Positions 1 to 51,440 of a stretch of DNA of 51,440 nt are shown here, piece by piece. The notes under the pieces were generated by a model. The model was not told the origin of the DNA and searched no databases. It saw only the letters and a program-made list of their open reading frames with translations. Where the stretch lies: contig NZ_JAEHFY010000023.1 in assembly GCF_016623585.1 (NCBI RefSeq), positions 1 to 51,440 on the forward strand, written 5' to 3'. Every line of letters begins with the position of its first letter. Within the stretch, counting starts at the first letter, position 1. The stretch is from Pedobacter segetis. GTDB lineage: Bacteria > Bacteroidota > Bacteroidia > Sphingobacteriales > Sphingobacteriaceae. The translations under genes were made by a program, and so were the position numbers.

Positions 1-195
1 TTCTAATAAAATTAACCCTGTTTGTTTTTGGTTTGCAATTAAGCAAAGCAATTAACTAGCAACTTGAATTAATTAGAAAACAAATAATTATAAAACATTA
101 GATGAGCAATAATAGAATGCAAATTGCTCGTTATCAATACCATTCATTAATTAGGAATAAAAATGGTATAAAATGATGGATTAAATGAGGACAAA

Positions 196-258
196 ATGAA
201 CTCAGACTTGTTTAATCATAACTTAAAATTCACAAAAGACCCAATAGGTACTTTTTAA
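196..258 (+). pseudogene. Decayed C-terminal tail of a PL14-like protein
   Basis: A short open stretch ending at the TAA at 256-258 reads 'NHNLKFTKDPIGTF'. The complete PL14-like gene just downstream ends 'YDNIKVTKDPTEVF'. The shared pattern (N-[IL]-K-x-TKDP-xxx-F) followed at once by the stop suggests the last strand of a second copy whose body has been lost. No convincing homologous coding sequence is readable further upstream in positions 1-195, which has stops in all frames. The match is short, so chance similarity cannot be excluded. Confidence 0.4.
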
Positions 259-265
259 TTTTCAT

Positions 266-296
266 GCTATTCCAAAGGAAAATCCTTTGGAATAGC
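266..296. terminator. Perfect hairpin, probable bidirectional terminator
   Basis: A perfect inverted repeat has 14-bp arms at 266-279 and 283-296 around an AAA loop. A T-rich tract (CTTTTTAATTTT) lies on its left, which acts as the U-run for minus-strand transcription. It sits 8 bp after the stop of the decayed PL14-like tail, so it probably once ended that transcript and now insulates the next gene. Confidence 0.6.
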
Positions 297-463
297 TTAA
301 ATACACATTTTCCTCAGGTTTGAACAAATGTATCCCAAGATAGCGACAAATGTTATCTATTTAAAATTGTGATCTCCACTACTTTCGCTTAACCATTTAT
401 AAATCATGTTTCTTAATTTCCTCTACGTGGATGAAGAGCAATTATCATAATGACTATATTAAA

Positions 464-1345
464 ATGAGATACGATTTCAATAAAATAAGACTTTCAATTG
501 GCCTTGTATTAGGCTTAAGTTTAACTGTTTTACTTGCTTGTAAAAAAGAAGGTAATGCAACCTATCCTGTTAAAAACCCTTCGGAAGTTAAACCACCTGC
601 TGAAACAGGGATGATCACCTTTGACAATTACGCAAACGGGATATACAGTGCTGCAAACGCAAAAACAGATTTTTACCAAACCAATATTTCTTCTTGGAAA
701 GATGATAGGGCAGAAATTGTAGATAAAGCTCTTAGGGTAAAACTTATGCCCGGCGATGTAAACCAAGGCTTTTATCCTCAATTTGATATAGTTGATGGTA
801 CAAGTTATGAAGTAACTTTTGATATAAAATTTGCGAAAGGTTTTGATTGGAGTTTAGGTGGCAAATTAGGTGTTGGCTTTGGCATTGGTGATGTGATTGC
901 CGGAGGAAACCCAACTAATGGAAATGGCGGTAGCGCAAGAATTATGTGGAATCAAACTTCTACAGGAAAAATAATTTTTAAACCTTATCTATATTATACG
1001 GATATGCCTGATAAATATGGTACCAATGTAGTGAACTCTGCATTTTATCCTCAATCAGGGAGTTTAAAAGACGACACCTGGTACACCATTAAAATGCGTG
1101 TTAAAAGTAATACAGGTTTTAACGCTAATGGTTCTGTACAAGTTAAAGTTAATGGCGAACAAATATTAAGTAGCAATACTATCAATTGGGGAGATAATTC
1201 AAATGGTAAAACAAAAGGATTGATAAAAACACTGATGTTTCAAACCTTTAGAGGAGGGCAAGGACCAGATTGGGAATCTAAAGGAGTGAGTTATATTTTA
1301 TATGATAATATAAAAGTAACTAAAGATCCTACCGAAGTGTTTTAG
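464..1345 (+). CDS. PL14-like polysaccharide lyase family lipoprotein
   Basis: This is a predicted surface or periplasmic lipoprotein. The open frame extends to 431, but the ATG at 464 gives a clean lipoprotein signal (hydrophobic core, then LLAC; Cys about residue 26), so 464 is preferred. The mature part looks like a concanavalin-type jelly roll. It has the strand 'YEVTFDIKFAKGFDW', a glycine-rich 'GGKLGVGFGIG' segment followed by 'SARIMW', and a closing 'DNIKV' strand. This order resembles the Polysacc_lyase_14 fold, where GGKLPGL then a RLMW-like motif is typical. The family cleaves uronate-containing polysaccharides, but catalytic residues cannot be assigned by eye and the protein could act only in binding. 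It stands alone upstream of the tandem susCD operon, with 321 bp between. Confidence 0.6.
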   Translation: MRYDFNKIRLSIGLVLGLSLTVLLACKKEGNATYPVKNPSEVKPPAETGMITFDNYANGIYSAANAKTDFYQTNISSWKDDRAEIVDKALRVKLMPGDVNQGFYPQFDIVDGTSYEVTFDIKFAKGFDWSLGGKLGVGFGIGDVIAGGNPTNGNGGSARIMWNQTSTGKIIFKPYLYYTDMPDKYGTNVVNSAFYPQSGSLKDDTWYTIKMRVKSNTGFNANGSVQVKVNGEQILSSNTINWGDNSNGKTKGLIKTLMFQTFRGGQGPDWESKGVSYILYDNIKVTKDPTEVF

Positions 1346-1666
1346 TAATTTATTTAAAATGTTTGAAATAAGGCTTGATGAGGTCTATTTTCTTATCATA
1401 AACTGCTATTTGAACAAATACACCCTCATTTAAACACAAATGTAGGCCATTAAAAGAGGTCGTTAAATATAACTTTACACATCAGATATTAGTCTTTCTA
1501 TTGCTAGATCGAAGATTAAATCTTTAACCAATTTTTAACTAAACCAAGAAAGGAGTTTTAAATGTCGTGAAATTTTACAACCCAATTTAATAGTAATTAT
1601 TAATAATAATCTTTTACATCAATTGTAAAAGGCAAAATCAATTTTTAAACCTAAACCATAAAAAAT
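1346..1666. other. Intergenic region upstream of the tandem susCD operon
   Basis: This 321-bp AT-rich stretch has no open frame of note. It probably carries the promoter of the following five-gene operon. TAACTTTA at 1470-1477 is one base off the Bacteroidota -7 consensus TAnnTTTG, and an inverted repeat lies at 1611-1631. No regulator gene adjoins it. Confidence 0.4.
1611..1631. promoter_or_regulatory. Inverted repeat in the leader of the first susC
   Basis: CTTTTACA at 1611-1618 and TGTAAAAG at 1624-1631 form a perfect 8-bp dyad with a 5-nt spacer, 35 bp before the susC ATG. There is no T-run after it, so it is more likely a 5'-UTR hairpin or a regulator site than a terminator. Its function is inferred from position only. 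Confidence 0.35.
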
Positions 1667-4600
1667 ATGAAGTTTTTTGCTCCTTTAAGAAGCATGCAGA
1701 AAATTTGCTCTCCGTGTTTAACACTGTTGGCAACTTTAACTTTAATGGCCTTGTCTATAGAAAATACTAAAGCAGGTGTCAATCTAAATACTGTGTTTTC
1801 AAACCTAGAAAATACGGTTGCAAATTTTCCAATTAGCGGAACTGTGGTTGATGAGCAAGGTCAACCAATGCCAGGTGTAAGTGTACAATTAAAAGGTACA
1901 ACAATTGGAACGGTTACAGATATAAACGGAAAATTTGCCCTCTCTGTTCCTGATGATGGTGGTACTATTAGTTTTAGCTTTTTAGGCTACACTACTTATA
2001 CGCAACAAGTAGATAAAACAAAAAGAATCTTGAATATTAGTTTGAAACCAAGTGCAACAAGTCTTTTAAATGAAGTTGTGGTAACTGCATTTGGTGTTCA
2101 AAAAAAGGTAAATGTTACAGGAGCAGTTTCTACCATTGATGCTAAAGACGTTGTTGCTTCATCAGTAAGTAATATTACAAACGCATTAGTGGGTAATGCG
2201 CCCGGTATTAGTGGTTTGCAAACAAGTGGTGAGCCAGGGCGTAACGGCACCAAAATCTACATTAGAGGTGTAGCTACTTTTGGTGGAAACAGTACAGATC
2301 CCTTAATAGTAATTGATGGTATTGAGCAACCTTCTGAAAATGGAAAGTCTTACGATCAGCTTAACGCAATGGATGCAAATGAAATTGAGAGCATCAGTAT
2401 TTTAAAAGATGCAGCATCTACTGCGGTTTATGGTATTAGGGGTGCTAATGGGGTAATAATTGTGACCACAAAACGTGGTGTAAATGGTAAACCAACACTA
2501 AGTTTTACCAGTAATTTTGCAGGAACTAAAGCCGCAAATTTAACCCAGTCTGCAAGCTCTTACGATTTCGCACTTACCAGAAACAGAGCAATTAATGCTT
2601 ATAACCAAAATGAAAATAACCCAAGTTACAATACGCTTCTATTTACGCCTGATGAACTATGGAAATTTCAAAACAATAGAGATTATACACCTGCTGAGGT
2701 AGATGCGATGACTTTTTTAACTCCAGAACAAAAAGCATCCTTAAACCAATCACCTGCTTTATATTATGGCAGCCATGATTATTATAGAGAACAATTTGGT
2801 GATATAGGAAAACAAGCTCAATATAATCTAAGTGTTAGGGGCGGTAATGAGAAAGTAAAATATTACAGTTCTCTCGGTTATTTTAATCAAGGAAGTATTT
2901 TAAGGGATTTTAATTTGGATGGCACCAATACAGGATCACATTATAATCGTTCCAATTTTAGATCAAATTTTGATATAAAGCCAGTAAAAAGCACTACAAT
3001 TTCTGTAAATCTATCTGGGCAGTTTGGGGCTGTAACAGGGCCATCTTTTGGTACCAATCCTTATGATAATAACACCAGATACAAACAGATGATACAGTTT
3101 TTGCAAGAAGGCAATACTTTCCAGGTGCCAGGAGTAATTGATGGAAAACTGGTTACAGGCGTATATGGAGCAAATGGCGGTATTTCAATTTCTAATCCTT
3201 TAGGAACCAAACAAACTTTTAATAGTACGCCAGATGCAATTTTATTACAGTCTCCTAGCGGTATATACAATCAAACTTTATTAACTGCAAGTGTAAAAAT
3301 AAAGCATGATATGGATTATTTGCTTAAAGGTCTTTCTATTAGAGGTACGGCAAATTATGATGATTCTTATAATAAATACATTACCATAAGCTCAACGTTA
3401 CCTAGTTATACAGTAAGAAGAGACCCAACCAATCCTAATAATCTACAATATTTTGGGGGAACAATTAATCCTGTTTCCTTTAATGGAGATTCTTATACGG
3501 GTACTTACCATAAAGTATATTTTGATGCAGGTATTGATTACGAAACTAAAATTGGCGGTAGTAACATTACTGCATTAATATTAGGTAAAGCCAGTAAATT
3601 CTCTATTCCATTTGGTGATCAGTTTAACACACCTTCTGGCATAATGGGTTTAGTTAATAGGATAACTTATAACTATAAAGAAAGATACCAAGCGGAATTT
3701 AACTTGGGTTATAACGGAACAGAGAATTTTGCGCCAGGTCGTCGTTTTGGATTCTTTCCTGCTTATTCTGCAGGTTGGGTGCCCACTAGCGAAGCGTTTT
3801 TTCCAAAGAATAAATACATTACTTTCTTAAAATTTAGAGGTTCTTACGGAGAAGTTGGGAACGACCAGTTTAATGCGGCAAGATATCTTTTTTTACCAAG
3901 CCAGTATAGCCTTAATCAGGCAAATTATTATTTAGGTACTTCAAACGGCACAGATCATTTGCCTACATATTCTACTGCTAAAGAAGGTGCTTTAGGAAAT
4001 CCTCTAGTTACTTGGGAACGTTCAGTAAAATCAGACATTGGTGCAGAGGCTCGTTTCTTTAAGGATAAATTAAACTTGGTAGTTGATTTTTATCAAGAAA
4101 AAAGAAATAACATTCTTACAACTTTAGGTACAATTCCGTCAACGTTTGGAAATAATCAAGTTCCTCCGGTAAATGTTGGGGCTACAACAAATAAAGGCTA
4201 TGAAGTTTCCTTAGGCTGGAGAAGCAATGTTGGCCAGTTTAATTACGGCATTAGCGGAGCGTTAAGCTACAATAAAAGCAAAATTGATTATAAGGCAGAA
4301 CCTTCAAATCCTAATCCATGGCAAAACCTAACTGGTGCGCCAATAAATCAATACTTTGGTTTAGTTAGTGATGGTTTTTTTAATACCCCAGAAGAATTAG
4401 CCAACAGACCCTATAATAGTTTCAACAGTAACTTAAATACTTTAGGAGATATTCGCTACAAAGATTTGAATGGGGACAATATCATAGATAACCAAGATCA
4501 AACAAGTATAGGTTATTCAAACCTTCCGCAATTTGCTTTTAACTCTCGCCTTAATTTATCTTATAAGGGTTTTGATGCAAGCGTTTTGTTTAACGGAACA

Positions 4601-5056
4601 GCAAAAGGTTCTTTTTACCTTCCTCAGAACATGGTAGATGTTTACTTTAAACAATATGGTAATTTATACCAATGGCAGGTAGATGGCGCTTGGACTCCTG
4701 AAAAAGTGGCTAATGGCGAGGCTATTACCTACCCTCGTGTAGAAATTAATACCAATACCTCAAATTCAAATTTTGTGAAGAGTGATTTTTGGTTGCGATC
4801 TACTGATTTTGTTAAACTTAAGAATATAGAGATTGGCTATTCACTAAAAGATCTCAATCTTTTACGTTCTCTTAAAATTAGTTCATTGCGTATTTATGCC
4901 AATGCAAACAATCTGTTCACTTTCAAAAATGATTTGAAACAATTTGGCCTAGATCCAGAAACTGCTGATTATAACAACGCCGGTTACGGTAATAATCAAG
5001 GTTACTATTTTCCAATTACTAAAGTGTATAATTTCGGATTAAACGTTCAGTTTTAA
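1667..5056 (+). CDS. SusC/RagA-type TonB-dependent outer-membrane transporter
   Basis: This 1129-residue protein is the outer-membrane barrel that imports oligosaccharides with its SusD lid. A long signal region is followed by a carboxypeptidase-D-like regulatory domain from about residue 56 (ISGTVVDEQG...GTVTDINGKF), the hinge 'LNEVVVTAFG', the plug with the signature 'GIRGANGVIIVTTKRG', then a large barrel. The sequence 'DIRYKDLNGDNIIDNQDQT' near residue 930 is the calcium-loop-like motif usual in SusC. It ends in aromatic FGLNVQF, as expected for barrel assembly. No STN (secretin/TonB N-terminal) domain is present, so direct signalling to an anti-sigma factor is not expected. The partner susD starts 12 bp downstream. 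The substrate is not readable from sequence. Confidence 0.95.
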   Translation: MKFFAPLRSMQKICSPCLTLLATLTLMALSIENTKAGVNLNTVFSNLENTVANFPISGTVVDEQGQPMPGVSVQLKGTTIGTVTDINGKFALSVPDDGGTISFSFLGYTTYTQQVDKTKRILNISLKPSATSLLNEVVVTAFGVQKKVNVTGAVSTIDAKDVVASSVSNITNALVGNAPGISGLQTSGEPGRNGTKIYIRGVATFGGNSTDPLIVIDGIEQPSENGKSYDQLNAMDANEIESISILKDAASTAVYGIRGANGVIIVTTKRGVNGKPTLSFTSNFAGTKAANLTQSASSYDFALTRNRAINAYNQNENNPSYNTLLFTPDELWKFQNNRDYTPAEVDAMTFLTPEQKASLNQSPALYYGSHDYYREQFGDIGKQAQYNLSVRGGNEKVKYYSSLGYFNQGSILRDFNLDGTNTGSHYNRSNFRSNFDIKPVKSTTISVNLSGQFGAVTGPSFGTNPYDNNTRYKQMIQFLQEGNTFQVPGVIDGKLVTGVYGANGGISISNPLGTKQTFNSTPDAILLQSPSGIYNQTLLTASVKIKHDMDYLLKGLSIRGTANYDDSYNKYITISSTLPSYTVRRDPTNPNNLQYFGGTINPVSFNGDSYTGTYHKVYFDAGIDYETKIGGSNITALILGKASKFSIPFGDQFNTPSGIMGLVNRITYNYKERYQAEFNLGYNGTENFAPGRRFGFFPAYSAGWVPTSEAFFPKNKYITFLKFRGSYGEVGNDQFNAARYLFLPSQYSLNQANYYLGTSNGTDHLPTYSTAKEGALGNPLVTWERSVKSDIGAEARFFKDKLNLVVDFYQEKRNNILTTLGTIPSTFGNNQVPPVNVGATTNKGYEVSLGWRSNVGQFNYGISGALSYNKSKIDYKAEPSNPNPWQNLTGAPINQYFGLVSDGFFNTPEELANRPYNSFNSNLNTLGDIRYKDLNGDNIIDNQDQTSIGYSNLPQFAFNSRLNLSYKGFDASVLFNGTAKGSFYLPQNMVDVYFKQYGNLYQWQVDGAWTPEKVANGEAITYPRVEINTNTSNSNFVKSDFWLRSTDFVKLKNIEIGYSLKDLNLLRSLKISSLRIYANANNLFTFKNDLKQFGLDPETADYNNAGYGNNQGYYFPITKVYNFGLNVQF

Positions 5057-5068
5057 ATAATTAATAAT

Positions 5069-6853
5069 ATGAAAAAGACAATATATTTTTTAGCACTCAG
5101 TTTTGCTACGCTGTTGTTTTATGCCTGTCAAAAAAAGTTTTTAGAAATTCCAGATACCACAGGTGTAGTAAATTTAGATAAAGTTTTTTCTAATAAGCTT
5201 AATGCCCAAGCACAGCTATTTGGTGCTTATAAACAGGCTTTAGGGTACGGAAACACTGGTGAGAATAACTTTATTTATTCTACCTTAGGTAGCATAGCCG
5301 GCGAGAGAGGCAAAGGATGGAGCTGGCATCCAACCTACAATATAGCTGCTGGTGGCATCACTGCAAACCAAACTATATTTGATTACAGTCTTCTTTACAC
5401 TACCGTTAGATCTTTATGGATTGTTAACGAGAATATAGATAAAGTACCCGATATGGATGCTACGCTTAAAGAACAGGTTAAAGGGGAAACTAAAGGGCTC
5501 CTAGCTTACATGTATATGTATGGTTTAAAAGCTTATGGCGGTGTTCCGTTAGTTAAAAAAGTTTATGACCCTAGCGAAAACCTAATTGTACCGAGAGCAA
5601 CAGTAGAAGAAACGGTTAATTATATTACACAATTATGTGATGAAGCAGCAGCGGTATTGCCAAGTAACTGGCCTGCAGATCAAAAAGGGAGATTAACTAA
5701 GGCAGCTGTTTTATCTATTAAGGCACAAACCTTAATGTTTGCTGCCCGCCCCTTATTTAATTCAGCTACCCCTTATTTAAGTTTAGGTGGCAATAACAAG
5801 TTAATAAGCTATGGTGATTTTAGTCAACAACGTTGGAAAGATGCAATAACAGCTTCTCAGGCTGCCCTATCAGAAGCTACCAATGCCGGATATGCTATTA
5901 TAAATACATCTGGTGCAACAAATGTACCTAATACAAGTGCTTTAGATGATTACGGTACAGCAACATCTACTCCGGGTAATAAAGAGGTTATTTTAGCTTC
6001 TCAAGATGAAAGCAATGGAGCGGCCAGATATCGTAATCTTTCTGGCTATTGGACGGACACCAAATTTAATAATCAGAGAAATGGCTTATTAGGCAATTTT
6101 TTACCTAATTACCGCAAAGCAGATGGTACCGAACAAGATTGGCCGAAAGTTGGCGACCCTGCACCAAGACCGGCCTCAGATTACATTACCCGTTTTGGCC
6201 AAATGGAACCTCGTTTTAGGGCCGATTTTGCTGGCCCAGGTATTCAATCGGCAAATAATCCAAATGATTCCAAATGGGGATATAATAATTGGGGCGTACA
6301 TATCGCCGATTATAGTGGAACCAATAACTTTCCAAATACAAATGATTACGGACAAGGAGTAGCTTGGCCAACTAAGTTTTACTATCATGCAGGTGCAAGG
6401 CTATGGTATGAATTCCCGATTTTCAGAGTCGCTGAATTGTATCTTAACCTTGCCGAGGCTTATAACGAAGACAACCAAACTACTTTAGCCTTGGTAAATC
6501 TAAATATTGTTCACAATAGGGCTGGGTTGCCTAGCTTAGTTGAGACTGATAAAGTAAAACTAAGAGCACTTATTCAACGTGAGTGGGCAGTAGAATTTTA
6601 TGATGAAAATAAGCGCTTTTTTGACGTTAGACATTGGTTGCTTCCAAATATAGGTAATGGAATAATTGGTGGTAATATATTAGAATTTCAATGGCAAATT
6701 GGATCTGCTAGTAATAAAAGTTTACCATCAAACTTGATCAACTATTATATGTCAGTAGTTTATCCCGCTTATTGGAATGATAAAATGCACTTAGAGCCAT
6801 TTCCACAAGCAGAAGTTAATAAGGGTGCGGTAATTCAAAATCCAGGGTATTAA
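5069..6853 (+). CDS. SusD/RagB-family glycan-binding lipoprotein
   Basis: This 594-residue surface lipoprotein is the lid and glycan-binding partner of the preceding SusC. Its signal ends in LFYAC (Cys about residue 20). The helical TPR-like core is recognisable from 'KGLLAYMYMYGLKAYGGVPLV', 'FRVAELYLNLAEAYNE' and 'ALIQREWAVEFYDENKRFFDVRHW', all hallmark SusD segments, and it ends in QNPGY. It lies 12 bp after susC and 35 bp before the second susC, so the genes are very probably co-transcribed. Confidence 0.95.
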   Translation: MKKTIYFLALSFATLLFYACQKKFLEIPDTTGVVNLDKVFSNKLNAQAQLFGAYKQALGYGNTGENNFIYSTLGSIAGERGKGWSWHPTYNIAAGGITANQTIFDYSLLYTTVRSLWIVNENIDKVPDMDATLKEQVKGETKGLLAYMYMYGLKAYGGVPLVKKVYDPSENLIVPRATVEETVNYITQLCDEAAAVLPSNWPADQKGRLTKAAVLSIKAQTLMFAARPLFNSATPYLSLGGNNKLISYGDFSQQRWKDAITASQAALSEATNAGYAIINTSGATNVPNTSALDDYGTATSTPGNKEVILASQDESNGAARYRNLSGYWTDTKFNNQRNGLLGNFLPNYRKADGTEQDWPKVGDPAPRPASDYITRFGQMEPRFRADFAGPGIQSANNPNDSKWGYNNWGVHIADYSGTNNFPNTNDYGQGVAWPTKFYYHAGARLWYEFPIFRVAELYLNLAEAYNEDNQTTLALVNLNIVHNRAGLPSLVETDKVKLRALIQREWAVEFYDENKRFFDVRHWLLPNIGNGIIGGNILEFQWQIGSASNKSLPSNLINYYMSVVYPAYWNDKMHLEPFPQAEVNKGAVIQNPGY

Positions 6854-6888
6854 TCCATATTATTTATTTTCACTAAGAGATTAATTAA

Positions 6889-9792
6889 ATGTATAAAATA
6901 TATAAAATTAAGGCAACTCTTCTTTGTTCGGCTTTTGCACTTTTTACTACGCAACTTAAAGCTCAGAAAAAAGAAAATTTACCGGCAAAAGTTAAGGCGC
7001 AACAGATAGATAGCCTAAAAGTCATCAATATTCCTAATAGATTTTTTAATGATTCTGAGGATAGATCTACCGCTGCAATTTCAACCATCAGAACTGCTGC
7101 TTTGTATAAAACACCATCTACAAGTGTTTCAAACTCTTTATATGCTTTGCCAGGGCTAAATACTCAACAAACAAGTGGCGAACCAGGTTTCGAAGATGCC
7201 AATTTAAACATCCGTGGTAATGGCACTTATGGTTACACAAATGGTGGTGGTTATAATACTGAAACAATTTATGTTGATGGGTTTGAGGTTAATGCAACAT
7301 ATTTTAATTATATGTCTGCATCAGAGATAGAAAGTATTTCTGTTCTTAAGGATGCAGCAGCTCTTGCTACTTTTGGCATGAAGGGCGCTAATGGCGTTTT
7401 ATGGGTAACAACCAAGCGTGGGCATGAAGGAAAGTCAACAATAACATTCAAAGCGAGAACTGGCTTAGACAATGCTATCGATATTAATAAACCACTTGGT
7501 TCTTACGATTTTGCTAATCTTTACAACATAGCAAAAAGTAATGATAACGGTAATGTTTGGTCTCCAACTTACTCACCCGCTCAATTGAACGCATATAAAG
7601 ACGGTACAGGTACAAATGTAGATTGGTTTGCCAAAACGCTTAAAGATAATGCACCTTATACAGATGCTAATCTTATACTTTCTGGAGGAGATAAAACATC
7701 TAAATATAATGTAGTTTTTGGTTATGTAGATAAGCAGGGATTGTATAATGTATCAAATACTGATAGTACAGCAAATGAAAGCTATGGTCGTTATAATTTA
7801 AGAGCTAATTTAGATTTTGATCTAGGTAATATTTTTGCAGCTAGGATTGATCTAAACGGAAGAATAGAAAAGAGAATTTCTCCTAATTATACCTCTGGAT
7901 TTTCAACCAATAAACTTTGGACAGATTTATACAACTATCCTTCTAACATTTATCCAGTCTATGATGATGCAAATAATATCAATTTATCCGGTACGGGTTT
8001 ATATCCAAACAATCCCGTTGGATCAATTACTAAACTAGGCTATCAATCAAATACCACCAGATTTCTTCAAGGTAATTTTGGTTTGAGAGAAAAGTTGGAT
8101 TTTATTACAAAAGGCTTATATGCAGACGAATCTTTTTCTTATAACAGTTATGATTTAAGTAGTTATAGCAAAACCAGAGATTATGCAAGGTATATTGGTG
8201 GATCAACTACCACAACTAACCAAAACACTAATCTTAAACCTACCTCAAATGCTGGACTTGGACAGCAAGATTGGCGTCAGTTATTAGTAACTGTTGGTTA
8301 TAAAGGCTTTTTTGGTAAAAGCGAATTAAACTCTGCTATAAATTACCAACAATCAGCCTATACAGGTGAGGGTACATTTGGTTATAAAGTTAATTACCAA
8401 AACATAAGTGGTAGAGTAAATTATGCTTATAACAATAAATATATTGCCGAGTTTGGTTTTTCAGAGTACGGTTCAGATGCTTTTGCGCCAGGAAATCGTT
8501 TTCATTTTTACCCATCAATTTCTGGCGCATGGATTGTCTCTAAAGAAGATTTCTTAAAAAATAGCATTGCAATTACCCAATTAAAATTAAGAGCATCTGT
8601 AGGCAAAAGCGCAACCGATAAAGCAGATGGCCCTGGTACTTATGGTTCTGGCGCTAAGTATCTTTACCAACAATTTTACGGTTATACTGGTGTATATTAT
8701 ACTGGTAATGGTACACCGGCAGGTAATGGTGGTTTGTATCCGTTATTTATAGCTAATCCAAACTATGGGCCAGAGGAAAGCATGAAGTATAATGTAGGAG
8801 CAGACTTAATGCTATTCAAGAAGCTTAATGTTACTTTAGATGCTTATCTTGATAAGCGTACAGGTATCTTAACCCAAGATAATTCTATTCCGGGTAGTTT
8901 TGGAAATTATACTTATTTTGATAACATTGGCAAAATGACTAACAAGGGCTTAGAAGTTTCTGCTACTTACAATGGTAAATTAAAAGAAGTAGGATATCAG
9001 CTATTTGGTTCGCTTTCTTTTAATAAAAATAAAATTGATTTCCAATCAGAAATACCTACAGCATTTCCTTACAACGCAAGTACTGGAAGACCTTTTGGAT
9101 CAATAATAGGTCTAGTTTCGGATGGCTTCTATCAAATCGAAGATTTCAATCCAGATGGTTCTCTTAAAGCGGGTTTGCCAACACCACTTTTTGGTGCAAT
9201 ACAACCAGGTGATCTAAAGTATAAAGATTTAGATAAAAACGGAAAAGTTGATGCACTTGACGTAACCCAGATTGGAAAACCTTATTTGCCTACTACAAAT
9301 TTCTCTTTCGGGGGTACTGTAGATTTCAAAGGGTTTGATTTATCTGCCTTATTTCAAGGCGTTACCGGTAATTCTATCAATTTATTAGGTAACAGTTACA
9401 CTAGAGCACAAAATATTGCTTTTGTTAATAATACAAATGTTTATGCAAATGCAGAAGGATCTTGGGCTTATTACCCTGCGCAAGGGATAGACACAAGAGC
9501 TACGGCTACATATCCACGTTTAACAACTTCGGCTAACAACAACAATTATACTACCAGTTCTTTTTGGATAAAAGATGGTGACTTTTTACGCTTAAGAAAT
9601 GTAGAAGTAGGATACAATTTCTCTAAGTATGTTGTTACTAACCTTAGATTGCAAAAACTGAGATTATTTGTGAATGCTATTAACCCAGTTACCTGGAGTA
9701 AGTTAAAGAATGATTATAATCTAGATCCAGAATATACATCTGGATATCCTACTATTAAGTCTTACACAATAGGTTTAATAGCAACTTTTTAA
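6889..9792 (+). CDS. Second SusC-type transporter, lacking the N-terminal regulatory domain
   Basis: This 967-residue TonB-dependent barrel has a signal peptide ending in KAQ. The plug contains 'FGMKGANGVLWVTTKRG', the SusC signature, and the calcium-loop-like 'GDLKYKDLDKNGKVDALD' lies near residue 780. It ends in TIGLIATF. Unlike the first SusC, no carboxypeptidase-D-like domain or VVVTA-type hinge is seen. A short low-complexity stretch (about residues 25-60) leads straight into the plug, which makes it about 160 residues shorter. TonB contact may therefore differ. It sits in the same operon as the first pair and has its own SusD 13 bp downstream, so the two systems may take different-sized fragments of one glycan. 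Confidence 0.92.
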   Translation: MYKIYKIKATLLCSAFALFTTQLKAQKKENLPAKVKAQQIDSLKVINIPNRFFNDSEDRSTAAISTIRTAALYKTPSTSVSNSLYALPGLNTQQTSGEPGFEDANLNIRGNGTYGYTNGGGYNTETIYVDGFEVNATYFNYMSASEIESISVLKDAAALATFGMKGANGVLWVTTKRGHEGKSTITFKARTGLDNAIDINKPLGSYDFANLYNIAKSNDNGNVWSPTYSPAQLNAYKDGTGTNVDWFAKTLKDNAPYTDANLILSGGDKTSKYNVVFGYVDKQGLYNVSNTDSTANESYGRYNLRANLDFDLGNIFAARIDLNGRIEKRISPNYTSGFSTNKLWTDLYNYPSNIYPVYDDANNINLSGTGLYPNNPVGSITKLGYQSNTTRFLQGNFGLREKLDFITKGLYADESFSYNSYDLSSYSKTRDYARYIGGSTTTTNQNTNLKPTSNAGLGQQDWRQLLVTVGYKGFFGKSELNSAINYQQSAYTGEGTFGYKVNYQNISGRVNYAYNNKYIAEFGFSEYGSDAFAPGNRFHFYPSISGAWIVSKEDFLKNSIAITQLKLRASVGKSATDKADGPGTYGSGAKYLYQQFYGYTGVYYTGNGTPAGNGGLYPLFIANPNYGPEESMKYNVGADLMLFKKLNVTLDAYLDKRTGILTQDNSIPGSFGNYTYFDNIGKMTNKGLEVSATYNGKLKEVGYQLFGSLSFNKNKIDFQSEIPTAFPYNASTGRPFGSIIGLVSDGFYQIEDFNPDGSLKAGLPTPLFGAIQPGDLKYKDLDKNGKVDALDVTQIGKPYLPTTNFSFGGTVDFKGFDLSALFQGVTGNSINLLGNSYTRAQNIAFVNNTNVYANAEGSWAYYPAQGIDTRATATYPRLTTSANNNNYTTSSFWIKDGDFLRLRNVEVGYNFSKYVVTNLRLQKLRLFVNAINPVTWSKLKNDYNLDPEYTSGYPTIKSYTIGLIATF

Positions 9793-9805
9793 TCACTAAT
9801 TTAAA

Positions 9806-11491
9806 ATGAGCAATATGAAATATAAATATATCGTAGCTATTGCAACCGGCATTTCTATGCTAAGTATATCATGCAATAAAGATTTTTTAGATACCAAATT
9901 AAATACAGAGCCAACGCCAGAAACCATAGCCACAAGTGCCGGCTCGTTAACAGGTTTTGCTTGGGCTTTTTATACACCTATTAGAGACGGCTTCACAGCC
10001 ATTGATAATGATTTGTTTGCAACAATTAGTGATGAAGCACAAAACAATCTACCTAGTAATAATGCAATATATTTTAATCAAGGCTTATTAAGCGAAAGCA
10101 TTAATCCAGAATCTTCTATATATAAATCATATTATGATGGGATTAGGGCAGCAAATAATTTTCTTGATTATTCTGTAAATGCTGATAGGTTAATTTTAAT
10201 TGGCAGAGACCCTGTTGCAGATGCTGCATCGATAGCAAATGATAAGCAAAATATAGAGTGGTTTAAGGCGGAAGCTCACATAGCTAAAGCATATTATTAT
10301 GCAGAGCTAATCAAAAGATGGGGTGGGGTTCCAATTGTTACAGAAACACTTCAGAAATCTGGCATTGTGGCTATTCCTAAATCAACATATGATGAAGTTG
10401 TAGAGTATATAGTTAAAGAGATAGATGATAACAAGGCTAATTTACAGGTTAACTGGAAAACCTCGGCTTATGCTGGGAATGATGGAAGGTTCACACTTGG
10501 TGCTGCGTTGGCAATTAAAGCAAGAGTATTACTTTATGCGGCAAGTCCTTTACATAATCCAACTAATGATATTGAAAAATGGAAAAGAGCTGCTGCGGCA
10601 TCTTATGATTTAATTACTACCCCAGGGCTAAATTTGGCACTTAACCAATTCTATGGTTCGTACTTTAGGGGTGCAACTCCTTTAACAAGTTCAGAAACTA
10701 TCTTTGCAGTTAGAAGATCAGCTAATAACACAATGGAGAAGCAAAACTACCCTATCTCAACACCAGGAGGTATTGGAGAAATTTCACCTTCTGATAATTT
10801 GGTAGCTGATTATGAATATAATGGTACCCCAAGTGCAACAGATCCTTATGCCAACCGAGATTCACGCTTAGCAAATGCAGTAGTGTATAATGGATCTACC
10901 TGGAATAGTAGAGTGATGGATTTTTCTCCAGGTGGTACTGAGGATATGAATCAATCAAACGGTAGCAAAACCGGTTATTATTTAAAAAAGTTTTTAAATG
11001 ATAATTTAAATTTGGTTCAAAATGCAACGGTGCAGCATAATTGGGTGGTTTTCAGGTATGCAGAAGTCTTATTGAACTATGCAGAGGCAATGAATGAGGC
11101 TTATGGAGCAGACAATAACAATGGCTATACAAAAACGGCTAGACAAGCTATTAATGAAGTTAGAGCTCGTTCTAATATGCCAGCAATTAACATTGCTGCA
11201 ACTACTTCAAAAGATGGGTTTAGAGTTGCTGTAAAACATGAAAGACGTATTGAACTAGCTTTTGAAGGGCACCGTTATTGGGATCTACTACGTTGGAAAG
11301 ATGCAGAAACAGTGCTTAACCAACCAATTATTGGTGTTAAGGTAACTAAGGTATCTTCAAACGTTTGGACATACCAAAAGATTAACGCTGCAACCAGAAA
11401 GTTTGATGCATCAAAAAATTACTACTATCCTTTTTCAAGAACAGAAATCGTTAATTCAAAAGGAGCGTTAGTTCAAAATCCAGGTTATTAA
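9806..11491 (+). CDS. SusD/RagB-family glycan-binding lipoprotein
   Basis: This 561-residue lipoprotein is partner to the shorter SusC. Either the ATG at 9806 or the one at 9815 gives a good lipoprotein signal ending in LSISC. SusD hallmarks include 'AEAHIAKAYYYAELIKRWGG', 'FRYAEVLLNYAEAMNEAYG' and 'ERRIELAFEGHRYWDLLRWK', with QNPGY at the C-terminus. It is not a close copy of the first SusD, so the pair is an old duplication or a separate acquisition. A DUF1735 lipoprotein follows after 17 bp. Confidence 0.94.
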   Translation: MSNMKYKYIVAIATGISMLSISCNKDFLDTKLNTEPTPETIATSAGSLTGFAWAFYTPIRDGFTAIDNDLFATISDEAQNNLPSNNAIYFNQGLLSESINPESSIYKSYYDGIRAANNFLDYSVNADRLILIGRDPVADAASIANDKQNIEWFKAEAHIAKAYYYAELIKRWGGVPIVTETLQKSGIVAIPKSTYDEVVEYIVKEIDDNKANLQVNWKTSAYAGNDGRFTLGAALAIKARVLLYAASPLHNPTNDIEKWKRAAAASYDLITTPGLNLALNQFYGSYFRGATPLTSSETIFAVRRSANNTMEKQNYPISTPGGIGEISPSDNLVADYEYNGTPSATDPYANRDSRLANAVVYNGSTWNSRVMDFSPGGTEDMNQSNGSKTGYYLKKFLNDNLNLVQNATVQHNWVVFRYAEVLLNYAEAMNEAYGADNNNGYTKTARQAINEVRARSNMPAINIAATTSKDGFRVAVKHERRIELAFEGHRYWDLLRWKDAETVLNQPIIGVKVTKVSSNVWTYQKINAATRKFDASKNYYYPFSRTEIVNSKGALVQNPGY

Positions 11492-11508
11492 TTTTAATAA
11501 AATTACAA

Positions 11509-12093
11509 ATGATGAAAATACGTTTTAACCTTTTAGGTAGTCTTTTTATTCTTATTGTTCTTGCAGCATTTACTTCTTGCGAGAAAAGCATTAGTGAAGA
11601 AAAGATAGGTATAGAGAAAGTTTATATCCCAGAATCTATTTCTGTAAACACCACAGATAATAATTACTCAGTACCCAGTAAAGTAAATGATAAAGTAGTT
11701 TATGGCCCGGCACAAAATTTTTTGGATGATGATGCCAACAATAAAGTATTGGTTTACTTAGGTGTTTCTAAATCCGGAAAAGAAACTACCGAATCTTTTT
11801 CTGTTGATCTAATGTCGAGACCAGATACGATTAACCAATTAATAACAACTAATGGGGCAACTTTTTTGCAACTTCCAGAAACTGCATACACACTTCCGGC
11901 TAGTGTTACATTAGCTTCTGGAGAAGCTACTACTAGTTTTAATTTGGTTATAGATAAACCGATGTTAAAAACTTATGCTGGGAAGAAGGTTGCTGTTTGT
12001 GTAGCTCTTTCTAATCCAACAAGATATATGTTAAATTCTAGAGCAAGTAAAGTCATAATCATAATAGATGTAGATGCGCTCAAACTCAAATAG
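11509..12093 (+). CDS. DUF1735-type surface lipoprotein
   Basis: This 194-residue lipoprotein (signal ends AFTSC, Cys about 24) occupies the usual SusE/SusF position after a susCD pair. The beta-rich region with 'NKVLVYLGVSKSGKETTESFSVDLMSR' and the closing pattern around 'VALSNPTRYMLN' and VIIIIDV resembles the DUF1735 (BT_3987-like N-terminal) domain found in PUL surface proteins. Such proteins are thought to hold glycan or partners at the surface. Only one domain is present, with no C-terminal binding or catalytic module. It is the last gene before a strong terminator. Confidence 0.7.
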   Translation: MMKIRFNLLGSLFILIVLAAFTSCEKSISEEKIGIEKVYIPESISVNTTDNNYSVPSKVNDKVVYGPAQNFLDDDANNKVLVYLGVSKSGKETTESFSVDLMSRPDTINQLITTNGATFLQLPETAYTLPASVTLASGEATTSFNLVIDKPMLKTYAGKKVAVCVALSNPTRYMLNSRASKVIIIIDVDALKLK

Positions 12094-12118
12094 GTTAATA
12101 TAGTTTTGGTTTAATTGT

Positions 12119-12160
12119 TAGCCGGTTGTGAATTTTCGCAACCGGTTATTTTTTATTTTT
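12119..12160 (+). terminator. Rho-independent terminator of the tandem susCD operon
   Basis: CCGGTTG at 12122-12128 pairs with CAACCGG at 12139-12145 around a 10-nt loop. It is followed by ATTATTTTTTATTTTT, a clear U-run. It lies just after the DUF1735 gene and only 14 bp before the next start, so it separates the five-gene import operon from the cytochrome/GH3 pair. Confidence 0.85.
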
Positions 12161-12173
12161 AAGCATTAGAAAA

Positions 12174-13733
12174 GTGTCTCAGGAAAAAAAAAGAAAAAAC
12201 CTATTTATAGTAGTGGCGTTAGCAATTGCTAACATTATATTAATTTTTTATTTTGTTTTTTTTAACAAAAACCCTAGACCTCAATTATCAGCAAATGTAA
12301 AAGAGGGTAAAGTTTTGGTTGAACAATATTGTCAATCATGCCATAAATTGCCCGACCCATCATTATTATCAAAAAACATTTGGATACAAGGTGCCTTACC
12401 CACAATGGGCCCTTTCTTTGGTATCAATTCTTTTAAAGGAATGGCTTATCATCAGATTAAGGATGTTGATCCTTCTTACTTTCCAGCTAAACCTATTCTA
12501 GATTCTCTACAATGGCAAAAAATATCAGATTATTTTTATAGCGAAGCACCAGATTATTTGCCTCTTCAAGATAAAGATGTTTCCAAGGTAAAAATATTAC
12601 CTTTTTTTACGGTAGAGTTGCCAAAAAGTCAATCCGTTTTTGGCAAAGTTTCTATGACATCTTATGTTAAAATAGACACCACTATAAATCCTCACAGAAT
12701 AATAGTGAATGACGCAATGGCGCAAAAGCTTTATATTTTCGATAAAAATTTAAATATCCTAAGCTCAAACACCAATAACAGTTTAGTTACCGATATAGAC
12801 TTTCAAAACGGACAAACTCTTGGATGCAATATCGGAGAAACCCTTGAAGCTAACAATCAAAGAAAAGGAAGCGTAAGTTTAATGAGCATCAACAAAAGTG
12901 GAACTGTAACCATAGGAGAAAAAATTTTTAGTGCACTTGCCCGTCCTGTGAAAGTTACCCATGCAGATCTAAACAATGATGGCAAGATGGATTATGTTAT
13001 TTCTCAATTTGGAAATGTAATAGGTGATTTATCTTGGATGAGAAATAAAGGAGATGATACTTATGAGAAGATCATATTAAAAAATAAACCCGGAGCAATA
13101 AATACAATTATTGATGACTATAATAAAGATGGTTTAAAAGATGTTTGGGAACTTTTTGCTCAAGGCGATGAAGGTATATCTGTATTCACTAATAAAGGGA
13201 ATAATATAATGGAAGAGAGACAAGTACTTAGATTTCCTCCAAGTTATGGCTCTACTTCATTTGATTTGGTAGATTTTAACCACGATGGATATAAAGATAT
13301 TATTTATACCTGTGGTGATAATGCAGATTATACACCTATTTTAAAACCATATCATGGTGTTTATATTTTTCTTAACGATGGCAAAAATAATTTTACACAA
13401 AAATATTTTTATCCAATTAATGGTTGCTATAAAGCTATTGCCAGAGACTTTGATGGCGACGGTCAAATTGATATTGCAGCCATAAGTTTCTTCCCATCAT
13501 CTTTACAACCCGAAGAAGCATTTACTTATTTAAAAAACAACGGAAATTTTAATTTTTCTCCTTATAAACTGCCTTTAGGAACTCCTTTTGAAAAAGGGAT
13601 AACGATGGATGTTGCAGATTTAGACGGAGATGGGAAGTTAGATATACTTTTAGGTAATGGATATTACAGTAGTGATGAAAGTAATAAACATATCGAACCT
13701 CTTTTTATAGTACTCAAAAACAAAACACAATAA
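12174..13733 (+). CDS. Membrane-anchored cytochrome c / VCBS-repeat protein
   Basis: This 519-residue protein starts at GTG, the only plausible start before the membrane segment. It has a basic N-terminus, one transmembrane helix (about residues 9-30), a class I c-type heme site CQSCH (Cys53, Cys56, His57), then a beta-propeller-like region of FG-GAP/VCBS repeats. The calcium-binding DxNxDG-type loops are DLNNDGKMD, DYNKDGLKD, DFNHDGYKD, DFDGDGQID and DLDGDGKLD, at about residues 263 to 490. The heme domain is short and faces the periplasm. Such fusions are common beside Bacteroidota sugar-oxidation genes, where they may accept electrons, but the partner is not known. GH3 follows 21 bp later, in the same transcript. 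Confidence 0.75.
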   Translation: MSQEKKRKNLFIVVALAIANIILIFYFVFFNKNPRPQLSANVKEGKVLVEQYCQSCHKLPDPSLLSKNIWIQGALPTMGPFFGINSFKGMAYHQIKDVDPSYFPAKPILDSLQWQKISDYFYSEAPDYLPLQDKDVSKVKILPFFTVELPKSQSVFGKVSMTSYVKIDTTINPHRIIVNDAMAQKLYIFDKNLNILSSNTNNSLVTDIDFQNGQTLGCNIGETLEANNQRKGSVSLMSINKSGTVTIGEKIFSALARPVKVTHADLNNDGKMDYVISQFGNVIGDLSWMRNKGDDTYEKIILKNKPGAINTIIDDYNKDGLKDVWELFAQGDEGISVFTNKGNNIMEERQVLRFPPSYGSTSFDLVDFNHDGYKDIIYTCGDNADYTPILKPYHGVYIFLNDGKNNFTQKYFYPINGCYKAIARDFDGDGQIDIAAISFFPSSLQPEEAFTYLKNNGNFNFSPYKLPLGTPFEKGITMDVADLDGDGKLDILLGNGYYSSDESNKHIEPLFIVLKNKTQ

Positions 13734-13754
13734 TTTTATTTAAAAAGAATATTT

Positions 13755-15959
13755 ATGAAGCTAAAAACAGTTTTTTTTGTAGCAGTTATTTCAACAGTAT
13801 TTGCCGTTCCTTCATTTTCTCAACAAAAAGAAAATCCACAAATAGAAAAGAAGATCAAAACTTTAATTAACCAAATGACATTAGAAGAAAAAATTGGGAT
13901 AATCCATGCCAGTTCTTCTTTTACCTCTGGTGGCGTACCTAGGTTGGGTATTCCAGAATTGGTAATGTCTGATGGTCCCCATGGGGTGAGGCCAGAACAT
14001 GGAAGAGATTGGGTACTTGACAAAGGTGTAGATGATGCAGGAACTTATCTGCCTACCGGAATAAACTTAGCATCTACATGGAATCCAAAACTTGGTTATC
14101 AGTACGGTGCAGTATTGGGGAGCGAAGCCCGTTACCGAGGCAAAGATATGATACTCGGTCCCGGTGTAAACATCATCAGGTCGCCGTTAAACGGAAGAAA
14201 CTTTGAGTACCTGAGCGAAGACCCATTTTTAGCATCACAAATGGCCGTTGGATACATTAAAGGAGTACAAAACCAAGGTGTTTCTGCATGTGTTAAGCAT
14301 TTTGCCGCTAACAATGAAGAAGCTGATAGAAATACAGTTGACGTAAGAATGAGCGAGAGAGCATTAAGAGAAATATACCTTCCCGCTTTTAAAGCAGCTG
14401 TAAAACAAGGTAATGTTTATGCGGTAATGGGTTCTTACAACAAATTTAGAGGTCAGTTTGCCACCCATAATGATTATTTGGTCAACAAAATTTTAAAAGG
14501 AGAATGGGGGTTTAAAGGGATATTATTAAGCGATTGGGGAGCAGTTCATAATACAAAACAAGCATTATACAATGGTACCGATTTAGAAATGGGCACTGAT
14601 TTACGTTTAATGAATAATAGTGTTTCACAATCTGATGCTTCTGGCAAAGCATTGAGTAAAAGTATTTACGACCAGTTTTTCATGGCCGATTCTGCACTAA
14701 ACCTGATAAAAGAAGGTAAAGTTCCGATAGCTGTTATAGATGAAAAAGTCACTAGAATTTTAAGGCTCATGTTTGATATTAAAATGATTGGCAGTAATGA
14801 CAGACCTGTGGGAGTTTACAATTCGCCAGAACACCAACAAGTGGCCTTAAAAGTAGCTGAAGAAGGGATTGTTTTACTAAAAAATAATCAGAATTTATTG
14901 CCTTTAAATAAGTCTATAAAGAGCATAGCCGTAATTGGCGAAAATGCAGCTCGAGAAAATGCTATGGGTGGTGGTTCCTCACAGGTTAAAGCAAAGTATG
15001 AAATTACGCCATTACAAGGTTTAAAAAACTTATTGGGAACGAATACAAATATCACTTATGCCAGAGGATATAAAATTGATAAAAAACAAAAAGCCGATGA
15101 TGAATTAATAGCAGAGGCTGTAAAAGCGGCAAAAAATGCTGATGTAGCTATTGTTTATTGCGGATGGACCCACGGTTATGATTATAACCAATGGGGAGAT
15201 AATGCTTTTGATGCAGAAGGTGTTGATAAGCCTAATATGAATATGCCTTTTGAGCAAGACAAATTGTTAACAGCGGTTTTGGCTGCAAATCCTAAAACCA
15301 TTATTGTATTAATGGGCGGTGGCCCGGTAGATATGTCTAAATGGATCAACCAGGCCCCGGCAATTATTCAGGGATGGTATCCGGGCATGGAAGGTGGAAA
15401 TGCTTTAGCTAAAATTATTTTTGGGGATGTTAATCCTTCTGGTAAACTACCTATGACATTCCCAAAAGTTTTGGAAGATGTTCCAGCTCATAAACTGGGA
15501 GAGTTTCATGGCACAAATGGCATTGTAAATTATAAGGACGATATTTTTGTAGGCTACCGTTACTATGAAACTTTTAACGTTAAACCTCAGTTTGCTTTTG
15601 GTCATGGACTTTCTTATACCAATTTTAACTATGATGATGCTCGAATTAAAGCAAAAGGTGGAAACTTAGAAATTAAAGTCAAAATTAAAAATACAGGTAA
15701 AGTAGACGGTGCAGAGGTGGTGCAAGTCTATGTTAAAAAACCCGGAACAATAAAATTACCAAATGAAGAACTTAAATCTTTTGAAAAAGTGTTTTTAAAA
15801 GCAGGGGAATCAAAGAAAATTGTTCTTGAAATCCCGAAGGAAGATTTAAGATATTATGATGAAGATAAAAAGGCTTGGATTTTAGGGGCTGGAAAAGTGA
15901 ATGTAATGATTGGAAATGCATCTGATGATATAAAAATTAAGAAAGAAATAGAATTGTAA
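13755..15959 (+). CDS. GH3 glycoside hydrolase (beta-glucosidase/xylosidase type)
   Basis: This 734-residue exported exo-acting beta-glycosidase has a signal peptide of about 22 residues. The order is an N-terminal TIM barrel ('VMSDGPHGVRPE', 'RNFEYLSEDPFL', 'CVKHFAANNEEADR'), the nucleophile loop 'GILLSDWGAVH' with the predicted catalytic Asp at about residue 260, an alpha/beta sandwich ('GIVLLKNNQNLLPLNK'), and a C-terminal fibronectin-III-like domain ('FAFGHGLSYTNF'). This is the usual BglX-type layout. GH3 members act on beta-glucosides, xylosides or similar, and the exact substrate cannot be read here. It is co-transcribed with the cytochrome/VCBS gene and ended by a strong hairpin. Confidence 0.9.
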   Translation: MKLKTVFFVAVISTVFAVPSFSQQKENPQIEKKIKTLINQMTLEEKIGIIHASSSFTSGGVPRLGIPELVMSDGPHGVRPEHGRDWVLDKGVDDAGTYLPTGINLASTWNPKLGYQYGAVLGSEARYRGKDMILGPGVNIIRSPLNGRNFEYLSEDPFLASQMAVGYIKGVQNQGVSACVKHFAANNEEADRNTVDVRMSERALREIYLPAFKAAVKQGNVYAVMGSYNKFRGQFATHNDYLVNKILKGEWGFKGILLSDWGAVHNTKQALYNGTDLEMGTDLRLMNNSVSQSDASGKALSKSIYDQFFMADSALNLIKEGKVPIAVIDEKVTRILRLMFDIKMIGSNDRPVGVYNSPEHQQVALKVAEEGIVLLKNNQNLLPLNKSIKSIAVIGENAARENAMGGGSSQVKAKYEITPLQGLKNLLGTNTNITYARGYKIDKKQKADDELIAEAVKAAKNADVAIVYCGWTHGYDYNQWGDNAFDAEGVDKPNMNMPFEQDKLLTAVLAANPKTIIVLMGGGPVDMSKWINQAPAIIQGWYPGMEGGNALAKIIFGDVNPSGKLPMTFPKVLEDVPAHKLGEFHGTNGIVNYKDDIFVGYRYYETFNVKPQFAFGHGLSYTNFNYDDARIKAKGGNLEIKVKIKNTGKVDGAEVVQVYVKKPGTIKLPNEELKSFEKVFLKAGESKKIVLEIPKEDLRYYDEDKKAWILGAGKVNVMIGNASDDIKIKKEIEL

Positions 15960-15962
15960 AGA

Positions 15963-15995
15963 AAAAAAGCCAGATTTTAAAAATCTGGCTTTTTA
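15963..15995 (+). terminator. Terminator after GH3
   Basis: AAAAAGCCAGATTTT pairs with AAATCTGGCTTTTT around a very short loop, and the U-run is built into the right arm. It lies 3 bp after the GH3 stop. The symmetric A and T tails would also let it work from the other side. Confidence 0.85.
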
Positions 15996-16132
15996 GTTTA
16001 TTTGAAGCCAGAAAAGTCTCAAATGTATCTCTACATGAGTACAAATCTCATCTAAAAAAGACAAGAATGTAATTAATTTTGGAAGAATTATCCGCATGAT
16101 GAATAATATTGTTTCTCTAAAGACCTAAAATT

Positions 16133-17086
16133 TTGATTCTTCTTTTTAATCTACTTTTAAAACTGTTTAAAAGCTTTTCAATAGTATTAGTGCTTGTTTT
16201 ATTTTGCAATAGCCTACTCGCCCAAGAACTCCCCCCAAAAAATAAGATTACCGATTTAAGATTTGCCTTAACAACCTATTCTTTTAACGATTTATTATTA
16301 GGAAACGTCAAAGATGCCGAGCATCCAAATTATACCCTTTTAGATTTGGTAGATTGGTGTCACCAACAGAATATAAAAGCAATGGATATGACGGGTTATT
16401 ATTTACCCGGTTATCCTGATGCGCCTACTGATGAATATCTATATCATTTAAAAAAGAAGTGTTTTGATTTAGGTATCGCCATTTGCGGAACAGGTATTAG
16501 AACCAATTTTGCATCAAGCGATGCAGAAGAAAGAGCCCAAGATATTGAAAGAACAAAAAAATGGATTATTGTAGCCTCTAAACTTGGAGCGCCAGTTTTA
16601 AGGGTTTTTGTAGGAGATTTGCCGGCTGGTTACAAAAATAGAACAGACGATGTTTTTAACTGGGCTGTTGAAGCACTAAAAATTTGTGCAGATTATGGTA
16701 AACAGAATGGTGTAATTATAGAAGTGCAAAACCATGGCGATTTACTTAAAACGGCTGAAGACTGTAAGAGATTGATAAAAGGTGTTAATTCCGAGTGGTT
16801 AGGATTAAAATTGGACATGGGTAATTTTAAAGTTTCTGATCCTTATAAAGATATTGAATCTGTAACCAACTTAGCTGTTAGCTGGCAATTAAAAGAAAGC
16901 GTTTTAGGCGATGCAAGTTTTGAAAAAGCTGATTATGGCCGAATTTTAAAAACAATTGCCAACAGTAATTATCGCGGTTATATACCTGTAGAAACCGTTA
17001 GAAACAGTAAAGATTATAATCCCTTTGATAAAATTTCTAAATTTATTAATACACTTAAAGCTATTCAATTAGCATCAAAAAAATGA
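16133..17086 (+). CDS. Exported xylose-isomerase-like TIM-barrel protein (sugar isomerase/epimerase family)
   Basis: This 317-residue AP-endonuclease-2/xylose-isomerase-like barrel is shown by 'FALTTYSFNDLLLG', 'MDMTGYYLPGYPD', 'VLRVFVGDLP', 'VIIEVQNHGDLL' (metal-ligand Glu and His region), 'WLGLKLDMGNF' and 'GYIPVETV'. These match the family's metal-binding strand ends. The preferred start is TTG at 16133, because no in-frame ATG lies before the first barrel strand and this start gives a typical signal peptide ending LLAQ. An exported location is unusual for an isomerase of central metabolism. It fits periplasmic sugar-processing relatives found with Gfo/Idh oxidoreductases. The next gene overlaps its stop by 4 bp. 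Confidence 0.75.
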   Translation: MILLFNLLLKLFKSFSIVLVLVLFCNSLLAQELPPKNKITDLRFALTTYSFNDLLLGNVKDAEHPNYTLLDLVDWCHQQNIKAMDMTGYYLPGYPDAPTDEYLYHLKKKCFDLGIAICGTGIRTNFASSDAEERAQDIERTKKWIIVASKLGAPVLRVFVGDLPAGYKNRTDDVFNWAVEALKICADYGKQNGVIIEVQNHGDLLKTAEDCKRLIKGVNSEWLGLKLDMGNFKVSDPYKDIESVTNLAVSWQLKESVLGDASFEKADYGRILKTIANSNYRGYIPVETVRNSKDYNPFDKISKFINTLKAIQLASKK

Positions 17087-17814
17087 AAAAATTAGCATTC
17101 ATACTTTCAATATCAGTTATTACAATATTTCAAATTAGTAATGTAAAAGCACAAACTACTCAATTAGAAATGACAGCACCCTCAAAAGTGGTAAAGCACC
17201 TTGGTTATAATAAAACAATTGTAATTTCTGAGCCAGGTCAATTTACAATTGAAGGTTTAAAAATAGGAATAAGATGTTACGATACTAAATGGGGAATGAA
17301 CGACCAAAATGGGCTTACGGTTACTTTTGCGAAAGATTATCCTCAATCAAACAAAAATGAATTTACTACCAAAGGTGAGTTTAAATTACTGAGATACAAT
17401 AATAATGCGGTTTTCAATTTGGATGAAAGTATCAAGAAAATTGATGAAAACAGTTTTATTTATGAAGCATCATTATCAAATACTACCGGTGTAGAAATAA
17501 ATACTTTGGCTTTATCCTTTAATTTAACAGATGCTTTAAAGGGTACCAAAATTTTGTTTGATGATAAAGAAATTACCATGCCTAATGATAGAAGTATTGT
17601 TGTGGATAAATTTGCAAGCAAGGTTAAAAAAGTGGTTATTCCATTAGAAAATGGTAAGTTAATGATAGAAGCATTGCAGCAGCCAACAAGTTTTTTACTG
17701 CATGATAGTAGAAAGTTTGATGCTTACTATGATCTAAGATTTTACTTTTCGCCTTTGAACGGTTTAATCACTAAAAGCGATTTAAAGCTCAAAATTTCTT
17801 ATATCCCTTATTAG
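17083..17814 (+). CDS. Exported beta-rich protein of unknown family
   Basis: This 243-residue protein has a clean signal peptide (cleavage after VKAQ, about residue 24). I do not recognise the family. The mature part is predicted to be nearly all beta strand, with alternating short strands and glycine or asparagine turns. It includes 'IEGLKIGIRCYDTKWGMND' and 'FDAYYDLRFYFSPLNG', so a carbohydrate-binding or jelly-roll-like fold is plausible. It overlaps the TIM-barrel gene by ATGA, which implies translational coupling and a shared task, perhaps binding the same sugar derivative. No catalytic motif is evident. Confidence 0.6.
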   Translation: MKKLAFILSISVITIFQISNVKAQTTQLEMTAPSKVVKHLGYNKTIVISEPGQFTIEGLKIGIRCYDTKWGMNDQNGLTVTFAKDYPQSNKNEFTTKGEFKLLRYNNNAVFNLDESIKKIDENSFIYEASLSNTTGVEINTLALSFNLTDALKGTKILFDDKEITMPNDRSIVVDKFASKVKKVVIPLENGKLMIEALQQPTSFLLHDSRKFDAYYDLRFYFSPLNGLITKSDLKLKISYIPY

Positions 17815-17882
17815 CATTTTATCTAGTCGGGTAGTTTTAAATAAATATCTTATAGGCTTACCATCATAATATCTCAGATAAA

Positions 17883-18266
17883 ATGATAAAAACATTACAT
17901 CACATCGCTATCATTTGTAGCGATTATGAAAAGTCGAAACAATTTTATACCGAAGTTTTGGGTTTTAAAATCGAACAAGAGATTCTTAGAAAAGAAAGGC
18001 AATCGTACAAGCTTGATTTATCTTTAAACGGCACTTATCTCATAGAACTTTTTTCATTTCCAAACCCAACAGAACGCCCATCAAGGCCAGAAGCTACCGG
18101 ATTAAGGCATATTGCTTTTGGTGTAGAAAACCTAGATGAAAGTGTTGAAATGTTAAAGAATAAAGGCATTGAAGCAGAGCCCATAAGAATAGATGAATTT
18201 ACTGATAAACGTTTTACCTTTTTTGCCGACCCAGACAACTTGCCAATAGAGTTTTACGAATTTTAA
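17883..18266 (+). CDS. VOC (glyoxalase/bleomycin-resistance fold) metalloprotein, YaeR-like
   Basis: This 127-residue protein has two beta-alpha-beta-beta-beta modules typical of the vicinal oxygen chelate fold: 'LHHIAIICSDYEKSKQFYTEVLGFK' and 'LRHIAFGVENLDESVEMLKNKGI'. It ends 'FADPDNLPIEFYEF', the usual C-terminal Glu-ligand strand. Metal ligands are likely the His near residue 6, a Glu near residue 52, the His of RHIAF and the Glu of IEFYE. Length and pattern resemble the YaeR/SMU508 subgroup of glyoxalase-like proteins, whose substrate is uncertain. No signal peptide is present, so it is cytoplasmic. It directly precedes the DUF4955 gene. Confidence 0.8.
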   Translation: MIKTLHHIAIICSDYEKSKQFYTEVLGFKIEQEILRKERQSYKLDLSLNGTYLIELFSFPNPTERPSRPEATGLRHIAFGVENLDESVEMLKNKGIEAEPIRIDEFTDKRFTFFADPDNLPIEFYEF

Positions 18267-18282
18267 TTTGAAATACTTTGAT

Positions 18283-20037
18283 ATGCGCTTAATTTACTTG
18301 ATAGTTTATTTTTTTACAATTTCTATTGTTTGTAAGGCACAAGAGAAAACAGCCTCAATTTTTGAAGATTTTAAAGTAAATGGAGCTCGTTCTATCTTAC
18401 CTGATTTTTCTTTTGCTGGTTATCATTATGGTGAAAAAGAAATCCCATTTCTCACAAAAAATGTTTTTAATGTAAGTGATTATGGTATCCAACCAAATGC
18501 AAAGTTTGATCAAACTAATAAGATTCAAAAAATTATAGATAAGGTAGGAGAGAAGGGTGGAGGAGTTATTTTCTTTCCTAAAGGTAAATATCTATTAAAT
18601 ATGGATTCGTCAAAGGTCAATTTTCTAAAAATAAATTATAGTCATATTATTTTAAGGGGTGAAGGAAGTGGTGTTGATGGAACAATATTTTATAATGGCA
18701 GCAATACACTACAAGAAGAAATTAGTTCATGGCTTTCGCCTTTCCTCATTCAAACTGGGTATGCCATACAGGGCACTAAAAGTTTTTGGGGAATAGATTT
18801 TCCAAATCCAGATAAAATCCCGAGTACTGGTGTTTCAGGAAATAATGGCGTTGTGAATGAACAGATTAAAAGTGCAAAAATCTTAACAGAAATTATTTCA
18901 AATGCAAATAAGGGTAGCCAAACTTTAAAAGTAAAGAGTACTGCTAAATTAAGAGCAGGAGATTGTATATTGATTGGGATGTTTAACACCACAAAGGATG
19001 GTAATTTAATGAAGGAATTATTAGCCCCTATTCAAGAATTTGAACCGCAAGAAACATCAGCATTAAATGCGGGTCAATTTAGTGCTCCTTCCTATCAATG
19101 GTTGGTTCAGATAGATGAAATCATCAATCGATCCACAGTAAAATTAAAACAACCTTTGCGCAGAGATATTAAATTGAGCTTCCATCCTGTAATTGCCGAA
19201 GCTCAAATGTTAAAAGAAATTGGGATAGAAAATTTACGATTTGAAAGTGCTTGGGATGGTAACTACTGCCATCATGGGTGTAAAAACAGTGATCCTAAAA
19301 CAGTAAAATTAATGGATTACGGGTGGAATGCTGTTAATTTTTGTAGAGTTTCTAACGGATGGATAAAAAATGTGGCCATTAATAATTTTACCAATGCAAT
19401 CTATTTATTGGATAGTAGAAACGTAACCATAGATAATGTAAAAATTACCGGTTACGATGGTCATTCAGGAGTGAAGATTTATGGGCATGCAGCTGATAAT
19501 TTAATAAAAAACATAAATTTTGAATGCAATTTTACTCATGTTTTGGGTGGCGAAGGTAATGCTTATGGAAATGTATTCTCAAACATAAATTACAATCCTA
19601 AAAGAAAAATTCCTGGGATGTTTGATTCTCATGGATTCTCTGACCGTAGATTTTCTCCTCCGGCCGAAAATTTATTTGAAGATATAAAAGGGATGTGGAA
19701 AATATCTGGAGGAGGCTCTCCACAAAATTTACCGCACATGGCTGCTTATAATACGTGGTGGAATGTTCAGGAAGCTGGTTTTACAGATCAAGATACAGAA
19801 CTGTTTAACAGTTGGTTTTGGACATCAAAATCTTCAAATCATCCACAAAAAGACCATCATAAAATGTATTTGAAAAGCATAGTTGTTGGCGTTTACATTC
19901 CAGAGTTAAAGTTGACGATAGAAGGAAACGAAAATGACCGTAAAGATGAATGGATTTATGTGGAGAATTTTAATAAAGGGCTTGTAAAACCATATTCATT
20001 ATACAAAGCCCAGTTAGATTTAAGGCTACAAAAATAG
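18283..20037 (+). CDS. DUF4955-type right-handed beta-helix protein, first copy
   Basis: The open frame starts with TTG at 18268, just after the VOC stop, but the ATG at 18283 gives a good signal peptide (ending VCKAQ) and is preferred. An N-terminal motif 'DFSFAGYHYGEKEIP' is followed by a pectate-lyase-3-like beta helix ('FNVSDYGIQPNAKFDQTNKI', 'GGGVIFFPKGKYLL', repeated N-rich rungs). The C-terminal part ends with 'IYVENFNKGLVKPYSLYKAQ', which resembles the DUF4955 domain. Beta helices of this class include lyases and glycosidases acting on acidic or fucosylated glycans, but no activity is known to me for this type. A second full copy (38674-40239) and a truncated one (46063-46494) lie in the window. 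Confidence 0.75.
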   Translation: MRLIYLIVYFFTISIVCKAQEKTASIFEDFKVNGARSILPDFSFAGYHYGEKEIPFLTKNVFNVSDYGIQPNAKFDQTNKIQKIIDKVGEKGGGVIFFPKGKYLLNMDSSKVNFLKINYSHIILRGEGSGVDGTIFYNGSNTLQEEISSWLSPFLIQTGYAIQGTKSFWGIDFPNPDKIPSTGVSGNNGVVNEQIKSAKILTEIISNANKGSQTLKVKSTAKLRAGDCILIGMFNTTKDGNLMKELLAPIQEFEPQETSALNAGQFSAPSYQWLVQIDEIINRSTVKLKQPLRRDIKLSFHPVIAEAQMLKEIGIENLRFESAWDGNYCHHGCKNSDPKTVKLMDYGWNAVNFCRVSNGWIKNVAINNFTNAIYLLDSRNVTIDNVKITGYDGHSGVKIYGHAADNLIKNINFECNFTHVLGGEGNAYGNVFSNINYNPKRKIPGMFDSHGFSDRRFSPPAENLFEDIKGMWKISGGGSPQNLPHMAAYNTWWNVQEAGFTDQDTELFNSWFWTSKSSNHPQKDHHKMYLKSIVVGVYIPELKLTIEGNENDRKDEWIYVENFNKGLVKPYSLYKAQLDLRLQK

Positions 20038-20159
20038 TCGGGACATATTATTCAAATTTATCTGAATGCTAATCTTGTCTTGCTTAGAAGCAGTGGTTTC
20101 TTTATAAAAGAAGGTTTTGATTTAGTTAAAAATAATTAAGTAAATAACTCTAAAGAAAA

Positions 20160-21152
20160 ATGAAGAAAATAATTAATTGGGGGATTTTAAGTACAGCAAA
20201 AATTGGGATTAAAAATATGATTCCAGCTATAAATCTGAGTAATAATGGGAAAGTATTAGCTATTGCTTCAAGAAGTTTAGAGAATGCTAAGGACGTGGCT
20301 AATAGTTTTGGAATTGAGAAAGTTTATGGTAGCTATAATGAATTATTTTTAGATGATGAGATAGATGCAATATACAATCCTCTACCAAATAATTTACATT
20401 TAGAATATACGATAAAAGCACTTCAGCATGGCAAACACGTATTATGCGAAAAGCCTATTGGGTTAAATGCTAAAGAGGCTGCTCAATTAAATCAAGCCAT
20501 ATTGGAATATCCAAATTTAAAGGTAATGGAAGCATTTATGTATAAATTTCATCCACAGTGGTTAACAGCAAAAAAAATGATTAAAGATGGGAAAATAGGA
20601 AAAGTAAACAGTATGCAAACCGTATTTTCATATTATAATACGGATAAAAATAATATAAGAAACAAAGCTGATGCTGGTGGTGGAGCATTAATGGATATTG
20701 GTTGTTATTGTATTTCATTCCCTAGGTTTATTTTAGATCAAGAACCCTTAACTGTGATGGGTTCTATGCAAATTGATGCAAACTTCGGTACAGATTTTTT
20801 AACATCAGCAATATTAAATTTCAAAGATCAAGTTTCAGTAAATTTTATTTGTACAACACAAGCATTTCCTTATCAACGCTTTCATGTTTTTGGCAGTAGT
20901 GGGTATTTGGAAATTAAAATACCATGTAATGCGCCATTAAATAGTGATTGTAAAATTATTTTAACCAATGGGGAAGGAAAAAAAGAAACACTATTTAGCG
21001 CCAACCAATATCAATTACAATCAGAGGCGTTCGCAAATTGTATCTTAGAGGATAAGCAGGTCCCTTATCCAATAGTTGATGCGCAAAATAATATGAAAGT
21101 ACTTGAGGCCATAAAGGAAAGTACCATCAAAAAAACTATTATTAATTTATAA
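20160..21152 (+). CDS. Gfo/Idh/MocA-family NAD(P)-dependent oxidoreductase
   Basis: This 330-residue protein has an N-terminal Rossmann fold ('NWGILSTAKIGIKNMIPAI', 'AIASRSLENAKDVANSFGI') and the family signature 'HGKHVLCEKPIGLNAKEA', where the Lys of EKP is the conserved catalytic or substrate-binding residue. A C-terminal alpha/beta domain includes 'GGGALMDIGCYCISFPRFIL'. It acts on the hydroxyl groups of sugars or cyclitols using NAD(P). No signal peptide is seen, so it is cytoplasmic, unlike many PUL members of this family. It follows the DUF4955 gene after 122 bp and may have its own promoter. The substrate is unknown; trans-dihydrodiol or glucose-fructose-like oxidoreductases are nearest in pattern. 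Confidence 0.85.
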   Translation: MKKIINWGILSTAKIGIKNMIPAINLSNNGKVLAIASRSLENAKDVANSFGIEKVYGSYNELFLDDEIDAIYNPLPNNLHLEYTIKALQHGKHVLCEKPIGLNAKEAAQLNQAILEYPNLKVMEAFMYKFHPQWLTAKKMIKDGKIGKVNSMQTVFSYYNTDKNNIRNKADAGGGALMDIGCYCISFPRFILDQEPLTVMGSMQIDANFGTDFLTSAILNFKDQVSVNFICTTQAFPYQRFHVFGSSGYLEIKIPCNAPLNSDCKIILTNGEGKKETLFSANQYQLQSEAFANCILEDKQVPYPIVDAQNNMKVLEAIKESTIKKTIINL

Positions 21153-21653
21153 ACCAAACCAATAATTTATCTAACAAATAAAACCTTTTCAATTTCGCCA
21201 TACTTTGGTTATTGCAAATCGATACAGCTAATGTTTTTGTTGGATAAAGATATTGAAGATTTAAATACATCTTACAAAGCTAATTGGTCTGGACCTTTAA
21301 TAGGATTTAAGTTTGATGCAGCATTAAGAAAAAGACTTCATCTTGAAACTGATTTGTCTTATCATCAATTAAAATACGCAGCAAAAGCAAATTGGAATTT
21401 AATAGAATAATTTGCACATCCCGTAAGTTTTAAACATCCCGCAAATGGCTTTGGAATTAAAGCTAGCTTGAAAGCAGTTTATACTCTTCATAAGAATCTA
21501 TCAGCTTATATTTATGCACAGAACAGTTTTTGGAATACAGGTGCTGGCATTGATGAGCTATTTTATGATGATGGAAATAAAGTGTACACAAAATTGAACC
21601 AAGTAAAACGTTATAGCCAAAGTTTAGGAATTGGTATAAGATTTTCTTTTTAA
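21153..21653 (+). pseudogene. Decayed outer-membrane beta-barrel gene
   Basis: One frame continues directly from the stop of the oxidoreductase gene and reads as a barrel protein: 'TFSISPYFGY', 'GFKFDAALRKRLHLETDLSY', 'KANWNLIE', then an in-frame TAA at 21408-21410, then 'FAHPVSFKHPANGFGIKASL' and a C-terminal end 'QSLGIGIRFSF'. The terminal aromatic signal and alternating strands are typical of outer-membrane barrels. There is no start codon or signal peptide, so the 5' part is lost and the remainder carries a nonsense mutation. It resembles small porin-like proteins, but the family cannot be fixed from this remnant. Confidence 0.6.
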
Positions 21654-22061
21654 AATATTATCTACAAAGTTCTATTTATAAATTATCTGATGCTGTTCCC
21701 TAGCGCATTTCTGAATCAAAGATTTTGAATAAAATCAATCCAAAGAATAATTAAGATTGAAACAGGAATCTAAGTTTATATCAACGGCTTACTTGCGGTT
21801 TCTATAAAAGCCAGGCTAATACATTTGAATGTTACTTTAGGTACAAATGTGGTTTATGGTGGCTTAAATTTACAGCTATATTTGGTTTAGTAAACATTGG
21901 TTTGGTCTTGATAGACGATGCCAACTTGTTCTAAAAGGATATTGCTTAATTAACCCTAACGAATAACCAACAGCCCCTAACCAAGCTGTCCTTATCGGTA
22001 ATAAATTATGAAGCATTATTCAATACAATTAAATTATAAACCAATATTTTGATATAAATTC
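21654..22061. other. Intergenic region before GH16, possible further barrel remnants
   Basis: No gene is readable over this 408 bp. Around 21800-21880 one frame gives 'HLNVTLGTNVVYGGLNLQLY', which looks like another beta-barrel strand pair, so this may be a second decayed fragment. The rest is AT-rich without clear repeats or hairpins. Confidence 0.35.
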
Positions 22062-23165
22062 ATGAGAACCAAAAATTTTTTAATTCTACTTGTGACTATA
22101 ATTTGTTTTATTAGTTGTACCAAGAAGGATTCAGGAACAGCTGCACCAATTGTTAAACCTACCGATTTGGTAATTAGCGCTGACATAAGTACAGATGGCT
22201 CTGGTAATGTGAACTTTACGGCCACTGCAAAAAATGCTGTTCGTTATAGTTATACGTTCGGCATTTCTTATGGTGAGACCGCTATTATTTCTGCAAACGG
22301 TAGCACAAGTTATAAATATTCAACAACAGGCAGTTACACAGTACATGTAATTGCGTACGGAGCTGATAATTCGTACGCATTTGCAGATAAGACTATCTCT
22401 GTAAATGTGGCATTTGTTATACCAACTACAGGTTATACAACTCCGCTTACTTATCCAGGCAGGACATTGGTTTGGGACGATGAGTTTTCAGGAACTACAT
22501 TGAATTCTGCATTCTGGACCCAAGAAACTGGAAATGTTTGGGCAAACAATGAATTGCAAAACTATCAAGCTAGCAATACAGAAGTTAAGGACGGATATCT
22601 TACCATAACGGCAAAAAAAGAAACCGTTAATGGCAGAGATTATACTTCATCGAGGATAAACAGTCAGAATAAAATGAAATTTACATACGGGCGTGTAGAT
22701 ATAAGAGCGTTATTGCCAAAAAGTCAAGGTATATGGCCTGCATTATGGATGCTTGGAAACAACAAAAGTTCTACTAATCCTTGGCCAAAGTGTGGCGAAA
22801 TTGATTTAATGGAGCTTATTGGTGGTACAGCCAGCCCTAAAAGCGATTCTAAAATCTATTCTACATTACATTGGGACGATAATGGGCATCAGCAATCTCA
22901 AGGTTCTTATACGCTTAGTTCAGGTAAATTTTCCGACCAGTTTCATGTATATAGTATGGAATGGAACGCTACAACAATTATCATGTATTTAGATGATGTC
23001 GAATTCAAAAGATTTAATATTACACCAGCTACCGAAGAAGAATTTAGGAAAGATTTCTTTTTCACTTTTAACGTAGCCGTTGGTGGAAATTGGCCTGGCA
23101 ATCCTGATTCAACTACCATATTTCCTCAAAGAATGGTGGTTGACTATGTAAGAGTTTTTCAATAA
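22062..23165 (+). CDS. GH16 endo-beta-glucanase/laminarinase-like lipoprotein
   Basis: This 367-residue lipoprotein (signal ends FISC, Cys about 19) has a PKD-like beta-sandwich (about residues 38-120) and a GH16 jelly roll. The catalytic motif ExDxxE is intact in 'CGEIDLMELIGG': Glu246 as nucleophile, Asp248 and Glu251 as acid/base. Other family marks are 'LVWDDEFSGTTLNSAFW', 'YGRVDIRALLPKSQGIWPALWMLG' and 'MVVDYVRVFQ' at the end. The pattern fits the laminarinase/lichenase branch that cuts beta-1,3 or mixed beta-glucans endo-wise. It is probably surface exposed, and with GH3 it points to a beta-glucan or glucan-bearing substrate. It stands alone in its transcript. Confidence 0.92.
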   Translation: MRTKNFLILLVTIICFISCTKKDSGTAAPIVKPTDLVISADISTDGSGNVNFTATAKNAVRYSYTFGISYGETAIISANGSTSYKYSTTGSYTVHVIAYGADNSYAFADKTISVNVAFVIPTTGYTTPLTYPGRTLVWDDEFSGTTLNSAFWTQETGNVWANNELQNYQASNTEVKDGYLTITAKKETVNGRDYTSSRINSQNKMKFTYGRVDIRALLPKSQGIWPALWMLGNNKSSTNPWPKCGEIDLMELIGGTASPKSDSKIYSTLHWDDNGHQQSQGSYTLSSGKFSDQFHVYSMEWNATTIIMYLDDVEFKRFNITPATEEEFRKDFFFTFNVAVGGNWPGNPDSTTIFPQRMVVDYVRVFQ

Positions 23166-23596
23166 TAACAAATAATGTGATGGAGCTGGTAGTTTTTCGG
23201 TTTTTTAAATGAAATAAAATAAGCTGAATTTTGTTTTTATTTTGAATCACAAATAGTTGGCAAATCTAATATAACAGCAATTCTTAATCAAGATGTTTAA
23301 GTAAAAATCTATTTGATATTCATATTTCAAGGGTTTGCTAGTAAGTCTTTTTAACTTGCTAGCTAAAGCACAAAAAATATTAAAAGCTGTATTTCATATC
23401 TTTTCGAGAAATAAAAAACTATTTTTCTTGGCTTAGCTGCCTGTGAAATACTTTACGAAGAACGGCATATCTATATTGCAGCCAAAATTGCCATCAGCAT
23501 TATAGTATAAACTGAAGAAATAATTCAGTTTGATGTTTTGAATCATAACTGTAAAACTACTCTTATTGCCGTTTTAAAGAGTTTGAAATTATGATT
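23166..23596. other. Intergenic region between convergent GH16 and lut genes
   Basis: No gene is visible in this 431-bp AT-rich region. The only structure is a hairpin at 23337-23363 with 9-bp arms (GCTAGTAAG and CTTGCTAGC, one G-U pair) around a T-rich loop. It is a weak terminator candidate between two convergent transcription units. Confidence 0.35.
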
Positions 23597-24181
23597 TTAA
23601 ACTAAAAAAACCCTTAAGCTGCGTGGACCATGGGCACCTAAAACCAAGCTTTGCTCAATATCAGCAGTTTTTGATGGGCCTGCTATAAACGTTCCGTAGC
23701 TGTATTTTTTTTTGCCGATGAGTTGGTAAGCATGATGCATCGTAGGGACGATCTTTTCTTTCTCTACAATAAACACTAAATGTTGCGGGATAAACGGCAG
23801 CACTCTTTCCTTAAATAATTCATCATCCACCCAACTGGCACCATTCTCTGCCACAGCAAAATGAGTGGGTAAAATCATCAATTCAACATCTGCCAATTCA
23901 TGGTTATCTAAACCGCTAAAGGGTTTGGCTATTTCATCAAATTCTTTCAAAGTAGATACTACTCTTACTTTTTCTGTTTCAAAATCTGCCTTCAAATGAT
24001 GAATAATTTCCTGATATTTATTTACCTGAAATACTTTAGCTCCGATGCCCTCAATTACTCGGGTAAATTCGGCCACCAAATCCTGATTTTCTACTTCAAG
24101 TAAATGGGTGATATCCGGCAAGGCTAATAGCTCGGGCTGATTTTCTTTTACAGCATTTAATATACAGGCTCTGCTATTCAT
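23597..24181 (-). CDS. lutC: LutC-type LUD-domain subunit of L-lactate oxidation
   Basis: This 194-residue LUD-domain protein is the third component of the LutABC L-lactate oxidising complex. Conserved LUD features include the N-terminal 'VEVEN'-like region, 'ADVELMILPTHFAVAENGAS' (the FAVAENG motif shared with LutB) and 'GPSKTADIEQSLVLGAHGPR' near the C-terminus. Its start overlaps the lutB stop as ATGA, so translation is coupled. It is the last gene of the fucose series; in this setting the lactate would come from cleavage of the diketo-fuconate intermediate. A clean terminator was not found right after it. Confidence 0.88.
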   Translation of the reverse strand: MNSRACILNAVKENQPELLALPDITHLLEVENQDLVAEFTRVIEGIGAKVFQVNKYQEIIHHLKADFETEKVRVVSTLKEFDEIAKPFSGLDNHELADVELMILPTHFAVAENGASWVDDELFKERVLPFIPQHLVFIVEKEKIVPTMHHAYQLIGKKKYSYGTFIAGPSKTADIEQSLVLGAHGPRSLRVFLV

Positions 24182-25548
24182 TTTGTTCTATTTTTTTGAT
24201 ACCACTCGCCAAATGAACTTTTCGGAACTGCTGGCATTTCTCTTTGATGATACCATGGATTAAACCTGTTTTGAGCAATAAATGGCGCATATTTTAACGT
24301 TGTTCTGGCTGCTTTACCCGCTAAGTGGTATAAGGTTGGCGAAGCCAAAGTTTTCGCCATCAGTTGCATAGACAAAGCTTTTTTTGCATCTACATATCCT
24401 TCTTTAACCAAAACCTGTCGCCATTTATAGAGCTGCTCGTGGATGTCTATCTTTACCGGGCAAACATTACTGCATGAGCCGCACAATGTGGACGCAAATG
24501 GCAAATCTGCATGTTTGGCCATATCCAAATTTGGGGATAAGATAGAACCAATAGGGCCAGCAATCACGCTATGATAACTATGTCCACCACTTCTTCTATA
24601 CACTGGGCAGGTATTAAAACAAGCAGAACATCTGATACATTTTAAGGAGTTTCTGAAATCTGGGCGCCCCAATTGTTTAGTTCTTCCATTATCAACCAAT
24701 ACAATATGTAGTTCTTTTCCTTTTCTGGGTTTAGCAAAATGACTGGAATAGGTTGTTACAGGTTGCCCTGTAGCACTTCTGGCTAATAACCTCAAAAAAA
24801 CTGATAGATGCCCTCTTTTAGGGATAATCTTTTCTATCCCCATGCAAGCGATATGGATATCCGCTAAATGAACGCCCAGATCTGCGTTTCCTTCGTTGGT
24901 GCAGACTACAATTTCTCCAGTTTCTGCCACGGCAAAATTCACTCCTGTTAGAGCGGCTCTTCTGGTAAGGAAAACATCCCTAAGATGTTGTCTTGCTGCT
25001 TCTGTTAATACCTGAGGATCTGCATTTCCTTCTGGTGTTCCCAGATGTTCATGAAATAACGCTCCAATCTCTTCCTTTTTTTTGTGAATACAAGGCAAAA
25101 CGATATGACTTGGGGGCTCCTTTGCCAATTGAACAATGCGCTCTCCCAAATCAGAATCTATTACCTCAATGCCTCTATCTTCTAAGTAATGGTTTAAGTG
25201 GCATTCTTCGGTAAGCATAGATTTACTTTTTACCATTTTGCTGATCCCTTGTTTTGCCAGTAAATCATACACAATCTCGTTATGCTCTTGTGCGTCTTTA
25301 GCCCAATGGATTTGGATGCCATTGGCTTTGGCATTTAGCTCAAATTCCTCTAAATAATTGTGCAGATTTGATAAGGTATGATTTTTAATTTGTGAGGCCG
25401 CTTCACGTAAGGCTTCCCATTGAGGGATTTGCTTAGACGCTTTATCCCGCTTTTGCCTGATGAACCAAAGCGTTTCATCATGCCAATCTACCCGATCTTC
25501 GTCTTGATTAAATACTTTTGAATTCGCTGCGTGATCTATCGTTTTCAT
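24178..25548 (-). CDS. lutB: LutB-type iron-sulfur subunit of L-lactate oxidation
   Basis: The protein is about 456 residues from the ATG at 25548. The frame stays open upstream to 25638, but 25548 overlaps the lutA stop as ATGA and gives the normal family length. The order is a LUD domain ('GVNFAVAETGEIVVCTNEGN'), then two 4Fe-4S sites, CIRCSACFNTCP (Cys304, 307, 310, 314) and CGSCSNVCP (Cys356, 359, 363), as in Bacillus LutB. It is cytoplasmic. It passes electrons from lactate with LutA and LutC, and all cluster cysteines are present. Confidence 0.92.
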   Translation of the reverse strand: MKTIDHAANSKVFNQDEDRVDWHDETLWFIRQKRDKASKQIPQWEALREAASQIKNHTLSNLHNYLEEFELNAKANGIQIHWAKDAQEHNEIVYDLLAKQGISKMVKSKSMLTEECHLNHYLEDRGIEVIDSDLGERIVQLAKEPPSHIVLPCIHKKKEEIGALFHEHLGTPEGNADPQVLTEAARQHLRDVFLTRRAALTGVNFAVAETGEIVVCTNEGNADLGVHLADIHIACMGIEKIIPKRGHLSVFLRLLARSATGQPVTTYSSHFAKPRKGKELHIVLVDNGRTKQLGRPDFRNSLKCIRCSACFNTCPVYRRSGGHSYHSVIAGPIGSILSPNLDMAKHADLPFASTLCGSCSNVCPVKIDIHEQLYKWRQVLVKEGYVDAKKALSMQLMAKTLASPTLYHLAGKAARTTLKYAPFIAQNRFNPWYHQREMPAVPKSSFGEWYQKNRTK

Positions 25549-26285
25549 GCTTTCCTCCCATTTAAAATCTCCGCAATATGAATGATCTTGGTTTTGCTTT
25601 TTTGTCTTCTCAGGATACCTTCTAAGTGCATCAAGCATGACATATCGATACCGGTAATATATTCTGCATGATGGCGCACATGATCATTCACTCTATCTAC
25701 TCCCATCTTGGCCGAAACGGCCTCTTCGGCTACACAAAAAGTACCTCCAAAACCACAGCATTCGTCTTTTCTATCCAACTCAATCATCTCAATATCTTTT
25801 ACCAAATTCAATAAATCCTGAGGTTTTGAGAACGGAGGTGCATTCAGTTCCGTCATCTGCGAAAGCTTTAACCCTCTTTGCCCATGGCAACTTTGGTGCA
25901 TCCCTACTTTATGCGGAAAACTTGCCTCCAGATGCTCAACCTTTAAAACATCGGTTAAAAAAGAAACCAATTCGTAAATGGTCTTACTTATTTTTTCCGC
26001 TTCCGAGGGATGCTCTTCATCATGCAGATGCTCTTTGATATGTAAAACGCAACTCCCAGATGGTGCTACGATGTAATCAAAACCTTTAAAGCTTTCTACA
26101 AAATTTTTGTTACAACCACTTGTTAAATGCTCAAATCCAGAGTTAGACATCGGCTGCCCACAACAGGTTTGGTTTTTTGGATAGCTTACCTCGCATCCAA
26201 ACTTCTCTAACAGTTCTAAAGTAGCTATCGCTACATTTGGATAAAACTGATCTACATAACACGGAACAAATAAGGCAACTTTCAT
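25545..26285 (-). CDS. lutA: LutA-type CCG-domain subunit of L-lactate oxidation
   Basis: This 246-residue protein has two cysteine-rich CCG domains, as in the LutA/GlpC/HdrB group: 'TCCGQPMSNSG' (Cys41-Cys42) and 'ECCGFGGTF' in the second half, each with upstream cysteines ('FVPCYVDQFYP', 'MHQSCHGQRG'). These hold unusual iron-sulfur clusters. It lies 14 bp after the SDR gene of the fucose pathway and overlaps lutB. Placing it within the fucose operon rather than with a lactate permease argues that it handles internally made L-lactate. Confidence 0.92.
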   Translation of the reverse strand: MKVALFVPCYVDQFYPNVAIATLELLEKFGCEVSYPKNQTCCGQPMSNSGFEHLTSGCNKNFVESFKGFDYIVAPSGSCVLHIKEHLHDEEHPSEAEKISKTIYELVSFLTDVLKVEHLEASFPHKVGMHQSCHGQRGLKLSQMTELNAPPFSKPQDLLNLVKDIEMIELDRKDECCGFGGTFCVAEEAVSAKMGVDRVNDHVRHHAEYITGIDMSCLMHLEGILRRQKSKTKIIHIAEILNGRKA

Positions 26286-26299
26286 TGAATGATCATTAT

Positions 26300-27088
26300 T
26301 TAAGCATTTGCGAGAGCTCTATCTAAATGGACGTAACCCCCATCAACATACAAAATCTGGCCAGTTGTATGACTAGATTGACTACTCAACAAAAAAGCAA
26401 CTGTGCTACCGATTTCATAAATGGTAGTCATTCTATTTTCTAAAGGAATATTAGCCGTTATTTTATCTAAAGTCTCTTTTGGGTTTTGTAAGGTTTTAAT
26501 CCAATTTTCATATTGGGGTGTCCAGCATTCAGCTACAACCAACGCATTCACACGGATTCCATATTTTAACATTTCAACAGCCCATTCTCTGGTTAAAGCA
26601 TTTCTCCCTCCATTTGCTGCGGCATAGGCAGAAGTATTTCCCTGACCAGTTTCTGCAGTTTTAGAGGAAATATTTACAATACTTCCCTTTGATTTCTTAA
26701 GTTCTGGCAAGGCATAATGTGCCATTAAATAATAGTGGACCAGATTTCTGTGCAGACTTAACATAAAACCCTCATAAGAACCATGCTCTAGCCCTACGCC
26801 ATCGTTTAACCCTGCATTGTTTACCAAACCATCAATTTTGCCAAATTCTTTAATCACAGACTGAACAGCTTTTTCACATACTTTAGGATCGGTTAATTCT
26901 GCCTCAATACCAAAAGCTTGACCATTTAAAGAATTGATCTGATCAATTGCCTTTTGGTTATCCTCTTTTTTTCTTCCAATGATCACTGCTATTGCACCTT
27001 CCTTTGCTACGGTCTCGGCAATTCCATATCCTATGCCTTTGGCTCCTCCTGTAATGATAATGACCTTATCTTTTAGATGTAAATCCAT
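26300..27088 (-). CDS. SDR oxidoreductase, probable L-fucose dehydrogenase
   Basis: This 262-residue classical short-chain dehydrogenase has the cofactor motif TGGAKGIG (about residues 13-20), NNAG, the serine pair before 'SSKTAETGQGN' and a C-terminal 'TGQILYVDGGYVHLDRAL'. The family would oxidise L-fucose to its lactone with NAD(P), step 1 of the pathway. The assignment between this SDR and the one at 30114-30875 rests on the latter's closer look to 2-keto-3-deoxy-fuconate dehydrogenase. The active-site YxxxK reads Tyr-Ala-Ala-Ala-Asn here, so the usual catalytic Lys is replaced. It is 6 bp after the lactonase gene and 14 bp before lutA. Confidence 0.65.
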   Translation of the reverse strand: MDLHLKDKVIIITGGAKGIGYGIAETVAKEGAIAVIIGRKKEDNQKAIDQINSLNGQAFGIEAELTDPKVCEKAVQSVIKEFGKIDGLVNNAGLNDGVGLEHGSYEGFMLSLHRNLVHYYLMAHYALPELKKSKGSIVNISSKTAETGQGNTSAYAAANGGRNALTREWAVEMLKYGIRVNALVVAECWTPQYENWIKTLQNPKETLDKITANIPLENRMTTIYEIGSTVAFLLSSQSSHTTGQILYVDGGYVHLDRALANA

Positions 27089-27094
27089 AATATT

Positions 27095-27928
27095 TTAAAT
27101 TAATTGATAGTATTTAGCAGCATTTCGTCCCCAGAATTTCTCTTGTTCATCTCTAGATAACTGCTTAGTATAATATTCCGCTATTTGAGCTACTTGTTGA
27201 TAATTTCCTGCTAAATTGCAAACTGGCCAGTCTGAACCGAATAACACTCTATTAGAACCAAAGGCATTAAAAACAACGTCTAAATAAGGTTCAAAATCTT
27301 CATATTTCCAGTTTTTCCAATCTGCCTCTGTAACCATTCCTGAAATTTTACAACACACATTCTCATGTTCTGCCAAAGCGGATATATCTTTTCTCCACTG
27401 GTCTATTTCTCCAATTTTGATCATCGGCTTAGACAAATGATCAAGCACAAAAATCTGATTTGGAAACCTAGACACCAATTCTTTAGCAAAACAGAGCTGA
27501 TCAGTGAATATCAAAACCTCATATAAAAATTGATGATCATCCAAAGCTTTTAGTCCATCAAGAAAGGTTTTGTGTAACATTAGGTCTCTAGGGTTTTTAT
27601 CCTGAAGGATGTACCTGAAACCTTTCATTTTTTCGTATTGGCTATAAAACTCTATTCTGGATGCTACGCTTTTATCAAAAAAGTTAACCCAACCTATTAC
27701 CCCTTTAATAAAATCATTTTCAGAGGCTAGCTCCAACAAAAAAGTATTTTCATCTTCATGCTCATCTGCCTGTACGGCAATGCACCCGTTAAATTTTTTT
27801 TCATGAAGTAATGGCTGCAAATCCTTAGGCATAAAATCTCTTCGGATCACATTCATTTCAGAATTTATCCATGAATGCTTGACGGGATCAAACTTCCAAA
27901 AATGCTGATGAGCATCAATTTTTAGCAT
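27095..27928 (-). CDS. Amidohydrolase, probable L-fuconolactonase
   Basis: This 277-residue TIM-barrel amidohydrolase (COG3618 type) opens L-fucono-lactone to L-fuconate, step 2. Metal-site motifs are 'KIDAHQHFW' (His7, His9), 'IFVLDHLSKP' with its His, and 'VLFGSDWPV' with the catalytic Asp near the C-terminal end. 'GFRYILQDKNPRD' is also typical of the group. There is no signal peptide. The ATG lies inside the end of the FAH-hydrolase gene (14-bp overlap), so the two are translated together. A rhamnonolactonase role cannot be excluded by sequence alone, but the FucP and fucosidase context favours fucose. Confidence 0.8.
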   Translation of the reverse strand: MLKIDAHQHFWKFDPVKHSWINSEMNVIRRDFMPKDLQPLLHEKKFNGCIAVQADEHEDENTFLLELASENDFIKGVIGWVNFFDKSVASRIEFYSQYEKMKGFRYILQDKNPRDLMLHKTFLDGLKALDDHQFLYEVLIFTDQLCFAKELVSRFPNQIFVLDHLSKPMIKIGEIDQWRKDISALAEHENVCCKISGMVTEADWKNWKYEDFEPYLDVVFNAFGSNRVLFGSDWPVCNLAGNYQQVAQIAEYYTKQLSRDEQEKFWGRNAAKYYQLI

Positions 27929-28766
27929 ATGCTACCACACTTTGTTTAGCGGTTCCTAAACCATCAATGCCTAACTCCATCACATCTCCTTCTTTCAGAT
28001 AAATTGGAGGTTTAAAGCCTAATCCCACGCCATGAGGAGTACCGGTTGAAATGACATCGCCAGGTAAAAGCGTCATAAACTCGCTTAAATAAGAAACAAG
28101 ATAGGAGACATTAAAAATAAAATCATCAGTATTGCCGTCCTGCATCATTTGGTCATTTACTTTAAGCCATAAGTGTAAATGATTAGGATTAGGAATTTCA
28201 TCTTTAGTTGCAAGCCATGGGCCAAGTGGAGCAAAAGTATCACAACCTTTACCTTTTGCCCATTGCCCACCACGCTCTAATTGAAATGCCCGTTCGCTGA
28301 TATCATTATGCAAGACGTATCCGGCAACATAATCCAGAGCATCTTCTTTTGAAACATAGCTAGCCTTTTTCCCAATCACAAAAGCCAATTCAACTTCCCA
28401 ATCTGTTTTTAAAGAGCCTTTTGGTAGCATCACCTCATCATAAGGCCCTACCATTGAAGTTGTAGATTTAAAGAAAATGATGGGTTCTGCAGGGATTGGC
28501 GCATTGGTTTCTTTAGCATGTTTAGCGTAATTAAGACCGATACACACCATTTTTGAAGGGCGAGCAACCGGACTTCCCCATCTCTCATTAGTATCAATTT
28601 CTTGCAATTGTTGTGTTTTAAAAATTTCTTGGAGCTGCTTTAATCCTCCGTTTTCAAAGAATTCTTCGTTATAATCTTTTATAAAAGGCGATACATCATA
28701 TCTTTTATCTTTTATCATTATACCTGGTCTTTCTTTCCCAAGCTTGCCAAATCGAATCAATTTCAT
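27915..28766 (-). CDS. FAH-family hydrolase, probable 2,4-diketo-3-deoxy-L-fuconate hydrolase
   Basis: This 283-residue fumarylacetoacetate-hydrolase-fold protein has conserved blocks 'VCIGLNYAKHAKETNAPIP', 'DWEVELAFVIGK' (metal Glu residues), 'YVLHNDISERAFQLERGGQW' and 'GDVISTGTPHGVGLGFKPP'. In the oxidative fucose pathway this family cuts the 2,4-diketo acid to pyruvate and L-lactate, the last step. It sits 12 bp after the GH29 gene and overlaps the lactonase gene. Close relatives act on the rhamnose-derived diketo acid, so the specificity is taken from context. Confidence 0.8.
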   Translation of the reverse strand: MKLIRFGKLGKERPGIMIKDKRYDVSPFIKDYNEEFFENGGLKQLQEIFKTQQLQEIDTNERWGSPVARPSKMVCIGLNYAKHAKETNAPIPAEPIIFFKSTTSMVGPYDEVMLPKGSLKTDWEVELAFVIGKKASYVSKEDALDYVAGYVLHNDISERAFQLERGGQWAKGKGCDTFAPLGPWLATKDEIPNPNHLHLWLKVNDQMMQDGNTDDFIFNVSYLVSYLSEFMTLLPGDVISTGTPHGVGLGFKPPIYLKEGDVMELGIDGLGTAKQSVVAYAKN

Positions 28767-28778
28767 GCTTATTTTAAT

Positions 28779-30104
28779 TTACTTCAATGTAAGTTGAATA
28801 ATGGTATCTATATTATTTTTAGGAATGCCATCTAAATAAAGTGTTAGTTCACTCTTATTTTGCTTAAATTTTACCTTCTCATTGGTTCCCATTAATACGC
28901 AACTTCTAATCTTGCCCTTTATATCTTCAATACTAATATTAGCTTGTGATGGATCTAAAAGATGAACATAAAGGATTTGATCTTTTGCTGTTACAACACC
29001 CCAATCTTGAGGGGGTACAATGTTTCCACGAGTTCCGTAAATACTCTCACCATATTTTGCCATCCATTTGCCCACTTCCTTTAAAGTATCCTGAAATTCT
29101 TGCTGAATTACGCCATTAGGCTGAGGCCCTACATTTAACAAAAAATTGGCATTTCTGCCCGCAGCATTTACCAGATAATGAATGAGCTGGGGAACCGTCT
29201 TGTAATTGTTATCTTTAATGTTAAAACCCCAAGATTTATTCATGGTTTCGCAAGTTTCTAAGGGGAGTTGATCCGATACTTTTCCTATGCTAAAGCCTGA
29301 TTTATTCTGCCCAGGAAGATCTTGTTCAAACATCTGAAAATCCTCGCCTGGCATGGGCGTTAAGTGATGATTATTTCCAATTAAACATTGAGGTTGCAAT
29401 TGATGGATTAACGCATATATCTCGGAAATGTGCCAATCTACCCTTGGTGAATGATCTACAGCATTTTTGGGTCCACTTTCATCCCAATATCCATCAAACC
29501 AAATTCCATCGATTTTACCATAATTGCTCAGTAATTCTGTTAACTGGTTTTTCATAAAGCTGATATAGCCATTCCAATTTCCTTTAACCGTACGCCCAGT
29601 GCCTTGCCCTGTTCTGCCTGTCCACCAAGAATAATCATCCCTTCTCCAATCAAGCAAAGAATAGTAAAGAAATATTTTCATGTGTTGTTTATGGCATTCA
29701 TCCACAATCATTTTTACCACGTCTTGATGGTAAGGTGTATTCATGATATTGAAATCAGAATATTTGGTATCCCACATACTGAAACCATCATGATGACGGG
29801 TGATAAGCGTAATGTATTTCATCCCTGCGTTTTTTGCCATACTTACCCAAGCGTGTGCATCAAACTGGGTGGGATTAAAAAAGCTCATCAGTTTAGTATA
29901 ATCCTTTACAGGGATGTTCTCATTATTCATTACCCATTCTGCATGCCCCATAATACTAAAAACACCCCAATGGATAAACAATCCAAATTTAGCATCCTGA
30001 AACTGTTGACGAGCTTGAAGGTTTGTTGGAGAGGCAACATAGGTTTGTGCGTAACCACTATTAAAAATAAATGCGGTAAAAAAGCAAATCCATAATTTTT
30101 TCAT
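28779..30104 (-). CDS. GH29 alpha-L-fucosidase, inside the catabolic operon
   Basis: This 441-residue exported enzyme has a signal peptide ending GYAQ. The GH29 barrel is shown by 'AKFGLFIHWGVFS', 'YITLITRHHDGFSMWDTK', 'IFLYYSLLDWRRDDY' and the nucleophile strand 'KIDGIWFDGYWDE', where Asp204 is the predicted nucleophile. A small beta-sandwich follows ('LHVHLLDP'-like region near the end). It frees L-fucose from non-reducing ends, which FucP could then import. It lies 9 bp after an SDR gene and 12 bp before FAH, so the secreted enzyme is made with the cytoplasmic pathway. A second GH29 is at 46545-48110. Confidence 0.92.
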   Translation of the reverse strand: MKKLWICFFTAFIFNSGYAQTYVASPTNLQARQQFQDAKFGLFIHWGVFSIMGHAEWVMNNENIPVKDYTKLMSFFNPTQFDAHAWVSMAKNAGMKYITLITRHHDGFSMWDTKYSDFNIMNTPYHQDVVKMIVDECHKQHMKIFLYYSLLDWRRDDYSWWTGRTGQGTGRTVKGNWNGYISFMKNQLTELLSNYGKIDGIWFDGYWDESGPKNAVDHSPRVDWHISEIYALIHQLQPQCLIGNNHHLTPMPGEDFQMFEQDLPGQNKSGFSIGKVSDQLPLETCETMNKSWGFNIKDNNYKTVPQLIHYLVNAAGRNANFLLNVGPQPNGVIQQEFQDTLKEVGKWMAKYGESIYGTRGNIVPPQDWGVVTAKDQILYVHLLDPSQANISIEDIKGKIRSCVLMGTNEKVKFKQNKSELTLYLDGIPKNNIDTIIQLTLK

Positions 30105-30113
30105 ATCATTTGT

Positions 30114-30875
30114 CTAATTGTTTAATTTAATAAAGCCTCCATCAATAGGATAATCACATCCAGTTATGAAACCTGCCTCATCAGAACATAAATAAAGGGC
30201 TAAGGCTGCCACTTCTTCTGGTTTACCCATACGGCCAATTGGTTGGCTTTTTGATAACTTATCAAATATTTCTTCGTGATTATGCGGGTAATTTTTGGCG
30301 ATAAAACCATCTACAAATGGGGTATGTACTCTGGCCGGAGAAATGCTATTGCACCTGATATTTTGGTCTATATAATCTCTGGCTACAGACATGCTCATGG
30401 CATAAATGGCTCCTTTACTCATAGAATAGGCAAAGCGATCAGAAATACCTACCAAAGAGGCAATAGATGCTGTATTTAAGATTACACCGCCACCTTTCTT
30501 TTTCATCAAAGGAATTGCAGCATATAAACAGTTATAAGCTCCTTTTACATTCACTTGGTAAACTTTATCAAAATCTGCTTCCTCGGTGGTATCTGCTTTC
30601 CCAACATGGGCAATCCCCGCATTATTAATTAAAATATCGATTTTTGCAATCTGCTGAAAAACAGACACCATTTGCTTTTGATCTGCAACATCACAAATGT
30701 GTTTGAACGCTTTGCCAAATTGTTTGATTTCATTTACTGTTTCGTCGGCAAAAACTTCACTTCTATCCACAATATGAACTATGGCTCCTTGCCGAGCAAA
30801 AAGAAGAGCAATAGCTTTACCTATGCCACTTCCTGCTCCAGTAATTACCGCAGATTTTCCTTTTAAACTAAACAT
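30114..30875 (-). CDS. SDR oxidoreductase, probable 2-keto-3-deoxy-L-fuconate dehydrogenase
   Basis: This 253-residue classical SDR has TGAGSGIG (about residues 12-19), 'DILINNAG', the catalytic 'YSMSKGA' (YxxxK intact) and 'NIRCNSISPARVHTPFV'. The last resembles the BDH2/DHRS6-like group that includes 2-keto-3-deoxy-L-fuconate dehydrogenase of Xanthomonas. It would oxidise the C4 hydroxyl with NAD to give the 2,4-diketo acid, step 4. The GC-rich repeat lies between it and the dehydratase gene upstream; GH29 follows 9 bp downstream. Swapped roles with the SDR at 26300 are possible. Confidence 0.75.
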   Translation of the reverse strand: MFSLKGKSAVITGAGSGIGKAIALLFARQGAIVHIVDRSEVFADETVNEIKQFGKAFKHICDVADQKQMVSVFQQIAKIDILINNAGIAHVGKADTTEEADFDKVYQVNVKGAYNCLYAAIPLMKKKGGGVILNTASIASLVGISDRFAYSMSKGAIYAMSMSVARDYIDQNIRCNSISPARVHTPFVDGFIAKNYPHNHEEIFDKLSKSQPIGRMGKPEEVAALALYLCSDEAGFITGCDYPIDGGFIKLNN

Positions 30876-30924
30876 CTTTATTAATTAAGGTTGAATAATT
30901 TTCTTTTCTATATTTTTAAAGATT

Positions 30925-31026
30925 TGGGCGTTTTAACACGCTATCCACTCATACTGCACAGGCATTAGCCAATAGCCGGTATCCCTGCCCGTTCCGTTTA
31001 GGCGGGCGTTCCTATCGTTAACGCAA
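30925..31026. repeat. GC-rich REP/MITE-like intergenic element
   Basis: A compact GC-rich block sits in an AT-rich gap between two genes of one operon. It starts GGGCG, has CGCTATCC at about 30940-30946 and ends CCTATCGTTAACGCAA. It contains a strong hairpin with GCCCG at about 30987-30991 and CGGGC at about 31003-31007. From memory, this beginning-and-end pattern (GGGCG, GCTATCC, then CTAACGCAA) recurs as a dispersed intergenic element in many Bacteroidota genomes. No second copy is present in this window, so repeat status rests on that recollection. Confidence 0.55.
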
Positions 31027-32670
31027 CTATAAACTTACCCCTCTTTTCCATGGGATAAAATCATCCTGATTCAGCTTTACTGCTTTTGGAATTTCCTCTC
31101 CACTAGCTACTTTAATACAGTATTCCAAAATCTCTTCGCCCATTTGAGTGATACTTTTTTCACCAGTAATTACTCCTCCTGTATCAATATCAATAATATC
31201 ACTCATTCTTTTTGCCAATGCTGAATTAGTAGCCACCTTAATTACCGGGCAAACTGGGTTACCCGTTGGAGTGCCTAAACCGGTTGTAAACAAAATTAAG
31301 GTTGCACCACTGGCAGCTTTTCCTGTTGTAGCTTCTACATCATTACCAGGGGTACAAACTAGGCTTAAACCTAGTTTTGTAGCAGGCTCGGTATAATCTA
31401 ATACATCTACTACTGGAGAAGTTCCTCCCTTTTTTGCTGCTCCAGCGCTTTTTATTGCATCGGTAATTAGTCCATCTTTGATATTGCCGGGTGAAGGATT
31501 CATATAAAAACCCGATCCCACTGCATGAGCTTGAGAATCATAATCGGTCATTAAACGAATAAACTTTTCAGCAACGGGTTGATTAACACATCTATCAATC
31601 AGATTTTGCTCTACTCCGCATAATTCTGGAAACTCAGCTAATAACACTTTACCTCCCAAGCTTACCAATAAATCAGCGGTATAGCCAACCGATGGATTGG
31701 CAGAAATCCCGCTAAAACCATCACTTCCACCGCATTTTACCCCAACTATTAGTTTAGATAGAGGTGCCGGTTTACGTTCTATTTTGTTGATTTCTATTAA
31801 ACCCAAAAAAGTCTGTTTGATAGCATCTTTAATTAAAGCCTCTTCACTTTGTGTTTTCTGTTGCTCAAAAATATAAAGGGGTTTATCAAAATCTGGATTT
31901 CGGAATTTCAAATCATTTAAAAAATACTGCACTTGTAAATGCTGACAACCTAAGCTCAAAAGGGTAATTCCGGCAACATTTGGATGATCTGCATAGGCTG
32001 CCAACAGCTTACTTAATATATCCGAATCTTGCCTAGTACCTCCGCAACCACCCTGATGATTTAAGAATTTTATCCCATCAACATTTTTAAAATACCTATC
32101 CTTTAAGTTTGATTCAGAAAGTGAGGTATTGAAATCATCAATAGATTTACCTTCTTTAATTTCTTGCAATAGGGTTTTAGCAAAAATTTTGTATTTATCT
32201 GTTGTTGAATAGCCCAAAATATCATGTAAAGCTTCCTTGATTACATCTAAATTTCTATTCTCGCAAAAAACGGTAGGGATAAATAGCCAATAATTAGCAG
32301 TTCCTACTTGCCCATTTTTTCTATGATAGCCATTAAAGGTTCTATTTTCAAAAGTGTGGATGTCTGGTTGTTTCCATTTATAATCTACCTTTCTATAAAA
32401 GTATGGATCAGCAGCGTGTTTGGTGTTTTCTAGACTCATCCGCTCACCGCTTTTCACTTTATTTTGGAGTTTACCAACTAACACACCATACATCAATAAT
32501 TCGTCGCCAGCTTGCATATCATTAATAAAGAATTTATGCTTGGCGGGGATGTTTTCTTTAATGATGATGTTTTGGTTCCCAAAATTAAATTCCCTGCCTA
32601 CTTCTAAATCCTGAAGTGCTACCAACACATTGTCTTTTGGGTCTATCTGTAAAAAAAAACTTTTATTCAT
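31027..32670 (-). CDS. UxaA/altronate-dehydratase-family enzyme, probable L-fuconate dehydratase
   Basis: This 547-residue enzyme is a full-length UxaA/GarD-type fusion. It has a small N-terminal SAF-like domain (about residues 1-100, 'VLVALQDLEVG', 'HKFFINDMQAGDELLMYG') joined to a large dehydratase domain with 'NGQVGTANYWLFIPTVFCENRN', 'FLNHQGGCGGTRQDS', 'VGVKCGGSDGFSGISANPSVG' and 'TTGLGTPTGNPVCPVIKVATN'. The cysteines fit the metal site. In this operon it would dehydrate L-fuconate to 2-keto-3-deoxy-L-fuconate (step 3), as proposed for UxaA-like proteins in the Campylobacter jejuni fucose cluster. Altronate or another sugar acid is the alternative. It begins 2 bp after the mutarotase gene. 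Confidence 0.82.
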   Translation of the reverse strand: MNKSFFLQIDPKDNVLVALQDLEVGREFNFGNQNIIIKENIPAKHKFFINDMQAGDELLMYGVLVGKLQNKVKSGERMSLENTKHAADPYFYRKVDYKWKQPDIHTFENRTFNGYHRKNGQVGTANYWLFIPTVFCENRNLDVIKEALHDILGYSTTDKYKIFAKTLLQEIKEGKSIDDFNTSLSESNLKDRYFKNVDGIKFLNHQGGCGGTRQDSDILSKLLAAYADHPNVAGITLLSLGCQHLQVQYFLNDLKFRNPDFDKPLYIFEQQKTQSEEALIKDAIKQTFLGLIEINKIERKPAPLSKLIVGVKCGGSDGFSGISANPSVGYTADLLVSLGGKVLLAEFPELCGVEQNLIDRCVNQPVAEKFIRLMTDYDSQAHAVGSGFYMNPSPGNIKDGLITDAIKSAGAAKKGGTSPVVDVLDYTEPATKLGLSLVCTPGNDVEATTGKAASGATLILFTTGLGTPTGNPVCPVIKVATNSALAKRMSDIIDIDTGGVITGEKSITQMGEEILEYCIKVASGEEIPKAVKLNQDDFIPWKRGVSL

Positions 32671-32672
32671 TC

Positions 32673-33011
32673 CTAATTCTTGTTCAAATCAAATATCTTA
32701 TCCATCAGTACCCATTTCTCGCCTGATTTTGCAAAAGGCAAAGGCTGCTGGAATTTCCACATCAATTCTTCCCATTCTTGTACTTTTGGGTTTTTGTTAT
32801 CGGTTTCAACTTTCTTCTCAAAACTGAATTTTGAAGTTACTTCCATGATCATGAAAAGGCGGTTGCCCACTCTGTAAATCTCTAGGTTTTTGATTCCAGA
32901 TACCACAATACTATGGATGATCTGTGGCCAAACTTTTTGGTGCCAGTCTTCATAGGCTTTTATCAGTTCTTGGTCATCTACTAAATCAAGTGCAAAACAA
33001 TACCTTATCAT
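32673..33011 (-). CDS. RhaM-family mutarotase, probably for L-fucose
   Basis: This 112-residue small ferredoxin-like protein has the family pattern 'CFALDLVDDQELIKAYEDWHQKVWPQI', 'LEIYRVGNRLFMIMEV', 'WEELMWKFQQPLP' and 'KWVLMDKIFDL'. The His of DWH and the Tyr of EIYR fit the known active site. The family interconverts sugar anomers, which speeds entry to an anomer-specific dehydrogenase. It is annotated for rhamnose in enterobacteria, but members sit in fucose clusters of Campylobacter and Bacteroidota. Its ATG overlaps the fucP stop as ATGA, which favours fucose. Confidence 0.85.
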   Translation of the reverse strand: MIRYCFALDLVDDQELIKAYEDWHQKVWPQIIHSIVVSGIKNLEIYRVGNRLFMIMEVTSKFSFEKKVETDNKNPKVQEWEELMWKFQQPLPFAKSGEKWVLMDKIFDLNKN

Positions 33012-34267
33012 ATAATGGTTTTTAAAGGTTTTACTTTATACCCAAATGATGCAAAACAAAATATGACTATAAAACAGATCAAAGGCACAATATAACCTAC
33101 CTGAATGTTCTGAGCCACATCACTGATGTAGCCAAAAATTGGGGGTAAAATTGCACCTCCCACTATCGACATAATGATCAAACTACTTCCAAATTTAGTA
33201 TCCCCGCCTAAATCTTTAATGCCTAACGAAAAGATAGTAGGAAACATGATAGACATAAAAAATGCGATGCCTATAATGAGATATACTGCAACCATCCCCG
33301 TCAAGAATATGGCTAGAATTGATAAAGCCATACATATCAGACTATAGATCACTAACAACTTTACAGGTTTTATAAATCTCATGAAAAATGTTCCAACAAA
33401 TCTTCCTAGCATAAAAGCCATCCCTACACCAAAACCAGCATAGATAGCTGCTAATCCCTCGCTTATGCTAGAAGCTTTTATGGCATAAAGTATAAAAAAA
33501 CTAAATACACATACCTGTGCCCCTACGTAAAAAAACTGTGCCGCAACGGCCCAACTTAAATGCCGATGTTTTAATGCGTGAAAGACATTGGAAACCGAAG
33601 CCTCACCATCTCCATCTTTGATTTCAGGCAACTTCATAAAGTAAAAGATAATGGCAATAAATAAGATGATTGTCCCTAATATGAAATAAGGAGTTTTGAC
33701 AGATGCTGCCTCAGATGCCAGTGCAATTTGCCTAGCCGATGAACTCATTGTGCTTAAAACTGCGTCAGAATAGCTTTTAGTGAGAATTATTTTTCCTCCA
33801 ATAATAGGTGCCAAAGTTGCAGCTAAGCCATTAAATGATTGCGCCAAATTTAAACGCTGTACTGCCTTTTCTGGTGGGCCTAATAAAGATGCGTATGGAT
33901 TTGCCGCAGTTTCTAACGTAGCTAAACCACAGGCAATTACAAATAATGAAAGCAAAAAGAAAATATACATCTGTGTATTTGCCGATGGGATAAACAAATA
34001 TGAGCCAATGGCAAATAGTGATAAACCTGTTAAAATACCCGTTTTATATCCAAATTTTTTCATTAAAGCACCGGCAGGTAGTGCCATCACAAAATAGGCG
34101 ATAAAGACTGAGGAGTCTATCAAAGAAGCTTGCAAATTGGATAGACTAAACGCCCTTTTAAGGTGAGGGATTAAGATTGGATCAAGATTATGGACAAACC
34201 CCCACATAAAAAACAAGGAGGTGATCATAATAAAAGCAAACCTAGTAGAGGTTTTATTTTTGTTCAT
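33008..34267 (-). CDS. fucP: FucP-type L-fucose:proton symporter (MFS)
   Basis: This 419-residue inner-membrane transporter has about 12 transmembrane helices. The frame extends to a TTG at 34273, but the ATG at 34267 is preferred. FucP family blocks are present: 'MWGFVHNLDPILIPHLKRAF', 'ALPAGALMKKFGYKTGI', 'LATLETAANPYASLLGPPE' and 'RLNLAQSFNGLAATLAPIIGG'. The Glu of LETAANP and an Asp in HNLDP lie in positions used for proton and sugar coupling in E. coli FucP. It is the first gene of the minus-strand fucose series and is divergent from the IclR regulator. Some relatives take glucose or galactose, but the operon supports fucose. Confidence 0.9.
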   Translation of the reverse strand: MNKNKTSTRFAFIMITSLFFMWGFVHNLDPILIPHLKRAFSLSNLQASLIDSSVFIAYFVMALPAGALMKKFGYKTGILTGLSLFAIGSYLFIPSANTQMYIFFLLSLFVIACGLATLETAANPYASLLGPPEKAVQRLNLAQSFNGLAATLAPIIGGKIILTKSYSDAVLSTMSSSARQIALASEAASVKTPYFILGTIILFIAIIFYFMKLPEIKDGDGEASVSNVFHALKHRHLSWAVAAQFFYVGAQVCVFSFFILYAIKASSISEGLAAIYAGFGVGMAFMLGRFVGTFFMRFIKPVKLLVIYSLICMALSILAIFLTGMVAVYLIIGIAFFMSIMFPTIFSLGIKDLGGDTKFGSSLIIMSIVGGAILPPIFGYISDVAQNIQVGYIVPLICFIVIFCFASFGYKVKPLKTII

Positions 34268-34306
34268 GCGCAAAATAATTGGTTATCAAAAGAAATAAAT
34301 AATACT

Positions 34307-34328
34307 ATATAAAGCAAAAACTTTATAT
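34307..34328. promoter_or_regulatory. Perfect dyad between fucP and the IclR gene, candidate operator
   Basis: ATATAAAG at 34307-34314 and CTTTATAT at 34321-34328 form a perfect 8-bp inverted repeat with a 6-nt A-rich spacer. It lies midway in the 94-bp gap between divergent starts. IclR proteins bind palindromes of about this size in shared promoters, so it is the best candidate site for the neighbouring regulator to control both directions. Confidence 0.55.
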
Positions 34329-34352
34329 TGTGGAATATTTGCTATTTTAACT

Positions 34353-34360
34353 TAACTTTG
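34353..34360 (+). promoter_or_regulatory. Bacteroidota -7 promoter element right before the IclR start
   Basis: TAACTTTG matches the consensus TAnnTTTG exactly and ends 1 bp before the ATG at 34362. A transcript starting about 7 bp downstream would have no leader, or would use the second ATG at 34365. No well-spaced -33 TTTG was found, so this may be chance in AT-rich DNA. Confidence 0.35.
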
Positions 34361-34361
34361 G

Positions 34362-35090
34362 ATGATGATTCAAGTGTTAAATAGAGCTATAGACATTTTA
34401 GAATATGTAGCAGAAATGGCCGATGAACCTAAATTAATGGGTAAAATCGCAAAAGATCTGAATTTAAATTTAGGAACCTGTGCAAACATTATAAAAACAT
34501 TGGTGAGCCGTGGTCTTCTAAAAAGAGCTGATCATGAAAAAGGTTATTTAATTGGAGATTTGATTACTGAAATCAATAATGGAAGTTTAGGGTATAAATC
34601 TTTAATAGATAGTGCAACTCCAATTCTAAGCCAAATTACAGATGATATCAAAGAAAATTGCTTGATTGCAATTCTAAAAAAAGATAAGAGGCAAGTGATC
34701 ATCAATAAGACTTGTAATCAGTTGATTCAGGCAACCACCCCAATAGAAAAATCAGCATATGATTCTTCTACTGGGAGGCTATTGATAGCTTTATTAACTG
34801 ATAAAGCTATTCAATCACACATTAATCAATATGGTTTACCTCATAAGGAAGTTTGGTCTCTGGCAGCATCTAGGGTTGGGCTTTTTGAACAGATACAAAT
34901 CATCAGGAATCAAGGTTATGCGCTAATTGAAGATAGTGTGCAGGTGGTTGGTGTTGCGGTGCCAATTTATAAAAACCAAAAGGTGATTGCCAGCTTTAGC
35001 ATTTATCTTCCTTCCTTCAGGTTTAATACAGAAATAAAAGCCAACATGATATCATTAGCAATCGAAGCAGGTAAATCACTATCAGTCTAA
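34362..35090 (+). CDS. IclR-family transcriptional regulator of the fucose operon
   Basis: This 242-residue regulator has an N-terminal winged helix-turn-helix ('VLNRAIDILEYVAEMADEP', 'MGKIAKDLNLNLGTCANIIKTLVSRGLLKR', about residues 4-60) and a C-terminal GAF-like IclR effector domain ('SSTGRLLIALLTD', 'GYALIEDSVQVVGVAVPIY'). It is divergent from fucP across 94 bp that hold a perfect dyad. The Campylobacter fucose cluster is likewise controlled by an IclR-type protein. The effector is probably a pathway sugar or acid. It is the only DNA-binding regulator in the window. Confidence 0.88.
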   Translation: MMIQVLNRAIDILEYVAEMADEPKLMGKIAKDLNLNLGTCANIIKTLVSRGLLKRADHEKGYLIGDLITEINNGSLGYKSLIDSATPILSQITDDIKENCLIAILKKDKRQVIINKTCNQLIQATTPIEKSAYDSSTGRLLIALLTDKAIQSHINQYGLPHKEVWSLAASRVGLFEQIQIIRNQGYALIEDSVQVVGVAVPIYKNQKVIASFSIYLPSFRFNTEIKANMISLAIEAGKSLSV

Positions 35091-35097
35091 TTCACTG

Positions 35098-35144
35098 TCC
35101 TTCAAAAAAGATTTGATGAATATCATTTTTTGAAGGATTTTTTT
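35098..35144 (+). terminator. Terminator after the IclR gene
   Basis: TCCTTCAAAAAA and TTTTTTGAAGGA pair over 12 bp around a 16-nt loop, followed by TTTTTTT. It lies 8 bp after the IclR stop. Confidence 0.85.
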
Positions 35145-35271
35145 ATCATTTATTTCATTAAATTTTTCTCTAATCAGGATTGGAGATTAAGAATACACAT
35201 CCCTAAAAAAGAACCGATTACAAGGAAAGCTCATTAAGAAACCTTGGAAACAATTGTATCTCCTCAAATCT

Positions 35272-35853
35272 TTATCGATTAACGGGGGAATCCATCCGTT
35301 TTCTTAAGCTATGTTCTTTTTCCTCGGTCCAGTACTTACAGTCTAATTGGATAAATATTGAAGAATAGGGGATAACCTCATCTGTTTTTAAAACCAGTAC
35401 CTGAAACAGTTTTGAAGCCTTGTCAATATTCACAAAAACAGAATCATGCAACATACTTTTGGGTTGGTACTTTTCAATACTTTTTAACAAAGCAGTTCTG
35501 TACCCATCAATATTTTCAACTTGTTCTTTGGTAATATAGCCGAGTTCTTTATCCGTAAAAATATTTGGTTTTACGTGAGTCGAGCTATCTATCTGTGCAA
35601 GGGTATAATCAAGTACTTTTAACAGGCCCTGATGAGTATCAATTGTTACAATACCGGCGGAATTCTGGGCGGGGAAAGCTTTGTCAACAATTAAAATCCA
35701 GTTCCTATGCCCGTATTCCGAAAGCTTGGTTTTAAATTCCGGCTTCCAAGAATTTGAAGTTGATCCCTCTGTTTTGGAAGCTTCGCTCTTACAACCGATG
35801 GCGCAGCTCACTATCAATAAAACGGCTAACAGATATTTTAACGTTCTCATCAT
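35272..35853 (-). CDS. RbsD/FucU-like exported lipoprotein
   Basis: This 193-residue protein has a lipoprotein signal ending AIGC (Cys about 21; ATGs at 35853 and 35850 both fit). The segment 'EYGHRNWILIVDKAFPAQ' recalls the conserved core of RbsD/FucU sugar pyranases and mutarotases (GH...V.D..FP), and 'GIVTIDTHQGLLKVLDYTL' and 'VENIDGYRTALLKS' continue in a similar order. That family is normally cytoplasmic, so an envelope-anchored member would act on sugars outside the inner membrane. The match is by eye and moderate. It starts 2 bp after the GH116 stop, so it is the second gene of that operon. DNA here is visibly richer in G+C than neighbouring susC genes. Confidence 0.5.
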   Translation of the reverse strand: MMRTLKYLLAVLLIVSCAIGCKSEASKTEGSTSNSWKPEFKTKLSEYGHRNWILIVDKAFPAQNSAGIVTIDTHQGLLKVLDYTLAQIDSSTHVKPNIFTDKELGYITKEQVENIDGYRTALLKSIEKYQPKSMLHDSVFVNIDKASKLFQVLVLKTDEVIPYSSIFIQLDCKYWTEEKEHSLRKRMDSPVNR

Positions 35854-35855
35854 AT

Positions 35856-38429
35856 TTATAAATTGATTTCTTTATGCTCGCCGGCTTTCAAAATAGTAGG
35901 TTTTACATTGGTTGATATGTTGCCCAAGCTGAACTTTGAAAATGAGAGCGTACCATCCAAAACAGTTAATACCGCTTTTTTATTTTCAACATCACAAGTG
36001 CCCCAAGCATATCCATTGCTCCAAAAATAGTTGCCAGGAGTTGAAGTGAATGAAATACTGCCCTTTACTCCAGAATACTGAAAGCCACTTAGCGCTAGAA
36101 CAGATGCCCAACTAGCCATGGCCCTGCCATAATGATGGCCACATTCCGGCTCATCATATGGGTTTCTTTTTCGTCCGTCAAACCTTTCCCTGATGCTAGT
36201 AATACATTTTAATGCGTTGTCCGTCTGCCCTTCATACATCATCCCTACGGCTGCGGTATATTCAAAACCGGTCATGGACTCGGCAAAATATGGGAAAGGA
36301 ACTTTTTCCCGTCCGTTCGGCCAGCTCGCCATAATCAGCCCACTTTCATTGCCCATCACAAAAGAGCGCATATTGTTGAATTTAGAAGAAAAATCTGCCA
36401 CATAATTATATTTCATAATTGATTTTAGCGTAGTATCGATATTCTCCTTTTTAGCCAGGTAACCCAACCCACAGATATGGGCCATATATTGCCCAACTAA
36501 CTGATCAACCAAACAACCTTTTCCCAATTGAAAATCAGGGTTCTTAATCTTATTGATGTCAATTTTGCCTCCCATCCTTAAGCCCGGAAAAATATCAGTG
36601 GTAGGTGGTTGAATTTTCTGGATATAATATTCTCCGTTGAAAAGGTTTGCATCAGTCCATGCACTTCCTTTTTTAAACAATAGGTTACACTTTTTGGCAA
36701 AGGCATCATCTTTTAAAAATTTGGCCATTTCTTCTGCGGCCCGTAGCGCTCCCAAATACCAGAATTGCATCTGCGGGTTCGGCCCATAATATTCCACATC
36801 CATGGTGTTATGCTGGCATCCTTCCATCACCCCGTCAACATCACCGTCCCAACCGCCTTTTACCCAAGCAAAAGCCAAAGCATTTTTTACTCTAGGCCAG
36901 TTATCTTTCAAAAATTGGTTATCACCAGATAATTGCCATTCCCTATAGAACTTCATGATAGTGCCCATTTGGCCATCCGCAGCGGCTATCGGGCCTTTTG
37001 AGGCTTCTGACAAAGGCAAATTTGCCCTAAAAGACATAAAACCGTTATCTCTGGATGCATAATTAAATTCTACATCCCTCATACTTTTTGCCAAATTACC
37101 ATAAAGGAAAGGAGTGGCTACCTCGTAGTTCCAAACATGCGTACATGAGCCGTAACAGGATCCAAATTCATCCATTACGCCTTCCCACGCCATCATGTGT
37201 CCGTCTTTTATCCGAAATACAGTTTGCGAACGGAGCGTACTGAGGTTAAAAAGTGCCGCCTCTTTTACAGCTAAAGGCAAAGAAGAATTGAGAAAAGCGT
37301 TTAAAAAGAGCTTTGTCTTTTGCTTTAAAGCAGGAATCTTTGGGATAACTTTTTCTGCCACGTCCCAAGCATCTGCATATTTGGTGCTATAATAATTGCC
37401 TACTACGGTTTTAGACCATGCAAACCTGTTGGGGAAATCCCAGGTGATGTAAAACTGAAAGGTTTCGGTACTGTTAGGCGCTATCTCTTTTTTAACAGCC
37501 AGAGATGCCATTGGGTCATTATCATATAACTTATCCTTATCGGTCAGTTCGCCATCGGCGCTAAAATCATCCCAAAAATCAAGTGTAGAAAGTGCCCATC
37601 TGTCGGCCACTGAAGACCGGCGGTAGCTTACGCCTGATTTTTCATCTGTTAACAGGCCGATTGTGCCATAGGCAGGGTCAGCTTTGTTTACGCTATCGGA
37701 GTACATGTAAATGCCGCTGATCTTCCCATTGTCTTTAAAAACATTTTGGTTCTTTTTGGCTCCATCAGGGATAAAATCACCCTTCCAGTCACGATGGTAT
37801 TTGCTACCATCTTTTCCAACGAAATTGCGCATGGATCCACAAACGGACACCGACATTGGTTTCGATGTTAAGTTTGTAACCTCGTAGGTAAGTACAGCAA
37901 GGGGTAAACCGCTTGCATCCGCGTCTCCGGGCACTAAAGGGTTAAACCCGATGATTTTAACTTTTACTGGGAGATTAGGGTCTGACAGATTGACCATCCC
38001 GACAGGATAGGAAGCATCAAAACTTGCATTCGCAAACCTTGGAAAACCATGCTGGTTAACAGGCCTGCCTTCGTAATGTTGGTATTCGGTATCATCAACG
38101 GGGCCTATCAATGCTCTCGTAACGGGTTTTTCATCGGCTGGTTTAATAAAAACAGCAAAGAAGGGTGCGTTATTACCCGTAGTTACGGTACTGTAGCCAA
38201 TTCCGGGTTTGTTCATTATCTCCCAGTCGCGTAGTTCTCCGCGGCCTCCTAAAGAGACAGTGCCAGTACCTATGCCGCCTAAGGGCAACGCGATATTAAG
38301 CAGATGGTTTTGGTCGTAATGCTTTAAAATGGGCCAGTTGTCTTTATCTTGGGCTCTAAGCAGATGGATATTCAATACCGCAAAAAAACTTAGATTTAAA
38401 AAAAAAAGCTGTTTCAAATTTAGTTTCAT
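35856..38429 (-). CDS. GH116-family glycoside hydrolase (beta-glucosidase/glucosylceramidase-like)
   Basis: The protein is about 857 residues from the ATG at 38429 (an upstream ATG at 38441 adds four residues), with signal peptide ending LLRAQ. An N-terminal beta-sandwich ('IALPLGGIGTGTVSLGGRGELRDWEIMN', characteristic of GBA2-type enzymes) precedes an (alpha/alpha)6 barrel. 'CTHVWNYEVATPFLYG' carries the predicted nucleophile Glu near residue 436, and the Asp in 'NTMDVEYYGPNP' near residue 544 is a candidate acid/base. The family hydrolyses beta-glucosides, xylosides or N-acetylglucosaminides. Sampled lines give about 45% G+C against about 25% in the susC genes, which suggests separate acquisition. 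Confidence 0.85.
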   Translation of the reverse strand: MKLNLKQLFFLNLSFFAVLNIHLLRAQDKDNWPILKHYDQNHLLNIALPLGGIGTGTVSLGGRGELRDWEIMNKPGIGYSTVTTGNNAPFFAVFIKPADEKPVTRALIGPVDDTEYQHYEGRPVNQHGFPRFANASFDASYPVGMVNLSDPNLPVKVKIIGFNPLVPGDADASGLPLAVLTYEVTNLTSKPMSVSVCGSMRNFVGKDGSKYHRDWKGDFIPDGAKKNQNVFKDNGKISGIYMYSDSVNKADPAYGTIGLLTDEKSGVSYRRSSVADRWALSTLDFWDDFSADGELTDKDKLYDNDPMASLAVKKEIAPNSTETFQFYITWDFPNRFAWSKTVVGNYYSTKYADAWDVAEKVIPKIPALKQKTKLFLNAFLNSSLPLAVKEAALFNLSTLRSQTVFRIKDGHMMAWEGVMDEFGSCYGSCTHVWNYEVATPFLYGNLAKSMRDVEFNYASRDNGFMSFRANLPLSEASKGPIAAADGQMGTIMKFYREWQLSGDNQFLKDNWPRVKNALAFAWVKGGWDGDVDGVMEGCQHNTMDVEYYGPNPQMQFWYLGALRAAEEMAKFLKDDAFAKKCNLLFKKGSAWTDANLFNGEYYIQKIQPPTTDIFPGLRMGGKIDINKIKNPDFQLGKGCLVDQLVGQYMAHICGLGYLAKKENIDTTLKSIMKYNYVADFSSKFNNMRSFVMGNESGLIMASWPNGREKVPFPYFAESMTGFEYTAAVGMMYEGQTDNALKCITSIRERFDGRKRNPYDEPECGHHYGRAMASWASVLALSGFQYSGVKGSISFTSTPGNYFWSNGYAWGTCDVENKKAVLTVLDGTLSFSKFSLGNISTNVKPTILKAGEHKEINL

Positions 38430-38502
38430 GTTGCTTATCATCCTTTTGGAGTGTTAAGGTTTTTGGTTTGCAAGCCTAAACGGGGGGTCAATTGATTTAT
38501 TA

Positions 38503-38524
38503 TTCTTGAAAGCCGCTTCAAGAA
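38503..38524. promoter_or_regulatory. Perfect dyad upstream of the GH116 operon
   Basis: TTCTTGAA at 38503-38510 and TTCAAGAA at 38517-38524 form a perfect 8-bp inverted repeat with a 6-nt GC-rich spacer, 73 bp before the GH116 start. No U-run follows on either strand. It could be an operator or a leader hairpin; the remaining 232-bp gap shows nothing else. Confidence 0.35.
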
Positions 38525-38673
38525 GATAATATTCCGCATCTTTCCAATTTTTTCGTGTTTAAGCAGTCTTTGTAATTATAAATATTAGACTGGCCCTGGC
38601 ACCGAATTGCAAGCAGCACAAAATAGTTAAAAAAGTTTAGTTATCATTAATTTGTGCTTGCAGTAATTTTTAA

Positions 38674-40239
38674 TTATTTATTGAATTGATTGATCCAAGC
38701 CGGTAATTTACCCAAACGCAGTTTTAATTGTGCTTCATATAGTGATTTTGGTTCTACAAAAGCTCCGGTAGATTCTTCGTAGGCTAACTGGTCTTTAATA
38801 AATGTAGTACCTCCCGTAAAACCTACAATAATTGGCATTACTACACGCCAATATTTGGATTTATTTTCTGGCCAAAAATCAAATGGAGTGTAAGGAGCAT
38901 TAGTTTGCTTATAGTTCCAAAATATTAAATTGGATAAATGGTTGGGCATATTCACAATAGCTCCGCCACCTCTTCCATCCATTAACCCACCGGTTACGCA
39001 ATCTAATAAGGTGTTTCGGGGTTGCGATGAATGTGTTTCAAATGAAGTGTTAGATGGATAGCTCACACGCCAAATAACTGTATTAATTGATGAACCAGCA
39101 ACACCCACAGAATGCCACATACCCGCTTCATCGGTAATTTTTCCTAAAAGTATGTTAGTACCCCCGTTATTACTGATTGCTTCATGACCTGAATTACCTG
39201 TTAATTTACAATTTAAAATAGAAATGTTAGCGCCAGCAGTTGTGGTACAAGCGGCACTAACATTTGTAAATCTGCAATTAATAACCCAAGAATTTACGGC
39301 TTGCCCAATTCTTAATAGAGTATAACCGCTATCATCTTGCCAAGAACGATGATGAACAAATTTATCTGTCCAGTTTCCAACAAAAGCTAAATCTTCAAAA
39401 CCAACTTCCTCTACATGTGCAAATTGATATACACTCCATTTATTCTTTACATCAATTTTGTAAGGCAAAGGCGAAAACAACTCGATTTTATTGCCCGATA
39501 CTGATTTAACTTGACAAAATATCCGAACAAAAACCCCGTCATCTATGATAGATTTCCAAGTAGAATCTACATTATGAACTCCCATTTCTTGCTTTACAAG
39601 CCGTGAATCATTATCCTTTAATTTGATTAAAATCCAATCTTTAGGTTTCAGATTTGAAGATTTAGATAATACGATGTTGAAGTCTCCAATATTGGCGTTA
39701 GCTGCAATGCCACCTAAGGAAATATCCTTAGCAGTGCTTTTTACTTGAAATAAGGAAGGTACAGTCCACATTTTTTTAGGGTCTTCTGGCTGCAATGTTT
39801 TCTGCATCAATAATTCTGTACCATCACTGCCAGAGCCACTACCTCTTAAAACAATATTAGAAGAGGTAATCGAAATTTGTTGGTCTGTATCATTTACACC
39901 ATGTGCTATAAACTTACCTTTCGGAAAGAAAACCACTCCTCCGCCATTTTTTTCAGCAGCATTAATGGCATTTTGGATGGCTTCTTTATCAGACAGATCA
40001 TCATTAGGAATGGCACCAAACTTTGTAACGTCAAAAACCACACTATTTACTTTAGGGATTTCTTTTTCTCCATAATGATATCCTACATAAGAGAAATTGG
40101 GTAAGATTGAATGGTTTGGTGCTTTTTGATATTCCTTAAATACATTGGCTACATTTTGCGCATAGGTATTGGGCAATAAAGCACTTTGAATTAGAAAAAA
40201 AGCAATGATCTTTCCTCTTATGTTGATTGATTTTTTCAT
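38674..40239 (-). CDS. DUF4955-type right-handed beta-helix protein, second copy
   Basis: This 521-residue exported protein has a signal peptide ending TYAQ. It shares the N-terminal hallmark 'NFSYVGYHYGEKEIP' with the copy at 18283-20037, then a pectate-lyase-3-like entry ('FDVTKFGAIPNDDLSDKEAI', 'GGGVVFFPKGKFIAHG'), beta-helix rungs with N-rich turns, and a C-terminal 'PKSLYEAQLKLRLGK' end. It is about 70 residues shorter than the first copy and differs in the middle, so it probably acts on a related linkage. No activity is known to me. It follows the susCD-DUF5017 operon after a terminator-like hairpin. Confidence 0.75.
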   Translation of the reverse strand: MKKSINIRGKIIAFFLIQSALLPNTYAQNVANVFKEYQKAPNHSILPNFSYVGYHYGEKEIPKVNSVVFDVTKFGAIPNDDLSDKEAIQNAINAAEKNGGGVVFFPKGKFIAHGVNDTDQQISITSSNIVLRGSGSGSDGTELLMQKTLQPEDPKKMWTVPSLFQVKSTAKDISLGGIAANANIGDFNIVLSKSSNLKPKDWILIKLKDNDSRLVKQEMGVHNVDSTWKSIIDDGVFVRIFCQVKSVSGNKIELFSPLPYKIDVKNKWSVYQFAHVEEVGFEDLAFVGNWTDKFVHHRSWQDDSGYTLLRIGQAVNSWVINCRFTNVSAACTTTAGANISILNCKLTGNSGHEAISNNGGTNILLGKITDEAGMWHSVGVAGSSINTVIWRVSYPSNTSFETHSSQPRNTLLDCVTGGLMDGRGGGAIVNMPNHLSNLIFWNYKQTNAPYTPFDFWPENKSKYWRVVMPIIVGFTGGTTFIKDQLAYEESTGAFVEPKSLYEAQLKLRLGKLPAWINQFNK

Positions 40240-40296
40240 TTATGTTTTGATAACTTAATTTTTGCTCCAATTGATCATTTGATGTTGGAAAATAAT

Positions 40297-40331
40297 GCCT
40301 CCTCAATTTATATTTTGACAAGTGAGGAGGC
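40297..40331 (-). terminator. Terminator-like hairpin after the susC-susD-DUF5017 operon
   Basis: GCCTCCTCA at 40297-40305 and TGAGGAGGC at 40323-40331 form a perfect 9-bp GC-rich stem. For minus-strand transcription it is followed by ATTATTTTCC, a short U-rich tract. It lies 40 bp after the DUF5017 stop and before the beta-helix gene. Confidence 0.65.
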
Positions 40332-40370
40332 ACTTTGCCTTTTAAGCTTTTTAGCTAGTAGTTTATGGGT

Positions 40371-41246
40371 TTATTCTACAGTAATTTCAATTTGTTTTAC
40401 CACAGTTTCTGAGCCATAAATAGTTGAATTAGTTGCAACAAAGGTAGTTTTATAAACGCCTGCTTGCGTAAATACTTTTTGATATGATTCTAAACTATTA
40501 CTAAAACTTTTTAGGGATAAGCCTATATCTGGAGCAACCTTGTTTAAAAATAACGGTTGCGTGATTACCCAACCCACGTTACTATCAGTTGTTGCTGTTC
40601 CTCCTGCAAATTGTAGTTGCGTAGAAGAAATAGACCAAGATTTTGGAGAAGGTGCGATTTTAACACTTCTCCAGCCGGCATTAGCAATATTAGCGATGTT
40701 GATTTTAGAACCATCAGTGACATAGTTATCAATGCTTAGGTTTTTGATAGTCCATGTGCGTTGTGTACTACCTGTGGTTCCGTTGTACTTAAACGCTATA
40801 AAAACTGGTTTATCGCCTTTAAAAGCAGATAAATCTATAGGTCCTGAAGGGGTATTATCTGTACCTGTAGATAAATTAGCACTATTGGTAATGTCTGTCC
40901 AGGTAGCTACTCTAATGGCTGAATCTGTATAAACGCCTCCAAAGTTGGTTGAAGCCAAAAGATTTAAAGTATTTTCTTGGGTCCCATACTGCTTATATGA
41001 AGTAAACTCTAAAGTAGGTGTCCCATCGGCAGTAATTCTCTCTTTGTTGGCATAGTTGCTGCCCGCTTCTCCAGAATAATAAGTAACAAAGTTGGCATTT
41101 CCAGAAAAGGAATAGGTTAAAGTATCTCCTACTTTAATTTTTGTTTTATCAGAACTTACATCAAAACTTAACTGAGTAACTTCTTTTTTATTACAAGCTG
41201 TTATCACAGCTATAAATCCTAGTAAGATAATTGTTAATTTTTTCAT
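40371..41246 (-). CDS. DUF5017 surface glycan-binding-type lipoprotein
   Basis: This 291-residue lipoprotein has a signal ending ITAC (Cys about 18). The N-terminal part 'KIKVGDTLTYSFSGNANFVTYYSGEAGSNYANKER' (read as consecutive segments) matches the DUF5017 pattern of a PKD-like sandwich with FYSGE. The second half is beta-rich and ends 'VKQIEITVE'. Proteins at this place after susCD usually bind glycan at the surface. It is 16 bp after susD and last in the operon. Confidence 0.75.
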   Translation of the reverse strand: MKKLTIILLGFIAVITACNKKEVTQLSFDVSSDKTKIKVGDTLTYSFSGNANFVTYYSGEAGSNYANKERITADGTPTLEFTSYKQYGTQENTLNLLASTNFGGVYTDSAIRVATWTDITNSANLSTGTDNTPSGPIDLSAFKGDKPVFIAFKYNGTTGSTQRTWTIKNLSIDNYVTDGSKINIANIANAGWRSVKIAPSPKSWSISSTQLQFAGGTATTDSNVGWVITQPLFLNKVAPDIGLSLKSFSNSLESYQKVFTQAGVYKTTFVATNSTIYGSETVVKQIEITVE

Positions 41247-41262
41247 TTTAAATTGTTTTTAA

Positions 41263-42804
41263 TTACCAACCTTTATTCTGAGTTAAAGCCTTGTTTAATG
41301 AAAGTTCACTAATTGGTATTGGTAAAAGTATATCCCTATCAGATACATTTTTACCGGCCGTACCAGCATAAGAACCCATAGTTGGGTCGTTTGCTACCTC
41401 TTTCATGGCTATAATAAAATCTCCCCACCTTATTAGATCATTCTTTCTCATACATTCAAAAGGGAATTCCCTAAAACGCTCATCCTTAATAATATTTCTT
41501 AACTCATCTTTGTCGCTTACGGCAGTTGTAATATCTGAAGCGTTGGCTCTGTCCCTTACTTGCTTTACTAAAGATTTGGCCAAACCAGTTGGACCATTTA
41601 CTTCGTTCTCGGCTTCAGCATACATTAATAATACATCTGAATAGCGCAAAATAGGGAAGTTTGTAGGGGTAACGTTTTTATTACGAGGCAACACTTTTTC
41701 ATAGCTTCTGCGATATTTACCCGCATTCCTGGAATTTATTTGCGAAGCGGTAAAAAACGTAGAATCTACTACTACACCACCCGTAATTTTGTAAGAAAAC
41801 GGTGCCACATTCCAGTCTCTTCTTTTATCTGCAGCTTCATAGCTTCTGTATAATTTAGGCGTAGCATTAATAAAACCATATGAATAACCAAAAACATCAT
41901 CAGAACAACTAATGCCGATTACATTACCTAAACGCCCACCCTCATAATCAGTTAATCTATTGCCAAATTGCTCGCCTTCCCAAATACATTCTTTAATGTC
42001 ATACCTATCGCCTGCTAAATTTTTGAAAATATTAGCGTAGTCTGGGTTTAAAGAGTGAATGTTAGAACCGCTAGTTGGGTTTACTATTGCCTTTGCCCAC
42101 TTTAAAGCTTCAGCGTATTTAGAAACATCATTTAAAGGCTGGCCAGCCATTTTCAAACACACCCTGGCTAAAATACCTCTTACAGCATCTTGCGAAACTC
42201 TTCCCCCAAAACCAATGGTTGCTAATGGTTGTACCAAAGGTTCAGCATCTGTCATTTCTTTAACTATAAAATCATAAAGAGTTTTAATATCAGCACCCGG
42301 TGTATTAACGTTATTAACAGAGTTTGACGGGCTAGTTTTTAATGGTACACTTCCCCAGTTTTGCACCAAAAAGAAATAGTAATATGCTCTTAAGAACTTT
42401 GCTTGCCCTATAATGTTGTTTTTTTTGTCTTGATCCATATTTACTTTATCTACATTGGCCAATAAAACATTAGCTCGCTCAATTCCTTGGTATAAAGCAT
42501 CCCATAAATCATTAACATTAGGATCAGCTGAACTATAATTATACACTTGCGGACCGGTTGATTGGGCACTTCTTGCATAATAACCTTCGTCAGAAATACT
42601 AAAAATGGTCATGTAGGTGTTAGAGTATAACTCAGATCTGCCTAAAATATCATAAACGCCTGTTAAAGCCGTGTTTAAAGAAGCTTCACTGGTAAAATAA
42701 TTTTCAGGAGATATGAAATCTTTAGGTGTTAGTTCTAGAAACTTTTTACAGCTAATGCTCTGTAAAGAGAGAAATATCAATATTATTATTATCTTATTTT
42801 TCAT
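41263..42804 (-). CDS. SusD/RagB-family glycan-binding lipoprotein (third pair)
   Basis: This 513-residue lipoprotein has a signal ending QSISC (Cys about 19). SusD hallmarks include 'GQAKFLRAYYYFFLVQNWGSVPL', 'LRYSDVLLMYAEAENEVNG' and 'DERFREFPFECMRKNDLIRW', with a QNKGW end. It lies 21 bp downstream of its susC. It shows only family-level likeness to the two SusD proteins at the left of the window. Confidence 0.95.
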   Translation of the reverse strand: MKNKIIIILIFLSLQSISCKKFLELTPKDFISPENYFTSEASLNTALTGVYDILGRSELYSNTYMTIFSISDEGYYARSAQSTGPQVYNYSSADPNVNDLWDALYQGIERANVLLANVDKVNMDQDKKNNIIGQAKFLRAYYYFFLVQNWGSVPLKTSPSNSVNNVNTPGADIKTLYDFIVKEMTDAEPLVQPLATIGFGGRVSQDAVRGILARVCLKMAGQPLNDVSKYAEALKWAKAIVNPTSGSNIHSLNPDYANIFKNLAGDRYDIKECIWEGEQFGNRLTDYEGGRLGNVIGISCSDDVFGYSYGFINATPKLYRSYEAADKRRDWNVAPFSYKITGGVVVDSTFFTASQINSRNAGKYRRSYEKVLPRNKNVTPTNFPILRYSDVLLMYAEAENEVNGPTGLAKSLVKQVRDRANASDITTAVSDKDELRNIIKDERFREFPFECMRKNDLIRWGDFIIAMKEVANDPTMGSYAGTAGKNVSDRDILLPIPISELSLNKALTQNKGW

Positions 42805-42825
42805 AAAAAATCTTTTAAAATTAGT

Positions 42826-45800
42826 CTATAATGTAATATTTAAACCAAATACAATAGTGCTTGCCCTTGGATATACAGAGTAATCGAAACTAGGTGTTAA
42901 GGCTGTATTGTAGGCAGCTACTTCTGGGTCGTAACCAGAATAATTTGTGATGGTGAATAAGTTTTGTGTTGATGCATATACTCTAAAATCACTAATCTTA
43001 GCTCTCTTTAACATCTTAGCAGGAAAGTTATAACCTAAGCTTACTGTTTTTAATCTAAGGTATGAGCCATCTTCAACTATTCTTGATGAGTATGCAGTTG
43101 GGCCTTGTCCTTTAACTCTTGGTATATCTGATGTTGTGTTAGTTGGTGACCATCGGTTGGCATAAGTTGCATATTGGTTAACCCCCTTGGTAACTGCACC
43201 GTTTTCAAATCTTAACCTGTTAGCATTAATAATGTCATTACCATAAGACCACTGTAAAAACACATTTAGATCAAAGTTTTTGTATTTGAAGTTGTTTCCT
43301 AAACCTCCTTGATGTATTGGATAAGCCCTACCTATAATAGTTTTATCGTCATCATCAACTACACCATCTCCATTTAGGTCTTTGTATTTAATATCTCCAG
43401 GTTGGATGTTACTTCTACTGTTACCATTTGTAGGTACTAAATCGTTTAAAACATAGGTTCCGTTTGGTAACTGTGTAAAATCAGATGTTTGATACAAACC
43501 ATCCCAAATAAATCCATACATCTGCCCAATAGGCTGACCGATTTTAGCTATGTAAGCAGGTAAGTTTCTATAATCTTGATCCCAGTTAACTGTGCTTAAT
43601 AAACTTTCTTGATTTTCTGTTAATGCTAAAACTTTATTCTTGTTGAAAGAAATGGTAAAACTTGTGTTCCAACTAAAAGATTTTGAATCAATATTTACAG
43701 TGTTTAAAGAAAGTTCTAATCCCTCATTTCTGGTTTTACCTATGTTTTTAAATGCTTTTGTATAACCTAAAGAGCCAGGTAAATCTGCATTTAACAATAA
43801 GTCTGAAGTTGTTTTAAGATAGTAATCAGCTGTTAAAGCGATTCGTTGTTTAAAAAAACCAAGGTCTAACCCAATATTAGTTTGAGTTGTGTTTTCCCAC
43901 TTTAAATCGGCGTTTGATAAAGTTACCGGATAAACACCTTGTGTAAGTGTATTATTGAAAGCATAGTAAGCATTATCATTATTAAAACCAGAGTTTGCAA
44001 AGCTAAGTTGAGAATAAGTAGCAAAATCTGTTACCCTATTATTACCCGTAACTCCGTAGCTTACCCTAACCTTAGCATCAGATAAGTAGTTTAACTTTTT
44101 TAGAAACTTCTCATTAATAGCTCTCCAAGCAAAAGCTGCCGAAGGGAAATAACTCCATCTATTCTTTTCCCTAAATTTTGATGATCCATCTGCTCTAAAA
44201 GACGCTGTAAATAAATACCGGTAATTGTATGAATAGTTTACTCTACTTAAGTAAGAAAGCAAAGTGTTTTCTGAGTTTACTGCAACAACTGTTTGTGCAA
44301 CACCTTCATCTAAACCGCTTAACCCTAGTGATTCATTAGGCAAGTTGGTTGCTTTTGCTCCATATCTGTTACTAGTGGTTCCTTGCCCGGTAACACCTGC
44401 CAAAAAGGTAAAGTTGTTTTTTTTATTAAATATCTTATTATAGGTTAAAATACTCTCTCCAAGCCAATTGTTAAGATCGGTATAGGTAACGCTTCCATTC
44501 ACTTTGTCTATACTTCTAGAGTTTCCATATCTTGTTAAAGAGTTGTTAAAAGCTTCATTTCTATCATTTCTACTATTGATACCACCGCTTACACGTAATT
44601 TTAAAGCTTTAGAAAACAGATATTCCCCATAAGCATTTGCATTAAAATTATTTGAAAATCTTTGTCTAAGTTCATTTTTTACAGATAAAATAGGATTCAC
44701 TCTGTAATCAATAGTTGGGTCAATAGTTGGATCAATTAAATCGTCTAAAAGATTACCTCCTCCTGTTTGTATCGGCCTGTAACCCCAAACACTATACAAT
44801 AAATAATTTTGGGCAGTAAAGTTACTTTCCGGGGCTGATGGTGTTGCGCCAAAAGATTTATTGTTGTTATAGCTGATATTTATCCCTGTTTTTATCTTAT
44901 TGCTTACGTCTTGATCTAACCTAACGCGAAGCTGTTTCCTATTAAAGCCAGAATTGATAATTACTCCATCCTGACCTAAAATATTCCCAGAAATTAAATA
45001 TTTGGTTTTATCAGTTCCACCTGATAAAGTAAGGTTATAATTACTCATAGGAGCGGTTCTTAATAAAGCGTCTTGCCAATCTATACCTACTGAGTCTCTA
45101 TAACTCTCTAAAGTTCTGCCATTTTGAAAATAGATTGATGGAGTTCCTATTGGATCTACCTCTGTTTGGAGTTTCACAAACTCATAAGGACTTAATACCG
45201 GTATAGACTTAGGCTGTTGTTGAAACCCATAATAGCTGTTAAAATTAACCTTAGGCTTTCCGGCTACACCTTTTTTAGTTGTAATTATAATTACTCCATT
45301 TGCACCTCTTGCTCCATATATCGCTGTAGCTGATGCGTCCTTCAGCACTTCAATAGATTCTATTTGAGAAGGATCTATGTTGTTGTTATCTGGGTTTTCT
45401 AAAGGAAAACCATCCACAACCCATAAAGGAGAATTATCTTGCGTTAGTGAATTTGCCCCTCTAATTAATATGTTGATACCAGACCCTGGCTTCCCACTCT
45501 CTGAAGATACTTGAACTCCAGCAATCCTTCCCGCTAAAGCTTCCTCAAATGATCGAACTGGTGCTTTATCTAAATCAGCCATATTAACCGAGCTTACAGA
45601 ACCTGTAACGTCTTTTTTAGCCACCGAGCCGTAGCCAATAACTACAACCTGATTTAAAGATATATCCTGTGATTTTAAAGTAACATTGATAACGGTTTGC
45701 TTATTAACTGCAACTTCTTTATCGTTGTAGCCTAAATAACGAAAAACTAATATTGCTGGATTATCAGAAGGTAAGGTAAGGTTGTAAATACCCTCTGAGT

Positions 45801-45963
45801 TGGTAACAACACCTATTGTAGTGTTCTTTATTCCAACGTTAGCTCCAATAATTGGCTCACCAGTATCCTGGTCAGTAACTTTCCCTGTGATCTTTACTTT
45901 TTGCTGTGCAAAGCTTGATAAAAAAGCAAGCAGGAGAAGATGAAAAATAAATGTCTTCCTCAT
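42826..45963 (-). CDS. SusC/RagA-type TonB-dependent transporter (third pair)
   Basis: This 1045-residue protein has a signal peptide ending SSFAQ, a carboxypeptidase-D-like domain from about residue 24 (ITGKVTDQDTGEPIIGANV), the hinge 'LNQVVVIGYGSVAKKDVTG', a plug with 'IYGARGANGVIIITTKKG' and a barrel with 'GDIKYKDLNGDGVVDDDDK'. It ends FGLNITL. This is the most canonical of the three SusC proteins. It probably heads the operon with susD and DUF5017. The upstream 100 bp contain a small palindrome and a composite motif that recurs before 50795. Confidence 0.95.
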   Translation of the reverse strand: MRKTFIFHLLLLAFLSSFAQQKVKITGKVTDQDTGEPIIGANVGIKNTTIGVVTNSEGIYNLTLPSDNPAILVFRYLGYNDKEVAVNKQTVINVTLKSQDISLNQVVVIGYGSVAKKDVTGSVSSVNMADLDKAPVRSFEEALAGRIAGVQVSSESGKPGSGINILIRGANSLTQDNSPLWVVDGFPLENPDNNNIDPSQIESIEVLKDASATAIYGARGANGVIIITTKKGVAGKPKVNFNSYYGFQQQPKSIPVLSPYEFVKLQTEVDPIGTPSIYFQNGRTLESYRDSVGIDWQDALLRTAPMSNYNLTLSGGTDKTKYLISGNILGQDGVIINSGFNRKQLRVRLDQDVSNKIKTGINISYNNNKSFGATPSAPESNFTAQNYLLYSVWGYRPIQTGGGNLLDDLIDPTIDPTIDYRVNPILSVKNELRQRFSNNFNANAYGEYLFSKALKLRVSGGINSRNDRNEAFNNSLTRYGNSRSIDKVNGSVTYTDLNNWLGESILTYNKIFNKKNNFTFLAGVTGQGTTSNRYGAKATNLPNESLGLSGLDEGVAQTVVAVNSENTLLSYLSRVNYSYNYRYLFTASFRADGSSKFREKNRWSYFPSAAFAWRAINEKFLKKLNYLSDAKVRVSYGVTGNNRVTDFATYSQLSFANSGFNNDNAYYAFNNTLTQGVYPVTLSNADLKWENTTQTNIGLDLGFFKQRIALTADYYLKTTSDLLLNADLPGSLGYTKAFKNIGKTRNEGLELSLNTVNIDSKSFSWNTSFTISFNKNKVLALTENQESLLSTVNWDQDYRNLPAYIAKIGQPIGQMYGFIWDGLYQTSDFTQLPNGTYVLNDLVPTNGNSRSNIQPGDIKYKDLNGDGVVDDDDKTIIGRAYPIHQGGLGNNFKYKNFDLNVFLQWSYGNDIINANRLRFENGAVTKGVNQYATYANRWSPTNTTSDIPRVKGQGPTAYSSRIVEDGSYLRLKTVSLGYNFPAKMLKRAKISDFRVYASTQNLFTITNYSGYDPEVAAYNTALTPSFDYSVYPRASTIVFGLNITL

Positions 45964-45997
45964 AATTTAATTTGGTTTTGGTAATTGGTTTATGATA

Positions 45998-46012
45998 GTA
46001 AACATAGTTTAC
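45998..46012. promoter_or_regulatory. Odd-centre palindrome before the third susC
   Basis: GTAAAC and GTTTAC flank a 3-nt centre, giving a perfect 15-bp palindrome 34 bp upstream of the susC start on the minus strand. It could be an operator or part of the leader. Confidence 0.35.
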
Positions 46013-46026
46013 AATTAATTTTTTAA

Positions 46027-46064
46027 GGGATAAAATATTCCTTTTTAGGATTAAAACATTCCTT
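46027..46064. promoter_or_regulatory. Composite GGGA/TCCT/AGGA/TCCT motif, copy A (before susC)
   Basis: On the + strand the blocks are GGGA 46027, TCCT 46039, AGGA 46047 and TCCT 46060, with AGGATTAAA at the centre. A second copy with nearly the same spacing lies at 50920-50957. Alternating half-sites suggest a dimeric or tandemly bound regulator. It lies about 64-100 bp upstream of the third susC. Confidence 0.45.
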
Positions 46065-46494
46065 ATTTATAGTTTATTCGTCTTTTTCTTAATGCTAACT
46101 GCACTTTATAAAGCGATAGGGGATACACAAAACCTTTGTTTAAATTCTCTGTATAAACCCAGTCATCTTTAATGTCATTTACATTTCCGGCTATACTTAA
46201 ATTAATACCCGGTTGAAAAACCCCAACCAGAATACATTTTGGATACATATGGTGACTTAGATTATTATTTAAAACACCTTTATCTTTTGGCATATAGCTA
46301 TAAAAGATTTCGTTATCACTATTAGTAAAATGTTCCATTTCTGTATTCCACCAAGTATTGCAATTTGCAGTGGGCGGTAAATTATTTGCAGCACCACCGC
46401 CTACATCTGTTAGATAATGACTCTGCCGATTGGATAAGTACATCCTTTTATTATAATTACCCATCAAGCGTATGCATTTCGATAAGGAATTACT
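46063..46494 (-). pseudogene. Truncated DUF4955 protein, C-terminal remnant
   Basis: The open part (46063-46467, 134 codons) is clearly the C-terminal quarter of a DUF4955 protein. 'GGGAANNLPPTANCNTWWN' and 'DDWVYTENLNKGFVYPLSLYKVQ' match 'GGGSPQNLPHMAAYNTWWN' and the end of the intact copy at 18283-20037. An in-frame TGA at 46495-46497 closes the frame upstream, and only 50 bp separate it from the fucosidase stop. The signal peptide and about 400 residues of beta helix are missing. Another frame near 46475-46515 reads 'NLNEVIPYRNAYA', perhaps a shifted remnant of the neighbouring rung. It is probably not expressed as a working enzyme. Confidence 0.75.
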
Positions 46495-46544
46495 TCATTC
46501 AGATTGAAAATGGTTTCAATTTCAATAGTCTAAAAAAACAACAT

Positions 46545-48110
46545 TTACATTTCTACTCTTAAAACCTGAATTTTATCTGATACTGGCATTCCAGAAATAG
46601 GAATAGTTATTTTTCCGTTTTGGGTTTGATAATTAATAGGTTGATTATTAGACATCAGTACAACTTTTCTAACCTTTAAAGGGGTACTAAAATCAATGAA
46701 CTTAGCGCTTTGATTTGGTAAAATAAATAGGTATCTAAAGCTAGCACCATCTGTAGTTGCAGGGACTGATGCCGACTCATTATCATTTAGTGCGGTTACT
46801 TTAAACAAAGATGTTTTATAGATTTTCATCCAATCTTCAAAATACTTAAGCCTTTCATTCATCCCTGCAGAGAATACACCATTTTTATTAGGCCCAAAAT
46901 TCAGCAAGTAATTGGTGTTTCTAGATCTACAAAGAATTAAATCTGTCAAAAGTTTATTTGCAGGCTTTAAAGGATTCTTTGTAAATCCCCAACCTGAGTT
47001 TGCAACTGTGGTACAAAGTTCTGCCCATTGGTCTTGTTTCTCTTTTGGAAGATTTTGATCTGACTCAAAAGTTTTATAATCTCCATAACCAAAAAATCTT
47101 GGGCTAACCACTATCCCGGGCTGTAATTTACGTATCTCTTCCATGGTTATACTCTTTTTCCATGCAGAATTGCCAGATGGGATACTAGGTCTTCCGTCAA
47201 ACCAAATCATATCTATTTTGCCATAGTTACTTAATAATTCTGTAATCTGTCCTTTCACAAATACTGCTAAAGAATCATAATGAGCTTGTTTTTCCAACTC
47301 ATCCTTATCTATATATCGTGGTTTGAGGTTATAATCTACAAAAGGGATATTCTTATATTTTGTGGCGATACCTGGATATAAAAAGCTTTGATAATCTCTA
47401 CTAAAATACCAATCTGGGCCAGAAAAATATAACCCTACTTTTAATCCGTATTTACGACAAGCATCTACAAAAGGCTTAACCAAATCACGTCCTCCCATAA
47501 AGTTTTTAGTATTAAAATCGCCATACTTACTTGGCCAAAGCGCAAACCCGTCATGATGTTTTGTTGTTAACACCATATAGGTCATTCCAGCAGCTTTTGC
47601 AGCTTTTGCCCACGCTTCCGGATCATACTGTGATGGATTAAAAGACTTTGCTTGTTCCCAATATTCAGAAGGAGTAATACAGGAATTACTTTTTTCGCAA
47701 TTATTACCTGCGAAAAAGTTTCCCTTGGCAATAAACCGATCAATAGAATCTTGATCGAGCTTATTTTTGCTCCAACCAATTTGAGTCCCGGTCATCATCG
47801 GCCAGGAAAGATCTATTTCCTTTATGGAAGAAATACCCCAATGTATAAACATTCCGAAACCTGCATTTGAAAACCATTGCGCATCTGGATGCTGAGTATG
47901 TTGATATTTAACCGAATTATTTTGTACGATACCAATTTGCTCGTGTTGTTGTTTTACTTCTTCATTGTTTTTCGTTTTTTGCGCATAAATATCTGTTTGA
48001 GCAACAAAAAATAAGGAAAAAAACATAATTAAGCATCTTGAATTATTCCATTCAGGATACCTATTTATTAAATATTTGATTGGCGTGGTTAGATTTATCT
48101 TACTAAACAT
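46545..48110 (-). CDS. GH29 alpha-L-fucosidase, second copy
   Basis: This 521-residue exported enzyme has an unusually long N-terminus before the signal cleavage site (IYAQ, about residue 44). A start at the internal Met29 would leave a short signal without basic residues, so 48110 is kept. The GH29 barrel shows 'NAGFGMFIHWGISSI', 'YMVLTTKHHDGFALWPSK', 'VGLYFSGPDWYF' and 'KIDMIWFDGRPS' with predicted nucleophile Asp305. It has insertions (about residues 95-150) absent from the 441-residue GH29 and is clearly from another subgroup, so linkage preference probably differs. A small C-terminal beta domain is present. Confidence 0.9.
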   Translation of the reverse strand: MFSKINLTTPIKYLINRYPEWNNSRCLIMFFSLFFVAQTDIYAQKTKNNEEVKQQHEQIGIVQNNSVKYQHTQHPDAQWFSNAGFGMFIHWGISSIKEIDLSWPMMTGTQIGWSKNKLDQDSIDRFIAKGNFFAGNNCEKSNSCITPSEYWEQAKSFNPSQYDPEAWAKAAKAAGMTYMVLTTKHHDGFALWPSKYGDFNTKNFMGGRDLVKPFVDACRKYGLKVGLYFSGPDWYFSRDYQSFLYPGIATKYKNIPFVDYNLKPRYIDKDELEKQAHYDSLAVFVKGQITELLSNYGKIDMIWFDGRPSIPSGNSAWKKSITMEEIRKLQPGIVVSPRFFGYGDYKTFESDQNLPKEKQDQWAELCTTVANSGWGFTKNPLKPANKLLTDLILCRSRNTNYLLNFGPNKNGVFSAGMNERLKYFEDWMKIYKTSLFKVTALNDNESASVPATTDGASFRYLFILPNQSAKFIDFSTPLKVRKVVLMSNNQPINYQTQNGKITIPISGMPVSDKIQVLRVEM

Positions 48111-48432
48111 TTGATTTATTTAAACTAATAATTTTATTAAAAATTGAGATTTTAATTAAAAAGCTTTGCGCTTTGTGTTTTATTACCTTCATATATTACA
48201 GCTATACAAACTCCCTTTAAAATAAAAAAGTCGTTAACTTGTATTTTATTAATACCCTTGATTAAGCTTTAACTCTGAACTATAAATTTATTTCCCAAAG
48301 AAATATTAATAGATAAATCCCAACTAAAAACACAACACCGCTTGGAATCATTTGCTTGAAAAAGCAAGATTGTGTTGGTTTTAATAATTGTGATTTTATC
48401 GGTTTACACTCAAATAAACCTAGATAAATCGA
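48111..48432. other. Intergenic region upstream of the second GH29
   Basis: This 322-bp AT-rich gap has no gene. Its right part holds a terminator-like structure for the incoming minus-strand operon (48333-48377), and the left part must hold the fucosidase promoter. No copy of the GGGA/TCCT composite motif is evident here. Confidence 0.4.
48333..48377 (-). terminator. Nested hairpin, probable terminator after the type IX-sorted protein gene
   Basis: Outer arms CAACAC (48333-48338) and GTGTTG (48372-48377) enclose an inner stem TTGCTT (48352-48357) and AAGCAA (48362-48367). On the minus strand it is followed by a GTTTTTAG tract. It lies 56 bp after the stop at 48433. Confidence 0.55.
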
Positions 48433-49875
48433 CTAATTTTTCAAAAGTTTAATAGTTTTATAGTTTCCATTAACGTTTACATTTAGCATGTAAATTCCTG
48501 AGGGAAGATTTATTTCTTCATCTAGTTGATTAGTTCCTTTCATCAAATTAATATTCTTGTGAACTGATAATCTACCGTCGGTATCATATAATTTAATATT
48601 ACCTAAACCATTTGCGTTTGATAGTATTTTTAAACTCAATTTGTTATCGGCTAAACTAGCATAAACATCTGAAGTGCTTAAACCAAAATTTACACTTTGC
48701 ACTAAGTTAGTGTAGCTTTTTACTGTACCATCAAAATTTATTTGATTTAATAGATAATAGTTATTCCCGCTTAATGGCTTAGCATCTACAAATGTATAAT
48801 TTAACTCTTGATCCCTATTTCCTGCACCCGTTACCTTCGCTATTTTTACGAAATTTTTGTCGTCTCCAGATCTTAATATTTCAAAATAATTGTTGTTTTT
48901 TTCTGATACTGTTTTCCAGTTTAAAACAACACCATTATTAGTCGCTTTTGCTATAAAACTACTTAAGCTTACTGGTAATGGAGCGATATTGTAGGTGAGT
49001 GAAATATTAGATAGTTTGTAATTTGCAGCATCGTTGTAAGTTGCACTAGCATGGAACTGATAAGAATCAAGATTAACACCATTAGCCATTGCAATTGACG
49101 TTCCTGACCCAAGGGCTGCAGTTCCGCTTTCTTCAATACTACGAGGAAAATCAACTACACCCGCTGACACTTCGATTTGCGTTCCGTTTACCCAAACGTG
49201 GTATTTATTATTTGGTAAGGTATAAGATGTGGCACTGCGAGTATAAGTTTTTGATGAACCAGAATTATTTGCATAAATCTCAATAGCATAAGGTCCTCCT
49301 ACTTTTGCAAATGTTGTTGTATTTACATCTGTCCAAGTTGTAATGGTGCTCGAATTGGATCCTAATCGATATTGAAATTTAATGTCAGCACCCGACAATG
49401 ACAGTCTTAATGCAGCAAATAATTCGACGCTACTTCTGAAAACAGAACCAGAGCCAGCAAAAAGCGACCCATTTTTATTGCCAATTGCATAAACAAAATC
49501 TCCACTAGTTGAAATTATATTAGTACTAAGTGTGAATTTATGTACTACTACATCTGAAGCGTTTGCAATAATAGTTTGTGAATATTTTGCTAATCCTGAG
49601 CCACCCGTTGTAGCAGGTTGTACAAAACTCATGGTATTATCCCCGTTTAATACCATACTGACATTGGTAGCTGCCGCTGGTATAACGGCATAAGCGGTTC
49701 CACTACTGGGCGAAGGGAAAAAAGTAGTAGAATTTTGTGCTGAACCACTTGCTGAAAAAGTTCCTGTCCCTGTCCCAAAATCATAACTAAAAGTAGAATT
49801 GTTAGGTGACCATTGCGCATTTGCAAAGCCATAGCTGAATAGTAAAAAAGAGAATAGTAAAAGTTTAATTTTCAT
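48433..49875 (-). CDS. Secreted protein with type IX secretion C-terminal domain, unknown N-terminal domain
   Basis: This 480-residue protein has a signal peptide ending ANAQ. An N-terminal region of about 280 residues is beta-rich and of a family I do not recognise. It shares 'YAIGNKNGSLFAGSGSVFRSS', 'RLGSNSSTITTWTDV', 'YHVWVNGT' and 'PRSIEESG' with the neighbour at 49905. Then come 'PVSLSSFIAKATNNGVVLNW' (a fibronectin-like linker usual before sorting domains) and a C-terminal domain with 'IKLYDTDGRLSVHK' and 'LPSGIYMLNVNVNGNYKTIKLLKN', a type A sorting signal. It should be released or fixed at the cell surface. It may be a lectin-like glycan binder, judging from the jelly-roll look and context. 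Confidence 0.75.
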   Translation of the reverse strand: MKIKLLLFSFLLFSYGFANAQWSPNNSTFSYDFGTGTGTFSASGSAQNSTTFFPSPSSGTAYAVIPAAATNVSMVLNGDNTMSFVQPATTGGSGLAKYSQTIIANASDVVVHKFTLSTNIISTSGDFVYAIGNKNGSLFAGSGSVFRSSVELFAALRLSLSGADIKFQYRLGSNSSTITTWTDVNTTTFAKVGGPYAIEIYANNSGSSKTYTRSATSYTLPNNKYHVWVNGTQIEVSAGVVDFPRSIEESGTAALGSGTSIAMANGVNLDSYQFHASATYNDAANYKLSNISLTYNIAPLPVSLSSFIAKATNNGVVLNWKTVSEKNNNYFEILRSGDDKNFVKIAKVTGAGNRDQELNYTFVDAKPLSGNNYYLLNQINFDGTVKSYTNLVQSVNFGLSTSDVYASLADNKLSLKILSNANGLGNIKLYDTDGRLSVHKNINLMKGTNQLDEEINLPSGIYMLNVNVNGNYKTIKLLKN

Positions 49876-49904
49876 GTTTTGTTAGTTTAATAATTCATAT
49901 TTTT

Positions 49905-50795
49905 TTATGGCTTATCAGCCTGATATACAATTTTGATATTGGAAATGGATGCGCTTCCATCAGATGTTGGTCGCCCATTTGCTAAAAATAAATAGGCGTT
50001 TAAAGGTTCTCTGTTATCCAGCGCAATGGACTTTCCGGCGGTTAATCCATCACCTCCAGAGACCTCAACAGACCTTGGAAGTTTATCTCCTATAAGGGTA
50101 TTGTTTGACCAAACATGAAACTGATTGATAGCTAATGTGAAGTTTTTTCCCTCTTTTGTATATTGTTGTTCCTTAGTAGAGTTATTACAATAAATTTCTA
50201 GTTTGTAAGTGTCATTTATCTTAAAAGCATCAGTAGATACTGCTTTCCAAGTAGTTGTACTTGACTCATCAGAACCTAACCTGGTTTCTAAAATATAGTT
50301 GTTACTTTTTGGTTTCCATTTTAGTGCTGCAAATACCCCACTATTACTTCTATAAACAGAGCCTATCCCAGTAAATAGACCACCGTTTTTATTTCCAATA
50401 GCCCATACATATTCTCCTTCTGCCGAGAAATCATTAAATTTTAGATTAAATGAAAAATAAGCTACATCTGTCGCTGATTTGATATCGTAACCAGAATATT
50501 TAACTACACTTTTTTGAGGTTGATTGATAATTAGGGAATGATCACCATTTAATTCTACACTGCCATTTGTTGCACCTCCTGAAATAGTAACGCGACTAGT
50601 TATTCCCTTCACTAATGGAAGAATCCCCTTGTTTTTGCCGTAAGAGGTAGACTCGCTATTAGTGCCTTCAGAATAATTAAGTTTGCCTTTTTCTGTGCCA
50701 AAATCATAAATCAATTCTTGATTATTTTGCCATTGAGCATTTGCTATATTATAGCAAAATGATAATAAAATAATACTAAAAAATTTAATTTTCAT
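49905..50795 (-). CDS. Secreted paralogue of the 48433 N-terminal domain, without sorting domain
   Basis: This 296-residue protein has a signal peptide ending ANAQ. It aligns along its whole length with the N-terminal domain of the neighbour: 'WQNNQELIYDFGTEKG', 'YVWAIGNKNGGLFTGIGSVYRS', 'RLGSDESSTTTWKAV', 'FHVWSNNT' and 'PRSVEVSG'. It stops at 'SNIKIVYQ', just where the neighbour continues into its linker and sorting domain. No lipobox is present, so it is probably periplasmic or released by another route. It is 29 bp upstream of its paralogue in one operon. The family is not recognised. Confidence 0.7.
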   Translation of the reverse strand: MKIKFFSIILLSFCYNIANAQWQNNQELIYDFGTEKGKLNYSEGTNSESTSYGKNKGILPLVKGITSRVTISGGATNGSVELNGDHSLIINQPQKSVVKYSGYDIKSATDVAYFSFNLKFNDFSAEGEYVWAIGNKNGGLFTGIGSVYRSNSGVFAALKWKPKSNNYILETRLGSDESSTTTWKAVSTDAFKINDTYKLEIYCNNSTKEQQYTKEGKNFTLAINQFHVWSNNTLIGDKLPRSVEVSGGDGLTAGKSIALDNREPLNAYLFLANGRPTSDGSASISNIKIVYQADKP

Positions 50796-50919
50796 GTTGT
50801 TTAAATGGTTTATACTTTTCTTTTCTCAAACAATCAAAAGACTTTGTGTGTAATGGAGAAAAATTGTGTTAGTAATTAATAAATTGGTTGTGCAAATGTT
50901 AAAAAACAAGTAGCCTTAT

Positions 50920-50957
50920 GGGAGTATATATCTCCTTAATAGGATTAAATATTTCCT
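50920..50957. promoter_or_regulatory. Composite GGGA/TCCT/AGGA/TCCT motif, copy B (before the secreted pair)
   Basis: On the + strand the blocks are GGGA 50920, TCCT 50933, AGGA 50941 and TCCT 50954, centred on AGGATTAAA. Spacing matches copy A within one base, and about 28 of 38 positions agree by eye. It lies 125-162 bp upstream of the start at 50795. Confidence 0.45.
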
Positions 50958-51256
50958 TTTTTACTCTTTACTTCCGCTAATTATTAATGGATTTATAAAC
51001 CTGATGTTGAAAAGGCTAAATAAGAAAACCAATTTACATTATTTAAACACGTTTCCTGTTTGTCTCAACAATGCTTTAAACAAACGAATTAAATAGTTGA
51101 GATTAGATACTTCAAGCGTCTAAATAAGATTTAAAGGACAATAATCTAAACCAATGCCATCGTTTAGGCTGTCGGGCAAGTGTAAATTAATTTTTATCGT
51201 ATATAGATTTTAAGCCGATAATCATATAGGTTTTATTGCCTAAATATAATTCAACT

Positions 51257-51298
51257 AAAATCTCGCCAAAGTTTAAACTAAACTTTAGCGAGATTTTT
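51257..51298. terminator. Strong bidirectional terminator at the right edge
   Basis: AAATCTCGC and GCGAGATTT flank an inner dyad AAAGTTTA and TAAACTTT, making a long near-perfect stem with one mismatch and U-rich tails on both strands. It lies just downstream of the partial minus-strand gene that ends at 51302. Confidence 0.8.
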
Positions 51299-51301
51299 AA
51301 T

Positions 51302-51439
51302 CTAATCTTCAGGATAAAAAGTACCTCCGCTAGGAATAGGAGATACCAACGAAGGAATATTTTGTGCCTGACTATCTGATCTATAGAAGGTAAAATCTGT
51401 ATCAACACCTCTAGTTAACCAATAATAGGCGGAAGATGT
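51302..51439 (-). CDS. C-terminal end of an unrecognised gene, cut by the window
   Basis: A minus-strand frame entering from the right edge reads 45 residues to a TAG at 51302-51304. It contains 'AYYWLTRGVDTDFTFYRSDS' and ends GGTFYPED. The position just before a strong terminator and the coding-like composition support a real gene. The aromatic and acidic end does not let me name a family; a PUL lipoprotein is possible. Confidence 0.5.
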   Translation of the reverse strand, partial: TSSAYYWLTRGVDTDFTFYRSDSQAQNIPSLVSPIPSGGTFYPED

Positions 51440-51440
51440 A

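Follow-up and report, generated by a model that had tools for sequence, protein, structure and literature searches.

The question raised by the genome of Pedobacter segetis (contig NZ_JAEHFY010000023.1) is why a set of genes for lactate oxidation should close a series of genes for L-fucose breakdown. The window, i.e. the whole stretch of 51,440 nt that was analysed, carries eleven minus-strand genes in series, running from 34267 to 23597. The series is very probably an operon that fucose induces and a single IclR-family regulator controls, in which L-fucose would be converted to two pyruvates by way of a terminal LutABC system. Substrates, activities, co-transcription and induction are what we infer from the gene content, gene order, family membership, recurrence in other genomes and conservation of a palindrome.

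The spacing from fucP to lutC was computed as -4, 2, 151, 9, 12, -14, 6, 14, -4 and -4 bp in order, which confirms the initial annotation of eleven minus-strand genes with short gaps or overlaps (-14 to +14 bp) and a single 151-bp gap holding a repeat. The start codons chosen were the ATG at 34267 for fucP (an upstream TTG at 34273 was also listed) and position 25548 for lutB (a longer frame from 25638 was listed). The 151-bp gap (30876-31026) holds a copy of a dispersed repeat with 31 matches in the genome, its own copy counted, and its folding is not unusual (z -0.49). No minus-strand terminator-like site was returned inside 23597-34267 by a simple scan, which is weak evidence with 8 sites overall against 13.1 in shuffles. 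The gap was ruled out as a terminator, since nothing was found in it by either the terminator scan or the folding. Spacing and palindrome agree with one transcript, and the eleven genes probably form a single operon; the same order recurs in other genomes, and therefore the series is not a product of chance.

The fit of these genes to the published oxidative route 3 of L-fucose, which leads to pyruvate and L-lactate, here with an altronate-dehydratase-type dehydratase and followed by lutABC, is well supported at the level of predicted function. The fucose pathway proposed in the initial annotation stands on family or nearest-structure matches whose strength varies by step. The first gene, fucP (33008-34267), encodes a predicted L-fucose:H+ symporter with 374 bits to TIGR00885 (cut-off 280.4) and 355.5 bits to PRK10133, under its cut-off of 427. 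It is followed by a mutarotase of the PF05336 type (32673-33011; 103.5 bits), which scores 22.9 bits with TIGR02625, far under the cut-off of 99.6. With the GH29 alpha-L-fucosidase (28779-30104; PF01120, 331 bits; no NCBIfam match) these genes bear out the earlier claim that transporter, mutarotase and fucosidase belong to the same series. Two other clusters, L070 and L046, likewise have a GH29 homolog after kdfD, and in L171 and L173 one is placed between FAH and fucL. The N-terminus of the GH29 protein, judged by eye, resembles a signal peptide.

The SDR at 26300-27088 passes the cut-off of the L-fucose dehydrogenase family NF052481 (405.5 against 300 bits), and its nearest solved relatives by sequence and fold are 4gkb and 6drr. 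For the amidohydrolase-2 protein (27095-27928), a predicted L-fuconolactonase, the single NCBIfam match is the L-fucono-1,5-lactonase model NF052480 (286 bits, below the cut-off of 400), and the structures point to the 4dlf group (195 bits). The predicted L-fuconate dehydratase (31027-32670) belongs to the UxaA (D-altronate dehydratase) family (PF20629, PF04295) and is 58% identical to the second UxaA of the genome (on C2), which sits between the genes of tagaturonate reductase and glucuronate isomerase. A title in the reference list of PMC11199699 already mentions UxaA-type dehydratases of fucose pathways. A single clade of fuc-linked UxaA was rejected (AU p 3.2e-5). An enolase-type fuconate dehydratase was likewise rejected as a candidate: PF13378 occurs in the genome only on contigs C11 and C72, the latter below cut-off, and the sole match above the Pfam cut-off, a 339-aa frame on C11, lies away from the fuc genes. 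The L-fucose isomerase family PF07881 gave zero matches in the genome. The SDR at 30114-30875 is a predicted L-2-keto-3-deoxyfuconate 4-dehydrogenase (L-KDFDH), for which the L-KDFDH structures 8xwk, 8y4j and 8y11 (PMC11199699) lead the solved relatives narrowly (160 against the next 153 bits), and among the NCBIfam matches listed the sole one above cut-off is the broad 'glucose 1-dehydrogenase' subfamily. The FAH-family protein (27915-28766), a predicted L-2,4-diketo-3-deoxyfuconate hydrolase, is nearest by a wide margin to the L-2,4-diketo-3-deoxyrhamnonate hydrolase 8gsr (276 against the next 201 bits) and scores 377 bits with NF053535, short of the cut-off of 500.

The last three genes adjoin each other and encode a protein with two CCG domains (lutA, 25545-26285; PF02754, 97 bits in two stretches), an iron-sulfur subunit with LUD and Fer4 domains (lutB, 24178-25548; PF02589, PF13183, PF11870) and a LUD subunit (lutC, 23597-24181; PF02589, 74.5 bits; no NCBIfam match). 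They share with the LutABC/LldEFG system the three subunits ordered A-B-C and the CCG and LUD domains, and differ from it in being embedded in a sugar operon and in a LutB slightly under the TIGR00273 equivalog cut-off (431.6 against 444.8 bits); the name rests on domains and order, and lactate oxidation is the predicted function.

In the proposed mechanism an exported GH29 enzyme would release L-fucose, FucP would bring it in with a proton and the mutarotase would provide the anomer that reacts. The SDR at 26300-27088 would then convert L-fucose to the lactone, the amidohydrolase the lactone to L-fuconate and the UxaA-type dehydratase L-fuconate to 2-keto-3-deoxy-L-fuconate, after which the SDR at 30114-30875 would oxidise C4 and the FAH hydrolase would split the diketo acid into pyruvate and L-lactate. 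LutABC would finally turn L-lactate into pyruvate with its electrons passing to the respiratory chain, and the net gain per fucose would be two pyruvates, two NAD(P)H and one electron pair, without use of ATP or formation of lactaldehyde. Environmental Bacteroidota are thus predicted to salvage the carbon of fucose fully, with both pyruvates retained as against lactate released to neighbours.

A divergent gene upstream of fucP (34362-35090, plus strand) encodes an IclR-family protein, likely the regulator of this operon (PF01614, 59 bits against 24; PF09339 just below cut-off). Between the two genes intergenic comparison revealed a palindrome with 8-bp arms and a 6-bp centre (34307-34328, minus strand), which is conserved ahead of fucP and may serve as the operator. 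It is the sole site in the window at three or fewer mismatches, with 0.04 expected for a pattern that was drawn from that very site; genome-wide there are three further sites with 3 mismatches each, and none with fewer elsewhere. Its 20-bp core is exact in 8 of 197 loci, namely L149-L155 and the window's own (L194), and the arms in L149 and L151-L155 have A/T in place of one G/C pair. An IclR homolog is close to fucP in all seven clusters L149-L155, with two other frames between them in L151. The Bacteroidota -33/-7 promoter pattern was not matched in full either ahead of fucP or within the 151-bp gap.

The main substrate of the operon might instead be L-galactose or D-arabinose, which belong to the same stereochemical series, with fucose in second place; growth on D-arabinose is indeed also lost in fucose-locus mutants of Campylobacter jejuni, as described in PMC6946681. 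We consider this unlikely, as a GH29 fucosidase and a FucP match lie inside the operon, and among L-fucose, L-galactose and D-arabinose only the 6-deoxy sugar would be expected to release lactate, which would give a reason for lutABC in the operon.

It was also considered that lutABC might serve external lactate independently of the fuc genes and lie beside them by chance or convenience. When 84 LutB rows were typed by adjacency, 16 were fucose-linked, 29 rhamnose-linked, 1 linked to both and 38 to neither, and a lutABC or LldD homolog is absent from 16 of the 20 fucose clusters in stretches selected by UxaA; both counts favour independence, and 6 of the 15 genomes holding those 16 clusters list no LutB of at least 65% anywhere. 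Against it stand the gap of only 14 bp to lutA, the lack of a palindrome of its own for lutABC and the recurrence of the linkage on the LutB tree, where the fucose label changes 7 times, at least 6 of them forced by starred branches, and which rules out one clade of fuc-linked LutB. L070 has the identical order kdfD-GH29-FAH-fucL-fdh-lutABC. In sister clusters lutABC is replaced by an unrelated LldD-type FMN-dependent dehydrogenase, directly after fdh in L149 and, in L151, after one inserted gene, with 394 bits to PF01070 and with L-lactate dehydrogenases, below cut-off, as its best NCBIfam matches. The genome's lutABC paralog on C72 (LutB 81%) closes a rhaT-rhaEW-rhaI-rhaB-lutABC operon. RhaT and RhaEW exceed curated cut-offs there, rhaI stays under its own and rhaB matches weakly. 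This L-rhamnose operon with terminal lutABC likewise yields L-lactate. An independent lutABC is on this evidence very improbable. The swap, the recurrent linkage, the paralog and the single candidate operator support the reading of the initial annotation that lutABC makes the second pyruvate from L-lactate, and a linkage survey of the kind it proposed found recurrence of fuc-lutABC in relatives, yet as an optional trait (4 of the 20 UxaA-selected clusters with a lactate oxidiser). For the end product of the pathway, the genomes provide evidence in the unrelated lactate oxidisers repeatedly attached to fucose and rhamnose operons. The possibility that the genome itself encodes an FMN lactate dehydrogenase was set aside, as no full-length one was found and its two PF01070 matches, in frames of 510 and 501 aa, are partial (97 and 42 of 350 positions), the 97-position one barely above cut-off (25.8 against 24.9). 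The second close lutABC of the genome could mask a single lut knockout.

An L-rhamnose acid pathway is the least probable reading of all, although the names of the NF053535 hydrolase model and of the PF05336 mutarotase refer to rhamnonate and rhamnose, respectively, because the genome has the separate rhamnose operon, the first SDR exceeds the L-fucose dehydrogenase cut-off and D-altronate shares its C2-C4 configuration with L-fuconate and not with rhamnonate. The diketo intermediate is identical for both routes (PMC11199699), so the hydrolase cannot decide between them.

The operon for L-fucose was further compared with known systems. The pathway steps are known, rhamnose operons with lldEFG are already published, and the combination seen here recurs in some relatives. 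Route 3, the non-phosphorylating pathway FucM-A-B-C-F-G described in PMC11199699, has the same steps from fucose to pyruvate and L-lactate and clustered genes, and the window adds to what is described there the internal GH29, the terminal lutABC and a first dehydrogenase with YxxxN. The C. jejuni fuc locus has FucP, a mutarotase, the dehydratase Cj0483, the SDR Cj0485/FucX and the hydrolase Cj0487; unlike for the window, a DapA-type synthase and one more dehydrogenase are listed for it in PMC6946681, the available text of which names no lut genes. In certain Actinomycetales and Rhodobacterales, RhaR regulons that include lldD or lldEFG likewise take lactate to pyruvate on a deoxyhexose pathway, but for rhamnose by a phosphorylated route with RhaEW, whereas the window concerns L-fucose, a non-phosphorylated route and Bacteroidota (PMC3870299, as far as available). 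Lactate and rhamnose clusters are treated apart in the available part of PMC6955870, and the terms 'fuconate' and 'lutABC' do not occur in Price et al. 2022. A literature search confined to titles and abstract starts of openly accessible papers found no description of fucose with lut or lld genes.

The predicted L-fucose dehydrogenase retains TGxxxGxG, NNAG, Ser142 and Tyr155 and departs from the classical SDR motif YxxxK, as it reads YAAAN with Asn159 at the position of the active-site lysine found in its solved relatives and Arg162 at +7. Cj0485/FucX, whose structure is 6drr, retains YxxxK. The YxxxN motif is unusual in this dehydrogenase and not unprecedented; the idea that it might be without precedent was dropped, since the motif class is known from the 'complex' SDRs (PMC3144213, as far as available), which likewise have Asn where the classical lysine sits. 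The window protein differs from these as a predicted stand-alone L-fucose dehydrogenase with YxxxK enzymes as its closest solved relatives. We give an even chance to a broader proposal, in which the clade of L-fucose dehydrogenases (five families of the window's class) works without the classical SDR lysine, with Asn159 substituting for it and Arg162, a turn further down the same helix, helping to lower the pKa of Tyr155, and in which lactate oxidation (lutABC or LldD-type) is, in these same bacteria, a plug-in module repeatedly captured by deoxyhexose operons. With this dehydrogenase, nature provides a case for testing if some other residue can substitute for the SDR lysine in a sugar dehydrogenase that stands alone. 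YxxxN with Arg at +7 is common to 48 of 58 homolog rows, which form one clade, and Asn159 and Arg162 are invariant in all 22 aligned rows.

The ORF listing gave eleven minus-strand genes between 34267 and 23597 of the window (51440 bases, the full length of contig C15 in a 3.84-Mb genome of 72 contigs), and the spacings computed from fucP to lutC were -4, 2, 151, 9, 12, -14, 6, 14, -4 and -4 bp. The operon with its one 151-bp gap, as described in the initial annotation, is thus real, and the reading given there, i.e. breakdown of L-fucose to pyruvate closed by oxidation of lactate, is well supported by the family matches of the pathway and by four lines of evidence for the lactate step. A dispersed-repeat copy (31 genome matches including itself) is present inside the operon at 30910-31020, and a second GH29-type gene, only distantly related (29%) to the one in the operon, is located at 46548-47879.

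FucP (TIGR00885, 374 bits, cut-off 280.4) and L-fucose dehydrogenase, fdh (NF052481, 405 bits, cut-off 300) scored above their curated cut-offs, and the sole NCBIfam match of the amidohydrolase was the fuconolactonase model, under cut-off. Among solved relatives, crystal entries of L-KDF 4-dehydrogenase (structure codes given in PMC11199699) ranked first by a small margin for the SDR at 30114-30875, and L-2,4-diketo-3-deoxyrhamnonate hydrolase ranked first by a wide margin for the FAH protein. This rhamnonate name is no argument for rhamnose, because the L-2,4-diketo-3-deoxy intermediate is common to the fucose and rhamnose routes (PMC11199699). By family the operon dehydratase belongs with the D-altronate dehydratases (UxaA). 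A second UxaA in the genome shares 58% identity with it and is flanked by tagaturonate reductase (572 bits, cut-off 359) and glucuronate isomerase (588, cut-off 387); since this second copy sits among uronate genes, the one in the window is left available for a different substrate. The C2-C4 configuration is common to D-altronate and L-fuconate. A UxaA-type dehydratase in a fucose route is moreover a known solution, going by the title of Watanabe 2019 on the UxaA family in L-fucose pathways, cited in PMC11199699. The core fucose pathway is already published; no description of it joined to lutABC was found in open-licence PMC papers, and within these, as far as shown, the combination is a new variant.

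The lactate step is supported first by sister clusters of the order fucP-mut-uxaA-kdfD-FAH-fucL-fdh, in which an FMN-dependent (LldD-type) dehydrogenase follows fdh, directly in locus L149 and after one inserted transporter gene in L151. It matched PF01070 with 394 bits, its best model matches were L-lactate dehydrogenases, all under cut-offs, and its nearest solved relatives were L-lactate oxidase and mandelate dehydrogenase. An unrelated lactate oxidiser at the lutABC position, lactate being its probable substrate, is to be expected if the clusters have their last step in common. One genome has two fucose clusters, one closing in lutABC (L150) and the other with the LldD-type gene (L151). 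Secondly, the genome's other close lutABC (LutB 81%, LutA 80%, LutC 61% to the operon copies) ends a rhamnose operon, rhaT-rhaEW-rhaI-rhaB-lutABC, on contig C72 (L004:5166-14744), with a mutarotase-like gene downstream; RhaT and RhaEW were above cut-offs, rhaI was below (503 bits, cut-off 647), and rhaB, of the FGGY family, matched rhamnulokinase weakly. For certain Actinomycetales and Rhodobacterales, PMC3870299 reports RhaR regulons that include lldD or lldEFG, from which it deduces a rhamnose route extended to pyruvate. Thirdly, no FucI family match was found in a search of the whole genome, and no full-length FMN-dependent dehydrogenase in the genome search.

The fourth line is recurrent linkage. 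The nearest named LutB records among the matches listed were from Pedobacter and Pelobium (80-81%), which makes an origin in the Sphingobacteriaceae probable. The LutB tree, made by a quick method with one-test support, holds 84 rows: the best 80 of at least 583 confirmed relatives, the window, L004, L150 and the second copy of L046, a long branch. By neighbourhood 16 rows were fucose-linked (including L058, on a short contig and typed by a zinc dehydrogenase alone, and L078, with its nearest fuc gene 3.4 kb off), 29 rhamnose-linked, 1 both and 38 neither; to place the fucose label on the tree took 7 changes, of which starred branches force 6 or more. L046 carries rha-lutABC and lutABC-fuc consecutively, and L093 a single lutABC between rha and fuc genes. 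The operon LutB scored just under its model's cut-off, unlike a 41% LutB-like protein on contig C4 (L005:9072-10457), which passes TIGR00273 (459.8 over 444.8), and has no lutA or lutC match within L005; many relatives list similar matches of 37-45%. Three fucose clusters (L053, L064, L071) have a zinc-dependent dehydrogenase between fucL and lutA and no UxaA homolog within these loci, so their dehydratase would have to lie elsewhere.

The linkage recurs on the LutB tree, but it is optional. Of 120 genomes, 59 listed UxaA matches; 37 stretches, taken from the 25 places of highest similarity and a few selected others, were typed together with the window, 38 in all (20 fucose clusters, 17 uronate, 1 unknown). 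Two of the 20 fucose clusters so selected have lutABC (window, L150), two an LldD-type gene (L149, L151) and 16 neither within the stretch. These 16 represent 15 genomes, nine with LutB of at least 65% elsewhere; none was listed at that level in the other six (G021, G033, G037, G055, G065, G072), which must therefore treat lactate otherwise.

On a UxaA tree of 46 rows, rooted with 2 outgroup rows, fucose-linked and uronate-linked copies interleave: a 23-row clade (96, starred) has 11 fucose-linked, 11 uronate-linked and 1 unknown, and a 20-row clade (85) has 14 and 6. A single clade of fucose-linked UxaA was rejected (AU p 3.2e-5). If operon context tells function, a switch between altronate and fuconate took place at least two times among these bacteria, altronate-type dehydratases having apparently been exchanged between operons of the uronate and the fucose kind.

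A candidate operator, the palindrome ATATAAAG-TTTTTG-CTTTATAT, occupies 34307-34328 in the interval that separates fucP from a divergently transcribed IclR gene. The rest of the genome has only three other places within 3 mismatches, each with 3. Of 197 loci, 8 contain an exact copy of its 20-bp core, namely L149-L155 and the locus of the window itself; the L150 palindrome is identical to the window's, L149 and L151-L155 have A/T for the inner G/C pair in the arms, and the outermost pair is lost in L152-L155. The core is absent from L160, where the IclR homolog shows 40% identity. No second palindrome site was found before lutA, which fits a single unit.

The fdh protein (26300-27088) has an unusual active-site motif, YAAANGGR, i.e. 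YxxxN with Arg at +7, in place of YxxxK; its nearest solved folds, 4gkb and 6drr (C. jejuni Cj0485), have YCASKGAQ and YASAKAAQ. The analysed loci, including the window, gave 58 homolog rows of at least 45% identity (56 distinct sequences, since genes from G037 and G033 entered twice). Asn together with Arg at +7 occurs in 48 of these rows and Lys together with Gln, Ile or Val in 10; a branch supported at 99/95 sets the Asn rows apart from the others. In a phylum sample of 296 genomes, 43 had an fdh match; of the 47 matches 30 were read, the 17 unread being of lower identity, and Asn was present in 20 (families f1, f36, f49, f50 and f53) and Lys in 10. Another fuc-type gene lay within about 1.5 kb of 16/20 Asn and 9/10 Lys genes. 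The change from Lys to Asn has precedent, since YxxxN is the motif of 'complex' SDRs according to PMC3144213. Asn159 and Arg162 are invariant in 22/22 aligned rows, and in the predicted structure they share helix 153-172 with Tyr155 (mean pLDDT 89.5, pTM 0.88); an active-site role for Arg162 is our guess. The synthase domains of 'complex' SDRs have lysine at the tetrad asparagine position, whereas most rows here keep Asn115. Two fucose clusters (L160:5007-6017 and L093:14420-15439) contain an aldo/keto reductase (PF00248), no fdh SDR was found in either stretch, and this unrelated enzyme may replace the first step of the pathway.
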